Shown piece by piece: positions 1 through 64,000 of a DNA stretch of 64,000 bases. The translations under genes were made by a program, and so were the position numbers. This DNA is from Nibricoccus aquaticus (GTDB lineage: Bacteria > Verrucomicrobiota > Verrucomicrobiia > Opitutales > Opitutaceae): contig NZ_CP023344.1 of NCBI RefSeq assembly GCF_002310495.1, positions 4,481,501-4,545,500 of the forward strand, read 5' to 3'. The notes under the pieces were generated by a model. That model had not been told where the DNA came from and ran no database searches. It worked only from the letters and a program-made list of their open reading frames with translations. How positions within the stretch are numbered: position 1 is the stretch's first letter; each line of letters opens with the position of its first letter.

Positions 1-1
1 A

Positions 2-619
2 CGCATCCTCGCCAGCCGCCTCGGCTACCGCATCACCACCCGCTTCGTGCGCATGTACTTCGGCCGCGTGTTTAATCACCCGCATGCCGTCTTCACGGAT
101 GAGATGCTTCGGCCCGAACTCCAGGACGCGGATACATTTGCCGACGGGATGGACAACATCGTCACCACCCATCAACGCGTCGCCGAAAGCTATTTCGCCG
201 ACCGCAGTATCGAACTCGCCTGCCCGCCACTTCGCGCACTGCTCCACATCATGGCTCACGGCGGATGCGACGGCGAAACCCTCGCCTCTCCCGGCGTGCG
301 CCAGCTCTTCACTCGCGACTCCCTGCTTGCCAGCGACTGGTACGCGCGACGTCTGGATGCCCGGCAGCAGGTCGATGTCCGCCTCTGGACAAGGCATGAA
401 CGCTACCTCCAGGACATCCTGGATCGCCCGCGTTACCTCACTCCCGTGGAACACAAATCCATCGATGACCGCCTCGCCCGCGCACGGGAAAAACTCACCC
501 TTGTGCAGTCGCCCGCGTACCGCACGTCCTTGCACGGCACGCTCGGTGCCCAGCCGCTCGACGGGCTGCTCTCCGGCAAAACCAGCGCATCTCCCGATCA
601 CACCGCACACAGCAATTAA
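2..619 (+). CDS. C-terminal part of a probable PPi-type phosphoenolpyruvate carboxykinase (5' end outside window)
   Basis: The frame is open from the window edge to a TAA at 617-619, so only about 205 C-terminal residues are visible. The text contains LRPELQDADTFADGMDNIV, then ACPPLRALLHIMAHGG and a SDWY motif. From memory these resemble the C-terminus of the large (over 1000 aa) diphosphate-dependent PEP carboxykinases, which interconvert PEP, CO2 and PPi with oxaloacetate and phosphate. The match is recalled and not computed, so the function is moderately uncertain. An enzyme at the PEP/oxaloacetate node fits the downstream CoA-transferase and NifJ as part of succinate/propionate-type fermentation. 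The GTG at 47 is internal and not the start. Confidence 0.55.
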   Translation, partial: RILASRLGYRITTRFVRMYFGRVFNHPHAVFTDEMLRPELQDADTFADGMDNIVTTHQRVAESYFADRSIELACPPLRALLHIMAHGGCDGETLASPGVRQLFTRDSLLASDWYARRLDARQQVDVRLWTRHERYLQDILDRPRYLTPVEHKSIDDRLARAREKLTLVQSPAYRTSLHGTLGAQPLDGLLSGKTSASPDHTAHSN

Positions 620-659
620 CCCCACGCCCGCCAGCCTCATCTCCAAATCAAACCCATCC

Positions 660-965
660 ATGAGCGCCAAAACATTCATCAACGTTCTCCGCTTCGAGCT
701 TTCGCCCGACACCCGCCGACAGATCCAGTCGTCCGTCGATCCTCTCTTCAAACACGCGCGCCCGGTTAGCCGCGTCGATGTCACCATCGAAGGGGAATAC
801 ACCGACAACACCCGCATCCTCTATAACATTACCGTGCGAGCCCAGTTGCCGGACGAAGTCCTCTTCGAATTGAAACAAGGCGACAAAATGCTCACCACCG
901 TCCAGGCTGCGGTCATTGCTATCGAAGAGCGGCTGCGTGAACACTCCCCGCTGTCATCGACCTGA
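660..965 (+). CDS. Small HPF/RaiA-like protein (possible ribosome-associated factor)
   Basis: This 101-aa protein starts at ATG 660 (MSAKTF). No good Shine-Dalgarno precedes it, which is common in this window. The predicted order is a helix, beta strands around VDVTIEGEY and YNITVRAQLPDE, and a C-terminal helix TTVQAAVIAIEERLRE. This pattern, ending in 'D-aa-AV-L-L', is that of hibernation-promoting-factor/RaiA domains, which bind the small ribosomal subunit in resting cells. Identity is too low to be sure by eye, so the name is an inference from the fold pattern. It lies 40 bp after the PEPCK-like gene and 47 bp before the CoA-transferase. A second HPF-like protein lies at 3598. Confidence 0.6.
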   Translation: MSAKTFINVLRFELSPDTRRQIQSSVDPLFKHARPVSRVDVTIEGEYTDNTRILYNITVRAQLPDEVLFELKQGDKMLTTVQAAVIAIEERLREHSPLSST

Positions 966-1012
966 AGCCGGAATTCTCTTCCGGCCGCTTCGCTCTTAAA
1001 CTCAGCCACCCC

Positions 1013-2539
1013 ATGCCCCTTCCCTGCCCCACGTCCGCTCCATCTGCGTCTGCGCAGTTCCCTGTTCTGACAGCGCCCGAAGCCGCCGCCCTCATCCAGC
1101 ACGGCGACACCCTTGGCTTCAGCGGTTTCACGCCCGCCGGCACCCCCAAGGCCGTCTCCCGCGCCCTCGCTCTCCGCGCCCAGGCCGAGCACGCCGCCGG
1201 CAACCCCTTCCAGGTCGGCGTCGTCACCGGCGCCTCCACCGGCCCCTCCGTCGACGGCGCCCTCGCCGCCGCCAACGCCATCTCCTTCCGCACCCCCTAC
1301 CAGTCCGACCCCAACCTCCGTCAGCGTATCAACTCAGGCGAGACGCACTTCTTCGACATGCACCTCAGCATGCTCCCGCAGAACGTCCGCTACGGCTTCC
1401 TCGGCAAATTCTCCTGGGCCATCATCGAAGCCTCCGACGTCACCGCCGACGGCCAGATCGTGCTCACCTCCGCCGTCGGCGCCGCTCCCACCTTCTGCCG
1501 CGTCGCCGACCGCATCATCATCGAACTCAACCGCCATCACCCCGCCGCCCTCCGCGGCTTCCACGACATCTACGAACCCGTCGATCCTCCGCACCGCAGC
1601 TTCATCCCCGTTTTCTCCCCCTCCGACCGCGCCGGCACTCCCTACATCCGCGTCGACCCCAAAAAAATCGCCGGCGTCGTCTTCACCGACCTCCCCGACG
1701 AAACCGCCGGCTTCGAAGACCCCACACCCGTCACCACTCAGATCGGCCAAAACGTCGCCAACTTCCTCGCCTCCGAACTCCGCCGCGGCGCGATCCCTCC
1801 CTCATTCCTGCCCCTTCAATCCGGCGTCGGCAACATCGCCAACGCCGTCCTCGGCTCCCTCGGCGCCCACCCCGACATCCCCAAATTCAGTATGTACACC
1901 GAGGTCATCCAGGACTCGGTCATCGAGCTCATGCGCAGCGGCAAAATCGAATTCGCCAGCGGCGTCTCCCTCACCGTCAGCCCCACTGTCCTCGCCTCCA
2001 TCTACAAAGACCTCCCCGCCTTCCGCTCGCGACTCCTTCTGCGTCCGCAAGAAATCTCCAATCACCCCGAAGTCGTCCGCCGCCTCGGCCTCATCTCCAT
2101 CAACACCGCCATAGAGGCCGACCTCTTCGGCAACATCAACAGCACCCACATCCTCGGCCGCAACCTCGTCAACGGCATCGGCGGCTCCGGCGACTTCACC
2201 CGCAACGCATTCCTCTCCATCTTCACCTGTCCGTCCACCGCCAAAGGTGGCAAGATCAGCACCATCGTCCCGCTCGTCTCCCACATGGACCACAGCGAAC
2301 ACTCCGTGCAGATCCTCGTCACCGAGCAAGGCGTCGCCGACCTTCGAGGCAAAGATCCCTGCGAACGCATGCACCTCATCATCGAGAAATGCGCGCATCC
2401 GGATTTTCGCGACGAGCTCCGCCGCTACGCGAAACTCTCCGAAGGCGGCCACACCCCGCAGACCCTCGCCAACGCCTTCGCCATGCACCAGCAACTCCTC
2501 CGCACCGGCTCCATGCGCGGCGTCACCTGGAACGAATAA
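1013..2539 (+). CDS. Acetyl-CoA hydrolase/succinate CoA-transferase family protein
   Basis: The 508-aa product matches the length and motifs of the AarC/Cat1 class of CoA-transferases. It has the YTEVIQD segment with the probable catalytic glutamate near residue 297, the glycine-rich GSGVGNIANAV-type loop near residue 270, and GIGGSGDFTRNA near residue 388. These cytoplasmic enzymes move CoA between succinate, acetate and sometimes propionate through a glutamyl-CoA intermediate. With the PEPCK-like gene upstream and PFOR nearby, a role in acid-producing fermentation or acetate recycling is likely. The exact acyl partners cannot be told from sequence. A hairpin terminator at 2569-2597 follows. 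Confidence 0.9.
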   Translation: MPLPCPTSAPSASAQFPVLTAPEAAALIQHGDTLGFSGFTPAGTPKAVSRALALRAQAEHAAGNPFQVGVVTGASTGPSVDGALAAANAISFRTPYQSDPNLRQRINSGETHFFDMHLSMLPQNVRYGFLGKFSWAIIEASDVTADGQIVLTSAVGAAPTFCRVADRIIIELNRHHPAALRGFHDIYEPVDPPHRSFIPVFSPSDRAGTPYIRVDPKKIAGVVFTDLPDETAGFEDPTPVTTQIGQNVANFLASELRRGAIPPSFLPLQSGVGNIANAVLGSLGAHPDIPKFSMYTEVIQDSVIELMRSGKIEFASGVSLTVSPTVLASIYKDLPAFRSRLLLRPQEISNHPEVVRRLGLISINTAIEADLFGNINSTHILGRNLVNGIGGSGDFTRNAFLSIFTCPSTAKGGKISTIVPLVSHMDHSEHSVQILVTEQGVADLRGKDPCERMHLIIEKCAHPDFRDELRRYAKLSEGGHTPQTLANAFAMHQQLLRTGSMRGVTWNE

Positions 2540-2568
2540 CACCGCCAGATAGTTCTCTTCCTGTCCCC

Positions 2569-2597
2569 AAGCCCCGGCTGCCACGCCGGGGCTTCTT
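2569..2597 (+). terminator. Rho-independent-type terminator after the CoA-transferase
   Basis: The arms AAGCCCCGGC (2569-2578) and GCCGGGGCTT (2585-2594) form a perfect 10-bp stem with a 6-nt loop, followed by a short T/C-rich tail. It lies between two convergent genes and could serve both strands. Confidence 0.75.
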
Positions 2598-2646
2598 CAT
2601 TCCTTCCTTACGCGGTGCACTTGCCCCCACGATTGAGCGTTCAGCG

Positions 2647-3186
2647 TTAAACGTTAAGCGTTCTCCCCGGCTCGCTCCGTCCCTCCATCGCCGCCTTAAA
2701 CGGACACATCGCCGGCAGCCCGCTGCCCGTATGCCCCGCCATCGCCTTCATCGGCTCTCGCACCCGGCAGATCTCGCAAAACCCCGTGATCTCCGCCCGC
2801 CCCATCTCCCGCAGCAACACCAGCAGCTGCGACTCCGACACCAATAAATCCGTCTCTGAAAAATCCGCGCACGGCGCGATCTCCTTCACCATCGAAACCA
2901 GCGCCGCCTCCCCCGCCAGATAGTATCCGATCATCGGATTCAACGCGCAACGCGAGGCCGCCTCCATCAGCCGCACCTTCGCCGGCGGCGCCTCCGGCGA
3001 CCACCCGTCCTCCACATGCTCCCGCACCGCCGTGAACAACCGGTCCAGCGTCGGACCGATCATGAACCGCAACGTCTCCGGATTGCCCAGCGCCGAGTAC
3101 ACCGGCGACTCCCTCAACGTGTGCAGCCAGCGCCGGACGGTCTCTTCCCTCCGGAGAACCAACTGGTGCAAAAACGCCGCTTTCAT
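2647..3186 (-). CDS. Uncharacterised CxxC protein, paralogue of the gene at 13422
   Basis: The start is set at ATG 3186 (MKAAFLHQL). The 179-aa protein has an N-terminal helical region (RREETVRRWLHTLRE, then SALGNPETL), a central CALNPMIGYYLAGEAAL and a C-terminal CEIC pair. The same order, with SALG-P, C-LNP-hh-Y, GEA-L and CxxC, is seen in the protein at 13422-13892, so the two are paralogues. The shared cysteines could bind metal or act as a redox pair. The N-terminal helical part faintly recalls RsbRD-type domains, but this is weak. It diverges from the promoter-like element at 3299. Function unknown. Confidence 0.75.
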   Translation of the reverse strand: MKAAFLHQLVLRREETVRRWLHTLRESPVYSALGNPETLRFMIGPTLDRLFTAVREHVEDGWSPEAPPAKVRLMEAASRCALNPMIGYYLAGEAALVSMVKEIAPCADFSETDLLVSESQLLVLLREMGRAEITGFCEICRVREPMKAMAGHTGSGLPAMCPFKAAMEGRSEPGRTLNV

Positions 3187-3298
3187 GCTGACAGTTCTAC
3201 CCGATAACGCAGCAGACCGCGTCGCGTCATTTGCCCTTTCGTGCGCATATCTTGGAGCGCCACGCCGCCCCGGAAAACAAGATCCGGTCTGCCTCCGG

Positions 3299-3340
3299 CA
3301 ACCCATGCGCAGCCGTGTCCTCACCCTTCGGGTACACTGT
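3299..3340 (+). promoter_or_regulatory. Promoter-like element, site 1 of 4
   Basis: CAACCC at 3299, GCGCAG at 3307-3312 and TACACT at 3333-3338 match the layout at 9884, 13997 and 22341. From the C of CAACCC to the first base of the downstream hexamer is 34 nt at every site. If TACACT is a -10 box, transcription would start near 3345, about 15 nt before the ATG at 3360. Confidence 0.55.
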
Positions 3341-3359
3341 CCCCGTTAACCTTCCTCCC

Positions 3360-3536
3360 ATGAAAACATGGCCCGACAAAGTTCAATTCGACGATCAGCT
3401 CCGTGAACTGAAAAACCGCCTCCAGGAAGGCCGGGGCGGCGAAGCTCACCGCGCACCGCAAAAAACGCGCGCCGAATACTCCGCCGACTTCCCCGTCCTC
3501 CCTGAGGAACGCCCCCGACAGTGGGGCACCTGGTAA
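3360..3536 (+). CDS. Small hydrophilic protein, unknown function (58 aa)
   Basis: The ORF starts at ATG 3360 and encodes a charged 58-residue peptide (MKTWPDKVQF...; C-terminal PRQWGTW) with a short helical segment LRELKNRLQEG. No signal peptide, membrane segment or known domain is visible. It is supported mainly by its position just after the promoter-like element at 3299-3340 and by running in the same direction as the HPF-like gene 61 bp downstream, with which it may be co-transcribed. It could be a small regulatory protein or a chance ORF. Confidence 0.5.
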   Translation: MKTWPDKVQFDDQLRELKNRLQEGRGGEAHRAPQKTRAEYSADFPVLPEERPRQWGTW

Positions 3537-3597
3537 CCCTCAGCCAGGCCGCCCGCACGGCCGTCACGCACCGATCACCTCAAAAATCTCATCCCCC

Positions 3598-3948
3598 ATG
3601 GACTCAAAAATTCTCCTCAACGGCACCCACCTCAGCGAAACCTCCAAAAACGAAATCGCCCGCACTCTCTCGAAACTCCTCCGCCACACCGGCATCATCC
3701 GCGTCCGTCTCGATCTCCACGAGACCGCCTTCCGCGCCGGCAAACGCTTCCACACCGTCAAAGGTGTCGTCGAACGCCCCGGCGCCGACCTCGTCGCCTC
3801 CATCGAGTCCGACAACCTCTTCAAAGGCGTCCACCGCCTCGCCGACATCCTCGAGCGCAGCCTCAGCGAGTTCACCCGCACCGAGGCCTGCAAACGTCGC
3901 CACCCGCACGCCGTCGAACTCGCCGCCGCCATCCCCAAAGTGGCCTGA
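3598..3948 (+). CDS. HPF/RaiA-like small protein
   Basis: This 116-aa protein (MDSKILLNGTHLSE) begins with a beta strand and a helix (SETSKNEIARTLSKLLRH), continues with strands around RVRLDLHE and VKGVVERPGADLVAS, then a helix LFKGVHRLADILERSL. That is the layout of the HPF/RaiA ribosome-hibernation fold, including the 'pGadlva...DNLfk-v...lLEr-L' pattern. The assignment is by pattern only. It probably shares a transcript with the 58-aa ORF under the promoter-like element at 3299, and ends at a strong terminator (3993-4035). Confidence 0.65.
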   Translation: MDSKILLNGTHLSETSKNEIARTLSKLLRHTGIIRVRLDLHETAFRAGKRFHTVKGVVERPGADLVASIESDNLFKGVHRLADILERSLSEFTRTEACKRRHPHAVELAAAIPKVA

Positions 3949-3992
3949 CCAACTTCTGCCGCCGTGAGTGGTTCCTCGACGGCAGCCATGAC

Positions 3993-4035
3993 AAAAGCGA
4001 AAGGCGCGTCCCTCTTGGACGCGCCTTTTTCGCTC
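3993..4035. terminator. Strong bidirectional hairpin terminator
   Basis: The stem pairs GGCGCGTCC (4003-4011) with GGACGCGCC (4017-4025) around a 5-nt loop. It is extended by A-rich and T-rich flanks (AGCGAAA/TTTTTCGCT), so either strand would end in a U-run. It separates the HPF-like gene from the leftward pdxH. Confidence 0.85.
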
Positions 4036-4053
4036 CCACTCTTCTCAACCCCC

Positions 4054-4081
4054 GTAGCCGCGAGCGCGCAGCGAGCGGTCC
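4054..4081 (+). repeat. REP-like hairpin, copy 1
   Basis: The copy starts with GTAG, then arms CCGC and GCGG with inner GAGC/GCGAG and loop GCGCA, then TCC. It is a G-C stem copy with the long loop. It lies just beyond the 3' end of pdxH. Other copies are at 12401, 19943, 46764 and 52978. Confidence 0.8.
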
Positions 4082-4088
4082 GCGCACC

Positions 4089-4676
4089 TCACGGATAAAC
4101 CCACTCGTGCCCCCAATCCCCGCTGTCACCGCTCCTCACATACAACGACCGCTCGTGATGCCGGAACGCGCCTTCCCTCCAAAACTCCATCCTCAGCGGC
4201 ACCACCCGGAAACCAGACCAGTGCGGCGGCCTCGGCACCGCGCCGCTCCCATAACGCGCACCAGCCCACGCCACCGCCGCCTCCAGCGCGTAACGATGCC
4301 CCATCGGCCGCGACTGCCTCGACGCCCACGCCCCGAGCTGGCTCAGCCTCGGCCGCGTCGCGAAATACGCATCCGCCTCCTTTTCCTCCACCGGCGTCAC
4401 CGCCCCTTCCAACCTCACCTGCCGTCCGAGCGGCGCCCAGTGAAAACACAGCGCCGCGCGCGGATTCCCCGCCAGGTCGCACGCTTTCGGACTCTCCAGG
4501 TTCGTGTAGAAAACGAATCCCCGCTCGTCGAACTGCTTCAACAACACCATCCGCACCGATGGTCGCCCGCCCGCATCCGCCGTCGCCAGCGCCATCGCCG
4601 ACGCATCCGCGATCCCCGCGCATTCCTTCGCTTCGGAAAACCAGTTCGCAAAAAGCTGGAGCGGCGGCGTCTGCAT
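4089..4676 (-). CDS. pdxH: Pyridoxamine 5'-phosphate oxidase
   Basis: PdxH uses FMN and O2 to oxidise pyridoxamine- or pyridoxine-phosphate to pyridoxal 5'-phosphate. The 195-aa protein, about the usual family length, shows RPSVRMVLLKQFDERGF, FYTNLESPKA, ALCFHWAPLGRQVRLEG and a C-terminal RMEFW segment, all typical of the FMN-binding split-barrel fold. The start is placed at ATG 4676 (MQTPPLQLF), because the upstream extension overlaps queD and is atypical. It lies 4 bp after queD on the same strand, so the two are very likely co-transcribed. Confidence 0.92.
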   Translation of the reverse strand: MQTPPLQLFANWFSEAKECAGIADASAMALATADAGGRPSVRMVLLKQFDERGFVFYTNLESPKACDLAGNPRAALCFHWAPLGRQVRLEGAVTPVEEKEADAYFATRPRLSQLGAWASRQSRPMGHRYALEAAVAWAGARYGSGAVPRPPHWSGFRVVPLRMEFWREGAFRHHERSLYVRSGDSGDWGHEWVYP

Positions 4677-4680
4677 GGCG

Positions 4681-5115
4681 TCAGCCTTCGTACTCCGCCC
4701 AGCTAGTAGCCGTCTCGTGCATCCGGATTCTTCGTACGCGCACACGCCGCGCCACCGCCTCGGGCGACGTCTCCAATTCCGCCTTCATCTTCTCGAAAAC
4801 CCGCCGCGCCATCAGCTCGCTCGTCGGATCCTGATTCTCGAACGCCACCACCCGCTCGTACGCCGCCCGGTACAGCGGATAATGCGCGTCCGCCGTGTTC
4901 AGGCACATCGCGTGGTCGAACGTCTCGATGAACCCGCCGATCAACGCGCTCACCTGCTTGAAGTCGCACACCATGTCGTTCGCATCGAGTTCGTCCGCCT
5001 CGACCACCACCTCGATCCGCCGGCTGTGCCCATGCGGAAACCGGCACTTCCCCGGATGCTTCGACAGGATGTGTCCGTTCTCCACCGAGAAAACTTTGCA
5101 GATCCGATAAGGCAT
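4681..5115 (-). CDS. queD: 6-carboxy-tetrahydropterin synthase (QueD/PTPS family)
   Basis: This 144-aa protein has the zinc site His15, His28 and His30 (FPHGHS), the catalytic Cys24, the DHAMCLN segment, PTSE, and the C-terminal HETATSWAEY glutamate motif of the 6-pyruvoyl-tetrahydropterin synthase family. QueD converts dihydroneopterin triphosphate to 6-carboxytetrahydropterin in queuosine/deazapurine synthesis. No other que genes are in view. It precedes pdxH by 4 bp in a probable two-gene unit that may extend back to the dihydroorotate-dehydrogenase-like gene. Confidence 0.92.
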   Translation of the reverse strand: MPYRICKVFSVENGHILSKHPGKCRFPHGHSRRIEVVVEADELDANDMVCDFKQVSALIGGFIETFDHAMCLNTADAHYPLYRAAYERVVAFENQDPTSELMARRVFEKMKAELETSPEAVARRVRVRRIRMHETATSWAEYEG

Positions 5116-5140
5116 GAAAACGTCGTTCTTCCTTCGCGCG

Positions 5141-6133
5141 TCACGCGCGCCACATCTGCAGCGTCCGCAGATAATTCGTCCGCTCGAACGCGTCCGGATT
5201 CGGGCAATGCTTCAGGCTCAGGCTTCCACGCATCTGCTCCACCGAGCGGTAATCCTGCTCCTCCATAAACTGCCGGAACTCCCGCAGCAACGTCGCGAGG
5301 TAGCCCGGCCCATGCTTGAGCAGACACGACACCACCTGCACCGCGTTCGCACCGGCCATGATCGCTTTCACGACATCGACCGGCCCGTGTACACCTCCGC
5401 TCACGATCAACGGAATCGGCACGCGCCCCGCCAGGATCGCCGTCCAGTGCAGCCGCATCTGCAACTCCGCCGGCGTGGACAACTCCAGCCGCGCGCGCAC
5501 CTCCAGATTTTCCACATCGAAATCCGGCTGATAAAACCGGTTGAACATAATCAACCCGTCCGCCCCCAGATCGTGCAACTGCGCCGCCAGCTGCGGCAGC
5601 GACGAATAAAACGGCGACAGCTTCACCGCCACCGGGATCTTCACCGCCGCCTTCACGCTGCGCACCACTTCGATCAACCGCCAGTCCACCTCCGCGCCCG
5701 TCACCGCCGGATCGGACGGCAGGAAATAAACGTTCAACTCCAGCGCCGCCGCGCCCGCCTGCTCGATCAGCTTCGCGTAATTCACCCACCCGCCCGGATG
5801 CGACCCGTTGAGCGATGCAATCACCGGCAGATTCACCGCCGCTTTGATGCGTCCGATCTGCTCCAGGTACTGCTCCGGCCCCAGCACGAACTCCTGCGGC
5901 TTCGGGAAAAACGACGCCGCCTCCGAAAAGCTCTCCTCCGCAGGTTCGCGGTACAACTCATGCGCCGTGGCTTCCTGCAAAATCTGCTCCTCGAAAAGCG
6001 AGTGCATCACGATCGCCGGCGCGCCCGCGTCTTCCAACCGGCGCACCTGGTCGAGATTGTCGCAGAAGGGCGACGCGCCCGGCACGATAGGATGCGCCAG
6101 TTTCAAACCGAGATAATCAACCTGCATGTTCAT
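5141..6133 (-). CDS. Dihydroorotate dehydrogenase-like flavoprotein
   Basis: The 330-residue TIM-barrel protein begins MNMQVDYLGLKLAHPIVPGASP and has KIPVAVKLSPF, LIVSGGVHGPVDVVKAIMAGA and AVQVVSCLL, the FMN/phosphate-binding features of class 1 dihydroorotate dehydrogenases. It lacks the usual pyr-gene context. Its ATG overlaps the stop of nifJ by 4 nt (ATGA), so it is translationally coupled to pyruvate:ferredoxin oxidoreductase. It may therefore be an accessory oxidoreductase and not the pyrimidine enzyme. I give no gene symbol for that reason. Confidence 0.85.
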   Translation of the reverse strand: MNMQVDYLGLKLAHPIVPGASPFCDNLDQVRRLEDAGAPAIVMHSLFEEQILQEATAHELYREPAEESFSEAASFFPKPQEFVLGPEQYLEQIGRIKAAVNLPVIASLNGSHPGGWVNYAKLIEQAGAAALELNVYFLPSDPAVTGAEVDWRLIEVVRSVKAAVKIPVAVKLSPFYSSLPQLAAQLHDLGADGLIMFNRFYQPDFDVENLEVRARLELSTPAELQMRLHWTAILAGRVPIPLIVSGGVHGPVDVVKAIMAGANAVQVVSCLLKHGPGYLATLLREFRQFMEEQDYRSVEQMRGSLSLKHCPNPDAFERTNYLRTLQMWRA

Positions 6134-9100
6134 GATGTCGCCTCCGTGGATGTTTTAGCCGTCGCTCCATTCGCAACCGTTGCCGGTGCCGCCGCGGCGG
6201 CGACTGCCGGAGCCGGTGCTTTGTTCGCAGCCGCCAGTTGTTGATAGAGCGCGAACCGCCGGCGCACATGCGCCTGCGCGTCCACCTCGGCCTGCTGCGC
6301 CCGCGCCGCGTCCGATTGCGCGAGCAACCGGTAACGCAGTTCGTTCTTCGTGAAACTCGTCAGCTCCGCGCGCGGCGTCGCTGAATCGAGCTGCATCGGA
6401 TTCTCGCCGCGCTCCGCCCGACGCGGATCGTAGCGGTACAGCGGCCAGTAACCGGTATCGACCGCCAGCTTCTGCTGATCCACGCCGAGCCGCAGATCGT
6501 AGCCGTGCGCCACACAGTGCGAGTACGCGATCACCAGCGCCGGCCCCGGATAAGCCTCCGCTTCTCGCAGCGCCGTCACCGCCTGTCCGTCACGCGCACC
6601 GAGCGCGATGCCCGCGACATAGACCGAGCCATAGCTCATCGCCATCAGCCCGAGATCCTTCTTTCCAACCGTCTTGCCGCTCGCGGCAAACTTCGCCGTC
6701 GCGCCCAACGGCGTCGACTTCGAGCATTGTCCGCCTGTGTTCGAGTAAACCTCCGTATCCAGGACCAGGATCTTCACCGGATGTCCGCTCGCCAGCACAT
6801 GGTCGAGACCGCCGAACCCGATGTCGTACGCCCAGCCGTCGCCACCGAGAATCCACAGGCTCTTGTTCACCAGGTGATCGGCGAGTTCATCCAACTCCTT
6901 CGCCAGCGGCGTGTTGATGCCCGTGAGCTTCTCGCGCAGCTGCGACACCCGCACGCGCTGGTCATAAATGCCCGACTCCGTCGTCTGATCAGCCGCGACG
7001 ATCGCGTTCACACGCTCCGGCCCGACGATCTCGGAAACCTTCGTCAGCGCCTCGCGCGCCCGCTCCGCATAACCGTCGAGCGCCAGTCGCAGACCGAGTC
7101 CGTACTCCGCATTATCCTCGAAGAGCGAATTGCTCCAGGCCGGTCCGCGCCCCTGGCCGTTCTTCGTGTAAGGCGTCGTCGGCAGATTCCCGCCGTAGAT
7201 CGACGAGCAGCCCGTCGCATTCGCCACCACGAGCCGGTCGCCGAAGAGCTGCGTCAACAGCTTCACATACGGCGTCTCGCCGCAGCCCGCGCACGCGCCC
7301 GAATACTCGAACAGCGGCTCCAGGAACTGCGTGTGCTTCGGGTCCGTCTTGAGCGTCGCCCGATCCGGATTCGGCAGCTTCAGGAAGAAGTCGTAGTTCG
7401 CCTTCTCCTTTTCCACGAGCGCCACCTGCGGCTCCATCATCAGCGCCTTCTTCTTCGGATTGGTTTTATCCTTCGCGGGACAAACCTGCGCGCACAGATT
7501 ACACCCCGTGCAATCCTCCGGCGCGACCTGGATCGTGTACTTCTGGTTCGGATAATCCTTCGACCGGAAATCCGTCGACAGGAAACTCGCCGGACATCCG
7601 TCCAGTGCCTCCGCTGGGTAAAACTTCGCGCGGATCGCCGCGTGCGGACAGTACTCCACGCACTTGTTACACTGGATGCACAGCGTCGCGTCCCACACAG
7701 GAATTTCCACCGCGAGATTCCGCTTCTCGAATCGCGCCGTGCCCGTCTCGAACGTGCCATCCACCGGAAACGCGCTCACCGGCAGCTCGTCGCCGAGTCC
7801 CGCGAGCATCACCGACGTTACGCGCTTGTAGAAGTCCGACGCCTCCGCCGGCAACGCCTTCGCTTCCGCCTCCGCGTCATCCGCCGCAGGGATTTCCACC
7901 TCGGCGAGATTCGCCAGCGATGCGTCCACGCCCGCGATGTTCTTCTTCACGACTTCCGGCCCCTGGCGGCCGTAAGACTTCTCGATCGCCTGCTTGATCT
8001 TCGCGATCGCGTCATCCACCGGCAGCAACTTCGCCAGAGCGAAGAAACACACCTGCATCACCGTGTTGATGCGCCCGCCCAATCCCGCGCTGCGCGCCAC
8101 CGTCGCCGCGTCGATTGCGTACACCCGCAGCTTCTTCGCCCGGATCTGCCCGCGCGTTTCCGCCGACAATTTCGCCCACAAGGCGGACGCACCGCCCGGG
8201 ACGTTGATCAACAGCGTCGCACCCGGCGCCGCCAACGATAGCACCGGCTGCGTCTGCAACAAATTGAACTGGTGGCACGCCACGAAACTCGCCTGCGATA
8301 CCAGATACGGCGCGCGAATCGGTTTCTCGCTGAATCGCAGGTGCGACACCGTCACCGCCCCCGCCTTCTTCGAGTCGTACACGAAATACCCCTGCGCCTG
8401 AAATCCTCCCGCCGACGCCAGAATCTTGATCGTGTTTTTATTCGCGCCGACCGTGCCGTCGGAACCGAGTCCGAAGAACACCGCGCGCTTCGTCTCCACC
8501 GGCTCCAGATCGAGCGCCCGGTCGTACGCTAGCGAGAGATGCGTCACATCGTCCTCGATACCGACCGTGAACGAGTGCAGCGGCCTGTCCTTCTTGAGCT
8601 CCGCAAACACCGCCGCCGCCATCGCCGGCGTGAATTCCTTCGACGCCAGTCCATAGCGCCCGCCCACCACGCGCGCCATCGTCACCGGCCCCGCGTCCGG
8701 ATGCCGCAACGCCGCCACCACATCGAGATACAGCGGCTCGCCGAGCGCGCCCGGTTCCTTCGTGCGATCGAGCACCGCGATCGAGCGTGTCGTCTTCGGC
8801 AACATGCCGATAAACGCCGACGCACTGAACGGACGGTACAGCCGCACCTTCAGCACACCCGTTTTTTCGCCGCGCGCATTCAGCCACTTCGCCGTCTCCG
8901 CGACCGTCTCGCCGCCCGAGCCCATCACGATCACCACCCGATCCGCCTCCGGATGCCCTTCGTAGTCGAAGAGCTTGTAAGCTCGGCCCGTGAGCTGCGC
9001 GAAACGGTTCATCGTTTCCTCCACGATTCCGGGCGTGCGGTCATAAAAACCGTTCGCTGCCTCGCGCGCCTGGAAAAATACATCGGGGTTCTGCGCCGTG

Positions 9101-9753
9101 CCGCGCAGCATCGGCTTGTCCGGCGTCAGCCGTCGCGAGCGAAACGCCGCCAGGCAATCGTCATCCAGCATCGCCTTGATCGTCTCGTCCGGGAGCGGCG
9201 TGATCGTCGCAATCTCGTGCGAGGTGCGAAACCCGTCGAAGAAATGCATGAACGGAATCCGCGCCCTCAACGTCGCAATGTGCGAAACCAGCGCCAGATC
9301 CTGCGCTTCCTGCGGCGAACCCGATGCCAGCATCGCCCACCCCGTTTGCCGGCACGCCATCACGTCCGAGTGATCGCCGAAAATCGATAGCGCATGAGTC
9401 GCCAGCGTGCGCGCCGTCACGTGCATGCAGCACGGCGTCAGCTCGCCCGCGATTTTGTACATGTTCGGGATCATCAACAGCAGTCCTTGCGACGCCGTGA
9501 ACGTGCTCGCCACCGTCCCGCCTTGCAGCGCGCCGTGCATCGCACCGGCCACGCCCGCTTCCGACTGCATCTCGACCATCTGAGGCACGCGGTCCCAGAT
9601 GTTTTTCTTGCCGACCGCCGCCCACGCATCGGCGGATTCGGCCATGGGGGATGAAGGCGTGATCGGGTAGATCGCGAAGAGATCGGTGAGGCGATAAGCA
9701 ACTGCGGCAACCGCTTCGTTGCCGTCGAGGGTAACCTGTTTGGGATTTTTCAC
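6130..9753 (-). CDS. nifJ: Pyruvate:ferredoxin (flavodoxin) oxidoreductase
   Basis: This 1207-aa single-chain PFOR decarboxylates pyruvate to acetyl-CoA and CO2 and reduces ferredoxin or flavodoxin in the cytoplasm. Visible features are YPITPSSPMAE near residue 30, two 4Fe-4S motifs (CIQCNKCVEYCP near 690 and CTGCNLCAQVCP near 746), a further GCAGCGETP cysteine pair near 819 and the thiamine-PP motif GDGWAYDIG with SNTGGQ near 970-1000. Length and order match the family. The start codon is GTG at 9753 (MKNPKQVTLDGNEA). It is oxygen-sensitive in most hosts, pointing to anaerobic growth. It diverges from nrdJ and is coupled to the gene at 5141. Confidence 0.97.
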   Translation of the reverse strand: MKNPKQVTLDGNEAVAAVAYRLTDLFAIYPITPSSPMAESADAWAAVGKKNIWDRVPQMVEMQSEAGVAGAMHGALQGGTVASTFTASQGLLLMIPNMYKIAGELTPCCMHVTARTLATHALSIFGDHSDVMACRQTGWAMLASGSPQEAQDLALVSHIATLRARIPFMHFFDGFRTSHEIATITPLPDETIKAMLDDDCLAAFRSRRLTPDKPMLRGTAQNPDVFFQAREAANGFYDRTPGIVEETMNRFAQLTGRAYKLFDYEGHPEADRVVIVMGSGGETVAETAKWLNARGEKTGVLKVRLYRPFSASAFIGMLPKTTRSIAVLDRTKEPGALGEPLYLDVVAALRHPDAGPVTMARVVGGRYGLASKEFTPAMAAAVFAELKKDRPLHSFTVGIEDDVTHLSLAYDRALDLEPVETKRAVFFGLGSDGTVGANKNTIKILASAGGFQAQGYFVYDSKKAGAVTVSHLRFSEKPIRAPYLVSQASFVACHQFNLLQTQPVLSLAAPGATLLINVPGGASALWAKLSAETRGQIRAKKLRVYAIDAATVARSAGLGGRINTVMQVCFFALAKLLPVDDAIAKIKQAIEKSYGRQGPEVVKKNIAGVDASLANLAEVEIPAADDAEAEAKALPAEASDFYKRVTSVMLAGLGDELPVSAFPVDGTFETGTARFEKRNLAVEIPVWDATLCIQCNKCVEYCPHAAIRAKFYPAEALDGCPASFLSTDFRSKDYPNQKYTIQVAPEDCTGCNLCAQVCPAKDKTNPKKKALMMEPQVALVEKEKANYDFFLKLPNPDRATLKTDPKHTQFLEPLFEYSGACAGCGETPYVKLLTQLFGDRLVVANATGCSSIYGGNLPTTPYTKNGQGRGPAWSNSLFEDNAEYGLGLRLALDGYAERAREALTKVSEIVGPERVNAIVAADQTTESGIYDQRVRVSQLREKLTGINTPLAKELDELADHLVNKSLWILGGDGWAYDIGFGGLDHVLASGHPVKILVLDTEVYSNTGGQCSKSTPLGATAKFAASGKTVGKKDLGLMAMSYGSVYVAGIALGARDGQAVTALREAEAYPGPALVIAYSHCVAHGYDLRLGVDQQKLAVDTGYWPLYRYDPRRAERGENPMQLDSATPRAELTSFTKNELRYRLLAQSDAARAQQAEVDAQAHVRRRFALYQQLAAANKAPAPAVAAAAAPATVANGATAKTSTEATS

Positions 9754-9883
9754 GGTCTCCCATGCTAACCGCTAATGCCCCGGCCCGCTGCGCATGGTTT
9801 GCCCACCGCTGTGCAGTTCTTGAGACACGCAACCTCGCCGCTTCTCTCGCGCGCGAAAAAATTCAGCCCGCGCGCAATTTTGC

Positions 9884-9925
9884 CAACCCATGCGCAGCCG
9901 TTACGCGCGCGTTCCGCTACACTGT
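9884..9925 (+). promoter_or_regulatory. Promoter-like element, site 2 of 4 (upstream of nrdJ)
   Basis: CAACCC at 9884, GCGCAG at 9892-9897 and TACACT at 9918-9923. It shares 18 consecutive bases with site 1 at 3299, plus the TACACTGT end, with the same 34-nt phase. A start near 9930 would give nrdJ a leader of about 43 nt and excludes the upstream ATG at 9775. Confidence 0.6.
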
Positions 9926-9972
9926 TTTTTCGTCACCCCAACGACGCATCACCCACCCTCTCGAACCCTTCA

Positions 9973-12348
9973 ATGACCACCGCTCTCACCTCCCATCGCA
10001 ACGTCGTCAAACGCGACGGCAAAACCACTCTCTTCGACATCGAACGCATCGTCCGCTCCATCGCCCTCGCCCTCTTCGCCTCGCGTCAGGGCGACATCGA
10101 AAACCCTCTCCGCCACGACGCCACTCGTCGCTACGGCCTCGGCGAGGACGACTTCGCCCGCGCCCGCGCCATCGCCCGTTCCGTCGAATGGGCCAGCGAA
10201 CTTTTCTACCAGAAAAACACCACACCCACCTCCGACGAGCTCCAGGATCTCACCGAGAAAATGCTCGCCGCCGAGGGCGAGTTCGCCGCCGCCAAAGCCT
10301 ACATCCTCTATCGCTCGCGCAAGAACGACGCCCGCCTCAACCGCTACCCGAGCAACGGCCTCCAGGAGTACATCTTCATCTCCCGCTACGCGCGCCACGA
10401 CGCCTCCCTCCAGCGCCGCGAAACTTGGGACGAAGCCGTCAACCGCGTCGCCGCCATGCACCATCAGCGCTACGCCGCGCTCGGCGACTCCGATCTCTAC
10501 GCCGCCATCGACGACGCCTTCGAAGCCGTCCGCCGCAAAGAGGTTCTCCCCTCGATGCGCTCGCTCCAGTTCGGCGGCCCCGCCGTCTTCGCCCACGAGG
10601 CCCGCCTCTTCAACTGCTCCTTCACGCACATCAACCGCCTCCGCGCTTTCCAGGAGTCGTTCTACCTTCTCCTCGTCGGCTGCGGCGTCGGTTTCTCCGT
10701 GCAAAAATGCCACGTCTCCCAACTCCCGCCGCTCGCCCCGCGCGGTCACGACGACGACCTTGCCGTCCGCCATCACCACATCATCGATACGATCGAGGGT
10801 TGGTGCGACGCTCTCGGCGCGCTCCTCGACGCCTACGTCCACGGCCACGTCATCGAGTTCAACTACTCCGCCATCCGCCCGCGCGGCACCGCCCTCCGCA
10901 CCTCGGGCGGCAAAGCCCCCGGCCACCTCCCGCTCAAGCGCGCCCTCCAGTCCGCCGAGGAGATTCTCCGCACCGCCGCCGGGCGACGCCTCGAACCCAT
11001 CGAGGCCTACGACATCCTCATGCACATCGCCGGTGCCGTCCTCGCCGGCGGCGTCCGCCGCTCCGCGACCATCGCGCTCTTCTCGGCCGACGACGACAAG
11101 ATGATGCAGGCCAAAACCGGCGATTGGTTCAAAACTCACCCGCACCGCTCCGCCTCCAACAACTCCGCAGTGCTTATCCGTTCGCGCGTCACGCAGCAGG
11201 AATTTCTGCGTCTCTTCGAGTGCCAGAAACAATTCGGCGAGCCCGGCTTCTTTTTCGCAGACCACGAAGACTATGGCGCCAACCCCTGCGTCGAGATCGG
11301 CCTGCATCCGGTTTTCCAAGTCATCAGCCGCGACGACATCGCGAGGCTCAACGCCCGCGGCATCCACGCCGACGACTCCGGCCGCCCGCTCCGCATCGGT
11401 TCCCGTCTCCACGGTTTCCAGATGTGCAATCTCACCACGATCAACGGCGCCCTCGTCCGCACCGAGGAGGATTTTTCCCGCGCCGCCCGCGCCGCCGCGA
11501 TCATCGGCACGCTCCAGGCCGGTTACACCAACATCCCCTACCTCGGCGCCGTCACCCAGCTCATCAACGAGCGCGAAGCCCTCCTCGGCGTCTCCATCTG
11601 CGGCATCATGGACAGCCCGAAAATCCTCCTCGATCCCCAGATCCTCCAGCGCGCCGCCGGCCTCGTCACCGAAACCAACGCCGGTTTCGCCGCCCGCCTC
11701 GGCATCCGCGCCGCCGCCCGCACCACCTGCGTGAAACCCGAAGGCACCACGTCGCTCCTCCTCGGCACCGGCTCCGGCATCCACCCGCGCCACTCCCGCC
11801 GCTACTTCCGCCGCGTCCAGGCCAGCCGCCTCGATCCGGTGTATCAAATCTTCAAGCACTACAACCCGCACCTCTGCGAGCCCTCCGCCTACGGCAAACG
11901 CACCGACGACGTCATCACCTTCCCCGTAGAGTCGCCCGCCGATGCCATCCTCCGCGATCAGCTCGACGCCGTCCGCTTCCTCGAAATGGTCCGCCTCGTG
12001 CAGGAAAACTGGGTCCTCCCCGGCACCAGCCACGCCGCCTACGCCCCCGGCCTCGCCCACAACGTCTCCAACACCGTCACCGTGCAGGACGGCGAGTGGG
12101 ACGCCGTCGCCGCCTTCATCTGGGAAAACCGCGCCCGCTTCACCGGCGTCGCGCTGCTCCAGTCCTTCGGCGACAAAGCCTACGTTCAGGCCCCGCTCGA
12201 GTCCGTCCAAACCGCCGCCGACGCCCAGCGCTGGAACCTCCTCGCCTGCAATCCCGTCCCCTACACCGAGCTCGAGGAGCAACACGACGAAACCAAACTC
12301 GCCCAAGTCGTCGCCTGCGCCGGCGGCCAATGCGAACTCAGCGTCTGA
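9973..12348 (+). CDS. nrdJ: Adenosylcobalamin-dependent (class II) ribonucleotide reductase
   Basis: NrdJ reduces ribonucleotides to deoxyribonucleotides with a radical formed from coenzyme B12 and needs no oxygen. The 791-aa protein has an N-terminal ATP-cone-like segment (VVKRDGKTTLFDIERIV), NCSF with Cys215, the loop NPCVEI with the probable radical Cys439 and Glu441, MCNLTTING with Cys485, and a C-terminal CAGGQC pair (Cys782, Cys787) for re-reduction. This pattern is closest to the single-chain triphosphate-reductase type. The start at ATG 9973 (MTTALTSHRN) is preferred to 9775 because the longer form has a low-complexity Arg/Pro/Ala prefix and would begin before the predicted promoter. 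Confidence 0.93.
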   Translation: MTTALTSHRNVVKRDGKTTLFDIERIVRSIALALFASRQGDIENPLRHDATRRYGLGEDDFARARAIARSVEWASELFYQKNTTPTSDELQDLTEKMLAAEGEFAAAKAYILYRSRKNDARLNRYPSNGLQEYIFISRYARHDASLQRRETWDEAVNRVAAMHHQRYAALGDSDLYAAIDDAFEAVRRKEVLPSMRSLQFGGPAVFAHEARLFNCSFTHINRLRAFQESFYLLLVGCGVGFSVQKCHVSQLPPLAPRGHDDDLAVRHHHIIDTIEGWCDALGALLDAYVHGHVIEFNYSAIRPRGTALRTSGGKAPGHLPLKRALQSAEEILRTAAGRRLEPIEAYDILMHIAGAVLAGGVRRSATIALFSADDDKMMQAKTGDWFKTHPHRSASNNSAVLIRSRVTQQEFLRLFECQKQFGEPGFFFADHEDYGANPCVEIGLHPVFQVISRDDIARLNARGIHADDSGRPLRIGSRLHGFQMCNLTTINGALVRTEEDFSRAARAAAIIGTLQAGYTNIPYLGAVTQLINEREALLGVSICGIMDSPKILLDPQILQRAAGLVTETNAGFAARLGIRAAARTTCVKPEGTTSLLLGTGSGIHPRHSRRYFRRVQASRLDPVYQIFKHYNPHLCEPSAYGKRTDDVITFPVESPADAILRDQLDAVRFLEMVRLVQENWVLPGTSHAAYAPGLAHNVSNTVTVQDGEWDAVAAFIWENRARFTGVALLQSFGDKAYVQAPLESVQTAADAQRWNLLACNPVPYTELEEQHDETKLAQVVACAGGQCELSV

Positions 12349-12400
12349 CCCACTGCACGAATCTCCCTGTTGGGCTCGCGCTACGCTTCGCAACTCACAC

Positions 12401-12427
12401 GTAGCCGCGAGCGCCAGCGAGCGGTCC
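12401..12427 (+). repeat. REP-like hairpin, copy 2
   Basis: A 27-nt copy with the GTAG head, CCGC/GCGG outer arms, GAGC/GCGAG inner arms, loop GCCA and TCC tail. It lies in the nrdJ-to-AraC gap. Just upstream (about 12370-12395) a GTTG...CAAC-bounded GC-rich stretch may be a second repeat type, but I see only one copy. Confidence 0.8.
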
Positions 12428-12556
12428 TTCGCATCCCTCTTCCGTTCTCTCGCGGCCTATAAGCGCCACTGCGCCACGGGAAAACCGCTCCCCATAAATT
12501 GCCCGCATCCGGTTTCTCACATTGAGCTCCGCGAAATCTGCGTCGATACTTCACGC

Positions 12557-13468
12557 ATGTCCACGGATGACCCCGTCAAACGCAGCCGCCAGCTCGTCGA
12601 GCAGTTGAAACGTTCACAGATCTATCAGGACTACGAGCAGGCATTTCGCGACACCACCGGACTCCCCATCAATCTCCGCGCCATCGAGTCGTTCAATCTT
12701 CCCCATGCCGGTGACCCGAACGAAAACCCGTTCTGCGCTCTCATGGCGAAGACCAACCACTCCTGCGCCGCCTGTCTCCAGCTCCAGCGCAAGGTCGAGG
12801 AACAGGCCCGCCTCGAACCCAAAACGCTCAAGTGCTTCGCCGGCCTCTGCGACTCTGCCGTTCCTATACGCGTCGGCGCCAACCTGATCGCCTTCCTCCA
12901 GACCGGCCAGATCCTCCTCCATAAACCCAAGGTGCATGAGTTCACCAAGGCCACCAAGGAGATCGTCGGCTGGGGCACCGAGGTGGACCTGAAAAAGCTC
13001 GAAGAAGCCTACTTCCAGACCCGCGTCGTTTCCAAAAAACAGTACGAGGCCGTCCTCCGCCTCCTCACGATCTTCGCGCAGCACCTCGCCTCGATGAGCA
13101 ACCAGCTCACCGTCCAGGAGGCCAACGCCGAAAACCCTGCCATCGCCCGCGCCCGCATGTTCATCGCCGACCAGTACACCGAGGAACTCTCCCTCGAACA
13201 GGTCGCGAAGCAGGTCAACATGAGCGCCTTCTACTTCTGCAAAATGTTCAAGAAGGCCACCAGCCTCACCTTCACCGACTACCTCGCCCGCATCCGCATC
13301 GAGAAGGTGAAAAACCTCCTGCTCAACCCCAACAAACGCATCAGCGAGGCCGCCTACGAAGTGGGCTTCCAGTCGCTCTCCCAGTTCAACCGCGTCTTCC
13401 GCCGCATCGCCGGCGAATCGCCTACCGTGTTCCGCGACCGCCTGCATCAGCAGGCTCCGGTCGCCTGA
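12557..13468 (+). CDS. AraC-family regulator with PocR-type sensory domain
   Basis: The 303-aa protein has an N-terminal PocR-like region (about residues 15-170) with a cysteine set (NPFCAL, CAACLQLQ, KCFAGLCDSAVPI). A C-terminal pair of helix-turn-helices follows (about 195-298: LSLEQVAKQVNMSAFYFCK and ISEAAYEVGFQSLSQFNRVF). PocR domains bind small hydrophobic or diol ligands in known examples, and the cysteines may also bind metal. The start is ATG 12557. Targets are unknown; the neighbours nrdJ and the cbb3 locus make a redox or low-oxygen role attractive, but this is inference. Its 3' end overlaps the convergent gene at 13422 by 47 bp. Confidence 0.88.
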   Translation: MSTDDPVKRSRQLVEQLKRSQIYQDYEQAFRDTTGLPINLRAIESFNLPHAGDPNENPFCALMAKTNHSCAACLQLQRKVEEQARLEPKTLKCFAGLCDSAVPIRVGANLIAFLQTGQILLHKPKVHEFTKATKEIVGWGTEVDLKKLEEAYFQTRVVSKKQYEAVLRLLTIFAQHLASMSNQLTVQEANAENPAIARARMFIADQYTEELSLEQVAKQVNMSAFYFCKMFKKATSLTFTDYLARIRIEKVKNLLLNPNKRISEAAYEVGFQSLSQFNRVFRRIAGESPTVFRDRLHQQAPVA

Positions 13469-13892
13469 GCGCCGCCGGGATTTTCGGATACGGCGCGTGG
13501 CACGTGCGCACGCATAGTCCGCAGACCGCGTCTATCTCTCCTTGCGCGAGCACACGCCACCAGCCGCTCACCAGCGCGCGCACCGGCTCGTCCATCATCT
13601 CCGCTTCTTCCAGCAGCATAAGCAGCGACGCTTCTCCGGTGGAGAAATAGGCCAGCAACGGATTTAACCGGCACCCGCACCGGCTCTCGAAATCACCCGG
13701 TGCCGCTCTGCGCGCCGCGTGCTGCCGGGCGATCAGGCCGCTCAACTGCCGCAGCGTTTCGTCCATCATATAAACGAGCACTGCCGGCTCTCCCAATGCG
13801 CTGCGCACCGGCTCCAGCCGCAGACGCCGCGCCCACTCGCGCTTCAAGTGAGCCCGCCGTTCGTCGAGGATGCAAAGAATGCGCTGTCGCAT
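13422..13892 (-). CDS. Uncharacterised CxxC protein, paralogue of the gene at 2647
   Basis: The start is placed at ATG 13892 (MRQRILCILDERR), giving 156 aa. It aligns by eye with the 2647-3186 protein: a tryptophan-containing helix, PVRSALGEP, TL-QL, CGCRLNPLLAYFSTGEASL and CGLC (CEIC in the paralogue). A further cysteine (RTC) follows. The conserved Cys-x-LNP and CxxC suggest metal or disulfide chemistry. The gene is divergent from the promoter-like element at 13997, just as its paralogue is divergent from the one at 3299. It converges on and overlaps the AraC gene. Function unknown. Confidence 0.75.
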   Translation of the reverse strand: MRQRILCILDERRAHLKREWARRLRLEPVRSALGEPAVLVYMMDETLRQLSGLIARQHAARRAAPGDFESRCGCRLNPLLAYFSTGEASLLMLLEEAEMMDEPVRALVSGWWRVLAQGEIDAVCGLCVRTCHAPYPKIPAALRRPEPADAGGRGTR

Positions 13893-13996
13893 GACCCCAT
13901 CATGCCGCAACTCATGCAAACCCGCTCCGCGCACCTTGCCTAACGCTGCGCATCACTTGCCCGGATAACCCCGAGCAAGAAATGCACAGCCCCTGC

Positions 13997-14036
13997 CAAC
14001 CCCCGCGCAGAGCGTTCGCCCCGCTTCGTCTAAGGT
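13997..14036 (+). promoter_or_regulatory. Promoter-like element, site 3 of 4 (upstream of the cbb3 locus)
   Basis: CAACCC at 13997, GCGCAG at 14005-14010 and TAAGGT at 14031-14036, with the same 34-nt phase. A start near 14043 would exclude the ATG at 14038 and favour ATG 14056 for the next gene. Confidence 0.55.
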
Positions 14037-14055
14037 CATGCCACCACAAAGACCT

Positions 14056-14352
14056 ATGGACATCGTACCGCTCACTCTGGTGATCAGCCTCTGCCTCACC
14101 TTCACGTTTATCGTATTTTTCGCCCGCGAACAGGCCCGCCGCCGCTTCGGCAGCGCCGAATCCGAATCCTTACTTCCACTCCTCGACGAAAACCGCGTCA
14201 CGCCTGCGGCGGTCCCCGCCGCCGCTCCCGCCATCGTCATCGACATGTCCAAGGCCCGCCCCCGCTGCCGCGACCACCATAACTGCACCAAGGGCGGCCA
14301 CTGCGAACACCGCGAGGTTCGCGGCCACTCCTACCCCGAAGCCCACGCCTGA
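14056..14352 (+). CDS. Small membrane protein with His/Cys-rich tail, first gene of the cbb3 locus
   Basis: The 98-aa protein has one N-terminal membrane helix (IVPLTLVISLCLTFTFIVFF) and a hydrophilic, Ala/Pro-rich middle. The tail (CRDHHNCTKGGHCEHREVRGH in parts) has three Cys and five His within about 20 residues and could bind copper or zinc. Size and position recall CcoS/FixS-type maturation proteins, but the sequence does not clearly match them. It lies 26 bp before ccoNO on the same strand, so a role in cbb3 oxidase metal supply or assembly is a reasonable inference. The ATG at 14056 is chosen over 14038 because of the predicted promoter. Confidence 0.75.
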   Translation: MDIVPLTLVISLCLTFTFIVFFAREQARRRFGSAESESLLPLLDENRVTPAAVPAAAPAIVIDMSKARPRCRDHHNCTKGGHCEHREVRGHSYPEAHA

Positions 14353-14378
14353 GCCTCTCGATTTCTCCGCCGCTACCC

Positions 14379-16685
<2,307 letters not shown>

Positions 16686-16737
16686 CCCGCCGCGCTCCGT
16701 TTTCACCCTTCACTCTTCACCCGTCTCCCTTCTTCCG

Positions 16738-16923
16738 ATGTTCCGCCGCCTCCTCTTCGAAAACTGGGCCAGCATCTTCACGCTGATCGCCTTCATCACC
16801 TCCGCCTCGATCTACGTGAGCTTCGCTCTCCGCGCCCTCCGCATGCGCCGCGTCCAGATCAAGCAGCTCGCCTTCCTCCCGCTCGCCAACGACTCCCACG
16901 ATCTCCGCCGCCATGACGCCTGA
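16738..16923 (+). CDS. CcoQ-like small membrane protein
   Basis: The 61-aa protein has one membrane helix (FTLIAFITSASIYVSFALRA) followed by a basic segment (RMRRVQIKQ). It sits between ccoNO and ccoP, the usual place of CcoQ/FixQ, which stabilises the cbb3 complex. The sequence is too short for a firm family match. It overlaps the ccoP start by 11 nt, so the two are probably translationally coupled. Confidence 0.75.
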   Translation: MFRRLLFENWASIFTLIAFITSASIYVSFALRALRMRRVQIKQLAFLPLANDSHDLRRHDA

Positions 16924-17455
16924 TCCCAAACACGACCCGAAGGAAGATCCCGTCCGCCACCACGTCTTCGACGGCATCGCCGAATACGACCGCCGCCTCC
17001 CCAACTGGTGGCTCCTCACCTTCTACGGCGCCATCATCTTCGCCATCGCCTACTGGTTCGACCGCCAGATCTTCGCCCGCACCGACGACGCCAAAGACAT
17101 CCAGGCCGAGATCGCCCGCATCGACGCCGTCAAACTCGCCGCCGCCGGCACCCGCGACGATCCCACCCTCTGGAAAATGAGCCGTAACCCCGCGTTCGTC
17201 ACCGCCGGTGCCGACACCTACAAAAACACCTGCGCCAGCTGCCACGGCAACGAACTCAAAGGTGGCGTCGGCCCCAGCCTCGTCGATGCCGTCTGGATAC
17301 ACGGCAGCAAGCCGCTCGACCTGATCGCCACCGTCGAAAACGGCGTCCCCGCCAAGGGCATGCCCACCTGGGGCCCGCTCCTCGGCTCCAAAAAAATCAA
17401 CGAAGTCACCGCCTTCATCCTCAGCCACCACCCCGCGCCCTCGGGCACAGAATAG
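16913..17455 (+). CDS. ccoP: cbb3 oxidase subunit III (CcoP), monoheme form
   Basis: The 180-aa protein has an N-terminal HHVFDGIAEYDRRLPNWW motif typical of CcoP, one membrane helix (TFYGAIIFAIAYWF) and a single c-heme site, CASCH, in NTCASCHGNELKGGVGPSL, with MPTWGPLL supplying the likely axial methionine. Canonical CcoP is about 290-310 aa and carries two c-hemes. This one lacks a second CxxCH and is correspondingly short. It passes electrons from soluble cytochrome c toward CcoO/CcoN. It lies in the ccoNO-Q-P-G operon, 10 bp before ccoG. Confidence 0.92.
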   Translation: MTPDPKHDPKEDPVRHHVFDGIAEYDRRLPNWWLLTFYGAIIFAIAYWFDRQIFARTDDAKDIQAEIARIDAVKLAAAGTRDDPTLWKMSRNPAFVTAGADTYKNTCASCHGNELKGGVGPSLVDAVWIHGSKPLDLIATVENGVPAKGMPTWGPLLGSKKINEVTAFILSHHPAPSGTE

Positions 17456-17465
17456 TTAAACACGG

Positions 17466-18986
17466 ATGCCGCCGACTCCACACGACCATGGCGAAAAGAA
17501 CCCTGCGCCCGCTTCGTCTCCTGCACGCGCCAAGGTCGGCTTCGCCCGGCCCACGCGCGACGCGGTCACGACGATCCGCGAAGACGGTTCTCACCGCTAC
17601 TTGCACCCCGCCGACGCGCCCGGTCGTTTCTTCAAAGCGCGCACGCTCTCCGGTTGGCTGCTCATCGTCGTCTATCTCTCGCTCCCCTGGATAAAAATCG
17701 GCGCCCACCCCGCCGTCTTCCTCGATGTCGCCGCCCGCCGCTTCCACCTCTTCGGCCTCACCTTCGCCTTTCAAGACATCTGGATGCTCTTCTTCGGCAT
17801 CACCGGCCTCGGCTTCGGACTCTTCTTCATAACATCCCTCCTCGGCCGCGTCTGGTGCGGCTGGGCCTGCCCGCAAACCGTCTTCCTCGACCACATCTAC
17901 CGCCGCATCGAGCGCCTCCTCGAAGGCGACGCCCCCAAACGTCGCGCCCTCGACGCCGCGCCGTGGACCACCGCCAAAATCCTCCGCCGCTCCGCCAAGC
18001 ACATCCTCTACGTCGCCGTATCCGCGATCATCGCACACCTCTTCCTCGCCTACTTCATTTCCATCCCCGCGCTCTGGTCCATGATGAGCGCCGCCCCCGC
18101 CGAACACTGGGGAGCCTTCGTCTTCGTCGCTCTCTTCACCGGCGCCCTCTACGGCAACTTCGCCTGGTTCCGCGAACAGCTTTGCCTCATCATCTGCCCC
18201 TACGGCCGCCTCCAATCTGTTCTCATCGACGACCACTCCCTCGTGATCGGCTACGACGAAAAACGCGGCGAACCTCGCGGCAAGCTCTCCATCCCCAACG
18301 CCGGCGCCTGCATCGATTGCAACCGCTGCGTCCGCGTCTGCCCCACTGGCATCGATATCCGCCAGGGCCTCCAGATGGAGTGCATCGGCTGCGCCGCCTG
18401 CGTCGATGCGTGCGACGAGGTCATGACCAAAATCAACCGCCCCACCGGCCTCATCCGCTACGATTCCCTCTCAGGGCTGCGCGGCGAAAAAACCAAATGG
18501 CTCCGCCCGCGCGTCTTCATCTACGGCGCGCTCCTCCTCGTCGGCGCCATCGTTGCCACCCTCGCGCTTTCCACCGTCCGCCCCGCCAACCTCCAGATCA
18601 CCCGCCTCGGCGGTACGCCCTACTTCGTCGACGCCACCTCCGTCCGAAATCAATTCTTGGTCCGCATCGTCAACAAACGCGACCACGCCCAGCGCTTCGC
18701 TCTCACGATCTCCGACCCATCTGTCGAAATCTCCGGCTGGAGCGACGCCGTCGAACTCGCACCCGGCGTCGAGGAAGTCCGCCCGCTTATTCTCCAAATC
18801 CCGCTCGGCCGCTACACCGGCCCCGCCCACCTCCAAGTGCAGGTCACCTCGCTCGACGAATCCTTCTCGCTCAAACGCACCATCGACTTCGTCGGCCCCA
18901 ACCCCGCCTACATGAAAAAATCATCCGCCCCGGATGGGAGCGCCGGCGTCCCGCCAGCTCCGTCCTCCTCCACCGCAACACCATGA
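17466..18986 (+). CDS. ccoG: Cytochrome oxidase accessory protein CcoG (FixG/RdxA type)
   Basis: The 506-aa polyferredoxin-like membrane protein has several membrane helices (SGWLLIVVYLSLPW, IWMLFFGITGLGFGLFF, and others), the WCGWACPQTVFLDHIYR motif, ICPYGRLQSV, and two 4Fe-4S motifs (CIDCNRCVRVCPTG and CIGCAACVDACDE). A C-terminal Ig-like periplasmic domain follows. CcoG is known to reduce copper for delivery to the cbb3 oxidase. The last 20 or so residues contain GSAGVPPA, a stretch that looks like an inserted repeat. The stop overlaps the next ATG by 4 nt. Confidence 0.95.
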   Translation: MPPTPHDHGEKNPAPASSPARAKVGFARPTRDAVTTIREDGSHRYLHPADAPGRFFKARTLSGWLLIVVYLSLPWIKIGAHPAVFLDVAARRFHLFGLTFAFQDIWMLFFGITGLGFGLFFITSLLGRVWCGWACPQTVFLDHIYRRIERLLEGDAPKRRALDAAPWTTAKILRRSAKHILYVAVSAIIAHLFLAYFISIPALWSMMSAAPAEHWGAFVFVALFTGALYGNFAWFREQLCLIICPYGRLQSVLIDDHSLVIGYDEKRGEPRGKLSIPNAGACIDCNRCVRVCPTGIDIRQGLQMECIGCAACVDACDEVMTKINRPTGLIRYDSLSGLRGEKTKWLRPRVFIYGALLLVGAIVATLALSTVRPANLQITRLGGTPYFVDATSVRNQFLVRIVNKRDHAQRFALTISDPSVEISGWSDAVELAPGVEEVRPLILQIPLGRYTGPAHLQVQVTSLDESFSLKRTIDFVGPNPAYMKKSSAPDGSAGVPPAPSSSTATP

Positions 18987-19144
18987 CCACCGGCGACCGT
19001 AAACTCTTCCTCTTCGTCGCGCTTGGTTTCGCGCTCCTTCTCGGCGCGTGGTCCACGCTCTTCACCATCGCCTCCCGCAACCGCATGGCCGACGTCCCCC
19101 TCGCGCACAAAACCACAACCTCACGACAGCCGCACTCCCCGTAG
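18983..19144 (+). CDS. Small single-span membrane protein in the cbb3 operon
   Basis: The ORF starts at ATG 18983, overlapping the ccoG stop (ATGA), and encodes 53 aa with one hydrophobic helix (LFLFVALGFALLLGAWSTLF). No family is recognised. The position after ccoG is that of FixH/CcoH, but the protein is much shorter. Its TAG stop (19142-19144) is supplied by the GTAG head of a hairpin repeat at 19141, so the original C-terminus may have been longer. Confidence 0.65.
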   Translation: MTTGDRKLFLFVALGFALLLGAWSTLFTIASRNRMADVPLAHKTTTSRQPHSP

Positions 19145-19169
19145 CCGCGCCACTTAAGGCGCGGACTCC
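19141..19169 (+). repeat. GTAG-headed hairpin, variant type
   Basis: GTAG is followed by a perfect 7-bp inverted repeat, CCGCGCC and GGCGCGG, around the loop ACTTAA, then ACTCC. The head and the CCGC start match the five-copy REP-like family, but the inner stem and loop differ, so this is probably a related subtype. It provides the stop codon of the preceding small gene. Confidence 0.6.
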
Positions 19170-19211
19170 GCCCTCCTTCATCCCTCTTCGCTACCGCACG
19201 CCCACCACTTC

Positions 19212-19916
19212 ATGGAATTCGCCGGCATCCAGTCCCCCGCCGCCGCCTTTCTCGCAGGCCTCACCACGAGCCTGCACTGCGTCGGCATGTGCGGACCGCT
19301 CGCCTGCGCCCTCACGCCCGCCGGCAAGGACCGCTCCGACCCGCAGACGGTCAACACCGTCTACCACATCTCCCGTATCCTGGGCTACACGACACTCGGC
19401 CTCCTCGTCGGCGCTCTCGGCCAGGGCCCGCTCAACGCCTTCAACGGCGCCCCGCTGCGCTTCGGCCCCTGGCTCTTCGCCGCGTTCTTCATCCTCGTCG
19501 CCTTCCGCCTCGATAAACGCCTCCCGCGCTTCGCCTGGCTCACGCGCCTCCAATTCCGTCTCCAACAAAAACTCCGTGGACGCTCCCGCCTCGCCGCCGC
19601 CGCCGGCATCGGCCTCGCCACCCCGCTCCTGCCCTGCGCACCGCTCTACTTCATTCTCACGATCGCCGCCTTCTCCGGCTCCGCCGCGCGCGGCGCAGAG
19701 TTCATGCTCTCGTTCGCCCTCGGCACGCTCCCGCTCCTCTGGCTCGCGCAAACCCACTACGCCTGGCTCCGCACCAAACTCTCGCCACGCACCCTCGCCC
19801 GCGCCCAGACCGCTCTCGCTCTCCTCGCCGCCGCCATCGTCCTCTGGCGCCTGCGCGGCACGTTCGGCGCATCGGCTCCGACTCTCGACAACCTCCTCTG
19901 CCATTTCTCGTCATGA
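19212..19916 (+). CDS. SafE/TauE-type membrane protein, probable cbb3 copper/heme assembly factor
   Basis: The 234-aa protein has about six membrane helices in two three-helix halves. The N-terminal HCVGMCGPLACAL motif and the second-half TPLLPCAPLYFILTIAAF are typical of the DsbD-like/SafE subgroup often encoded beside ccoI. Paired cysteines in the first and second halves could bind copper or cycle as thiols. The start is ATG 19212, and the stop overlaps the ccoI ATG by 4 nt, so the genes are coupled. The substrate is not known; copper handling is inferred from context. Confidence 0.85.
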   Translation: MEFAGIQSPAAAFLAGLTTSLHCVGMCGPLACALTPAGKDRSDPQTVNTVYHISRILGYTTLGLLVGALGQGPLNAFNGAPLRFGPWLFAAFFILVAFRLDKRLPRFAWLTRLQFRLQQKLRGRSRLAAAAGIGLATPLLPCAPLYFILTIAAFSGSAARGAEFMLSFALGTLPLLWLAQTHYAWLRTKLSPRTLARAQTALALLAAAIVLWRLRGTFGASAPTLDNLLCHFSS

Positions 19917-22312
19917 GCGCGCTCCCGTCCTTGTCCGTCCCCGTAGCCGCGAGCGCCAGCGAGCGGTCCGCCCGCGTCTGCCGCCACTGCGGCTCTCCCT
20001 CTTTCGACCGCGATTTCTGCTGCTCCGGCTGCGCCTTCGTCCACCGCCTCATACACGACGAGGGATTCGAGACGTATTACGATCTTCGCGACAAGATCAC
20101 CAACCCCGCCGAGTTCGCCGCCACCGCCCCGCGCGACCACGGCTGGCTCGCCTCGCTTCAACGCGACGCCCAGGCCGCCGCCGGCGAATCCTCCACCGCA
20201 TCGCTCTCCGTTTCCATCCAGGGAATCTCCTGCGTCGGCTGCGTCTGGCTCATCGAAAAAATCTTCGCCCGCCAGCCCGGCGCCGGCCGCATCGAGGTCA
20301 ACGCCCAGACCGGTCAGGCCCGCCTCTCCTGGCTCAAAACCCAATTCGACGCCGCGGCCTTCGCCTCCGAGCTCCAGCGTTTCAACTACCTCGTCGGCCC
20401 CGCAAACACCGCCATCAGCGGCCGCCGTTCCGAGAGCCAGCAACTCGCCCGCCGCCTCGGCCTCTGCACCGCCTTCGCGATGAACGTAATGCTCTTCACG
20501 CTCCCCGCCTACTTCGGCCTCGAGGCGGCCAGCCGCTACACGCACCTCTTCTCCACGCTCGCGATGGGCTTCGCCACGCTGAGCCTCCTCGCCGGCGGCG
20601 GCTACTTCCTCAATCGCGCCGGCGCCGCCCTCCGGGAGCGCACGCTCCACATCGACCTCCCCATCGCCCTCGGCATCGTCGGCGCCTTCATCGGCTCTTT
20701 CTACGGCTGGATCGCGCAGATCGAGGAGTATCAGTATTTCGACTTCGTCAGCGGTTTCATCGTCCTCATGCTTCTCGGTCGCTGGGCCCAGGTCGCTGCC
20801 GTCGAACGCAACCAGCGCCGCCTCCTTAGCGAACAACCCGCCCCGCCCCGCGTCCCGCTCTACGCGCCCGACGGCTCCCGCACCGAGGTCGCTCCGGAGG
20901 AGATCCGTCCCGGCCAGCACATCGGCGTCGCCTCCGGACAAACCATCCCGGTCGATGGCGTCCTCGCCTCCCTCGAAGCCACCCTCGGCCTCGCCTGGAT
21001 CAACGGCGAATCCGAACCGCGCCTTTTCCGCGCCAGCCAGCACGTCTCCGCCGGCGCGCAAAATCTCTCCCGCTCCGAGATCCGCGTCATCGCCACCCAG
21101 CCCTGGGAAAACTCGCTCTTCGCCCAACTCCTCAAACCCGTCACCCGCGCCGCCTTCCGCCACCGCACCATCGAGCGCGTCATCCAGGGCTATCTCATCG
21201 CGATCATCGGCGCCGCCATCGTCTCCGGTCTCTGCTGGTGGTTGTCCACCGGCGATCCCGTCCACGCCGGCGCCGTCGTCACCGCCGTCCTCGTCGTCTC
21301 CTGCCCCTGCGCACTCGGCCTCGCCTTCCCGCTCACCGACGAAATCGCCACCGTCCGCCTCCGACGCCGCGGCGTCTTCGTCCGCAGCCCCGACCTCTGG
21401 CCGCGCCTCGCTAAAATCGACCGCGTCGTCTTCGACAAAACCGGCACGCTCACCCTCGAAACCCCCGAGCTCCAAAACCCCGATACGCTCCGCTCCCTCT
21501 CGACCGACGCCCGCGCCGCCTTGCTCACGATGGTCGCCGACAGCGCCCACCCCGTCGCCCGCTGCCTCCACGCCGAACTCCTCGCCCTCGATTCCCTCGA
21601 TCCCGCCCCCGGTTCTCCCCGCGAAGTCACCGGCTACGGCATCGAACTCGGCCCCTGGCGCCTCGGCCGCGCCGACTGGGCCGCCTTCAGCCGCATCCCC
21701 TCTCACGGTGCCAAAAACGAAACCGCCCTCAGCCACCTCGGCCGCATCGTCGCCACTTTCTCCTGCACCGACACCGTCCGCACCGATGCCCGCCGCGAGA
21801 TCGCCGCCCTCTCCGCGCGCGGCCTCTCCACGACCATCCTCAGCGGCGACACCACCGCTAAGGTCCGCCAACTCGCTCTCGAACTCGCCCTCCCGGCCCA
21901 CCGCGCCATCGGCGAAAACTCCCCCCGCGAAAAAGCCGCCTGGCTCGACGCCCACTCCCCCGACCGCACGCTCATGCTCGGCGACGGCGCCAACGACTCC
22001 CTCGCCTTCGACCGCGCCCTCGTCCGCGGCACGCCCGTCATCCACCGCGGTCTCCTCGAGCAAAAAGCCGATTTCTATTTCCTCGGCCGCGGCATCGGCG
22101 GCATCCGCGCCCTCTTCGAAGTCAACGACGCCCGCGCCCGCACCCACCGCGCGCTCCTCACCTTCATGATCGCGTACAACGCCGTCGCCGTCGGCCTCTC
22201 CGTCACCGGCCACATGCACCCGCTCCTCGCCGCCGTGCTCATGCCCCTCAGCTCCCTCGCCACTCTCGCTATTGTCGCCACCGGCCTCCGCCCGCTGCGC
22301 TCCGTCGCCTGA
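19913..22312 (+). CDS. ccoI: Copper-translocating P-type ATPase for cbb3 oxidase assembly
   Basis: CcoI/FixI pumps copper for the cbb3 active site. The 799-aa protein has a Cys-rich N-terminal metal site (Cys23, Cys26, Cys36/37, Cys40), an HMA-like CVGC site near residue 107, the transport motif SCPCALGL near residue 463, the phosphorylation site DKTGT near 507 and GDGANDS near the C-terminus. The start codon overlaps the preceding gene (ATGA). Codons 11-19 (VAASASERS) are exactly the 27-nt REP-like element at 19943, inserted in frame without disrupting the metal site. Confidence 0.95.
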   Translation: MSALPSLSVPVAASASERSARVCRHCGSPSFDRDFCCSGCAFVHRLIHDEGFETYYDLRDKITNPAEFAATAPRDHGWLASLQRDAQAAAGESSTASLSVSIQGISCVGCVWLIEKIFARQPGAGRIEVNAQTGQARLSWLKTQFDAAAFASELQRFNYLVGPANTAISGRRSESQQLARRLGLCTAFAMNVMLFTLPAYFGLEAASRYTHLFSTLAMGFATLSLLAGGGYFLNRAGAALRERTLHIDLPIALGIVGAFIGSFYGWIAQIEEYQYFDFVSGFIVLMLLGRWAQVAAVERNQRRLLSEQPAPPRVPLYAPDGSRTEVAPEEIRPGQHIGVASGQTIPVDGVLASLEATLGLAWINGESEPRLFRASQHVSAGAQNLSRSEIRVIATQPWENSLFAQLLKPVTRAAFRHRTIERVIQGYLIAIIGAAIVSGLCWWLSTGDPVHAGAVVTAVLVVSCPCALGLAFPLTDEIATVRLRRRGVFVRSPDLWPRLAKIDRVVFDKTGTLTLETPELQNPDTLRSLSTDARAALLTMVADSAHPVARCLHAELLALDSLDPAPGSPREVTGYGIELGPWRLGRADWAAFSRIPSHGAKNETALSHLGRIVATFSCTDTVRTDARREIAALSARGLSTTILSGDTTAKVRQLALELALPAHRAIGENSPREKAAWLDAHSPDRTLMLGDGANDSLAFDRALVRGTPVIHRGLLEQKADFYFLGRGIGGIRALFEVNDARARTHRALLTFMIAYNAVAVGLSVTGHMHPLLAAVLMPLSSLATLAIVATGLRPLRSVA
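19943..19969 (+). repeat. REP-like hairpin, copy 3, inside ccoI coding sequence
   Basis: Identical to copy 2 over 27 nt. It occupies codons 11-19 of ccoI in phase (9 codons, no stop) and is the only copy of the family found inside a gene here. Confidence 0.85.
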
Positions 22313-22340
22313 CTCATCGCAAAATCTGCGCAGTCCCCGC

Positions 22341-22380
22341 CAACCCCCGCCGAGTTAACTTATCGGCCTTCTGCGATCAT
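22341..22380 (+). promoter_or_regulatory. Promoter-like element, site 4 of 4 (upstream of hemN)
   Basis: CAACCC at 22341 and GCCGAG at 22349-22354 with GATCAT at 22375-22380. The 34-nt phase matches the other three sites, although the hexamer starts with G, so this is the weakest copy. A start near 22387 would leave a 12-nt leader before hemN. Confidence 0.4.
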
Positions 22381-22398
22381 GAACGCACACCCACCTTC

Positions 22399-23811
22399 AT
22401 GATCTCCACGCACGACGCCCTCCTGTCCGCCTCGTCCGCGACACCTCCGCTCGATCTGGAGTTGATTAAAAAATACGCCGCCGCCGCCCCGCGCTACACA
22501 TCCTACCCGCCCGCCACCCAGTTCACCGCCGATCTCCCCGCCATCCGTTTCGAAGACGCCATCGCCGAGGACAACGCCACCGGCGTCCGCCCGCTCTCCC
22601 TCTATATCCATCTCCCCTTTTGCGAATCGCGCTGCTGGTACTGCGGCTGCACCACCGTCATCACCCGCAATAAATCTGCCGCCGACACCTACCTCGACGA
22701 CCTGGCCCGCGAAATCGCCCTCTATAATCTCCACCTCGATTCCAGCCGCCGCGTCGTCCAACTCCACCTCGGCGGCGGCACGCCCACCTTCTTCACCGCC
22801 CGCCAGCTCGACCGCCTGGGCGAACTCCTTCGCTGCTATTTCCAATTCGATAAAGACGCCGAGATCTCCGTCGAAATCGATCCCCGCCGCCTTTCCTGGG
22901 ATCAGGTCGAGGCCCTTGTCCGCCTTGGTGCCCGCCGCGCCTCCCTCGGTATCCAGGACACGGATCGCCGCGTGCAACTCGCCATTCACCGCCACCAGCC
23001 CCACGCGCTCAACGAGCAGGCCTTCACCTGGCTCCGCGCCGCCGGCTTCTCCTCCATCAACGTCGACCTCATCTACGGCCTGCCTCTCCAGACCGTCGAC
23101 TCCTTCGACCGCACCCTCGACGACGTCCTCGGCCTCGAACCGGACCGCCTCTCCGTCTTCGGCTACGCCCACGTCCCCTGGCTCAAGCCGTCCCAAAACA
23201 TTTTCGACGAACGTGGCCAGCTCCCCGACGCCGAGACCCGCCTCGCCCTCTGGCAGCTCGCCCACCAGCGCCTCACCTCCGCCCGCTACATCGACATCGG
23301 CCTCGATCACTTCGCCCGCCCCCAGGACGAACTCGCCGTTGCCCAGCGCGAGCAGACCCTCCACCGCAATTTCCAAGGCTACAGCACCCGCGCCGGCGCC
23401 TCCGTCTACGCCTTCGGCATGTCCGCCATTTCTTCTATCGGAAACGTCTACTTCCAAAACGCCCGCTCGCTCACCGACTATCACGACGCCCTTCAAGCCG
23501 GCCGCCTCCCCGTCCAGCGCGGCCTCCGCCTCACCGACGAAGACGCCCGCCGCCGCACACTCATCATGCGTCTCATGTGCGACCGCCGCCTCGATTTCCG
23601 CCGCCTCTCCGCCGACCTCGGCATCGACGTCCGGCAGATTTACGCCACAGAACTTGCTTCACTCGACGATCTCGAACGCGATGGCGCCGTGGAACTCTCC
23701 GAAACCGAGCTGCGCGTCACCTCTCGTGGAGCCCCGCTCCTGCGCGTCATCGCCCAGCGCTTCGACGCCTATCACGTGCCGTCCACCGGCCGTCACTCGC
23801 AGGCCATCTGA
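22399..23811 (+). CDS. hemN: Oxygen-independent coproporphyrinogen III oxidase
   Basis: HemN is a radical-SAM enzyme that decarboxylates coproporphyrinogen III to protoporphyrinogen IX without oxygen. The 470-aa protein has the motif CESRCWYCGC with Cys75, Cys79, Cys82 and the extra Cys84, the LHLGGGTPTFF SAM-binding loop, and VDLIYGLPLQT. It has the C-terminal HemN domain. The start ATG is at 22399. It follows the cbb3 locus and has its own promoter-like element. Low-oxygen heme synthesis alongside a cbb3 oxidase is a common genomic pairing. Confidence 0.95.
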   Translation: MISTHDALLSASSATPPLDLELIKKYAAAAPRYTSYPPATQFTADLPAIRFEDAIAEDNATGVRPLSLYIHLPFCESRCWYCGCTTVITRNKSAADTYLDDLAREIALYNLHLDSSRRVVQLHLGGGTPTFFTARQLDRLGELLRCYFQFDKDAEISVEIDPRRLSWDQVEALVRLGARRASLGIQDTDRRVQLAIHRHQPHALNEQAFTWLRAAGFSSINVDLIYGLPLQTVDSFDRTLDDVLGLEPDRLSVFGYAHVPWLKPSQNIFDERGQLPDAETRLALWQLAHQRLTSARYIDIGLDHFARPQDELAVAQREQTLHRNFQGYSTRAGASVYAFGMSAISSIGNVYFQNARSLTDYHDALQAGRLPVQRGLRLTDEDARRRTLIMRLMCDRRLDFRRLSADLGIDVRQIYATELASLDDLERDGAVELSETELRVTSRGAPLLRVIAQRFDAYHVPSTGRHSQAI

Positions 23812-23850
23812 CCACACGTCACCTAAATTTCCCGCAACCCACCCACTCTC

Positions 23851-25521
23851 ATGGACTGGATCGTCACCCTCTTCACTCATGAATCGGTCGCCCACGCGGT
23901 GATCGGATTCAGCATCGTCATCGCCCTCGGCCTCGGCATCGGCGCCATCCGAGTCTTCGGCATCAAACTCGGTGTAGCCGGCGTCCTCTTCGCCGGCATC
24001 GCCTGCGGCCATTTCGGAATGCAGCTCAACCCCGAGGTGCTCGAATTCATCCGCGAATTCGGCCTCATCCTCTTCGTCTTCGCCATCGGCCTCCAGGTCG
24101 GCCCCGGCTTCTTCGCCTCCTTCCGCCGCCAGGGCGTCACGTTGAATATCCTCGCCGCCACCACTGTCATCCTCGGCTCGTTGATCACCATCGGCCTGTT
24201 CAAATTCGCCTCCGTCCCGCTCCCCGCTGCCATGGGCCTGCTCTCCGGCGCCACCACCAACACCCCCAGCCTCGGAGCCGCCGGCCAGGCGCTCCGGCAG
24301 TTCGCCGAGACCACCCCCGCCATGCTCACTCAGCTCGGCATGGCCTACGCCGTCGCCTACCCGTTCGGCATCATCGGCACCATCCTCGCGATGATCGCCG
24401 TCCGCGTTTTCTTCCGCATCAACATCGCCACCGAGGCCCGCGAACTCGAAGACGCCCGCAAATCCGACAAACGCGACGTCCACGCCCTCACCCTCGAGGT
24501 CCAGAACCCCAACCTCTTCGGCGTAACCATTTCCCGGGTACCCGGCCTCGTCGAAGGCAAGGCCGTCATCTCCCGCCTCCACCGCGACGGCGTCAGCCAG
24601 CTCGCCCGGCCCGACACCGTCCTGCAACGCGGCGACATCCTCACCGTCGTCATGCCCGCCGACCGCGCCGACACCCTGCGCATCGCCATCGGCAATCCCA
24701 CCACCGCCATCCCCGCGACCGGCACCGGCCAGCTCACCACCCGCCGCGTTCTCATCACCCGCGAAAACGTCCTCGGCAAAGGCGTCAATAAACTCGACCT
24801 CCACACCCGCTTCGGCGTCAACGTCACCCGCGTCTCCCGCACCGGCGAAGACTTCACCGCCACCAGCGGCCTCACCCTCCAGTTCGGCGACCTGCTCACC
24901 ATCGTCGGCCACGAGGCCGATGTCCGTAACGCCGCCGCCGCCCTCGGCGATTCCGCGAAAGACCTCAATCACCCCCGCCTCGCCCCCATCTTCGTCGGCA
25001 TCGCCCTCGGCGTCCTCCTCGGCTCCATGCCATTCTACATCCCCGGCATGCCCGCCGCCCTCAAACTCGGCCTCGCCGGCGGCCCCCTCTTCGTCGCGAT
25101 CATCCTCAGCCGCGTCGGCAACTTCGGCTCCCTCGTCTGGTACATGCCTCCGAGCGCGAATCACTTGATGCGCGAAATGGGCATCGCCCTCTTCCTCGCC
25201 TGCGTCGGCCTCCGCGCCGGCGGCGCATTCTTCGATGTCCTGCTGCACGGCGGCGGCCTTCGCTGGATGCTCCTCGGCACCATCGTCACCCTCGTCCCCG
25301 TCCTCGTGATCGGATTCATCGGCCGCAAATTTTTCAAAATCAACTACGTCAGCCTCTGCGGCGTCATCGCCGGCAGCATGACCGATCCTCCCGCACTCGC
25401 CTTCGCCCAGACCGTCACCGGCTCGGAAGCCACCTCGGTCGCCTACGCCACCGTTTATCCGCTCACGATGATCCTCCGCATATTCGCCGCCCAGCTCATC
25501 GTCCTGCTCTTCTTCGCCTGA
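23851..25521 (+). CDS. AspT/YidE-type membrane transporter with two RCK-C domains
   Basis: The 556-aa protein has two blocks of membrane helices (about 1-190 and 375-556) separated by two regulatory TrkA-C/RCK-C domains (about 205-290 and 300-365; for example DTVLQRGDILTVVMPADRAD). The repeated GLLSGATTNTPSL and VIAGSMTDPPAL motifs mark the aspartate:alanine exchanger/YidE-YbjL family. These transport amino or dicarboxylic acids in the few characterised cases; the substrate here is unknown. It is flanked by hemN and a strong terminator at 25553. Confidence 0.85.
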   Translation: MDWIVTLFTHESVAHAVIGFSIVIALGLGIGAIRVFGIKLGVAGVLFAGIACGHFGMQLNPEVLEFIREFGLILFVFAIGLQVGPGFFASFRRQGVTLNILAATTVILGSLITIGLFKFASVPLPAAMGLLSGATTNTPSLGAAGQALRQFAETTPAMLTQLGMAYAVAYPFGIIGTILAMIAVRVFFRINIATEARELEDARKSDKRDVHALTLEVQNPNLFGVTISRVPGLVEGKAVISRLHRDGVSQLARPDTVLQRGDILTVVMPADRADTLRIAIGNPTTAIPATGTGQLTTRRVLITRENVLGKGVNKLDLHTRFGVNVTRVSRTGEDFTATSGLTLQFGDLLTIVGHEADVRNAAAALGDSAKDLNHPRLAPIFVGIALGVLLGSMPFYIPGMPAALKLGLAGGPLFVAIILSRVGNFGSLVWYMPPSANHLMREMGIALFLACVGLRAGGAFFDVLLHGGGLRWMLLGTIVTLVPVLVIGFIGRKFFKINYVSLCGVIAGSMTDPPALAFAQTVTGSEATSVAYATVYPLTMILRIFAAQLIVLLFFA

Positions 25522-25552
25522 CGCTCCTGCGAAAGCCCGCACCACCACCCCC

Positions 25553-25585
25553 AAAAAAAGCAGCTCCCGCAGGAGCTGCTTTTTT
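25553..25585. terminator. Bidirectional hairpin terminator
   Basis: GCAGCTCC and GGAGCTGC pair around a 4-nt loop, with seven A before and six T after. It serves the transporter on + and the TonB gene on -. Confidence 0.9.
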
Positions 25586-25611
25586 CATGTGTCCCCGGCC
25601 CGAAGCCCGGC

Positions 25612-26469
25612 TCACCGGCTCTCATCCGCGTTGCCCGCAGCCGTGAACCGCATCGGTTGGATCATCCGTACATTCACCGTCTTGCCGCGCCGGTACCCAG
25701 GACGGAACTTCCACTTCATGATCGCAACGACCGCGATGTCGTTGAACGCCTCATTGTCCGAGCTCAGCACGCGCGCTTCTGAAACCGTTCCTTTCACCGA
25801 AACAATAAACTCCACCGTCACACGCACTGTCGGCGCATCGCGCAACAAGTGCGCCGGCACCGACGGAGCCGGTTGAAACGTAGGCGACGGCGCGCGATCC
25901 AGATCCGAGAGGGAAAATATATTTCCCATGCTCGTCGCCGTGCCGCCCGAACCGCCGCGCCGGAAATTCCCCGGAATCGTTGAGAGATTATTCGCCCCCT
26001 TGACGTCCGCGCGCGGCAGCAAACTGGTCATATCAAAGGTCTGCGTGAAGTCCCCCAGATTCACCGTCGTCGGCAGATCGGGCAGCGACGGCACATCCAC
26101 GCCTTCCAGCGCCTCGCCCGTTTCGCCGCTCATATCCACGACCTCTTCATTCACGAGTTCCTCCGGCACCGGCGGCGCGACAAAACCCACTTCGACCGTC
26201 TCCTTCTCGACCACCGCCACCTTCACGACCTTCGGGCCGTTGAACCCAAAGAAAAAAGCCGCGTGCGCCGAGACCGAGATGCTCAGCGCCAGCCACACGC
26301 GCAGAACCCGCCTGCGCTCGACCGGGTATCTCCACGATCCCGGAGCGCTCTTCGTGCGGCCCGGCAATCCCGCCGCCGCCACGCGTTTATCGGCCGTCAC
26401 ATAAGGCTCCGGATCCAGTCCGCTCAGGCCGGCGGCGAAGCCATTTCCGCTGGGGTATTCGATGTTCAT
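25612..26469 (-). CDS. TonB-family energy transducer (stand-alone)
   Basis: The 285-aa protein has a cytoplasmic N-terminal region of about 50 residues, one membrane anchor (VWLALSISVSAHAAFFFGF), a Pro/Glu-rich periplasmic linker (VGFAPPPVPEELVNEEVV-type), and a C-terminal TonB domain (VTVEFIVSVKGTVSEARVLSS, MKWKFRPGYRRGK). TonB proteins carry energy from ExbB/ExbD to outer-membrane receptors. It lies apart from the exb operon on the same strand, with tRNA-Ala (opposite strand) between. The start is ATG 26469. Its particular receptor partner is not visible. Confidence 0.88.
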   Translation of the reverse strand: MNIEYPSGNGFAAGLSGLDPEPYVTADKRVAAAGLPGRTKSAPGSWRYPVERRRVLRVWLALSISVSAHAAFFFGFNGPKVVKVAVVEKETVEVGFVAPPVPEELVNEEVVDMSGETGEALEGVDVPSLPDLPTTVNLGDFTQTFDMTSLLPRADVKGANNLSTIPGNFRRGGSGGTATSMGNIFSLSDLDRAPSPTFQPAPSVPAHLLRDAPTVRVTVEFIVSVKGTVSEARVLSSDNEAFNDIAVVAIMKWKFRPGYRRGKTVNVRMIQPMRFTAAGNADESR

Positions 26470-26700
26470 GACCGGAGTTTAGTCCGCCCCGTCATCTCCG
26501 CCTGCTCATCCCTTGCCATTCAGTGGGCGGCTTTTGCTTCCTGCATTAGAAAACCTGTCCACGCGCCTCCTCGCCACACGCTCTCAAACGATCTCGTTCA
26601 CCCACACCGTTTCCGCCTCACGCCCGCGCCTCAAATAAGCCAAAAAACTCCTTGCGTTCACCGAACAAACTTTGATTTTCCACCCCTCTCAGTTGGTAAC

Positions 26701-26776
26701 GGGCTCGTAGCTCAATTGGTAGAGCGCCTCAATGGCATTGAGGAGGTCGTCAGTTCGATCCTGATCGAGTCCACCA
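26701..26776 (+). tRNA. tRNA-Ala (anticodon GGC)
   Basis: A 76-nt cloverleaf with acceptor GGGCTCG/CGAGTCC, anticodon stem CCTCA/TGAGG with loop ATGGCAT (anticodon GGC), T-loop TTCGATC, and a genomically encoded 3' CCA. It reads GCC/GCU-type alanine codons. A plausible promoter with TTGCGT lies in the upstream 60 bp. Confidence 0.97.
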
Positions 26777-26805
26777 ACTAAACGCGGAGCGAAAAACACC
26801 AGACG

Positions 26806-27768
26806 TCAGTCGGTGTCCCGCATGTTGAACTCTGATTCACGCACATCGCCGCGCCCATCCGGACGCGAGCCGATCGAGCCCACCGCCCTGAACGCCGTGA
26901 TCACCGATTGGTCGAACTCGGCATTACCCGAAGACCGGATGATCTTCACCTGACTGATCGTGCCCGACGCCGATACATGGAACGACACACGCGCCGAGGG
27001 CTGATTCGTAACGCCGAGCGGCACCACGTGCGCCTCCTTCACCTTCTGCTTAAGAAACGTGAAGTACGTCGCCAGCTGATCCTGTTCAGCCCGGCTGAGC
27101 GCAGGCCCGCCCGCACCCGCCTTGTCGGTCGCCCCACCATTAACACCGGTGGCCAGACCTTTGGCGCTCACCTTTTCATACGTTGAGGACGCGCCCGCCT
27201 TGGTGTTCGACGCGACTTTCTGCGGATTGGCTTTGCTAAACTGATCGTAACTCATCCGCTTCGCCTCCGCCGCAGCCGCCGCCTTACGCGCCGCAGCCTC
27301 CTTTTTTTCACGCTCCGCCTCCGCCCTGCGATGCCGGGTCATCACCTGCTTCTCTTTGCGGTCGGCGACCTGCTGGATTTGCTGCGCAAACGTCTTCGGT
27401 GGCGGCGTGGTTTTCTTAGGCTCCACTTTGGGTGCCGTCACAGGCGACGGCTCCGGCGCCGCCGCGACGACCGGTGATGGCTGCACAGGCGGAGCCGTGA
27501 CCGGCTCAGGCTGTGGCGGCGCGACTGGCGCGGGCTGCGGTGGAGCCGCCGTGGGCTGAAACTTAACCCCCTCGGGCGAGCCCAGCGCCGTCGCTTCCGT
27601 AGCCGCCCAGTTGTTGCCATCACCTGCGACGAGTTCGAAAATCTTCGTGGTCTCCTGCGCCGCCTCTTTCTTGAACGCGAACGCCGTGAACACCAACGCA
27701 GCCACAAATGCTCCGTGGAGCATCAGCGAAAGCGAGTAGGCGCTGGTGGAATGAGTGTTCGTGGACAC
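26806..27768 (-). CDS. TonB/TolA-like periplasmic linker protein
   Basis: The 320-aa protein starts with GTG at 27768 (MSTNTHSTSAYSLS). It has one membrane helix (LMLHGAFVAALVFTAF), a long Pro/Ala/Gln-rich linker with TAPP/PEPVTAPP repeats, an Ala/Lys/Glu-rich helical stretch (about 140-190), and a C-terminal TonB-type domain (ARVSFHVSASGTISQVKIIRS). The Ala/Lys/Glu helix resembles TolA domain II. It is the third gene of an exbB-exbD-tonB operon and should link the motor to the outer membrane. Whether it serves the Tol-Pal system or receptor transport is unresolved; no pal or tolB is in the window. Confidence 0.85.
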   Translation of the reverse strand: MSTNTHSTSAYSLSLMLHGAFVAALVFTAFAFKKEAAQETTKIFELVAGDGNNWAATEATALGSPEGVKFQPTAAPPQPAPVAPPQPEPVTAPPVQPSPVVAAAPEPSPVTAPKVEPKKTTPPPKTFAQQIQQVADRKEKQVMTRHRRAEAEREKKEAAARKAAAAAEAKRMSYDQFSKANPQKVASNTKAGASSTYEKVSAKGLATGVNGGATDKAGAGGPALSRAEQDQLATYFTFLKQKVKEAHVVPLGVTNQPSARVSFHVSASGTISQVKIIRSSGNAEFDQSVITAFRAVGSIGSRPDGRGDVRESEFNMRDTD

Positions 27769-27857
27769 AGGACTCAGTGGAGTAGGCGGATAACTCTCAG
27801 TGTTTCGTTAGACGCGTTAGCGATAAAAATGTTAGGACGAAAATCAGAACCCATTTT

Positions 27858-28277
27858 TCAACTGCCAGACTGCGTATCGAAGGTGATGCGGCTCAGGCCG
27901 CTTTTTTTCACTTCGTCCATAAGGCTGATGACTTTTTGGTGAGTGATACTACCTTCGATTCTGAAGCGTATAACCGTATTTTTCGCATCCAAGCCGCGCA
28001 GGCGGACCGCCAGATCGCGGCTGTTAACTGGCGTGTTATCGATGTAGGTGACGCCTTTCGCGTCGATCGTCAGCGCGACGAACTTCGTGTTCTTATCGAC
28101 CAGCTGCTGCTCGCTGGCTGACTCCACGGGAAGATTCACCGGCACCGTCTGTTCATTGGCCAGCGGCGCGGCCAGCATGAAGATGATCAACAAACAGAAG
28201 CCCAAATCCACCAGGTTGGTGACGTTAAGATCCGCGATCGGATGCGACTGGCGGTGACGTCTAAAAGTGCGGGCCAT
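27858..28277 (-). CDS. ExbD/TolR-family protein
   Basis: The 139-aa protein has the family layout: a short cytoplasmic N-terminus (MARTFRRHRQSHPIADLNVTN), one membrane helix starting LVDLGFCLLIIFMLAAPLA with the conserved membrane Asp, and a periplasmic alpha/beta domain (VALTIDAKGVTYIDNTPV). Together with ExbB/TolQ it forms a proton-driven motor. It lies between the ExbB-like and TonB/TolA-like genes on the same strand with short gaps. Confidence 0.92.
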   Translation of the reverse strand: MARTFRRHRQSHPIADLNVTNLVDLGFCLLIIFMLAAPLANEQTVPVNLPVESASEQQLVDKNTKFVALTIDAKGVTYIDNTPVNSRDLAVRLRGLDAKNTVIRFRIEGSITHQKVISLMDEVKKSGLSRITFDTQSGS

Positions 28278-28324
28278 GACGGTATCGGTAGTGGAGTCGG
28301 TGAAGGTGTCGCAGGCGTGAGCGG

Positions 28325-29011
28325 TTACTTGCCCTCAAGCTCGATGCGGTCCGCCAGCGAGCTCGCGTAATTTTCGAGCTCCGTGATCAGCTGCTTGGTA
28401 TTTCCCAGGAGATAGTTGTACCCGAACACCGACGGGATCGCCACGACCAGACCTGCGATCGTCGTCAACAACGCCGCCGACACGCCAGGTGCCAGCGTCG
28501 CGATGCTCGCCGTCTGCTGCGTCGCCACCGAACTGAACGCCTCCATCACGCCCCACACCGTCCCGAGCAATCCGAGAAACGGCGCTCCCGACACGATCGA
28601 CGCGAGGAAGATCATGCTCGATTCGTACCGCAGGATCTGGCGCGCCAGCGCGCGCTGGATCGCATTCTCAGACTGCTGCAAACGTGCGCGAGGATCGTCG
28701 ATTCCCTTTTGTTCATTGATCGCTCCCGCGCGGTCATAAGCCTCGATCGCATCGGCAAACAGATCGCCGTACGGGATCGAGCGTTTGTTGCGGTACGACT
28801 CCGGCAGATCGAGCAACGTGCGCTGATCGCGGATATGCTGCTCGAAGGCCATGTTCAGATAGCGAAGGTTCGCGAGCTCGTTTCGTTTCCCGATCATCAC
28901 CGCCCAGGCGATGATGCTGGCGATGGCGAGTCCCACCGTGATGGTCTGCCCGACGATATCGCAGCGGACAAAAACTTCCCAGATATTAACGGTGGCGAAA
29001 AAGAGCGTCAT
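28325..29011 (-). CDS. ExbB/TolQ-family proton channel protein
   Basis: The 228-aa protein (ATG 29011, MTLFFATVNIWEVF) has an N-terminal membrane helix, a cytoplasmic loop of about 80 residues, and two C-terminal helices including GLLGTVWGVMEAFSSV and ALLTTIAGLVVAIPSVFGYN. These are the signature motifs of ExbB/TolQ/MotA stator proteins. It heads the operon with exbD and tonB/tolA. It is divergent from the pfkB-type kinase, with a 146-bp shared upstream region. Confidence 0.94.
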   Translation of the reverse strand: MTLFFATVNIWEVFVRCDIVGQTITVGLAIASIIAWAVMIGKRNELANLRYLNMAFEQHIRDQRTLLDLPESYRNKRSIPYGDLFADAIEAYDRAGAINEQKGIDDPRARLQQSENAIQRALARQILRYESSMIFLASIVSGAPFLGLLGTVWGVMEAFSSVATQQTASIATLAPGVSAALLTTIAGLVVAIPSVFGYNYLLGNTKQLITELENYASSLADRIELEGK

Positions 29012-29157
29012 TGAAAATGAATCAGCAAGAGGGTGAAAAAGTGGAAAACAGTTGGGGCCTTTGCGGAGCGCATTCAACGGCAATCTCGCCAAATCCGCGC
29101 GCGAATCCTGTTGCCGAAGTTCGTGCTAATTTTTTCGCTCCGGTTCCCCTCACACCC

Positions 29158-30270
29158 ATGAATTTCAAAACCCGGGCTCTCGAAGAGCTCCGCGCCCGCC
29201 GTTCCGCCATCGCTCACAAATACACCGTCGCCGGCCTCGACGGTTTCGTGGACACGATCGTGACGCCCGTCGCGCTCCGCTCTGGTCAGGGGGAAAACTT
29301 CACGCCCATCTCGACTGTCACCGAGTTCGGCCAGCGCATCCTCGGCGCCGCCGGCAAGAGCACCAACATCGAGTATTACCCGCGCATGGATAAGCTCGGC
29401 GGCAACGGCCCGATCATGGCCAACGCCATCCTCGCCGCCGGGTGCAAGCTCACCTACATCGGCGCGCTCGGCCAGGACTCGATTCACCCCGTCTTCGCTC
29501 CCATCGCCGCCAAAGCCCGCGCCGTCTCCCTCTGCGCTCCGGCCGCGACCACCGCCGTCGAGTTCAACGACGGCAAGATCATGTTCGGCCAGATGAAGTC
29601 CCTCGACGAGATCACCTACGCGCGCATATCCGAGGTCATGGGCCGCGACGATTTCCACGCCCAGCTCGCCGCCGCCGATCTCATCGCCCTCGTCAACTGG
29701 ACGATGATCACGCACATGACCGCGATCTTCGCCGAGCTCACGGAAAAAGTTTTCCCCGCGCTGCCGAAGCGCGACCGCATCTTCTTCTTCGACCTCGCCG
29801 ACCCCGAAAAACGCTCCGCCGCCGACCTCGTCGATGCCCTTGGCAAAATCGCCGCCTTCGAAAAATTCGGACGCGTCACCCTCGGCCTCAATCTCAAGGA
29901 AGCCCAGCAGGTCTTCGCCGCCCTCGGCCTTGGCATTTCCGAGGGCGACGACGAAGCTGTGCTTCGCCACACCGCCGCCGAGATCCGCAAAAAACTCAAC
30001 GTGTCCACGGTCGTCGTCCACCCGCGCAAATCCGCCGCCTGCGCCACCGCCGACGCCACCTACTGGGTGCCCGGGCCCTACTGCGAACAGCCGCTCATCA
30101 CCACCGGCGCGGGCGATCATTTCAACGCCGGTTTCAGCGTCGGCCAGCTCCTCGGCCTCAGTCCCGAAGCGTGCCTCGCCACCGGCGTCTGCACCTCCGG
30201 CCACTACGTCCGCACCGCCGCCAGCCCCTCCATCGACGACCTCGAAACATTCCTCGCGAACTGGAAGTAA
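29158..30270 (+). CDS. PfkB-family sugar/nucleoside kinase
   Basis: The 370-aa protein has the ribokinase-fold motifs: an N-terminal AGLDGFVDTIV, a GGNGPIMANAI glycine stretch, and the C-terminal catalytic TTGAGDHFNAGF with the base Asp. The start is ATG 29158 (MNFKTRALEEL); the longer form from 29011 would begin with an unlikely peptide. The substrate is unknown. Members phosphorylate ribose, fructose, adenosine or 2-keto-3-deoxygluconate. It is followed 21 bp later by tmk in the same direction. Confidence 0.88.
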   Translation: MNFKTRALEELRARRSAIAHKYTVAGLDGFVDTIVTPVALRSGQGENFTPISTVTEFGQRILGAAGKSTNIEYYPRMDKLGGNGPIMANAILAAGCKLTYIGALGQDSIHPVFAPIAAKARAVSLCAPAATTAVEFNDGKIMFGQMKSLDEITYARISEVMGRDDFHAQLAAADLIALVNWTMITHMTAIFAELTEKVFPALPKRDRIFFFDLADPEKRSAADLVDALGKIAAFEKFGRVTLGLNLKEAQQVFAALGLGISEGDDEAVLRHTAAEIRKKLNVSTVVVHPRKSAACATADATYWVPGPYCEQPLITTGAGDHFNAGFSVGQLLGLSPEACLATGVCTSGHYVRTAASPSIDDLETFLANWK

Positions 30271-30291
30271 TTCACCCACCCTCCCCTCTAT

Positions 30292-31041
30292 ATGCCTCTC
30301 AAAGACCAATCCCACACCGGCATCCTCGTCTCCTTCGAAGGTTCCGAAGGCAGCGGCAAAAGCACCCAGATCGCCCGCCTCGCCAAACGCCTTCAGGAAA
30401 GCGGCCGCGATGTCATCTCCACGCGCGAACCCGGCGGCACCGAGATCGGCGAACAGATCCGCAACATCATCGTCCATAATTCCAAGGGCGATGAGATGTG
30501 CGCCGAGACCGAGCTCCTCCTCTTCGCCGCCGCTCGCGCCCAGCTCGTCCGCGAAAACATCGCCCCTGCCCTCCTCCGCGGCGCCATCGTCCTCAGCGAC
30601 CGCTTCCTCGACTCCTCGACCGTGTATCAAGGAATCGGACGCAACCTCGCCATGGGCCCGGTCAACCAGATCAACCGCTTTGCCGTCGGCTCGATCATGC
30701 CCAACATCACCGTCGTCATCGACGTGCCGACCTCGGTGAGCCTCGCCCGCATCCGCCTCCGCGCCTCCGATCTCCCCGACCGCATGGAGCGCGAGAACAT
30801 CGACTTCTACGAAAAAGTCCGCGCCGGCTATCTCGTCCTCGCTAAAGGGATGCCCGAGCGCTTCGTAGTCATCGACGGCACCAAGAGCGAGGACGCCATC
30901 GAGAAACAAATCTGGGCCGAGCTCGAAAAACGCCTCTTCAAAACCGCCCCCGAGCCCAAAGCAAAAAAGTCCCGCATCAAACCTGCGCCCAAGCTCGCCA
31001 AAAAATCTGCGCCCAAAGCCCGCAAGGCTTCCCGCCGCTGA
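30292..31041 (+). CDS. tmk: Thymidylate kinase with basic C-terminal tail
   Basis: Tmk phosphorylates dTMP to dTDP. The 249-aa protein shows the P-loop FEGSEGSGKSTQ near residue 16, the DR motif in LSDRFLDSSTVYQG, and a TREPGGTEIGEQIR segment. The family is usually 200-215 aa. Here about 30 extra residues form a Lys/Ala/Pro-rich tail (residues about 220-249, for example KKSRIKPAPKLAKK), resembling histone-like tails. It lies 42 bp before holB, a common pairing. Confidence 0.95.
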   Translation: MPLKDQSHTGILVSFEGSEGSGKSTQIARLAKRLQESGRDVISTREPGGTEIGEQIRNIIVHNSKGDEMCAETELLLFAAARAQLVRENIAPALLRGAIVLSDRFLDSSTVYQGIGRNLAMGPVNQINRFAVGSIMPNITVVIDVPTSVSLARIRLRASDLPDRMERENIDFYEKVRAGYLVLAKGMPERFVVIDGTKSEDAIEKQIWAELEKRLFKTAPEPKAKKSRIKPAPKLAKKSAPKARKASRR

Positions 31042-31083
31042 TCCACGCGCCCCGTCCGTCGCGTCGCGCGTCACTCATCGCTC

Positions 31084-32049
31084 ATGCCTCACGCGCCCGT
31101 CTCCTGGCCTGACTCGCTCGCCGGCACACCCTCGGTCGCCGTCATCGAGCAGGCCATTTCCCGCCAGCGTCTTTCGCACAGCTTGCTCCTGAGCGGCGGC
31201 GATCTCGACACGCTCACCCTCGTCGCCAACGCCATCGCCGACCGCCTCCTCAGCGGCCTGCAACCGACCGACGCCCATCGCTTCCCGCCCGAGCAGCATC
31301 CCGATTGTTTCGCCCTGCGCCCCGCCGGGAAAATGCGCCAGATCTCGGCCGACGCCACCCGCACGCTCATCGGCAAAGTCCAGGTCTCCGGCAGCGTTTC
31401 GCTCCGCAAAGTCGCCATCGTCCACGAGTGCGACCGCATGAACGTCGCCGCCGCCAACGTCTTCCTCAAGACGCTCGAAGAGCCCCCGGCCAACACCACG
31501 ATCCTGCTGCTCACGACGCGTCCCTACGCGCTGCTGCCGACCATCCGCAGCCGCTGCCTCAACTTCCGTTTTCCCGCTGGTCCCGCGAGTTACTCCCCCG
31601 ACGGCTGGAGCGCCTGGCTCGCCGACTATCAAGCCTGGCTCACGCGCCTCACCGAGGGAATTTCCGACCGCAAAGCCGTCGCCGATTCCCTTATGGCCGC
31701 CTACGGCCTGATCGCGCGTTTCGGTGCCGTCCTTGATTTCGCGACTGACGAAGTCTGGAAACTCCAAAAAGCAAAACTTCCCGCCGAGCTCGGTGACGAC
31801 GAACAAGTCGCCATCGAAACCGGCATCGCCAACGGCCTCCGCGCCCGCCTCTTCATCGAGATCGAGCAGGCCACCCGCGCCTTCGCTCTCCCGCGTCTTC
31901 ACGCCAACGACGCCGCAACCAACCGCGCGCTCACCGCCGCCATCGAAAAACTCGAGCAAGCCGTCGGCCTGCTCCGCCTGAACCTCAACGAGTCCGCCGC
32001 ACTCGAAGAATTCATGCTCTCTTCGCTGCGTCTCTGGACCCGTCGCTGA
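31084..32049 (+). CDS. holB: DNA polymerase III delta' subunit
   Basis: The 321-aa AAA-like clamp-loader subunit has the delta'-type arrangement: an early LSHSLLLSGGD, a region KVAIVHECDRMNVAAANVFL and KTLEEPPANTTILLLTT with the sensor region. It lacks a clear GxxGxGKT P-loop, as expected for delta' subunits. It helps load the beta clamp at replication forks. It follows tmk in the usual order. Identification rests on these motifs and on the neighbour; the C-terminal third is divergent. Confidence 0.88.
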   Translation: MPHAPVSWPDSLAGTPSVAVIEQAISRQRLSHSLLLSGGDLDTLTLVANAIADRLLSGLQPTDAHRFPPEQHPDCFALRPAGKMRQISADATRTLIGKVQVSGSVSLRKVAIVHECDRMNVAAANVFLKTLEEPPANTTILLLTTRPYALLPTIRSRCLNFRFPAGPASYSPDGWSAWLADYQAWLTRLTEGISDRKAVADSLMAAYGLIARFGAVLDFATDEVWKLQKAKLPAELGDDEQVAIETGIANGLRARLFIEIEQATRAFALPRLHANDAATNRALTAAIEKLEQAVGLLRLNLNESAALEEFMLSSLRLWTRR

Positions 32050-32172
32050 CCCGTCACGATGTAGGCGCAGCGCGGCCGGTCGCGCATGACACCACCATTC
32101 CCGTCTACCGTTTGAGCAACACCGCCGCTTTCCAACGGGGCCGCTTCCTGCTTCACCTTGCGATCCGCATCC

Positions 32173-33552
32173 ATGAGCCAGGCGCCCACGTCCAAAGTTA
32201 AACTCAGTCTCCTCGCCCTCGCGTGGCCCATCTTCGTCGAGCAGGGCCTGCACGTGATGACCGGCACCGTGGACACGTTCATGGTCGCCCACATCTCGGA
32301 CAACGCCGTAGCGGGACTCGGCGTGGCGCATCAGATCGTCGTGCTCGCGATCATCCTGTTTAACTTCGTCGGCATCGGCGCGAGCGTCTCCGTCACGCAC
32401 TCCCTCGGTGGCGGCGATCCGAAAGGCGCGCGCTCGGTGGCCACGACCGCCATCGCCGCGAATTTCTGGATCGGCGCGATCATCAGCACGACCGTTTTCC
32501 TGCTCGCGAAACCGCTCCTCCAGCTGATGCACCTGCCGCCCGAGCTGATGCAGTACGGCCTGCCGTTTCTCACGATCATGGGCGGCACGCTCTTCCTCGA
32601 ATCGATCAACATGGCGATCTCCGCCGTGCTCCGCGCCCACGGCCACACGCGCGAGTCGATGTTCATCACGCTCGGCCAAAACATCCTTAACGCTGCGGGC
32701 AACGCCATCTTCCTCTTCGGCCTCTTCGGCGCGCCCAAGCTCGGCGTCGAAGGCGTCGCTCTCTCGACCGTCATCAGTCGCATCGTCGCCCTCGGCGCGC
32801 TCTGGATTCTCCTCAAACGCCAGACCGGCATCCGCCTGGAATTTCTTGATCTCTTCCGCGTCTCCCTTCCTCGCCTGAAGCCCATCCTCCACATCGGCCT
32901 GCCAGCCGCCGGCGAAAACATCAGCTGGTGGCTCGCCTTCATGACGATGACCTCGTTCACCGCCCTCATGGGCGGCAACGCCCTCGTGGTGCAGACTTAC
33001 ACGATGCAGATTCTCTACGTCGTGATCATTTTCAGCATCTCGATCGCGCTCGGTACTGAGATCATCATCGGGCACCTGATTGGCGCGGGCGAATTCGAAG
33101 AGGCTTATCGCGAGCTGATGAAAAATCTGCGCACGAGCCTCTTCCTCGCCAGCGGCGCGATCACGCTCGTCGCCGTACTCGCGCCTTGGCTGCTCGGCAT
33201 CTTCACCACGGATACAGCGGTGATCGCGGGCGGCACTCTGCTGCTGCGCATGTCGCTGCTGTTGGAGCCGGGGCGCGTGATCAACATCGTCGTGATCAAC
33301 TGCCTCCGCGCCACTGGCGACGTGAAGTTTCCCATCATGATGGGCCTGCTCTCCATGTGGGGCATCTGGGTGCCGCTCGCCTGGTTCCTCGGCCTGCATC
33401 TCGGCTGGGGCCTCCCCGGCGTCTGGATCGCGATGATGTGCGACGAGTGGTTCCGCGGCGCGATCATGTACCGCCGCTGGCGCCATCGCCGCTGGCTGCC
33501 GCACGCGCAAAAAGTCCGCGCCCGCGTCGCCGCCAGCGCCGCCGGACTTTGA
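32173..33552 (+). CDS. MATE-family efflux transporter
   Basis: The 459-aa protein starts at ATG 32173 (MSQAPTSKVKLSLLALAWP). It has about 12 membrane helices. The features PIFVEQGLHVMTGTVDTFMVAHIS, GVGVAHQ-type and the internal two-fold repeat (a second half from about 230) mark the MATE fold (NorM/DinF). These export drugs or organic cations using Na+ or H+. The substrate is unknown. The 123-bp gap upstream holds no clear promoter beyond a GC-rich stretch. Confidence 0.9.
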   Translation: MSQAPTSKVKLSLLALAWPIFVEQGLHVMTGTVDTFMVAHISDNAVAGLGVAHQIVVLAIILFNFVGIGASVSVTHSLGGGDPKGARSVATTAIAANFWIGAIISTTVFLLAKPLLQLMHLPPELMQYGLPFLTIMGGTLFLESINMAISAVLRAHGHTRESMFITLGQNILNAAGNAIFLFGLFGAPKLGVEGVALSTVISRIVALGALWILLKRQTGIRLEFLDLFRVSLPRLKPILHIGLPAAGENISWWLAFMTMTSFTALMGGNALVVQTYTMQILYVVIIFSISIALGTEIIIGHLIGAGEFEEAYRELMKNLRTSLFLASGAITLVAVLAPWLLGIFTTDTAVIAGGTLLLRMSLLLEPGRVINIVVINCLRATGDVKFPIMMGLLSMWGIWVPLAWFLGLHLGWGLPGVWIAMMCDEWFRGAIMYRRWRHRRWLPHAQKVRARVAASAAGL

Positions 33553-33587
33553 GGAAGCGCCTTCTCGCGGTCAGGCGCTAGGCGCGC

Positions 33588-34694
33588 TCAGCGGACCTGC
33601 AACGTGTCGCCTTCGTACGCGAGCCCGAGCGACGGGATCGTCACCGCTTTGCGCGTACTTTCCTTTTTCACACTGCCCGCATGCCACGCGTCGTAGCCCG
33701 CCGAGCGCGCCGCATCGAGTGTCGCTTCAAGCACGTCGGGCGAAACATAAGCCGCGAAACCAACGCCCTGATTGAAGGTCGCGTACATCTCCTTCGTCGT
33801 GATCGGACCAGCCTTTTCCAAAAACTGAAACAGCGCTGGCGCGGGCCGCATGTTGGCGATCTCGTACACAAACGGCTCTTCGAGCCGCATCAATTTCCGC
33901 CAGCCGTGACCCGTGACGTGCGCGACGTAGTTCAGCGGAATTCCCCGCTGCTGACACTCGCGAACGAACTCCACGTAGATGACCGACGGCGCGAGCAACG
34001 CCTCACCATACGTCCGCGTGTCACCGAAGCCGATCGGCGTCTGATAACCCTGCGGCAGCTGGTCCGCGATCTTGCGGCAGAGCGTGAGCCCGTTGGTCTG
34101 CACGCCGGACGACGCAAGGAAAACGATCTGATCGCCGTCGCGGACTTCGCCCGTGATGCGCAGGCTCTTCGGCGAAATTTTGCCGATGGCCGAACCAGCG
34201 AGCACGATAGTCTCCGCGTTCACGATACCGCGCAGCGTCGGCGTTTCGCCACCGCCCCAGACTGCGTTGGATTTTTTGCACGCGTGAGCCCAGCCCTCGA
34301 CGAGCGAGTTCATCCGTTTCTCGTCCGTAAACCATGCCGACTCGCCGACCGCCGCGTGCATCGCGATGGAGATCGGCAGCGCGCCGCAAGTGATCAGGTC
34401 GTTCACCATCGTGGCGACGGTATCGATCGCGATCTCGCGGTAGAAATTTTTGCCCGTCTGTTTATAGACGACGTCCGCGACGAGGTTCTTAGTGCCTAGG
34501 CCTTCCTCGACGTGCGCGAGGAAATGATCATCCGCCTCCATCAAATAGGCGCTCTCGCCACGCGTCGTCGCGGGCTCGGAGTAGCCATGTTGTTCGAGCA
34601 AAGGCGCCGTCGTGCGCGCAGCCTTTTGGCAGGCGCGCTTGAACGCATCGAGCTGATCGTAGTTAACGCCGGAGGATTCGTAGGAAAGAGACAT
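33588..34694 (-). CDS. purM: Phosphoribosylformylglycinamidine cyclo-ligase (AIR synthase family)
   Basis: PurM makes aminoimidazole ribotide in purine synthesis. The 368-aa protein shows DVVYKQTGKNFYREIAIDTVATMVNDL, the glycine-rich VWGGGETPTLRG, DGDQIVFLASSGVQTNGLTL and HVTGHGWRKLMR, all in the expected PurM order. It differs from textbook PurM at the N-terminus (no GVDIDAG motif), and so could be an AIR-synthase-like paralogue. Its neighbour purF, 6 bp upstream on the same strand, supports purine synthesis. Confidence 0.88.
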   Translation of the reverse strand: MSLSYESSGVNYDQLDAFKRACQKAARTTAPLLEQHGYSEPATTRGESAYLMEADDHFLAHVEEGLGTKNLVADVVYKQTGKNFYREIAIDTVATMVNDLITCGALPISIAMHAAVGESAWFTDEKRMNSLVEGWAHACKKSNAVWGGGETPTLRGIVNAETIVLAGSAIGKISPKSLRITGEVRDGDQIVFLASSGVQTNGLTLCRKIADQLPQGYQTPIGFGDTRTYGEALLAPSVIYVEFVRECQQRGIPLNYVAHVTGHGWRKLMRLEEPFVYEIANMRPAPALFQFLEKAGPITTKEMYATFNQGVGFAAYVSPDVLEATLDAARSAGYDAWHAGSVKKESTRKAVTIPSLGLAYEGDTLQVR

Positions 34695-34700
34695 GCTGGA

Positions 34701-36611
34701 TCAGTATGAGCGACCGTCGCCCTTTTCGTAGAAGTTAAGGAAAGCTTGGTTCACGACACGGTATCCACCGGGAGTCGGGTATTTGCCGGTGAAGTACCAG
34801 TCCCCGGTGTGCTCCGGAACAGCCGCGTGAAGATTTTCGATCTTCTGGAAGATCACCTCCACGTTGCCCTTCCATTCGATGTTCTTCGGGCGAACGATCT
34901 CGGTGATGCGCGCCGAGAGTTCTTCATCCGTAAACGATGCGTAGATCTTGCGCACGTGATTCACGAGACCGCCACGAGCCACTTCCTCGCGACAGAGCTG
35001 ATAAACTTCCTCGATGACATTGGTCTGTCCGCGCTCCTTGAGCAGCGAGATGGCCGCCTCGAACGCGATGAATTTCCCCAGCTCCGACATGTCGATGCCG
35101 TAGCAATCCGGATAGCGGATCTGCGGCGCGGTCGAAACGATGACGATCTTCTTGGGATTCAGCCGCGCCAAGATGCGCAGGATCGATTTGCGGAGCGTCG
35201 TACCGCGCACGATCGAGTCATCGACACACACGAGATTATCCTCTCCGGCTTTCACCGAGCCGTAAGTGATGTCGTACACATGGCTCGCGAGCTGATTACG
35301 CATGCTCTCCTGGCCGATGAATGTGCGCAGCTTGATGTCCTTCGAGACGACTTTCTCGCCGCGCGGCCAGTTGCGCAGGATGAGATCGTCGAGCGTCGCC
35401 TCGTCCAATTTGCCCTCACGCGCGGCTATCATGATGGATTTCTTAACTTCGTCGCGACGACGTTCGCGCAGCGCGTGCATCAATCCGTAGTACGCAACCT
35501 CGGCCGTGTTTGGGATGAAGCTGAACACAGTATTGCCCCACTCGTTATTGACCGCCTTGAGCACTTGGTCGGCGAGTTTTCCACCGAGCGCTTTGCGATC
35601 CTTGTAGATATCGAGGTCGTTGCCGCGTGAGAAATAAATGCGCTCGAACGAGCACGATGCGCGCGGCAGTGGCGCGGTGAACGCGGAAGACTTCACGGTG
35701 CCGTTGCGCTTCACGACGACGACGTGGCCGGGCGCGACTTCCTTCACCTCTTCAACGGCAGCGTCGAAAACCGTCATGAGCGGCGCGCGCTCAGAAGCAA
35801 AGGCGACGACCTCGTCATTTTCAAAATGCCAGCACGGGCGGATGCCCGACGGATCACGCGCCACGAAGGCGTCGCCGTTGCCGATGAGTCCGCACAGCGT
35901 GTAGCCGCCGTCCCACTTCTGGGCGGAGCGAGTGATAACACGGGCGATGTCGAGATCCTCGCTGATCTTGCGCGACATCTCGACGCCTTTCATGCCGGTG
36001 GAGCGCAGCGAGCGGTAAAGATCCTCGTGCTCCTCATCGAGGTAGAAGCCGATTTTCTCCAGCAGCGCCTGCGTGTCCGTCGCGAAGATTGGATGCTGAC
36101 CGAGGGCGATGAGCGTCTCGTTGAGCTCCGCCGTGTTGGTCATGTTGAAATTACCGCACAGCGCCAGATTGCGCGTCGGCCAGGAACTACGGCGAAAATA
36201 CGGATGGCACGAACTCATGTTGTACCCGCCCGAAGTGCCGTAGCGCAGATGCCCGACGAATAGTTCGCCGCCAAAATCGAAGTGCTTCTTCACCGTCTCC
36301 GCGAATTCCGGATGGATTGTCCCGGCATCGACCTTCGCATTGTAGCCCGCGAGCAGCGTCTTGAAGATCTTGTCGAGCGGGTTGGCCTTCACGCAGCGCT
36401 CGCGAAACATGTACGGCTCGCCCGCCGGCACATCGAGTTTCACGCAAGCGACACCCGCGCCGTCCTGCCCGCGGTTGTGTTGCTTCTCCATCAGGAGAAA
36501 AAGCTTGGTGAAGCCCCAGAGCGGCGAACCGTATTTTTCCTGAAAGTAGGAAAGCGGTTTCTTCAGGCGGACGAGCGCTACGCCGCATTCGTGGGTGATT
36601 TTATCGGACAT
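34701..36611 (-). CDS. purF: Amidophosphoribosyltransferase (long form)
   Basis: PurF makes phosphoribosylamine from PRPP and glutamine. The 636-aa protein has an N-terminal glutaminase domain starting MSDKITHECGVALV, with the nucleophile Cys9, then NRGQDGAG and HLRYGTSG. The PRPP-binding loop is VCVDDSIVRGTT. It is longer than the usual 470-510 aa because of inserts and a C-terminal extension, as in the Bacteroidetes/Verrucomicrobia-type long PurF. The start is ATG 36611; propeptide removal to expose Cys9 is expected. It heads a purF-purM pair. Confidence 0.95.
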   Translation of the reverse strand: MSDKITHECGVALVRLKKPLSYFQEKYGSPLWGFTKLFLLMEKQHNRGQDGAGVACVKLDVPAGEPYMFRERCVKANPLDKIFKTLLAGYNAKVDAGTIHPEFAETVKKHFDFGGELFVGHLRYGTSGGYNMSSCHPYFRRSSWPTRNLALCGNFNMTNTAELNETLIALGQHPIFATDTQALLEKIGFYLDEEHEDLYRSLRSTGMKGVEMSRKISEDLDIARVITRSAQKWDGGYTLCGLIGNGDAFVARDPSGIRPCWHFENDEVVAFASERAPLMTVFDAAVEEVKEVAPGHVVVVKRNGTVKSSAFTAPLPRASCSFERIYFSRGNDLDIYKDRKALGGKLADQVLKAVNNEWGNTVFSFIPNTAEVAYYGLMHALRERRRDEVKKSIMIAAREGKLDEATLDDLILRNWPRGEKVVSKDIKLRTFIGQESMRNQLASHVYDITYGSVKAGEDNLVCVDDSIVRGTTLRKSILRILARLNPKKIVIVSTAPQIRYPDCYGIDMSELGKFIAFEAAISLLKERGQTNVIEEVYQLCREEVARGGLVNHVRKIYASFTDEELSARITEIVRPKNIEWKGNVEVIFQKIENLHAAVPEHTGDWYFTGKYPTPGGYRVVNQAFLNFYEKGDGRSY

Positions 36612-36845
36612 GGAAAACTGGATCGCCCCCTGCGCCCTGTTGCTTGCTGCCTCGGCGTGAACCAGTTGCCTGCCTTGCACCCATCCACGCGACGCCAATC
36701 CAGCGTTCGCGCACGGTCTTCAGTCGATTGACAAGGTCAGTCAGTTTCACGGCCGTTAAAAGGACTGGATGACGGCGTGAATCGCAAAGCGGTCAAGGGT
36801 TTTTCCGGTGCCCAGTCGCCTCCCGCGTCAACACCCCGGCATCGT

Positions 36846-37835
36846 TCACCGGCGGTTGCGCGGGTGAAACTTCGCGTGCTCTCCAGCTAGGCGCTTCTCA
36901 TCGACGGCAGTGTAGATCTGCGTCGTCGCCAGATTCGCATGACCCAGCATGTCCTGAATAGCCCGCAAATCCGCGCCGCCTCCGAGCAGATGCGTGGCGA
37001 ACGAGTGCCGCAATAAATGCGGTTTCACCGCCTTCGTGATGCCCGACCGCGCCGCATACTTTTTCACGAGCACCCAGAGCATCTTCCGCGAGATCGCCGT
37101 GCCGCGCTCGCTGAGGAAAAGCGCGCTGCCAGTCTTCTTCGGCTTCACAAAATGCCCCCTCGCCGCCGTCAGATAAGTCTGCACCGCATCCAGTGCCCGG
37201 CCCCCAACCGGCACCACCCGCTCCTTCGATCCCTTGCCAAAAACGCGCAAGAATCCGTTTTCCAAATCAAGCTGCTGGATCATGACGCCGCTCAACTCCG
37301 AAACCCGCAGCCCACTCGAATAAAACAACTCCAGGATCGCCCGGTCGCGGATAGCGATCGCATCGCCGCCCGTAGGCGCAGCGAGCAGCTTCGCCACATC
37401 ATCGACCGACAGCGTTCCCGGAATGCGTCGCGCCAACTTCGGCCCCTCCAGTAGCGCTGTGAAATCGTCGGGGCGCTTTTCCTCCGAAACTAAATATCGC
37501 GCGAGCATCCGCACCGCCGTTCGCTTCCGCGCCAGACTAGCCAACGAAAGATCCCCGCTCCCCAACGAGTGAATCCACGCCGTCACCTCATCGGCCGAAA
37601 CCGTGCTCCAGTTCTTCACGCCACGTTTGGACAAAAACGTCGCGCATTGATCGAGGTCGCTCTGATAGCTGCTCTGCGTGTGAATAGACAGCCCACGCTC
37701 CAGTTTCAGATAACCAATGAAGTCATCAATCTCCCCGCTGAAATCACCCGGCGCACGACTATCTTGAAGCGTGATAGTGTCCGCCGATTTGCGGCCGACT
37801 TTTTCCTGCCGCTTACGCTGTTTGCTGCGGGCCAT
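36846..37835 (-). CDS. Tyrosine recombinase XerC/XerD family
   Basis: The 329-aa protein has a SAM-like N-terminal domain (EIDDFIGYLKLERGLSIHTQSSYQ) and a C-terminal catalytic domain with Arg in SSGLRVSELSG, Lys in GKGSKERVVP, His-Arg in HLLRHSFATHLL, His in LGHANLATTQIY and the nucleophile Tyr. Xer proteins resolve chromosome dimers at dif sites. The N-terminus has a basic extension of about 30 residues. It follows infA on the same strand. I cannot tell XerC from XerD by eye. No dif-like 28-mer was found. Confidence 0.93.
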   Translation of the reverse strand: MARSKQRKRQEKVGRKSADTITLQDSRAPGDFSGEIDDFIGYLKLERGLSIHTQSSYQSDLDQCATFLSKRGVKNWSTVSADEVTAWIHSLGSGDLSLASLARKRTAVRMLARYLVSEEKRPDDFTALLEGPKLARRIPGTLSVDDVAKLLAAPTGGDAIAIRDRAILELFYSSGLRVSELSGVMIQQLDLENGFLRVFGKGSKERVVPVGGRALDAVQTYLTAARGHFVKPKKTGSALFLSERGTAISRKMLWVLVKKYAARSGITKAVKPHLLRHSFATHLLGGGADLRAIQDMLGHANLATTQIYTAVDEKRLAGEHAKFHPRNRR

Positions 37836-37882
37836 GACGACTGGTCCGAGCTAAACTTCCCGCAAAAAACCCAACCCACCGC

Positions 37883-38149
37883 TCAGTAGCGGCGGCGGAA
37901 GGTGTGCGGCGTCGCACGCTCATCCTTCATGCGGTACGTGATGCGAGCCTTCTCGAGATCGTAAGGGCTCATCTCCATCTTCACTTTGTCGCCAGCAGCG
38001 ATCTTGATGAAATTCTTGCGCAACTTCCCCGAGATGTGAGCCAGGACCGTGTGGCCGTTGGAGAGCTCAACTTTGAACATGGTGCCCGGAAGGACCGCCA
38101 CGATTTTACCTTCAACTTCGATCGATTTGCCGTCAGACATAGAGGTCAT
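37883..38149 (-). CDS. infA: Translation initiation factor IF-1
   Basis: The 88-aa (or 85-aa from the ATG at 38140) protein is an S1-like OB fold: [60 protein letters not shown]-1 binds the A site of the 30S subunit during initiation. [11 protein letters not shown] is closer to the usual N-terminus, so ATG 38140 is the likelier start. It lies 47 bp before the xer gene and is transcribed alone or with it. Confidence 0.97.
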
Positions 38150-38290
38150 GCCGGGTACCGGCCACAGGGAGTTTGTTCATGCGTAGAATCAGAGAATAAA
38201 AGCCCCTTGTAAGACGTGTGGCCCCCTCCTTAGTCAAGGTTTTCCTCGGGCGAGACCGTCTCCGGCGCTCCCTGTTTTTGAAAACGTCTC

Positions 38291-38818
38291 ATGGATTCTC
38301 CGCCCGTCACACCGCCCGCATGCCCGTTTGAAAAACGCTTCCCGTCGCAACTCCTCCGCGACGACACGTTCTTCATGAGCCTCGCCTACAACCAGGCGAT
38401 AGACGCCTGGCGTCAGGACGAGGTCCCCATCGGCTGCGTCATCGCGCTCGACGGGGAAGTCATCGGCTCGGCGCACAACACCGTCGAAAGCGCCCACGAT
38501 CCCACCGCCCACGCCGAGATGCTTGCAATCACCCAAGCCGCCAGCCACCTCGGCAACTGGCGCCTCGAAAACGCCACGCTCTACGTCACCAAAGAGCCCT
38601 GCCCCATGTGCTCCGGCGCCACGCTCATGTCGCGCGTGAAACGCGTCTGCTACGCCGTCCCCGACCCGAAGATGGGCTGCCTCGGCGGCGCGACTAACTT
38701 GAACGATCTCCCACGCGTAAACCACCACCTCGAACTCACCGCAGGCGGCGTCCTCGAGACAGAGTGCCGCGAGCTCCTCCAGGCGTTCTTCAAACTCAAA
38801 CGCGCCGAACAGGCCTGA
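38291..38818 (+). CDS. tadA: tRNA-specific adenosine deaminase
   Basis: TadA makes inosine at the wobble position of tRNA-Arg(ACG). The 175-aa protein has the zinc-deaminase motifs THAEMLAI-type (PTAHAEMLAI, with the catalytic Glu) and PCPMCSGA (two Cys ligands). The N-terminal 25 or so residues (MDSPPVTPPACPFEKRFPSQ) are an extension before the usual start, and an internal ATG (FFMSLAYNQAI) is an alternative. It is followed by a RibD-C reductase 32 bp later. Confidence 0.94.
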   Translation: MDSPPVTPPACPFEKRFPSQLLRDDTFFMSLAYNQAIDAWRQDEVPIGCVIALDGEVIGSAHNTVESAHDPTAHAEMLAITQAASHLGNWRLENATLYVTKEPCPMCSGATLMSRVKRVCYAVPDPKMGCLGGATNLNDLPRVNHHLELTAGGVLETECRELLQAFFKLKRAEQA

Positions 38819-38850
38819 TCCCGCCACACCGCATCCTCCGTATTTCCGCC

Positions 38851-39378
38851 ATGCGCGTCACCCTCATCGCCGCCCAATCCCTCGACGGCTTCATCACTAA
38901 GCATGCCGCGCCCGGCAGCGACTTCGCCTCCTCCGCCGATCAAGTCCACCTGCGCAACGCGCTCGCAGGCTTCGATTGCAGCGTGATGGGTGCCGAAACC
39001 TACCGCACCGCCCGCACCCAGATCCGTGAACGCCTCACGCCTCCGCGCCTGCGCACCGTCCTCACTCGCTCGCCGCAAAATTTCGCCGCTGACACTCTTC
39101 CCGGCCTCCTCGAATTCTCCTCCGCTTCGCCCGCACAACTCCTGGCCGACCTCAGCGCCCGCGCCCTCCGCCGCTGCGCCCTCCTCGGCGGCGCGCAAAT
39201 CCACAGCCTCTTCTTGAACTCCCACCTCATCGACGAGCTCTGGCTCACCGTCGAACCCGCGCTATTCGGTCGCGGCACCCCGCTGCTCGCACAGGCCACC
39301 GACACTCGCCTGCGCCTGCTCTCTCAAGAAAAACTCGCGGCCGACACCATCCTCTTGAAATACGAGGTGCTTCGATGA
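38851..39378 (+). CDS. RibD C-terminal/dihydrofolate-reductase-fold protein
   Basis: The 175-aa protein (MRVTLIAAQSLDGFITK) has the DHFR-like fold of RibD-C proteins: an N-terminal strand with SLDGF, VMGAETYRTA, the CALLGGAQIHSLFL glycine motif and LTVEPALFGRGTPLL. Such proteins reduce pyrimidine or pterin substrates with NADPH. In RibD the domain acts with a deaminase; here a deaminase (tadA) is adjacent but acts on tRNA. The substrate is unknown. The stop overlaps the next ATG by 4 nt. Confidence 0.85.
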   Translation: MRVTLIAAQSLDGFITKHAAPGSDFASSADQVHLRNALAGFDCSVMGAETYRTARTQIRERLTPPRLRTVLTRSPQNFAADTLPGLLEFSSASPAQLLADLSARALRRCALLGGAQIHSLFLNSHLIDELWLTVEPALFGRGTPLLAQATDTRLRLLSQEKLAADTILLKYEVLR

Positions 39379-39680
39379 ATGAAAAAAACAACTGGCTGCA
39401 CCGCGCACACTGGTCCGTGTATGCGGCTTTCTGGATACTTGGGCTCGTCCTCATCGGCACCATTCTCGGCATGATCTGTTTTCCTCTCGGCGGACTCATC
39501 GTCGGAGCCAAACGCACCTCGCTCGAGCTCCTGATTCGCGGCGCTCGCTTCGGCAGTTTCTACTTCCTCATCTGGGCTCCTGCCGTCGCGCTCACCGCTT
39601 GCGTCATGCGTGCCTACCGCCGCCGTCATCCCGACGCAGAAACGCCCCAAAGTTCCGCCCGCTCTCCAGAAAACGCGTAA
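39375..39680 (+). CDS. Small two-span membrane protein, unknown
   Basis: The 101-aa protein has two hydrophobic helices (VYAAFWILGLVLIGTILGMICFPLGGL in part, and FYFLIWAPAVALTACVM) and a basic, Ser/Pro-rich C-terminus. No family is recognised. It overlaps the previous gene by 4 nt (ATGA), so it is translationally coupled to the RibD-C protein. Confidence 0.7.
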   Translation: MNEKNNWLHRAHWSVYAAFWILGLVLIGTILGMICFPLGGLIVGAKRTSLELLIRGARFGSFYFLIWAPAVALTACVMRAYRRRHPDAETPQSSARSPENA

Positions 39681-39840
39681 CAAGCCCCGCGCGCTTTCTA
39701 AAAGCTAGTTCGTGTGGGAAACGCAATCCAGCCACGGACAACACCAGACGGCGCCGACGTTATCGTTAGGGCGTCCTCGACCGCCGGGTAGTTCGTGGCG
39801 ATATGCGCCTAAAAGGCCTGCCTCTGTGATCAGCCAGCGC

Positions 39841-40704
39841 ATGGGTATGCATGCCGCGCAGGGGCAGGCTTCAGCTGTCGTGACCGCACCATTCCCCCGC
39901 CGCGCAAGTCACCTATCGACATCCCCGCAGCCCGCAGCCAACGTGCCGCCCGTGGAAAAGGATACACCTCAAGCCGCCACCTCGCCCGCGTGGTTTCAAC
40001 CCACCCGCTGGAGCGTCGTCCTGGCTTCCGCTCAAACCCAGGCCCCCGGCGCTCAAAGCGCGATGTCCGAGTTGTGCAAAACCTACTGGCAACCGCTCTA
40101 CTCTTTCGCGCGCCGCCGCGGCCATGATCACCATCGCGCCCAGGACATGATTCAGGGCTTTTTTCTAAGCCTCATTGAAAGCAAATCCCTCTCCCGCGTC
40201 GATCCGCACAAAGGCAAATTCCGCAGCTACCTCCTCGCCTCGCTCCAGAATCACATGGCCAGCGAGCACACCCGCGACAACGCCCAGAAACGCGGCGGCG
40301 GCATGAAAATCGTCTCCCTCGACGACGAAGACTCCGACGCCAGGTATAACGCCGCCAGCTTCGCCGCCAATCTCCCCGCCGAGACCGCCTTCGAACGCGA
40401 ATGGGCCATCGCCGCCCTCGAAGCCGCCATCTCCAAACTCGAGGACGATTTCGAAAAACGCGGCAAAGCGGCTGTCTTCCGCGCGCTCAAACCCTACCTC
40501 CTCGGCGACCAGCCCGTCGGAGCCTACGACAAAACCGCTGCCGAGCTCGGCCTCTCGCCCGGTGCCATCCGCACCGGTGTCCACCGCCTCCGTCACGATT
40601 TTCGCATGCACCTCCGCCGCGAGGTCGCCAAGACCGTCGATTCCCCCGATCAGATCGACGAGGAAATGCGCCACCTTCGCACCACCCTCGGCAGCGAAAA
40701 GTGA
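39841..40704 (+). CDS. ECF-type RNA polymerase sigma factor, kinase-associated class
   Basis: The product contains the conserved core FQPTRWSVVLASAQ, then a sigma-2 region (LYSFARRRGHDHHRAQDMIQGFFLSLIE, followed by GKFRSYLLASLQNHMASE) and a sigma-4 region (YDKTAAELGLSPGAIRTGVHRLRHDFR). This is the Planctomycetes/Verrucomicrobia ECF class usually beside Ser/Thr kinases. The start is uncertain: ATG 39841 is used (288 aa), but the GTG at 39712 or later codons are possible. The kinase gene begins 36 bp after its stop, so the pair is likely one signalling unit. Confidence 0.85.
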   Translation: MGMHAAQGQASAVVTAPFPRRASHLSTSPQPAANVPPVEKDTPQAATSPAWFQPTRWSVVLASAQTQAPGAQSAMSELCKTYWQPLYSFARRRGHDHHRAQDMIQGFFLSLIESKSLSRVDPHKGKFRSYLLASLQNHMASEHTRDNAQKRGGGMKIVSLDDEDSDARYNAASFAANLPAETAFEREWAIAALEAAISKLEDDFEKRGKAAVFRALKPYLLGDQPVGAYDKTAAELGLSPGAIRTGVHRLRHDFRMHLRREVAKTVDSPDQIDEEMRHLRTTLGSEK

Positions 40705-40740
40705 GCTGACCAGTTTCCGCTCTTGGCCCTCCAGCCCCAC

Positions 40741-43700
40741 ATGACGAAGACCGAGCGTACCTGTCCACGCTGTGGACTCGTCTTCGCCTCCGAAAAACTC
40801 GACGGCCTCTGCCCCGCCTGCCTGCTCGGCTCTCTCTTCGACGACAACTCCACCGACGACTCCAAGGCCTTCTGGGAAGACGACGCCGAGGCCGCCGAGC
40901 CCGCACCCAACTCCACGCCGCCCGCGCCCGTCCGCCGCTTCTCTCACTTCGAACTCCTCGAAGAACTCGGCCGCGGCGGCATGGGCATCGTTTACCGCGC
41001 CCGCGACATCGGCACCGGTCGCATCATCGCCCTGAAAGTCCTCCAGGCCCACCACCTCGAAGTCCCCGACCTCGTCACCCGCTTCCGCTCCGAAGTCCGC
41101 GCCGTCACCAGCCTCGATCACCCCCACGTCCTCCCCGTGCATGAGGTCGGTGAATACGAAGGCATCCCGTTTTTCAGCATGAAGCTGACCACCGGCGGCA
41201 GCCTCGCCCAGCGCGTCGGCGACTTCCTCGGCCGCCCCACCGAGATCGCCCGCCTCCTCGCCAAAGTCGCGCGCGGCGTCGCCCACGCCCACGAACGCGG
41301 CATCCTCCACCGTGATCTCAAACCGGGAAACATCCTCCTCGATTCCGCCGGTGAACCGTTTGTTTGCGACTTCGGTCTCGCGAAATGGATCGAGGACGAC
41401 CGCAACCTCACCATCACCAGCGCCGTCCTCGGCACGCCCCACTATATCGCGCCCGAGCAAGCCAGCGGCCAAAAAGGCCTCACCACCGCCGCCGACATAT
41501 ACAGCCTCGGCGCCATCATCTACGAACTGCTGACCGCCCGCCCGCCCTTCGTCGGCCAGTCGATCATCGAGACCCTCCGCCTCGCATCCGAAAACACCCC
41601 CGAGCGTCCCTCCTCCCTCGCGCAAAACATTCCGCGCGATCTCGAAACCATCTGCCTCAAGTGCCTTGAACGTGAACCCGCCTCGCGCTACCCGTCCGCC
41701 ACCGCGCTCGCGATCGATCTGGAAAACTGGCTCGAAGGCCGCCCCATTCTCGCCCGCCCCGTCGGCGCCGCCGAGCAACTCTGGCGCTGGGCCCGCCGCA
41801 ACCCCCTCCCCGCCGCCCTCATCGCCTCCGTCGCGATGCTCCTCGTCGCCACCGCCGTCGTCGCCACCGTATCCGCTGTGCGGATAGAAAAGGCCCGCGA
41901 CCAAGCCGTCACCGCCGAAGCCATCGCCCGCGAGAAACTCTACGAATCGCTACTCGCCCAAGCCCGCGCCTCTCTGCTCACCGGCCAGGCCGGCCACAGC
42001 CTCGACGCGCTTAAAGCCCTCCGCGAAGCCGCCCGGATTCACGACAACCTCGACCTTCGCAACCTCGCCGTCCGCGCCCTCTCGTTCACCGACATCGAAG
42101 CCGAACGCGCTGACATCCCCATCGGCCCGAGCAGCCGCCCCCCACGCTCCTTCGATTCACGCCTCGAACACATCGCCGAGGAATCCGGCCGTGGGGCGCT
42201 GCGTATTCTTCGCCTCGCCGACGGTGCCACCACTGCTCGCCTCGAAATCCCCGACTCCGGCCTCCAGACACTCGACCTCATTGCATTTTCGCCCGACGAC
42301 CGCCACCTCATCGCCCGCCAGCCCGATGGTCGCCTCCTGCTTTGGGACGTTGCCGCTCAGAAACTCCTTCGCACCTACGCCGGTGCGCCCGTCGAAAAAG
42401 CCCCTTGGTACGCCCGTAATTTCGCCTTCACCGCCGACTCCTCGATCCTCGCCATCTCCCGTGCCGAAGGCGGCATCGCCGTGTACCCGGCCGATTCCGA
42501 TAAACCCGCCACCCTCATCCCTGTCACCGGTGCCATCCGCGCTCTCGCATTTTCCCCCGACGGCTCGCGCCTCGCCGTCGCCGAATACGGCCGCCCACGT
42601 CTTCAAATCTGGGATCTGTCCGCGCCCCGACTCGCTCTCGAACTTGATCTCGCATCTCCCGCGTACTCCCTCGACTGGCATCCCAACGGACGCGAACTCG
42701 TCGCCGGCTGTTTCGACTCCAACCTCTACCTCCTGGACGCCCGCAACGGTCAGCGGAAAGGCACATTCTCCGGCCACCTTCAGGAAATCACTCAAGTCCT
42801 CTTCTCCCCCAGCGGCGACCGGCTCGTCTCCACTGGACTCGATAAAACCATCCGCCTCTGGTCCCTCGGCTCCCTCATGCAGGAGGTCGTCCTGCCCAGC
42901 TACGGCAGCGAACCCGCGCTACGCTTTTCCCGTGACGGCACCCGCCTCGCCGCCACCTCCGCCTCATCGACCGCCCACCTCTTCAAAATCCACGACGCCT
43001 CCGCCGTCTGCCGCATTCTCGTTAACGGACGCCTCGGACGCCCCACCCTCGTCGGCTGCCTTTCGTTCTCTCCCGACGGCACACGCATCGCCTCCGCCAC
43101 CTACGAAGGCATCGATCTATGGGACACCCGCGAAGGTCGTCTGGCTGGCACCTATTCAATCTCCCCAGACAGCGAAAAATCCGTCCGCTTCCTCGACGAC
43201 TCCAGCACTCTTCTCGTCGGCTCCCGAAAAAACGGTCTTCGCCAATACTCCATCTCCGGATCAACTCACGAACCCCGGCTCACCCCCGGCGAAATCCTCG
43301 ACGAAGAAACCGACTTCATCTTCAGCAACACCCCGCCCGGTGATCGCAATCTGCTCCCGCTCACTTCCAGCAAGAAAGGCGTCGCCCGTGTATTCGATCT
43401 TCAGGCACGCCACGATCTGCTCCGCATCGATAACGTCCCCGAAATCTGGGATCTCTCCATTAGTCCCGATCAGAAAACCATCGCCCTCTCGTTTTCCGGC
43501 CAGGCCCCGGGCGAATCTGGCCACACACAGATCTGGAACATGGCTGATCGTCGGAAACTCACCACTCTACCCGGAGGTCAGAATGGCACCGCACGTTTCA
43601 GCCCCGATGGAACGTGGATCAAAGCATCCGGCCGCGGGCCCGCATCAGGCGTATGGAAAACCTCCGATTGGACTCGCGACAACGTGCTGGATTTCAATGC

Positions 43701-44016
43701 CAACAATATCGTCTTTCATACTGGCGACAATGCATGGATTGCCGGGGCTAGCTCCGAAACGGTCATCGTTTGGAATCGCGACGGCACAGGAAAATACACA
43801 CTGGAACCTCCTCTGAATAAAACCCGCTATACGCTTTTAGGCTTTCGCCTTTCTGCCGGTCCCGGCGGTCATTTTCTGGCGGCCTTGAGCTCAAACAACA
43901 CACTTCTCCTCTGGAATCTCCACGAACTCGATGAACGCTTGCGTCAATATGGACTACTAGCGCCCAAAAGTCTCCAGCACCAACCAACAACTCAGCCGCA
44001 ACTCGAAATCCGGTAG
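40741..44016 (+). CDS. Membrane Ser/Thr protein kinase with C-terminal WD40 propeller
   Basis: The 1091-aa protein starts at ATG 40741. It has an N-terminal zinc ribbon (Cys8, Cys11, Cys24, Cys27). A Hanks-type kinase domain follows (about 70-330): LGRGGMGIVYRA near 77, Lys99, HRDLKPGN near 190 and DFGLA near 210. A single membrane helix at about 360-380 (ALIASVAMLLVATAVVA) comes next. From about 440 to the end is a WD40-like beta-propeller with repeated 'FSPDG...LW/IW' units. The propeller would face outside the cytoplasm and may bind a ligand. Base use and frame are consistent throughout. Confidence 0.93.
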   Translation: MTKTERTCPRCGLVFASEKLDGLCPACLLGSLFDDNSTDDSKAFWEDDAEAAEPAPNSTPPAPVRRFSHFELLEELGRGGMGIVYRARDIGTGRIIALKVLQAHHLEVPDLVTRFRSEVRAVTSLDHPHVLPVHEVGEYEGIPFFSMKLTTGGSLAQRVGDFLGRPTEIARLLAKVARGVAHAHERGILHRDLKPGNILLDSAGEPFVCDFGLAKWIEDDRNLTITSAVLGTPHYIAPEQASGQKGLTTAADIYSLGAIIYELLTARPPFVGQSIIETLRLASENTPERPSSLAQNIPRDLETICLKCLEREPASRYPSATALAIDLENWLEGRPILARPVGAAEQLWRWARRNPLPAALIASVAMLLVATAVVATVSAVRIEKARDQAVTAEAIAREKLYESLLAQARASLLTGQAGHSLDALKALREAARIHDNLDLRNLAVRALSFTDIEAERADIPIGPSSRPPRSFDSRLEHIAEESGRGALRILRLADGATTARLEIPDSGLQTLDLIAFSPDDRHLIARQPDGRLLLWDVAAQKLLRTYAGAPVEKAPWYARNFAFTADSSILAISRAEGGIAVYPADSDKPATLIPVTGAIRALAFSPDGSRLAVAEYGRPRLQIWDLSAPRLALELDLASPAYSLDWHPNGRELVAGCFDSNLYLLDARNGQRKGTFSGHLQEITQVLFSPSGDRLVSTGLDKTIRLWSLGSLMQEVVLPSYGSEPALRFSRDGTRLAATSASSTAHLFKIHDASAVCRILVNGRLGRPTLVGCLSFSPDGTRIASATYEGIDLWDTREGRLAGTYSISPDSEKSVRFLDDSSTLLVGSRKNGLRQYSISGSTHEPRLTPGEILDEETDFIFSNTPPGDRNLLPLTSSKKGVARVFDLQARHDLLRIDNVPEIWDLSISPDQKTIALSFSGQAPGESGHTQIWNMADRRKLTTLPGGQNGTARFSPDGTWIKASGRGPASGVWKTSDWTRDNVLDFNANNIVFHTGDNAWIAGASSETVIVWNRDGTGKYTLEPPLNKTRYTLLGFRLSAGPGGHFLAALSSNNTLLLWNLHELDERLRQYGLLAPKSLQHQPTTQPQLEIR

Positions 44017-44064
44017 TCGTATTGCGCCCTCCAACATCCCACCGATCCGGAAAGATAAAACATC

Positions 44065-44502
44065 ATGCCTGAAGAAACAGAATACCCACCACAATTCGCC
44101 TCCAGCGACTTGTCCGCCCTCCTCGGCCAGATTAACGACTTCGCCGGCGTCCCGCCGCCACCGCCACCACCGCCACCACCTCCCGGCGGCATGGAGCTCA
44201 AATCCGCCAAAGCCGCTTCTAAGAGCGCCGCCCCGGCCGCTGCCGCCAGCGATCTCGGCCGACAGATCGCCTCCGGCGAGTTTGTGCTCCCCGTCTCCAT
44301 CGTCGGCAGCCAGTCCCAGCGCGGCCCCTACCTCCCCGGCCTGCGCGACCAGCTCATCGGCGTCGCCATCCTCCGTCTCGCCGAACAAATCGTCGACACC
44401 AACCAGAAGAGCTCCGCCAAGAAAGTCGCCCAGGAGCTGATCGCCACAGGCACCAAATCGCTGGCCGATCACATCGCCAAAGAGCGCAAGAAAACCAAGT
44501 AA
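44065..44502 (+). CDS. Polyproline-containing protein of unknown function
   Basis: The 145-aa protein starts at ATG 44065 (MPEETEYPPQF). It has an uninterrupted run of 11 prolines (residues about 30-40, codons ccg/cca/cct/ccc), an Ala/Lys-rich stretch, then a helical C-terminal half (YLPGLRDQLIGVAILRLAEQIVD...LIATGTKSLADHIAKERKK). Runs of this length stall ribosomes and need EF-P. No domain is recognised. It lies 48 bp after the kinase gene and ends in a strong terminator, so it may be the last gene of the signalling cassette. Confidence 0.7.
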   Translation: MPEETEYPPQFASSDLSALLGQINDFAGVPPPPPPPPPPPGGMELKSAKAASKSAAPAAAASDLGRQIASGEFVLPVSIVGSQSQRGPYLPGLRDQLIGVAILRLAEQIVDTNQKSSAKKVAQELIATGTKSLADHIAKERKKTK

Positions 44503-44550
44503 CTAACCCCGCCCCGATTCGCCGCCCGTCGGAGTGATCGAGGCGCGCGA

Positions 44551-44588
44551 CGCCGGTGAAGCCGCTTCACGCTCACCGGCGTTTTTGT
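44551..44588 (+). terminator. Rho-independent terminator
   Basis: ACGCCGGTGA (44551-44560) pairs with TCACCGGCGT (44574-44583) around a 13-nt loop, followed by TTTTT. It ends the sigma/kinase/polyproline cassette. Confidence 0.85.
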
Positions 44589-44771
44589 GTCCGCATCACC
44601 CACTTCCACCCACGCCGCCGCTTACGATTCGCACGGTCTCTGGAGCCGGTGAAATAGCGTTATGTCCGTATTTTTGGAGGGACGGCCTCCTTGTCGTCCA
44701 CGGCCGGCACCGCCCCAGGCGCTCCATACCCGCAGGGGCCGACCCGACTAAAAGCCCCTCGCCGCCAACGC
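44589..44771. other. Intergenic stretch with GC-rich inverted repeat, no gene
   Basis: Holds a stretch around 44677-44720 with GGAGG...CCTCC and GGACG...CGTCC pairings. It looks like an interspersed repeat, but I see no second copy in the window. No convincing ORF or tRNA is visible. Confidence 0.3.
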
Positions 44772-45017
44772 TTATCGCTCCGCCCGCGCCGCCGCCGACT
44801 GCGTCAGATGCGCCAGCAACGCCTGGATCTGCGCCCGCGTCTTCACATCGCTCAACTCCTCCGCGAGATTGTGGATCAGCACCGAGATCAACACATCCCG
44901 CGCCGCACTGTTCTTCTCGCTCCGCGTCGGCACCACCGCATCCGGCCCGAGCCATTCGCGGATTTCCTGACGAACTGCACCGAGACTATCGAACGTGACA
45001 TCTTGAACGAGTGACAT
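44772..45017 (-). CDS. Small helical protein, unknown
   Basis: The start is set at ATG 45017 (MSLVQDVTFDSLGAV), giving 81 aa. It is mostly helical (QEIREWLGP, LISVLIHNLAEELSD, QIQALLAHLTQSAAARAER) with no membrane segment or known domain. It stands alone, convergent with the terminator region of the kinase cassette and divergent from the creatininase-like gene. Weakly supported as a real gene. Confidence 0.5.
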   Translation of the reverse strand: MSLVQDVTFDSLGAVRQEIREWLGPDAVVPTRSEKNSAARDVLISVLIHNLAEELSDVKTRAQIQALLAHLTQSAAARAER

Positions 45018-45172
45018 GGGAGAAATGATTAAAACTCTGCCCCTCTTACTTACTAATCCACCCCGCCCCTGTTTCAAAAAACTCCCCACCTCCTCCATCC
45101 AGTCCCTCGATCCCTTTCCGTCGCAAAATCCCGCTCGCGCCGCTCCCGCCCGCTCCTAGCCTGCCCGCTTAC

Positions 45173-46753
45173 ATGAGCACCACCTGGCTCGCCGCCGCCG
45201 ATCCCGCCACCGCCTGGGCCCACCGCCCCTGGACCGACTTCGCCCACGCTCCCGACCGCGAACGCACCCTCGCCATCCTCCCGGTGTACGGCTTCGCCGA
45301 CCACGGCCTCGGCCTCCCCCTCGACGCCGAAGAAATCGCCGGCTCCGCCCTCCTCGCCTCCGCCTCCTCGCTCGCGGCCAACGCCGCCATCCCGCTCCGC
45401 ATCCTCCCGCCGCTCCGCTTCTCCCTCGCTCCCTATCCTTCCACCTTCTTCGGCATCGACCCCGAAACCGCTCACGATCATCTCCGCGAAATCGCCGCCT
45501 CCGTCCGCGCCGCCGGCCTCACCAAACTCGTCTTCTTTGTCACCAGCCCCTGGCACGAAGAATTCATCGACGCCGCCTCCCGCGACACCCGCGTCGATCT
45601 CGGCCTCCAGACCTTCGTCATCAACCTCAGCGGCCTCGCCCTCGATTTCCACCCAGCTAGCGACCGCCGCGCCCACCTCCAGGCCATCGTCGCTCAACTC
45701 CTCGGCACCGCCCCCGCCGCCTCATCCCTCCCCGCCGACATCGCCGACGCCACCTTCCGCCCCGGCAACTTCCGCCAGCCGTCTCCACTTTCCCCCGACA
45801 CGTCCCTCGACGGCACCGCCCTCCTCCAATCCGCCGCGCAACACCTCGCCCGTCTCCTCGCCGAAATCGACGCCCGCGCCTCCCTCGGCCGCACCGACCA
45901 CCGTTCGCCTACCTCGCTTCCGCCCACACCCCCCAGTCCGACCTTATCCTCCAGTCCGACCTTATCGTCCTCCGCAAACTCCGCCCTCTTCCCCGCCGCC
46001 TATCGCTCGCGCTACCTCCCCGCATTCACCCGCGACGCCCTCGATTCCCTGCCCGACAAAGCCCGCACCCTCGTCATCATCCCCACCGGTGCCATCGAGC
46101 AACACGGCCACCACCTCCCCGTCGGTGTCGACGCCATCCTCGGCCAGGCTTGGCTCGCCCACACGCTCCCCAAACTCCCCGCCACCGCCCGCGTCCTCGT
46201 CGCCCCTCCGATCACCTTCGGCAAAAGCAACGAACACACCGGCTTCCCCGGCACCGTCACCGTATCCGCCAAAACCCTTCGCCGCCTCCTCCTCGCGCTA
46301 GCCACGCAACTTCACGCCCTCGGCTTCCGCCACCTCGCCCTCCTCAACACCCACGGCGGCAACAGCGCCGTCCTCGTCTACACCCTCCGCGAGATCCAGA
46401 CCACCCTCGGCCTCCGCGCCGGCATGTTGAATTTCCCCTTCAAGCCCGAAACCTCCCGCCAGGAAGCCGAGTACGGTTTCCACGGCGGCGAATGGGAAAC
46501 CTCCCTCATGCTCGGCTGCGCCCCCGAGCTCGTCCACATGGACAAATCCCTCTGCGAATACCCCGCCCGGCTAGACGACCCCGGCGAACTCCGCCCCGAA
46601 AACGCCCCCGCCATCTTCTCCTGGGTCACCTCCGACATCTCGAAAACCGGCGTCATGGGCGACGCCCCCGCCGCCACTCGCGAAAAAGGCCTCCACTGGC
46701 TCGCCGCCGCCTCGACCGCTCTCGCCCGTCGCATCGAAGAGCTCCTCCCGTAG
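45173..46753 (+). CDS. Two-domain creatininase-like protein
   Basis: The 526-aa protein appears to be a tandem creatininase-fold protein. The C-terminal half (about 275-520) has the complete motif set: GAIEQHGHHLPVGVDA (Glu, His, Asp ligands), FGKSNEHTGFPGT, LLNTHGGN and FHGGEWETS. The N-terminal half (about 25-190) has the same order but degraded: PVYGFADHGLGLPLDAEE and VTSPWHEEF in place of THGGN. A low-complexity Ser/Pro/Thr linker (about 255-275) joins them. Family members hydrolyse cyclic amides such as creatinine, and some act in cofactor synthesis. The substrate is unknown. The stop TAG belongs to a GTAG sequence just before a REP copy. Confidence 0.85.
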   Translation: MSTTWLAAADPATAWAHRPWTDFAHAPDRERTLAILPVYGFADHGLGLPLDAEEIAGSALLASASSLAANAAIPLRILPPLRFSLAPYPSTFFGIDPETAHDHLREIAASVRAAGLTKLVFFVTSPWHEEFIDAASRDTRVDLGLQTFVINLSGLALDFHPASDRRAHLQAIVAQLLGTAPAASSLPADIADATFRPGNFRQPSPLSPDTSLDGTALLQSAAQHLARLLAEIDARASLGRTDHRSPTSLPPTPPSPTLSSSPTLSSSANSALFPAAYRSRYLPAFTRDALDSLPDKARTLVIIPTGAIEQHGHHLPVGVDAILGQAWLAHTLPKLPATARVLVAPPITFGKSNEHTGFPGTVTVSAKTLRRLLLALATQLHALGFRHLALLNTHGGNSAVLVYTLREIQTTLGLRAGMLNFPFKPETSRQEAEYGFHGGEWETSLMLGCAPELVHMDKSLCEYPARLDDPGELRPENAPAIFSWVTSDISKTGVMGDAPAATREKGLHWLAAASTALARRIEELLP

Positions 46754-46763
46754 CCACTCCCAC

Positions 46764-46790
46764 GTAGCCACGAGCGCCAGCGAGTGGTCC
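46764..46790 (+). repeat. REP-like hairpin, copy 4 (A-T stem variant)
   Basis: Same layout as copies 2 and 3 but the third stem pair is A-T in place of G-C (CCAC with GTGG), both sides changed together. A half-copy starting GTAGCCAC precedes it at 46750. Confidence 0.8.
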
Positions 46791-46834
46791 GCATCGCGCA
46801 CGCACTAATCCCGCGCGTCCATGTCCAATCCCGG

Positions 46835-47422
46835 ATGAATCTACGCCGCTTCCCCCTGCAGTCCCGCACCCTCCGCTTCATTCGCGTCGCCCCCATCTCC
46901 TTCGTCTTCGCCCTCCTCACCGCGTCATTCGCTCAAGCCGCCGCCGACGACGACACCGCCGCCCAACGCCAGCTCCGCGAAGACCGCGAACGCTTCCAGC
47001 GCGAAATCGAGCGCCAGCGCACCGAGTCCGCGATTCAAGCCGAGCGCGCCCGCCAGGCCGCCGAACAGCAACGCACCGCCGACGAACTCGCGCGCCTCCG
47101 CGCCCAGCAAGACCGCCAGTCCTCCGAACTCCGTTCCCTCAACTCCACCACCCGCTCCCTCACCGAGTCCCCCGCGTCCTCCTACACCACCCGACTCCGC
47201 ACCGACGCGCCTGCTTCCAATCCCCCACCACTCATCGCGCCATCCGACACTCCCACGCCTTCCGCCACCATCACCCCCGACTTCGCGATCACCCTCCTCC
47301 CCGACGGCCGCTGCGTCCTCCACCTCAAAGGCCGCCCGCCCGAAATAAAATCCCCCGCCGAAGTCCAGTCGGCACTCCAGCAACTCCTCAGCACGTCAAA
47401 GTCATCCGCCCCTTCTCCATAG
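46835..47422 (+). CDS. Exported coiled-coil protein, unknown
   Basis: The start is placed at ATG 46835 (MNLRRFPLQSRTLRF), giving 195 aa. A signal-like hydrophobic segment (VAPISFVFALLTASFAQAAA) is followed by a long Arg/Glu/Gln-rich helix (about residues 40-100) predicted to form a coiled coil, a Pro/Ser/Thr linker, and a short C-terminal domain (ITLLPDGRCVLHLKGRPPE). It is likely secreted or periplasmic. No family is recognised. Confidence 0.65.
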   Translation: MNLRRFPLQSRTLRFIRVAPISFVFALLTASFAQAAADDDTAAQRQLREDRERFQREIERQRTESAIQAERARQAAEQQRTADELARLRAQQDRQSSELRSLNSTTRSLTESPASSYTTRLRTDAPASNPPPLIAPSDTPTPSATITPDFAITLLPDGRCVLHLKGRPPEIKSPAEVQSALQQLLSTSKSSAPSP

Positions 47423-47467
47423 CCAACAGTGATAAGAAAAATGGCCCATCAAGCCTGCGAGACACAT

Positions 47468-47501
47468 AATAAAAAAACCGCATCCCCAATAGAATGCGGT
47501 T
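47468..47501 (-). terminator. Terminator downstream of tRNA-Glu (minus strand)
   Basis: Read on the minus strand, AACCGCAT and ATGCGGTT pair around a 10-nt loop and are followed by a T-run. It lies just after the tRNA-Glu gene. Confidence 0.75.
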
Positions 47502-47518
47502 AAAGCGAACCCTGAAGT

Positions 47519-47593
47519 TGGTGCCCCCACGGAGAATCGAACTCCGATTTATTGAATGAGAATCAACTGTCCTAACCGTTAGACGATGGGGGC
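47519..47593 (-). tRNA. tRNA-Glu (anticodon CTC)
   Basis: A 75-nt cloverleaf on the minus strand with acceptor GCCCCCA/TGGGGGC, anticodon loop TTCTCAT (anticodon CTC), T-stem CGGAG/CTCCG and an encoded CCA. The anticodon-stem outer pair is a G-T wobble. It decodes GAG, the common glutamate codon in this GC-rich DNA. Confidence 0.95.
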
Positions 47594-47779
47594 GTTTCCC
47601 AACGAAGATCGGCCAGACTGCTGCTGACCCCGTGTACGTCAAGCGCAGTGTCTAACTCTGAATTCAGCCCCCAGACACCGAACGCAACGGGAGACTCTAG
47701 ATCTACGACAACACCTCTGCGCGCTCCCGCCCGGCCTCCGTGCTCTGTGTGTAATTTCCGGGATCGTCGGCGCCTCGAC

Positions 47780-49039
47780 TCAATAACTCCCCGCCGCCTT
47801 CACCGCCGGCCTCCGATACCGCGACAGCGCCTTGAGAAAATAATAGTCCGCATAGTTAAGCGGCACATCAACCTCCGTCCCTGCTGGATTATGACCCACG
47901 CAATGCATGAGGAGGAAGCTCCCGTTCTCCCCCAGCTTCGCGCGGTACGCCGGACTCGCCAGCGAACGCAGCTGCTTCTCCGCCATCGCACGATACTTCA
48001 CCGCTTCTTCCGCCGGCACTTGATCGGCCAGCTCAAGAAATCCGCACGCCATCAACGCACCCGCCGAAGCATCGCGCGGCGCATCAGGAATACCCGGCGC
48101 ATCGAAATCCCAATACGGCACGCCGTCTTCCGGCAGACGCGGATGACTCAGGATAAACGCCGCGATCTTCCGCGCCTGCTCCAGATAACGCGCCTCACCC
48201 GTCAGCCGCGCCATCGTCGCATAGCCGTGCAATCCCCAGCCCTGCCCGCGCGCCCAAGCGGAGTCGTCGGCTGCTCCTTGCACCGTCTGCCTCTTCAACA
48301 CCGAACCCGTTTCCGGATCATAATCCACGAGATGAAAACTGCTGCCATTCTCCCGAAAGTGATTCGCGAGCGTGTTGTCCGCATGGTTGATCGCGATCTC
48401 CCGAAACGCCGCTTCGCCCGTCTGCTTGTGCGCGAACCACAGCAGCTCCAGGTTCATCATGTTGTCCACGATCACCGGATACGTCCACTCCTTCGCGTCC
48501 CACGAACGGATCAGCCCCGGCGGCGCCTTGTAGCGCGTCGAAAGACTCCGCGCCCCCTGCACCAGCACCGCGCGATACGCCGCATCGCCGGTGATGCGCA
48601 GCCCTTCGCCATAACTGCACCCGAGCATGAAGCCGACATCGTGGTGATCTTTGAAAAACTGAATCGACTCCACCCGCTTCGTGAAATCCTCCGCCGCGCT
48701 CTTCATCGCCGCGTCGCCCGTCTGCTCATAGATCAGCCACAGCGAGCCGGGAAAAAATCCCGACGTCCAATCGCGCGCCGGCACCGCCTTGAAAACTCCC
48801 TTTTCAAACGTCCTCGGCTGACGCGTCGCGTCGCCCTCCATGCGCGTGAGCATCCCCGCATACTGCTTCGTCGCGAAAGCGAACTGCTCCCGCGCCACCT
48901 CCGCCAGATCCGCCTCAGCCGCACGCACGCTTGCGAAACCGATGAGCGAAACCGCACAGGCCAGAAGCCCGCGCGTGAATCCACGCAGCGATGAGTGACG
49001 AGTGTGCAGAGTCTGGGCCGAAACGATTGGGTGGGTCAT
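47780..49039 (-). CDS. Glycoside hydrolase family 88 (unsaturated glucuronyl hydrolase-like), secreted
   Basis: The 419-aa protein starts at ATG 49039 with a signal peptide (RGFTRGLLACAVSLIGFASVRA). It has an (alpha/alpha)6 barrel with the GH88 motifs HHDVGFMLG and VIVDNMMNLELL, whose two Asp are the catalytic pair in this family, and DDSAWARGQGWGLHGYA. GH88 enzymes cleave unsaturated uronic acids from lyase products of pectin, heparin or chondroitin. This suggests polysaccharide degradation; no lyase is visible nearby. Alternative: the related GH105 family. Confidence 0.9.
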   Translation of the reverse strand: MTHPIVSAQTLHTRHSSLRGFTRGLLACAVSLIGFASVRAAEADLAEVAREQFAFATKQYAGMLTRMEGDATRQPRTFEKGVFKAVPARDWTSGFFPGSLWLIYEQTGDAAMKSAAEDFTKRVESIQFFKDHHDVGFMLGCSYGEGLRITGDAAYRAVLVQGARSLSTRYKAPPGLIRSWDAKEWTYPVIVDNMMNLELLWFAHKQTGEAAFREIAINHADNTLANHFRENGSSFHLVDYDPETGSVLKRQTVQGAADDSAWARGQGWGLHGYATMARLTGEARYLEQARKIAAFILSHPRLPEDGVPYWDFDAPGIPDAPRDASAGALMACGFLELADQVPAEEAVKYRAMAEKQLRSLASPAYRAKLGENGSFLLMHCVGHNPAGTEVDVPLNYADYYFLKALSRYRRPAVKAAGSY

Positions 49040-49188
49040 GATAGTCAGAGCAAAATCAAAACAGGGGCGGCGGAAACTTCCGCAAGGGGACCAAAACATT
49101 CCCAGCTGAGCGACCATCCGTGCATCAGCAAATCACCGCACTCGTCGTCCAGTTCGAATCCCCACGAAAAACGCGCACGCGCGCGCCG

Positions 49189-49332
49189 TCAGCTCCCGCT
49201 CTTGTTCGACGGAAACAAACACCCGCAGCCCTTCCCGCAACAATCCTTCCGCCGAAAGCACACGTACCGCCGCAGCCCGAAGGCCACCAGCGTCAGCGCC
49301 ACGATTCCGATTCCAATAAAAAGCCAGACCAT
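49189..49332 (-). CDS. Small Cys-rich membrane protein (FeoB-associated-like)
   Basis: The 47-aa protein starts at ATG 49332 (MVWLFIGIGIVALTL). One membrane helix is followed by a basic patch and CFRRKDCCGKGCGCLF, with five Cys within 13 residues. This is the layout of the FeoB-associated Cys-rich membrane family, but no feo genes are in the window. The small size makes the call tentative. Confidence 0.5.
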   Translation of the reverse strand: MVWLFIGIGIVALTLVAFGLRRYVCFRRKDCCGKGCGCLFPSNKSGS

Positions 49333-49445
49333 GCCCGCCCACCCTGCGCGCCTTCTCCTCGCTGGCAACTCTCCACACCGGGCCATGCCTCCGCGCGCGT
49401 TTCCACCATTGCCCGCCGTCGCGTTTCCCCTACCGCAGTGAGCGC

Positions 49446-50318
49446 ATGACGCCCATCACCAGCCTCCTCACGCATCCCGGCGGTGCCCACAAAGACGAGT
49501 TCCTCGCGTGCAGCGTGCTCCTCGCGCTCCACCCAGTGCCCGTGATCCGCCGCGAACCCACGCCCGCCGACCTCGCGGACATCGCGACCTGCGTGATCGA
49601 CGTCGGTCACTCCCACGATCCCGCGCGCAACAACTTCGATCACCACCAGCTCCCCAAGGATCATCCGCCCACCTGCTCGCTGTCCTTGGTTCTTCAACAC
49701 CTCGGCCTCTACCAAGACGCCCGCCAGTTCTGCGAATGGCTCGAGCCCGCCGAATGGTTCGACTGCCGCGGCCCCAACGACACTGCCCGCTGGCTCGGCA
49801 TCGGCCGCGACACTCTTGCGAAACTCAACTCCCCCATCGACATCACGCTGCTGCGCCGCTTCGCGCAAACCACCCGCCTCGAACCCGGCCAGCCGCTCTG
49901 GGAAATGATGCGCATGATCGGCGAAGATTTGCTCACCTACGTGAAATCGCTCCGCGCCCGCCTCGACGTCCTCGCGCAAACCGCCGTGCTTTGGGATCTC
50001 GCGCTCCCCGACGGCCCCGCGAAAATCCTCTTCCTCCCCCGCACCGATCCGCTCCCCGACGATCCGTCGCAAGGCCTCGACCGCTTCATCGAAAGCCGCG
50101 GCCTCGGTGCCACCGTCATCGCCACCGTCTGCCCCGACCGCCGCAGCACCGGCTACGGACTCTCCCGCCATCAGGATAACCCGCGCCTCGACTTCACCCG
50201 CATCGCTCGCGAGGCCGATGTTCACTTCGCCCACGCGCGTGGCTTCGTCGCCAAAACCTCCGCGACCGACATCGCCCGCCTCCAGCAACTCCTCCTCCGC
50301 GCCGGCACACCTGCGTGA
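49446..50318 (+). CDS. MYG1-like DHH-motif protein
   Basis: The 290-aa protein starts THPGGAHKDEFLACSVLLAL, then DVGHSHDPARNNFDHHQLPKDH, with the metal-binding Asp and His residues of the MYG1/GAMM1 family, followed by ATCVIDVG-like and C-terminal FLPRTDPLP and ATVCPDRR segments. MYG1 proteins are reported as nucleases of the DHH superfamily in eukaryotes; bacterial members are uncharacterised. Its TGA stop overlaps the GTG start of trmO (GTGA), so the two are tightly coupled and may both act on RNA. Confidence 0.8.
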   Translation: MTPITSLLTHPGGAHKDEFLACSVLLALHPVPVIRREPTPADLADIATCVIDVGHSHDPARNNFDHHQLPKDHPPTCSLSLVLQHLGLYQDARQFCEWLEPAEWFDCRGPNDTARWLGIGRDTLAKLNSPIDITLLRRFAQTTRLEPGQPLWEMMRMIGEDLLTYVKSLRARLDVLAQTAVLWDLALPDGPAKILFLPRTDPLPDDPSQGLDRFIESRGLGATVIATVCPDRRSTGYGLSRHQDNPRLDFTRIAREADVHFAHARGFVAKTSATDIARLQQLLLRAGTPA

Positions 50319-51121
50319 ACTCGCTCACCCTCCAGCCCATCGGCTTCATCCGCACCGAAAAGCAGGTGAAGTTTCAAGCGAAGCACCAGCCCGCCGAAGC
50401 CGACGCCGAGAGCAACATCCTCGAGCTGTTGCCAGATCTCGGATACGAAAACGCCCTGCGCGACCTCGAGGGCTTTTCCCGCATCTGGCTCGTCTGGTGG
50501 TTTCACCGCAACGACACCTGGCGCCCGCAAGTCCTCCCGCCTCGCGGCCCTTCGCAACGCCGCGGCCTCTTCGCCACGCGCTCTCCACACCGCCCCAATC
50601 CTCTCGGCATCACGCCCGTTCAGCTCCTGCGCGTGGAAAAACTCCGCCTCTTCCTCGGCGCATGCGACCTCGTGGACGGCACGCCCATCTTCGACATCAA
50701 ACCCTACGTCCCCGCCTACGATTCCTTCCCCGACGCCACCAACGGCTGGATCGGCGAAGTCGACGCCCTCCTCGCAGCACCGCCCGCATACTCCATCGCC
50801 TTCGCTCCGCTCGCCGAAACTCAAGCCGCCTGGCTGCTCGACACCTGGCAGATCGATTTCCGCGACCGCCTCCGCGAACTCCTCTCGCGCGATCCCACGC
50901 CGCACCGCACCCGCCGCATCACCAAACGCGGCGCATCCCAATTCGAAATCGGCTGCGGCGCCTGGCGCGCGATCTTCTCCGTCCGCGATAAAACCGTGAC
51001 CATCGACTCCCTCGAACCCGGCTACCCGCCGCGCTTCCTCCAAGATCCTGCCCGCGCCGGCATGCCCGACCAAGCAGCTCAACTCGCCTTCTACGAACGC
51101 TGGCCCGAACAGCCTCAATAA
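50315..51121 (+). CDS. trmO: tRNA (adenine-N6)-methyltransferase TrmO/TsaA-type
   Basis: TrmO methylates t6A37 in tRNA-Thr. The 268-aa protein (GTG start, MNSLTLQPIGFIRTEKQ) has the TsaA-type beta-barrel motifs: an N-terminal PIGFIRTE, the FSRIWLVWWFHRND segment and the RSPHRPNPLGIT motif, with DGTPIFDIKPYVPAYD. A C-terminal extension follows, as in long TrmO. It is coupled to the MYG1-like gene. Confidence 0.85.
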   Translation: MNSLTLQPIGFIRTEKQVKFQAKHQPAEADAESNILELLPDLGYENALRDLEGFSRIWLVWWFHRNDTWRPQVLPPRGPSQRRGLFATRSPHRPNPLGITPVQLLRVEKLRLFLGACDLVDGTPIFDIKPYVPAYDSFPDATNGWIGEVDALLAAPPAYSIAFAPLAETQAAWLLDTWQIDFRDRLRELLSRDPTPHRTRRITKRGASQFEIGCGAWRAIFSVRDKTVTIDSLEPGYPPRFLQDPARAGMPDQAAQLAFYERWPEQPQ

Positions 51122-51173
51122 CCACCGCCTCCCCGCTTGCCCTCGCGCACAGCCGCATTCACCGTTTTCCCCT

Positions 51174-51749
51174 ATGCAAAAAGACGTCGTCGAAGTTTCC
51201 GTCAAAGGCGTGATGCCCACGGCCAACGGCTGCGCCGTATTCCTCGGCAACGATGACAAAACCTTCGTCATCTACGTCGATCACTCCGTCGGTAACGCCA
51301 TCCAGATGACGATTAACGGCGTCAAAAAAGACCGCCCCCTCACCCACGATCTCATCGGCCACATCCTGCTCGGCCTCGGCGCCAAGCTCGACTACGTCCT
51401 CATCAACGACGTCAAAGACGGCACCTTCTTCGCCCGCATTCTCCTCCGCATGGAAAATGAGCTGGGCAAAAAAATCATCGAGATCGACTCCCGCCCGAGC
51501 GACTCGACCGTCCTCGCCCTCCAGCAAAAACGCCCGATCTTCGCCTCCCGCAAAGTCTTCGACGCCGTCGAAGACATGACCGAAATCCTCGAACGCGTCC
51601 TCCAGCAACAAGCCCAGGAATCCGGCACCATCTCGGACGACGATGACGACTCCGACGACGATGAGGATGACGACGATCTCACCGACAACGCCGACGAAGC
51701 CACCGACGACGACAGCGACGAAGACGAGGACGACGAAAAGAAAAAGTAA
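51174..51749 (+). CDS. Bifunctional nuclease-domain protein with acidic tail
   Basis: The 191-aa protein has a BFN/DUF151-type domain (about 1-145: KDVVEVSVKGVMPTANGCAVFL, RPLTHDLIGHILLGLGAKL, IEIDSRPSDSTVLAL). From about residue 150 the tail is almost entirely Asp/Glu (GTISDDDDDSDDDEDDDD and more) and ends KKK. Plant and bacterial members have been linked to nuclease or stress functions; the activity here is unknown. The acidic tail is unusually long and may bind basic proteins or metal. No operon partner is obvious. Confidence 0.82.
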   Translation: MQKDVVEVSVKGVMPTANGCAVFLGNDDKTFVIYVDHSVGNAIQMTINGVKKDRPLTHDLIGHILLGLGAKLDYVLINDVKDGTFFARILLRMENELGKKIIEIDSRPSDSTVLALQQKRPIFASRKVFDAVEDMTEILERVLQQQAQESGTISDDDDDSDDDEDDDDLTDNADEATDDDSDEDEDDEKKK

Positions 51750-51875
51750 GCCCCGAAGAATCGCCCACACGCGCTAGGAGTAGTCACCGCCCTCTCCGGG
51801 CCCTTCGCTCCTTAGCGTCTTCGCGATTCAACTCCTACTCCTGCGTCTCCGCCGTTCCGTCACGTCACGCCCGCC

Positions 51876-52958
51876 ATGCCCGCCGCCCTCCCAGCGCCCA
51901 TCGTCCCAGGCCAGCCGCTCACCGCGCTCGCCCCGATGCAGGACGTCACCGACCTCGCCTTCATGCGCGTGATCGCCCACTACGGCGCGCCCGATTATTT
52001 CGTCACCGAGTTCTTCCGTGTCCACAGCCAGTCGCGCCCCGAAAAACACATCATCCGCTCCATCGACGAAAACCAGACCGGCCGCCCCGTCTTCGCCCAG
52101 CTCATCGGCGAAAACATCCACGACCTCACGCGCACCACCGAGGAACTTCTCCGTCACCCCGTCGCCGGCATCGACCTCAACCTCGGCTGTCCCGCGCCCA
52201 AGGTGTACAAAAAAAACGTCGGCGGCGGCCTCCTCCGCGAGCCCGCCAAAATCGCCGAAATACTCACTGCCCTCCGCGCCACCGTCCCCGGCCTCTTCAC
52301 GGTCAAAATGCGCATCGGCTTCGAAGACACCCGCCACTTCGACGAAATCCTCTCCATCGTTAACGACAACAACGTCGACCTCCTCAGCGTCCACGGACGC
52401 ACCGTGAAGGAAATGTACCGCAGCGACGTCCACTACGACTGGATCGCCCACGCCGTCTCGCGCGTCCGCTGCCCCGTCCTCGCCAACGGCAACGTCACCT
52501 CCGCCGTCAAGGCCGCCGACGTCGTCGCCACCACCAAAGCCGCCGGCGTCATGATCGGCCGCCACGCCATCCGCAATCCGTGGATCTTCCGCCAGTGCCG
52601 CGAACGTTTTTCCGGCCAGCCCATCTCCCGCATCACCTTGTCCGACGTCCGCGAATACATCGAGCGCCTCTTCCACGCCACCAAGCACGACGGCATCCCC
52701 GAGCGCGCTCACGTGAACAAGATGAAGAAGTACCTCAACTTCGTCGGCCAGAGCGTGGACGCCACCGGCGCCTTCCTCCACGACATGCGCCGCACCGAAA
52801 CCCCAGTAGAACTCTTCGCCGCCTGCGACAGACACCTCCTCGCCGAGCCCGCGAAAGAGTTCCCCTCCGAGCCTTATCCAGGCGTCATCGCCCGCCCCAA
52901 CTGCGAGACGCCCGACAGCGCGTCCAACGGCTGCTCTCTCGAAAACGTCACCGCCTGA
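51876..52958 (+). CDS. dusB: tRNA-dihydrouridine synthase (DusB-like)
   Basis: The 360-aa FMN enzyme reduces specific uridines in tRNA D-loops. Motifs are PGQPLTALAPMQDVTDLAFM, VFAQLIGENI, the catalytic region DLNLGCPAPKVYKKNVGGGL, SVHGRTVKEMY and ANGNV followed by GVMIGRHAIRNPWIFRQ. It has the Dus TIM barrel and C-terminal helical domain. The start ATG is at 51876. A REP copy lies just downstream at 52978. Confidence 0.92.
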   Translation: MPAALPAPIVPGQPLTALAPMQDVTDLAFMRVIAHYGAPDYFVTEFFRVHSQSRPEKHIIRSIDENQTGRPVFAQLIGENIHDLTRTTEELLRHPVAGIDLNLGCPAPKVYKKNVGGGLLREPAKIAEILTALRATVPGLFTVKMRIGFEDTRHFDEILSIVNDNNVDLLSVHGRTVKEMYRSDVHYDWIAHAVSRVRCPVLANGNVTSAVKAADVVATTKAAGVMIGRHAIRNPWIFRQCRERFSGQPISRITLSDVREYIERLFHATKHDGIPERAHVNKMKKYLNFVGQSVDATGAFLHDMRRTETPVELFAACDRHLLAEPAKEFPSEPYPGVIARPNCETPDSASNGCSLENVTA

Positions 52959-52977
52959 CCGCCGTAGCCGACCGCCC

Positions 52978-53005
52978 GTAGCCACGAGCGCGCAGCGAGT
53001 GGTCC
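52978..53005 (+). repeat. REP-like hairpin, copy 5 (A-T stem, long loop)
   Basis: GTAG head, CCAC/GTGG outer arms, loop GCGCA and TCC tail. It combines the stem variant of copy 4 with the loop of copy 1. A GTAGCC fragment precedes it at 52963. Confidence 0.8.
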
Positions 53006-53053
53006 GACAACCCCGTCACTGCATTCCAACCTCACGCGCCCCAACGCCCGGGA

Positions 53054-53587
53054 TCACTCGATCCCGAGCTTGATCCGCCCCTCCGGCGAAATCATCTGCG
53101 GCGTCCAGATCGGATCCCACACGATATAAACCTTCGCGTCCTCGACCTTCGGAAGCGCCGCGATCTTCTGCCGCGCATCCTCCGCGATCACCGGCCCCAT
53201 GCCGCAGCCTTGCGCCGTGAGCGTCATCTTCACCTCCACACGATTTCCGCCGCTTGGGGCCTTCTCGATATTGAGGTCATAGATGAGTCCGAGATCGACG
53301 ATGTTGATCGGTATCTCCGGATCGAAACACGTCTTCAACGCACTCCATACCGCCGCCTCGCTAAACTCCACCGGAGCAGCCACCGCCCCCATTTCTTCAA
53401 CGAGTGCGAAACCCGCGATCGCGTCTGCATGTTCGCGCGCGATGCGAAACAGCCCGTTGTCGGTGCGCACGGTGACATTGCCGCCGAGCGTCTGCACGAT
53501 GTGGACCTCGTCCCCGGCCTTCAGCTCAGCCGGATGCCCGGCGGGAATGACTGTGGCGGGAACATTGCGAGAGAGTGTGTGAGGCAT
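53054..53587 (-). CDS. sufT: SufT-type Fe-S cluster assembly factor
   Basis: The 177-aa protein contains the DUF59/MIP18 domain, with the region DPEIPINIVDLGLIYDLNI and the CGMGP motif, where a Cys is reactive in related proteins. It also has the SufT-specific N-terminal beta domain (ELKAGDEVHIVQTLGGNVTVRT). SufT supports maturation of Fe-S proteins; no suf operon is nearby. It is followed 58 bp later on the same strand by the SppA-like gene. Confidence 0.9.
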   Translation of the reverse strand: MPHTLSRNVPATVIPAGHPAELKAGDEVHIVQTLGGNVTVRTDNGLFRIAREHADAIAGFALVEEMGAVAAPVEFSEAAVWSALKTCFDPEIPINIVDLGLIYDLNIEKAPSGGNRVEVKMTLTAQGCGMGPVIAEDARQKIAALPKVEDAKVYIVWDPIWTPQMISPEGRIKLGIE

Positions 53588-53645
53588 GATATAAGAAAAG
53601 AGACGTGAAGTATGACCGGCGGTGTACCCAGGAAACGGGCACTGA

Positions 53646-55487
53646 TTACTTAACCATCATTTCGAGAGGAAGTCGCGCGTAGATACCGCGCGGATCGTTG
53701 AACTGATTCATGACGCGCAGCTCGCTTTCAAACTGCTCCACCACTTTGCCCAGCATGCCCGACGCCCGCGAACTCGCCGGCTTGATGCCTTCGAGTGCTT
53801 CCGCGATCAGCTCCTCGAAACCCTTTTTCTTGGGGAACTCCACGACAGTGAATCCCGGCGCGAGCCCTGCCTTCTCCGCCGCGAACGCGATCGCGGCATC
53901 CATCCCGCCAAGTTCGTCCACCAGCCCGAGCTTCAGCGCCTCCGCTCCCGACCACACACGACCCTGCGCGATTTCCTGCACACGTTCACGCGGCAGGTTG
54001 CGCGCCTCGGAAACTTTGCGCACGAACTCGTCGTAGATCCAGTCCACCATGCGTTGAACAATCGCCAGTTCCTCCGGCGTCTTCGGCCGCGAGATAGTCA
54101 CCGCATCGGCAAAGCGTCCCGTTTTCACACGGTCGAAGGTCACGCCCAGATTCCCCGCGAGCTTCTCGATGTCGAACTGCACGCCGAACACACCGATGGA
54201 CCCCGTGATCGTCGTCGGCTCCGCATAGATTCGATCGCTGTAAGCGGAAATCCAGTACCCACCCGAGGCCGCGTAAGCGCCCATCGAGACAACCACCGGC
54301 TTGTCCTGCTTCGCCAGCCGCAGCTCGCGCTGGATGTGCTCCGATGCCGTCGCCGATCCGCCCGGGCTGTTCACGCGAAGCACGATTGCCTTCACATCCT
54401 CGTCCTGGCGCAGCTTTCTCAGTTCGCGCGCAAACGCCGCTCCACCCACTTCGCCGTGCTTTCCGTCGCCATCGACGATCGCTCCTTCGGCATAGATAAC
54501 CGCTACGTGCCCCTCGCGTGATCCCGCTGGGTTCTTTTTTTCAACCACAGCCATCTCCGGCTTATCGTCGCCAAGCGTCGCCGCATAATCGACCAGCGAG
54601 ATTTGCTTGAACGACTGCTTCGAGCCCTTGCGACCGGTGCGCGCCTTCAAGTCGTCGATGACTTCGTCGCGATAACTAAGCCGCGTCGCGAACCCGCTGC
54701 TCACCGCCGACTGTGGGAGGATCAGCCCTTCTTTATCCACGATGCTCTGAAGTTTTTCCGCTGTGAGTCCACGCGCGCTGGCAATGTCGCCGCGCAGATC
54801 GCCCCACACATCGTCGAGGAGTTTCTGCATCTGCTCGCGGCTCTCCGGGCTCATATCGCGCCGGATAAACGGCTCGATGGCCGACTTGTATTTGCCGACG
54901 CGCGTGACCTGCACGCCGACACCAAATTTCTCAAATGCCCCCGCCAGATACATCGGCTCTGACGCGAGCCCCGGCAGGAGCAGCATCCCGTACGGATCGA
55001 CCACCAGTTCATCTGCGATCGAGGTGAAATAGATTTCGCGAATCGTCGCATACTCCAGATACGCGATCACCGGCTTCTTCGCTGCCTTGAAATCAGCCAG
55101 CGCCGCACGCGCCTCTTTCAACGCCGCGTATCCGGTCCCGTACCCGTCCGGCTCGAACTGCCCCAGCAATAACGCTCCCGCGATACGATCATCCTTCGCC
55201 GCCGCCCGCAGCGCCCGCGTGAGCTGCCGCAGCTGCCAGACTTTCCGCTCCTGCTCGCCCATGGCCGCCGCGATCAGCGCCGCACCGTCCACCTGCGGCG
55301 GCGCATCCGTGATATTCACTGCAAGATCGAGCACGAGATAGGCACCTTTCTCGACCGCCACGACTGGCTTGGAACTGCCCGCTGCGGCGAGCGCCACAAA
55401 AAGTCCGATCACGAGAATCGCTCCACCCGCCGCGCAAATCATCAATCCGACGACAGTCCCCAGCATCGAGGCGAAAAAATTTTTCAT
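53646..55487 (-). CDS. sppA: SppA-like signal peptide peptidase (67K type), catalytic Lys apparently replaced
   Basis: The 613-aa protein (ATG 55487, MKNFFASMLGTVVGL) has an N-terminal membrane helix and two SppA domains. The second has the nucleophile-type serine in GAYAASGGYWISAY. In the first, the segment matching the E. coli Lys dyad region (YLASFANKIWLSP) reads IYFTSIADELVVDP, with Glu where the lysine should be. SppA cleaves signal peptides in the membrane. This copy may be inactive, or may use another lysine. Identification as SppA family is secure; activity is not. Confidence 0.88.
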   Translation of the reverse strand: MKNFFASMLGTVVGLMICAAGGAILVIGLFVALAAAGSSKPVVAVEKGAYLVLDLAVNITDAPPQVDGAALIAAAMGEQERKVWQLRQLTRALRAAAKDDRIAGALLLGQFEPDGYGTGYAALKEARAALADFKAAKKPVIAYLEYATIREIYFTSIADELVVDPYGMLLLPGLASEPMYLAGAFEKFGVGVQVTRVGKYKSAIEPFIRRDMSPESREQMQKLLDDVWGDLRGDIASARGLTAEKLQSIVDKEGLILPQSAVSSGFATRLSYRDEVIDDLKARTGRKGSKQSFKQISLVDYAATLGDDKPEMAVVEKKNPAGSREGHVAVIYAEGAIVDGDGKHGEVGGAAFARELRKLRQDEDVKAIVLRVNSPGGSATASEHIQRELRLAKQDKPVVVSMGAYAASGGYWISAYSDRIYAEPTTITGSIGVFGVQFDIEKLAGNLGVTFDRVKTGRFADAVTISRPKTPEELAIVQRMVDWIYDEFVRKVSEARNLPRERVQEIAQGRVWSGAEALKLGLVDELGGMDAAIAFAAEKAGLAPGFTVVEFPKKKGFEELIAEALEGIKPASSRASGMLGKVVEQFESELRVMNQFNDPRGIYARLPLEMMVK

Positions 55488-55629
55488 GCGCGCGCACCGT
55501 AGCCGGATTGTCCTCCCCATCCAGTGAAAACTCGCCCTTCAATCACATCGCTGCGCGCAACTCGCACACCACTTGCTCACGCCGGATCGTCACACTCCCG
55601 CGCTTCCTAAACATCAGTTTTCCCGTATT

Positions 55630-57180
55630 ATGCCGATTATGCCACCCATGGACGCTCCCAGCGAACAGAAGGAACTCCTCACAACCAACCGCAAGGCCCT
55701 CACCGTCAATCTCGACGAAGCCAAGTACGGCACCTTCGCCGAAATCGGCGCCGGCCAGGAGGTCGCCCGCGTGTTTTTCCAAGCCGGCGGCGCGGCCGGC
55801 ACGATCGCGAAATCGATCTCCGCCTACGACATGACTTTCAGCGACGCCATCTACGGCAAGTCGCCCCGCTACGTTTCCCAGGACCGCCTCGCGCTCATGC
55901 TCGACCGCGAATACTCGCTCCTCACCGAGCGCCTCTCCGCCCAACGCGGCGAGAAAACCACCTTCTTCGTTTTCGCTGACACCGTCTCAGCCAGAAACTT
56001 CAAGGGCACCAACGAGTGCCACGGCTGGATGGGCATCCGCTTCCAGACCGAGCCCGGCGGCCCCACAAGCGATGCCGTCGTGCACGTGCGCATGTGGGAC
56101 AAAGAAAACGTCCTTCAACAGCAAGCGCTCGGCATCGTCGGCACCAACCTCATTTACGGAGCGTTCTACTATCGCGATAACCCGGCCAAGTTCATCCAGT
56201 CCCTCGCGGACAACCTTGGCTCCGGGCGCATCGAGGTGGATATGGTCAAATTCACCGGTCCGGCCTTTAACGGTGTCGATAACCGCCTCCTCTCACTCCA
56301 TCTAGTTCAGTACGGCCTCACCAACGCCGTCATGTTCGGCACCGGCGGCGAGGTTCTCCAGCCCTCCGAGATCCTCTACAAAAAAGCCATCCTCGTTGAG
56401 CGCGGCAGCTTCCGTCCTGTCACCCATGTCAACGTCGACATGCTCAACTGTGCCTGTGCGCAGTTCGTCCAAGAGCCGCTCGTCAAAGGCAAGGACGTCA
56501 TCGTGCTCATGGAAATCACCATGAACAATCTCCTCATGGGCGGCGACCTCGACGCGCAGGATTTCCTCTCCCGCGTCGATCTCCTCGCCGACATCGGGTT
56601 CACCGTCCTCATCTCTAATTACTCCGAATATTACCGCCTCACCTCGTACTTCCGACGTTACACGAAAGAGATGATCGGCGTCGCCATGGGCATCAACAAC
56701 CTCCTCGAAGTCTTTAACGAGAAGTACTACGACAACCTCGAAGGCGGAATCCTCGAATCCTTCGGCCGCCTCTTTCGCAACTCGGTCAAACTCTACATCT
56801 ACCCGATGCAGCAGGCCGCCTACGACCGCTATATCGCCACCACCACCGGCGCCGCAGCTCCGAACAGCGCCGGCAATCACGCCTTCTCTAACGCCGTCCT
56901 CATCAACGCCAAAAACCTCCAGGTCTCCGACCACCTGCGCAACCTCTACGCCCACTTGCTCGAAAATCACTACATCGACTGCATCGTCGGCTACGACCTG
57001 AACATCCTGAGCATCTTCTCCCGCGACGTCCTTCACCGCATCAAAGCCGGCGACCTCACGTGGGAGCGCATGGTCCCCGAGCCCGTCGTCGAAGCCATCA
57101 AGAAACGCCACCTCTTCGGCTACGGTGCCCAAACCCAACCCGCCCCAGCCGCCGCCGGAACCCCGGTTCTTGCCAGCTAA
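55630..57180 (+). CDS. Conserved protein of unknown function (about 516 aa)
   Basis: The 516-aa protein contains a highly conserved-looking core: YGTFAEIGAGQEVARVFFQ, GTIAKSISAYDMTFSDAIYG, RYVSQDRLALMLDREY, TFFVFADTVSARNFKGTNECHGW and a later MLNCACAQF. I recall a widespread bacterial family with this core that databases often mislabel (for example as nicotinate-nucleotide adenylyltransferase or TonB receptor). I can see neither activity nor a recognised catalytic motif. Starts at ATG 55630 or 55648 are both possible; the upstream TTG at 55573 is unlikely. It is divergent from sppA. Confidence 0.8.
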   Translation: MPIMPPMDAPSEQKELLTTNRKALTVNLDEAKYGTFAEIGAGQEVARVFFQAGGAAGTIAKSISAYDMTFSDAIYGKSPRYVSQDRLALMLDREYSLLTERLSAQRGEKTTFFVFADTVSARNFKGTNECHGWMGIRFQTEPGGPTSDAVVHVRMWDKENVLQQQALGIVGTNLIYGAFYYRDNPAKFIQSLADNLGSGRIEVDMVKFTGPAFNGVDNRLLSLHLVQYGLTNAVMFGTGGEVLQPSEILYKKAILVERGSFRPVTHVNVDMLNCACAQFVQEPLVKGKDVIVLMEITMNNLLMGGDLDAQDFLSRVDLLADIGFTVLISNYSEYYRLTSYFRRYTKEMIGVAMGINNLLEVFNEKYYDNLEGGILESFGRLFRNSVKLYIYPMQQAAYDRYIATTTGAAAPNSAGNHAFSNAVLINAKNLQVSDHLRNLYAHLLENHYIDCIVGYDLNILSIFSRDVLHRIKAGDLTWERMVPEPVVEAIKKRHLFGYGAQTQPAPAAAGTPVLAS

Positions 57181-57434
57181 TGCCCTTCCTTTTCCATCGC
57201 CCGTTTTCAGGCCTTCGAAACGTAAAATTCTGCTTGCGCCGCCTCATCTCGATTGGGATACAGACGGCTTGCGTTAGTGGAAGTCCGTCGGTTGCGGACT
57301 CCCGCCATGACTAGTCTGGCATCCCGCCAGATTGGAACGGTGGCACCGGCCAAGGCCGCAGTTTACTGCGGTTAAAGCGGGTGGCACGGGGCCTGCAAAG
57401 ACCCCCTATAGTCGTGTAACTCATTCAAATAACC
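57181..57434 (+). promoter_or_regulatory. rpsO leader with several hairpins
   Basis: The 254-nt gap before rpsO contains at least four inverted repeats: AGTCCG/CGGACT (57282-57300), TCTGGC/GCCAGA (57315-57331), CCGCAG/CTGCGG (57356-57371) and GGGG/CCCC (57388-57405). In other bacteria the rpsO leader is bound by S15 itself to repress translation. A structured leader with the same role is inferred, not shown. Part of the sequence (57281-57332) also resembles an interspersed repeat. Confidence 0.45.
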
Positions 57435-57698
57435 ATGTCTACCGTAGCAAAACCCGAAATCATCGCAGAATACAAAACTCACGATAAGGACACCGGCTCG
57501 TCCGAAGTTCAGATCGCTCTGTTGACCGCTCGCATCAATCACCTGACCGAGCATCTTCGCACACATCGCAAAGACTTCCACAGCCGCCGCGGCCTTCTCC
57601 AGATGGCCAGCCGCCGCCGCAAGCTCCTCGATTACTTGAAGCGTAACAACCTTCCCAAGTACTCGGAGATCCTGCAAAAACTCAGCCTCCGTAAGTAA
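57435..57698 (+). CDS. rpsO: 30S ribosomal protein S15
   Basis: The 87-aa protein matches S15 in length and sequence: [51 protein letters not shown]15 binds 16S rRNA early in 30S assembly. The start is ATG 57435. It is followed by a terminator and then pnp, the classic rpsO-pnp order, though here the long gap and terminator suggest partial separation. Confidence 0.97.
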
Positions 57699-57710
57699 CC
57701 CTTTCGCACC

Positions 57711-57745
57711 ACAGGCGATCCGATCCGCGGGTCGCCTGTTGTCTT
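57711..57745 (+). terminator. Hairpin terminator/attenuator after rpsO
   Basis: ACAGGCGA (57711-57718) pairs with TCGCCTGT (57732-57739), with an inner CCG/CGG pairing, and is followed by TGTCTT. The weak T-run suggests partial read-through toward pnp. Confidence 0.65.
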
Positions 57746-57772
57746 AACTGACACTCGCAGCAGTCCGGGACT

Positions 57773-57815
57773 TTTCCATTTGCCTCCTTCCTTCGTCGAA
57801 GGCGCCAAATGGAAA
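57773..57815 (+). promoter_or_regulatory. pnp leader hairpin, possible RNase III-type autoregulatory site
   Basis: TTTCCATTTG (57773-57782) pairs with CAAATGGAAA (57806-57815), continued inward by CCTT/GAAGG pairing. The perfect 10-bp arm plus inner stem is long for chance. In E. coli a pnp leader stem is cut by RNase III and then degraded by PNPase to limit its own expression; a similar role here is inferred from position. Confidence 0.5.
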
Positions 57816-58021
57816 TCTCTCGAAACTCTTCGAGGATTTGCAGGGCCGGTTACCGCCCAACCCAAACCCGCGCCAGTCTCCGCGTTTGCCGCTGATCTCA
57901 TGATCAGCCCAACGCACTCAACGAGGCAGCGCACAACCCCGAGCAATCCGTCCGCGTGTCGCGGTCCTTGCTCGATCTCAATCCGCGACACGCGCATCCG
58001 TCCGTATCCGAACGAAAAAAT

Positions 58022-60229
58022 ATGAATCAGAAATACTCCGTCCAAGTTCCCGAACTCGGGATCACCTTCTCAACCGGCTCCATCGCCGCCCTCGCCAACG
58101 GCGCGGTCAACGTCGCCGTCGGTGAGACCAACGTCTTTGTCACCGCCTGCGTCGCGCAGACGATGAAACCCGGCCAGGACTTCTTCCCGCTCACCGTCGA
58201 TTACCGCGAAAAATACGCTGCCGCCGGCCGTTTCCCCGGTGGTTATTTCAAACGCGAAGGCCGTCCTTCCGAAAAAGAAATCCTCACGTCCCGCCTCTGC
58301 GACCGTCCCTGCCGTCCGCTCTTCCCCGAGGGTTTCCTCAATGAAGTGCAGATCATCGGCCAGCTCATGTCGGCCGACCAGCTCAACGAAGCCGACATCC
58401 CAATGGTCAACGGCGCCAGCGCCGCCCTCGCCATCTCCGACATTCCCTGGGCCGGTCCCATCGCCGCCGTCCGCGTCGCCGAGATCGACGGCCAGTTCCT
58501 CGCCAACCCGACCATCGAGCAGATGTATTCGTCTTCTCTCGACCTGATCTACGTCGGTAACGAGAAGGACATGCTCATGATCGAAGGCTCTGCGGACCAG
58601 ATCCCGGAAGATCGCTTCATCGAAGCCCTCGCCTTCGGCCACCAGGCCATCCAGCCCATCATCCGCGCCATCAAAGAGCTCGTCGCTCTCTGCGGTAAAC
58701 CGAAGTCCACCTTCGCCCTCGTCGGTGCCACGCCCGAAGCCCGCGCCATCATCGAGCGCGTCGTCCCCGCTGAGCGCCTCGCCTCCGCGATCTTCGGCTT
58801 CGAAAAACAAGTCCGCTCCAACAACGTCAAAGCCCTCAAGACCGAGGCCAAGACCGCCCTCCTCGCCGAACTCGGCGAAGGCAAGTTCACCGATGTCGAC
58901 CTCAACGTCGTCTTCGAAGACCTCCAGTACAAAGCCTACCGCCAGACCGTCCTCGCTCGCGGCGTTCGCGCCGATGGTCGCAGCGCCACCGCGCTCCGCC
59001 CCATCTCCTCCGAAGTCGGCGTCCTCCCACGCGTCCACGGCTCCGCGATCTTCCAACGCGGCGACACCCAGAGCATCGTCCTCACGACCCTCGGGCCAAC
59101 CAAGGAAGCGCAAGATCTCGACGCCCTCACCGGCGGCGCGAAGTCGAAGTCCTTCATTCTCCACTACAACTTCCCGCCATTCTCCGTCGGCGAAACCGGC
59201 CGCTTCGGCTCCCCCGGCCGCCGCGAAGTCGGTCACGGCGCTCTCGCTGAACGCTCGCTCGTTCCGATTCTCCCGCCCGAGGACGTCTTCCCCTACTCGA
59301 TTCGCGTCGTCTCCGAGATCATGTCGTCCAACGGCTCGACCTCCATGGCCTCGATCTGCGGCGGCTGCTTGTCCCTCATGGACGCCGGCGTGCCGATCAT
59401 CGCTCCCGTCGCTGGCATCAGCTGCGGTCTGATGACCGAAATGGCTTCCGATGGTAGCATCACGAAGTGGACCACCATCACCGACATCCTCGGTGAAGAA
59501 GATCACTTCGGCGACATGGACTTCAAACTCGCCGGCACCACCAAGGGCATCACCGGCTTCCAGCTGGATCTGAAGATCAACGGTCTCCCTTTCGAGATCG
59601 CCAAGACCGCGATTCACCAAGCCCGCGAAGCCCGCGTGGAAATTCTCCGCACGATGATCGCCGCGATTCCCGCGCCGCGTAACGACCTCTCCAAGTACGC
59701 CCCACGTATCCAAACGATCCAGATCGATCCCGAAAAGATCGGCCTCCTCATCGGACCTGGCGGCAAGACGATCCGTCGCATCACCGAGACGACCGGCGCG
59801 CAGATCGACATCGCCGACGACGATTCCGGCAAGATCTTCATCTACTCGAACAACGGCGAAGCCATGGCCCGCGCCATCAAGGAAATCGATTCCCTCTGCG
59901 GCGGCGGTTCTGGCGGCGGCGGTGGCGGCACCCCGATCGAAGTCGGCAAGCTCTACCGCGGTGTCGTCAAAGGCACCAAAGAGTTCGGCGCTTTCGTCGA
60001 ATGCACGCCCGGCAAGGAAGGCCTCGTCCACATCAGCGAGCTCGCGGACTTCCGCGTGCGCCGCACCGAAGACGTCTGCAAAGTCGGCGACGAAATGTGG
60101 GTCAAGTGCATCGGCATCGACGAGAAGACAGGCAAGGTCCGCCTCTCGCGCAAAGCCGCCCTCAAGGAAATGGAAGCGCAGAAGCAGCAGGGCGACCAGC
60201 CCGCCGCCGAAGCCGCTCCCACGGCCTGA
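58022..60229 (+). CDS. pnp: Polynucleotide phosphorylase
   Basis: PNPase degrades RNA 3' to 5' with phosphate and can add tails. The 735-aa protein starts at ATG 58022 ([13 protein letters not shown]). It has two RNase PH domains (about 1-230 and 310-540; [35 protein letters not shown]), a KH domain ([22 protein letters not shown]) and a C-terminal S1 domain ([20 protein letters not shown]). The KH-S1 linker is glycine-rich (a run of nine Gly with one Ser). A terminator at 60257 follows. Confidence 0.97.
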
Positions 60230-60256
60230 TAGCACTTCAATAGCCTTCTAATCTCC

Positions 60257-60288
60257 AAGCCGGAGCCGCTTACGCGCTCCGGCTTTTT
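60257..60288 (+). terminator. Rho-independent terminator after pnp
   Basis: AAGCCGGAGC (60257-60266) pairs with GCTCCGGCTT (60276-60285) around a 9-nt loop with a TTTTT tail. Confidence 0.9.
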
Positions 60289-60407
60289 CGTGCCTGCACA
60301 AAACCCTGCATCGGCCGCCCCTTCCAACTAAAGCGCAGCTCCCCCGATCCGATACTTAACAAGCGCTCTAGTTCATCCACCTGCGCGCGCCCCTTTCTGA
60401 CCACCCC

Positions 60408-61577
60408 ATGAAACTCACCCTGCGCTCGCGCATCCTCGGCCTGGGCGGCATCGCCCTCGTCCTTATCGCCGGAGGAGCCGCCAGCACCTATTTTCTCAAC
60501 GAACGCGTCACGCACCAGTCCGATCTCCTGCTCTCGCTCGCCTCTCAGCAAACGCCCGCCGCCGTCACCCAGCGCGAAGCCGTCCAGATCGCCTACCACA
60601 CCGCGCAACACGACCTCCGTCTCAGCCTCCTCATCGGCTCCGCCACCGCCCTGTTTCTCTGCGCCTTCGCCACCTGGGGCCTCGCCCGCTACCTCCACCA
60701 GACGCTTCAAAAAATTCTCATCGAGCTCGATCAAGCCTGCAAAGCTACGCTCGATTCCGCCGACCAACTCGAATCCGCCAGTGGCCACATCGCCGACGGC
60801 GCTGCCAGCCAGGCCTCCGCTCTCGAGCGCAGCACAGCCTCTCTCGATCAGATGGCCGGCATGACTCGCCGCACCGCCGACAATGCCGGCGAAGCCAAGC
60901 AACTTGCCAATCTCACCCGTCAATCCGCCGACACCAGCGGCACCGACATGGCCGAAATGCAGCGCGCCATGACTGCGATCCAAAGCTCCAGCGGCGAGAT
61001 TTCCAAGATCATCAAGACCATCGACGAAATCGCGTTTCAAACCAACCTCCTCGCCCTCAACGCCGCCGTCGAAGCCGCCCGCGCTGGTGAAGCCGGTGTT
61101 GGTTTCGCCGTCGTCGCCGACGAAGTCCGCAGCCTCGCCCAACGCAGCGTCCAAGCCGCCCGCGAGACTGCGCAAAAAATCGCCACCGCCTCCCAGCGAA
61201 GCGAAGAAGGCGCGCGCATTACCACCAAAGTCACCCAGAGTTTCGCCGGCATTACCACGAACGCCCGCAAACTCGACGAACTCATCTCCGCCATCGCTTC
61301 CGACTCCCAGGAACAGAACCAAGGTATTCAGGAAGTCACGCAGGCCGCCTCCGCGATGGACTCTGTCACTCAGGCCAACACCGAGCGCACCGAGGAAACC
61401 CGCGAGCTCGCCCAAAACCTCGGCACCCAGGCCGCCCGCGTCGACCGCGCCATCGCTACACTGGTCATGCTCATTCACGCCCGTAAGCCGCGTCCCCGGA
61501 AAAAGCCGGCTGCCGTCCTCGCGCTGACCCAATCCATCGAGCCCGAAGTCGCCGAGCCCGTAGCAGTCGCCGCCTGA
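60408..61577 (+). CDS. Methyl-accepting chemotaxis protein with minimal periplasmic loop
   Basis: The 389-aa protein has membrane helices at about 9-29 and 72-94, leaving only about 40 residues outside, then a cytoplasmic signalling hairpin including [16 protein letters not shown] near residue 213. It has the usual methyl-accepting helices rich in Gln/Glu/Ala. The small outer loop suggests sensing of membrane or energy state and not a periplasmic ligand. It is a single chemoreceptor gene; no che genes are in the window. A weak relative of the promoter-like element lies at 60325 (CAACTAAAGCGCAG) with a different spacing. Confidence 0.93.
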
Positions 61578-61730
61578 GCGAATCGCCGGACATCAGCCCG
61601 GCGTCGCGAAATGCATTCATGCCGTTTCGAGGATCAAAACGGTTTCTTTTTCTTTGCCGAATTAGGCGCGATTCGCCGATCATCCGCGCGTTCTCCCCGC
61701 CCTCGTTGCCGTCCCTTCAACGCCTTTCTC

Positions 61731-63209
61731 ATGCTTCGTCCGTCGCTCGCCCTGCGTTCGCTATGCCTGCTCCTCACGCTCCCCACGCTCTTCGCTCAGC
61801 AGCCTGAGCCCGCCGCCGAGCCCGGCACAGGACTGATCTTCGATCTCCCGTCGTATCGGGGAACCCCGTACAAGGCCACGCTCACCGCCGAGAGCTACGC
61901 GTCCGCTCCGCGCAAAGCGTCGCTCGAACAATACTGCCCCACGCCCGGCAATCAGGGCCAGTACGGCACCTGCGTCGCCTTCGCCGTCGCCTATCACGCC
62001 CGCACCGTTCTCTACGGCGCGCAGCATGGCATCACCGACAAAACCCAGCTCAACGCCTCAGTCTTTTCCCCCACGTTCATCTACGAGCAAATCAAAGAGG
62101 CCGGTGACGCGTCCTGCCAGAAGGGCACGAATCCCATCAACGCGCTGGAGCTCATGAAGACCAGCGGCATCGCCCGCATCGCCACCGTTCCTTATCAATG
62201 CGGCGCGCCCATCACGAGCAACGCCCTCCTCGAAGCCGTCGATTACACGATCAACGACTACCAGATCCTCTTCATGCCCGACGTCACGGACTACGACACG
62301 CGCGTGAACACCGTCCGCAAATCCCTCGCCGAGGGTTATCCCGTCGTCCACTGCTTCACCGTCGTCAAAAGCTTCTACAAGGCCCCGCGCATCTGGCGCT
62401 CTCTGCCGACCGACGGCGGCGCCGAAGGCCAGCACGGTCGACACGCGATGCTCATCGTCGGCTACGACGACGACCTCGACGGCGGCTGTTTCCGCGTACT
62501 CAACAGTTGGGGACCGACCTGGGCCGACGGCGGCTACGTCTGGATTCCGTACACCGAGTTCGTGAAATACTCGCTCGGTGCGATTCAAGTTTACGGCCCT
62601 CGCGGCTCCTCCGGCCACCAGCCCGCTCCCGGAGTTACTCCCGGCAAAAGCGCCATCAAGACAGCCGACTACCAGCTCAGCGGCCGCCTCAATTTCCGCC
62701 TGCGCGACGGCACCGCGATGAACGCGCACCGCATCGTCAGCAACGACTCTACGCTGAGCGCCTACAAAATGGACCAGTCGTACTCCTCCGGCACGCGCTT
62801 CCGTTTCTTCGTCACGACCAACACCGAAGCTTACATCTACGCCTTCGCGACCGACACCACCGGCAAGGTGAACAAGATCCTCCCCTTCGAAGACGGCATG
62901 TCCCCGCTGGTCGGCCCCAACAGCACGATCGCGTTTCCCTCCGAGAAAAAAGTCGTCCGCATGGATGAGCAAAAAGGCACCGACTACCTGCTCGTTCTCT
63001 ACACCGATCGCCCGCTCAACGTGAAACAGGTCCACGAAAAACTTAACGCCGCTTCCGGCCCGTTGCTCTCCCGTCTGCGCAGCGCCTTGGGCACGCGCAT
63101 CGTCGATCCCGCCGTCGTGAAATACTCCGCCAACGACATCGCCTTCGACGTCGAACGCGTCGCCCCCGGCGGCATCGTCCCGCTCATGGTCGAGATCACC
63201 CACGACTAA
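61731..63209 (+). CDS. Secreted papain-like cysteine protease with C-terminal DUF4384-like domain
   Basis: The 492-aa protein starts at ATG 61731 with a signal peptide (LRSLCLLLTLPTLFA). The papain-family (C1) domain has the oxyanion Gln and nucleophile Cys81 in NQGQYGTCVAFAVAY, catalytic His in GRHAMLIVGYDDD and Asn in VLNSWGPTW. After a linker, about residues 315-480 form a domain with the DUF4384 pattern (GTRFRFFVTTNTEAYIYAF, KILPFEDG, LLVLYTDRPL). It should act in the periplasm or outside the cell. Partners are unknown. Confidence 0.9.
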   Translation: MLRPSLALRSLCLLLTLPTLFAQQPEPAAEPGTGLIFDLPSYRGTPYKATLTAESYASAPRKASLEQYCPTPGNQGQYGTCVAFAVAYHARTVLYGAQHGITDKTQLNASVFSPTFIYEQIKEAGDASCQKGTNPINALELMKTSGIARIATVPYQCGAPITSNALLEAVDYTINDYQILFMPDVTDYDTRVNTVRKSLAEGYPVVHCFTVVKSFYKAPRIWRSLPTDGGAEGQHGRHAMLIVGYDDDLDGGCFRVLNSWGPTWADGGYVWIPYTEFVKYSLGAIQVYGPRGSSGHQPAPGVTPGKSAIKTADYQLSGRLNFRLRDGTAMNAHRIVSNDSTLSAYKMDQSYSSGTRFRFFVTTNTEAYIYAFATDTTGKVNKILPFEDGMSPLVGPNSTIAFPSEKKVVRMDEQKGTDYLLVLYTDRPLNVKQVHEKLNAASGPLLSRLRSALGTRIVDPAVVKYSANDIAFDVERVAPGGIVPLMVEITHD

Positions 63210-63227
63210 CCCCGTTCCACTTTCCCC

Positions 63228-64000
63228 ATGCTCCGCTTTTCGTTCCCTGGGCGCCGCGTTCTTGCCGGCGCCTTTTGCGTTCTTCCTCTCCTCATCTCCG
63301 CCGCGACTCTCCGCGTCCCCGAAGACTACGCGCTCATTCAACGCGCCATCGCCGCCGCCGCGCCAGCCGACACCATCGTCATCGCCGCCGGCACGTATCG
63401 GGAAAATCTATTCATCAACAAACCGCTCACGTTGCGCGGCGCCGGTTCCGATAAAACCACGATCCTCGCACCCAATCGCAGCCTGGCGATTGCCCGCATT
63501 GAGTACTACGGCCCGGTGACGCTCACCGACCTCACGCTCGCCCACGAAAAACAATCCACCGCCAAAGAACCTGACGTCGCCGTTTACTCCCTCGATGTGG
63601 ACGACGCCGACATCACGCTTCGTAATCTCCACCTCGCTCGCTCCGCAGGCTACGGAATCCACTGCGTTGCCAACGCCGTCGTCATTGAAAACGTCACCGT
63701 CTCCGAAACGGCCTTCAACGCACTTTCGCTGGAAGACACCAAGCCCGGCGTGCGCGTCACCAATCTGGTGATGAACGCCGACACCGAGAATAATCCCCTG
63801 CGTCTCGAAAACGTCGTCGGCACTTTCAAAGACGTTAAATTTTCCCTGCCCGACCACGGTGAGATCCAAATCTGGGGCGCCGCTTCTGCGATCAAGTTCG
63901 AAAACTTGCCTCCGGCGCATTTTGCCAGAATCCGCTGGCTCGATGGCGCCGCCGCCGATGGCCCGAAACCCGCCACAGCCGACAGTCTCACTGAGCATCG
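63228..64000 (+). CDS. Secreted right-handed beta-helix protein (3' end outside window)
   Basis: The frame from ATG 63228 is open to the window end with no stop, giving at least 257 residues. A signal peptide (RRVLAGAFCVLPLLISA) is followed by VPEDYALIQRAIAAAAPADTIVIAAGTY, the pectin-esterase/parallel-beta-helix entry motif, and then regular strand repeats (ITLRNLHLARSAGYGIHCVANAVVIENVTV style). Such proteins bind or cleave polysaccharides or carry NosD-type repeats. It follows the protease gene by 18 bp, so the two may be co-transcribed. Confidence 0.8.
   Translation, partial: MLRFSFPGRRVLAGAFCVLPLLISAATLRVPEDYALIQRAIAAAAPADTIVIAAGTYRENLFINKPLTLRGAGSDKTTILAPNRSLAIARIEYYGPVTLTDLTLAHEKQSTAKEPDVAVYSLDVDDADITLRNLHLARSAGYGIHCVANAVVIENVTVSETAFNALSLEDTKPGVRVTNLVMNADTENNPLRLENVVGTFKDVKFSLPDHGEIQIWGAASAIKFENLPPAHFARIRWLDGAAADGPKPATADSLTEH

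Follow-up and report, generated by a model that had tools for sequence, protein, structure and literature searches.

The gene ccoI of Nibricoccus aquaticus contains, wholly within its coding sequence, one copy of a dispersed palindromic repeat of the GTAG REP type. We consider it very probable that this REP landed at an operon junction and became part of the translated ccoI leader, where it is tolerated rather than selected. Direct support comes from the identity of the repeat copies, the reading frame, the need for the element to be translated if the metal site is used, the placement of the copies in this genome, the predicted disorder of the leader and the absence of such residues from the relatives compared. 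An insertion event, its neutrality and an enzyme that moved the element are what we infer beyond this. The window analyzed here is a stretch of 64,000 nucleotides, part of the 4.73 Mb single-contig genome of N. aquaticus; coordinates refer to it unless a locus is named.

The ccoI gene and its setting

The ccoI gene (19913..22312, + strand) encodes a copper P-type ATPase of the CcoI/FixI type. The predicted protein has an N-terminal ATPase-cat_bd domain, a weak HMA match (slightly below the Pfam cut-off), an E1-E2 ATPase domain and a HAD hydrolase domain. Nearby are a ccoN-ccoO fusion, a ccoP-like gene and ccoG, which together constitute a cbb3 oxidase cluster; the name ccoI was assigned from this context and the domains. 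The gene immediately upstream (19212..19916, + strand) was identified by domain match as encoding a DsbD_2-type membrane protein, and the sequence places its stop codon in an ATGA overlap with the ccoI start (19913..19916, + strand).

The first metal-binding Cys motif of the protein, CRHC, is encoded at 19979..19990 (+ strand), and its first Cys, at residue 23, is the first in the protein. This C.HC motif is present in 59 of 60 ccoI loci of relatives, the exception (L110) being truncated by a contig end. We aligned the N-termini of the window's protein and 46 of the 52 usable relatives; the rows were picked for M1 and C.HC, so that these do not vary among the 47, and C36, C37 and C40, which played no part in the choice of rows, are invariant as well. 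In several relatives, by eye, ccoI starts with ATGAGC or ATGAGT at the corresponding junction with the upstream gene. The relatives named by title are Verrucomicrobiota, mostly Opitutaceae or Opitutae; the genus of the window is not among them, and the closest ccoI is 65% identical.

The repeat as part of the CcoI reading frame

The REP copy in ccoI (GTAGCCGCGAGCGCCAGCGAGCGGTCC, 19943..19969, + strand) is identical to three other copies in the genome. Codon 11 begins at 19943 and codon 19 ends at 19969, so that the element encodes VAASASERS. The initial annotation had described a 27-nt repeat occupying exactly codons 11-19, an ATGA overlap at the ccoI start and a Cys-rich site from residue 23, all of which proved exact in coordinates, frame and residues.

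It had also taken the repeat to serve as in-frame coding sequence and had named a downstream start as the finding that would overturn this. The only in-frame starts before the CxHC motif are the ATG at 19913 and a TTG (19931..19933, + strand), both 5′ of the REP, and no ATG, GTG or TTG was found from 19943 to CxHC. Thus, the REP codons are necessarily translated, provided that the metal site (C23) is, and the coding interpretation holds.

Before the first metal-binding Cys, the leader comprises 22 residues with the REP and 13 without it. Leader lengths in relatives range from 5 to 60, with a median of 25 (n = 67); each was measured from whichever in-frame ATG is most distant within 60 codons, so the values are capped and partly overlong. 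Given this high variability, leader length in ccoI proves nothing, and both 13 and 22 are normal. In an AlphaFold2 model (190 residues, 47 aligned sequences), residues 1-20 have pLDDT values of 55-57 and no secondary structure and residues 21-30 have a pLDDT of 81; the leader is predicted to be disordered. VAASASERS is absent from the ccoI leaders of relatives: the best local alignment score is 18, versus 38 for the self match (57 leaders). The initial annotation had proposed this comparison, and by eye the residues occur in none of 67 leaders, nor was a non-repeat form seen. From these sequences, the REP was probably inserted into ccoI.

A family of short palindromes

Allowing up to 3 mismatches, the 27-mer has 14 matches in the genome, of which four, including the window's, are exact, and the reversed control has none. 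A third-order Markov model built from 1.2 Mb of the same genome predicts 1.4e-8 copies. We count 29 members of this family (family A) in the genome: 22 of the 24 matches of one looser pattern and 7 from another. Two 3-mismatch matches with broken stems (L142 and L143) are excluded from the count. In the window, another exact copy is intergenic, 52 nt past a same-direction gene (12401..12427, + strand), and a copy with the compensated stem CCAC/GTGG lies 10 nt past a same-direction gene (46764..46790, + strand). Also present are two variants with a 5-nt loop, GTAGCCGCGAGCGCGCAGCGAGCGG (4054..4078, + strand) and GTAGCCACGAGCGCGCAGCGAGTGG (52978..53002, + strand).

The palindrome, CCGC-GA-GC-GCCA-GC-GA-GCGG, forms a short stem of 4+2 bp with tandem G.A mismatches. 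Its fold is weak as DNA (z -1.07) and good as isolated RNA (-12.6 kcal/mol, z -2.92). Across the 12 distinct sequences from 22 aligned copies, 98.6% of the stem cells are paired, with compensated changes between CCGC/GCGG, CCAC/GTGG and CGAC/GTCG. Double-sided changes occur at two of the six stem pairs. This count by itself is attained in 109 of 500 shuffles, and the covariation score in 1 of 500. GTAG begins 21 of the 22 aligned copies, and CTAG begins the remaining one. Family A is a true palindrome family, for which "hairpin" is the correct term.

Of 56 relatives, 9 have matches to a generic family A pattern: 54, 14, 13, 6 and 4, respectively, in five genomes and 1 in each of the remaining four. 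As the reversed control also gives single matches (in four relatives), these single matches are at control level.

The N. aquaticus genome has a very pronounced GC skew, which in many stretches amounts to 0.2 to 0.35 in one direction or the other and changes sign near 2.097 and 4.474 Mb. By eye, a dnaN-like gene lies near the former and recR- and ybaB-like genes near the latter; gene direction does not decide which switch is the replication origin. All but one of the 29 family A copies (28) are on the locally C-rich strand, including a copy in flhF that lies in a reversed-skew block near 1.59 Mb.

Placement of copies relative to genes

Genes around the REP copies were read with a two-class codon model. 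Four of the 29 family A copies are sense and in frame within genes, one is antisense within a gene resembling VIT/VWA (by eye), and 24 are outside genes. Of these 24, 21 come after a gene in the same direction, the end of which ranges from 4 nt inside the element to 105 nt before it; in four copies the GTAG of the element supplies the TAG stop. The REP in ccoI follows the upstream stop codon by 26 nt, and a copy in an ABC-2 permease gene follows by 35 nt. With these distances, both copies fit the usual placement. The difference is that the next gene overlaps the upstream stop.

In the nine relatives, the rule is weaker: of 95 family A copies, 39 come after a same-direction gene, 18 after an opposite one and 34 after neither, and 4 are in ORFs. 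The codon models for these genomes are of modest quality, and many of the copies form inverted pairs. We also identified a second family in the N. aquaticus genome (family B, GTAGGCGGGGTGCCCYCACCCCG), with 60 matches, none of them within the window. Among 11 sampled copies of family B in this genome, 6 come after a same-direction gene, 2 after an opposite one and 2 after neither, and 1 is in a gene.

Other genes that carry the repeats in frame

The three further N. aquaticus genes with family A in frame encode the ABC-2 permease, UvrA and FlhF, and all use the same frame as ccoI. In the permease the peptide is VAASASERS, and the GTG start overlaps a TGA stop, the same architecture as in ccoI. 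The uvrA copy encodes LAASTSERS in the N-terminal leader, and the flhF copy encodes VATSASESS in a linker. The permease leader has 24 aa (15 without the REP), versus 4-18 in 13 of 15 relatives (L258 and L268 were excluded because the start was unclear); the start was taken as the GTG at the TGA, and the open frame also has an ATG 28 codons before it. The UvrA leader has 33 aa (24 without the REP), versus 7-27 in 15 of 17 relatives (L293 and L294 were excluded because the match starts within the gene), with the start taken as the second GTG, 7 codons downstream of the first. Starts in both sets were assigned by eye.

The four ORF copies among the 95 in relatives are at L228, at L154 and in the two arms of one BIME (L194, with a doubtful start). 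Only L228 is a credible sense case (MSAASV-VAASASEAT, frame 0). We set L154 aside because its genome (G024) has a single match to the pattern and likewise one to the reversed control. All five credible sense copies (the four of N. aquaticus and L228) use frame 0; as frame 1 holds the TAG stop, the chance of this is 1/32 against one open rival frame. Outside this tally, the sense readings of L154 and of both L194 rows are also in frame 0. The gene at L228:1435-2979 in G025, which by eye is tentatively of diiron type, encodes VAASASEAT, VAASVSEW and two ERSGGFQPP segments in frame.

Among the few family B copies examined, one inside a gene encodes SDVGGVPSPRI (L328, about 1501-1523), and another, read as RGGGTAPPSE, is antisense inside a gene (L245). 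By eye, the host gene at L328 is BatB-like and may be a batB-batC fusion with the element at the joint; the gene that carries the antisense element at L245 is HrpA-like.

Palindromes in the ccoI leaders of relatives

Palindromes were counted in the ccoI leaders of 8 of 67 relatives. Four of these leaders (L068, L098, L062 and L026) contain, in frame, an inverted pair of family B elements that is either intact or decayed. Their genomes have 58, 58, 136 and 2 family B matches, respectively, at up to 3 mismatches; in the 16 genomes searched the reversed control gave 0 throughout, and half of these genomes (8) lack any match to the family. The family is nearly absent from the genome of L026, as one of its two matches is the leader itself. 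Three other leaders (L095, L097 and L105) have in common a long palindrome of the type GGTGGAC...GTCCACC that fills the leader, and L073 has another palindrome. A second copy of the GGTGGAC-type palindrome occurs 145 nt away in G026 (L312, L313). The leader sequence DLVDGGV...RVRGL, seen in G036 and G026, was rejected as a genome-wide repeat, as it occurs at 1 place in G036 and 2 neighboring places in G026, and is treated as a clade-specific palindrome.

Leader folds have z-scores of -7.9 (L068), -8.1 (L098), -4.4 (L026) and about -0.8 (L062). Other structured leaders, not among the counted eight, are those of L086 (z -3.6), L091 (-2.8) and L096 (-2.4); no repeat match was found for the L086 and L091 leaders. 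On a 70-row ccoI tree made by a quick method, family B in four leaders needs four changes and any counted palindrome, the window's included, needs seven; these counts exclude L084 and L102, the leaders of which were unreadable. A branch with support 99 separates L095, L097 and L105 from the other labelled rows, with L102 on their side. Excluded from the tree were L115 (short), L110 (no C.HC, contig end) and the duplicates L024 and L018.

The surroundings of ccoI in 60 loci, 457 kb in total, contain 7 matches to families A and B, every one of them within ccoI, at four sites: three leaders and one position inside the coding region of L062. Leaders of ccoI make up 60 of about 245 called genes, and by our own arithmetic three of four sites in leaders corresponds to p of about 0.05. 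The clustering is far from chance by sequence length and borderline by gene junctions. That the ccoI leader has been hit repeatedly by different palindrome families is the new part here, beyond the cases in the published text available. A second in-frame REP-like element in the ccoI of L062 (G023), at about 4761-4783, encodes DEGGVPAPRS.

Candidate mobilizing enzymes

The N. aquaticus genome encodes three Y1_Tnp (RAYT-like) genes (L053, L054 and L055). These adjoin GTAG palindromes of another type: GTAGGCCAGCGTGCTTGCACGCGC (identified by eye, at L053), GTAGGGCTGGCACGCCGTGCCCAGCC and GTAGGGACGATGCTCCGCATCGTCC. None of the three Y1_Tnp genes was found to be flanked by family A, and in the 3-kb RAYT loci the family A and B patterns match only with 3-4 substitutions.

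Origin of the ccoI element

REP dispersal, whether RAYT-type or earlier, would put elements at the 3′ ends of genes. The ccoI element very probably landed just past the stop codon of the upstream gene, in the direction of that gene, as is usual for this family in this genome, and because ccoI overlaps this stop (ATGA) the insertion would have fallen inside the ccoI leader. At overlapping junctions an element would in this way turn into the leader of the next gene. Because the element is 27 nt long and stop-free in frame, it would lengthen the leader and leave the gene unbroken. Insertions that break a frame or a fold would be lost, and a stop-free 27-nt element in a disordered, length-tolerant leader could persist.

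Other explanations are less probable. The genome is GC-rich and the ccoI leader is of low complexity, so one might suppose that Ala/Ser-rich, GC-rich coding sequence has converged on the repeat by chance. However, the ccoI copy is identical at 27 of 27 positions to three other loci, at an expectation of 1.4e-8 copies and with 0 reversed-control matches in this genome; the probability of convergence is close to nil, and chance similarity is ruled out by the copy count. It is also highly improbable that the REP is non-coding, in the sense that ccoI translation begins farther downstream and the hairpin acts as a leader RNA element, despite the caution, in the accessible text of PMC3733652, that for some Proteobacteria the majority of REPs at annotated N-termini are likely to be extragenic. 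The lack of any start between 19943 and the conserved CxHC argues against a downstream start of ccoI, a later start would drop the Cys motif seen in 59 of 60 loci of relatives (the other is cut off), and several relatives have the upstream start of ccoI too.

More weight, although still little, may be given to selection for hairpins in the ccoI leader, where REP or BIME elements would slow CcoI translation or uncouple it from the upstream genes. The palindromes in the leaders of L062, L068, L098, L026, L095, L097, L105 and L073, the four tree changes for family B (seven for any palindrome) and the confinement of all matches in the 457 kb to ccoI, three of four sites being leaders, are in favor of this explanation, which we nevertheless judge unlikely. 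The leader of the window is no more structured than shuffles (z +0.79), nor is that of L062 (-0.77). The initial annotation suggested that the hairpin near the start could affect translation, a suggestion not borne out by the predicted fold: the minimum-energy structure of the 106-nt mRNA context (z +1.23) lacks the hairpin. The gene-junction null also almost suffices (p about 0.05), and because it nearly accounts for the clustering we take landing at an operon junction as a sufficient explanation. It is correspondingly doubtful that the Opitutaceae ccoI leader is a recurrent capture site, at which unrelated REP/BIME families were recruited in frame several times because a palindrome is useful there. 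Tuning of CcoI output against the upstream operon partners is a conceivable, though improbable, use for such a palindrome.

Relation to known elements and significance

In Opitutus terrae, GTAG REPs occur inside ORFs as single copies or dimers, and the intragenic targets include both uvrA genes and RNA helicases, according to the accessible text of Di Nocera, De Gregorio & Rocco (2013; PMC3733652). The same text places GTAG REPs mostly just downstream of ORFs, where the GTAG can give a TAG stop. Family A resembles the O. terrae GTAG REPs as described there in its tag, compensated stem, location 3′ of genes and uvrA copy. It has the GTAG REP traits of an unpaired tag at one end and of 29 dispersed copies mainly 3′ of genes, but differs from the GTAG REP super-family in that no RAYT flanked by the same REP was found. 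Its stem (4 bp, tandem G.A mismatches, 2 bp) is shorter and interrupted relative to the published rules, so far as available: a GTAG REP stem of 5-13 bp (PMC3733652, Table 1) or, alternatively, a fully paired basal stem of 7-20 nt (PMC6006769). As for different REPs at about one site, the accessible part of PMC3733652 gives a single case, Xanthomonas recB, whereas ccoI is one site for two or three palindrome families over several genomes; "cytochrome" has 0 occurrences in the main text of that paper as available. The ccoI case of the window belongs to the already described intragenic GTAG REPs and is less rare than it looked. The initial view that such coding use is uncommon does not stand, given three more in-frame genes in this genome, REPs in genes of relatives and the published O. 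terrae elements. Searches of a collection of open-access literature for REPs in ccoI, or for repetitive extragenic palindromes in Opitutaceae, returned no match.

Rickettsia palindromic elements (RPE) have reportedly been described, by Ogata et al. and by Claverie and Ogata, in frame in functional protein genes. Rickettsia belong to a phylum other than that of N. aquaticus. Like RPE, family A elements lie wholly inside ORFs for conserved proteins (ccoI, ABC-2 permease, uvrA, flhF) with the frame kept. Unlike RPE, which end in CGTC (according to the accessible text of PMC3733652), they have the tag GTAG; family A works like RPE but is not one. BIME or REPIN are inverted REP pairs, as defined in the available text of PMC6006769. 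The family B pair that L068 and L098 carry in frame in their ccoI leaders is of this type, whereas the ccoI copy of the window is a single REP.

REPs inserted in frame make visible one way in which mobile palindromes contribute peptide segments to proteins. In ccoI the case for translation can be made from features of the gene (a shared start, no later start and a conserved metal site), and these features meet the common criticism that REPs at N-termini reflect misannotation. Different REP families have invaded this one leader in separate lineages; together, these cases form a natural replicate set, which bears on the question of whether such elements are neutral passengers of operon junctions or modulators of expression.
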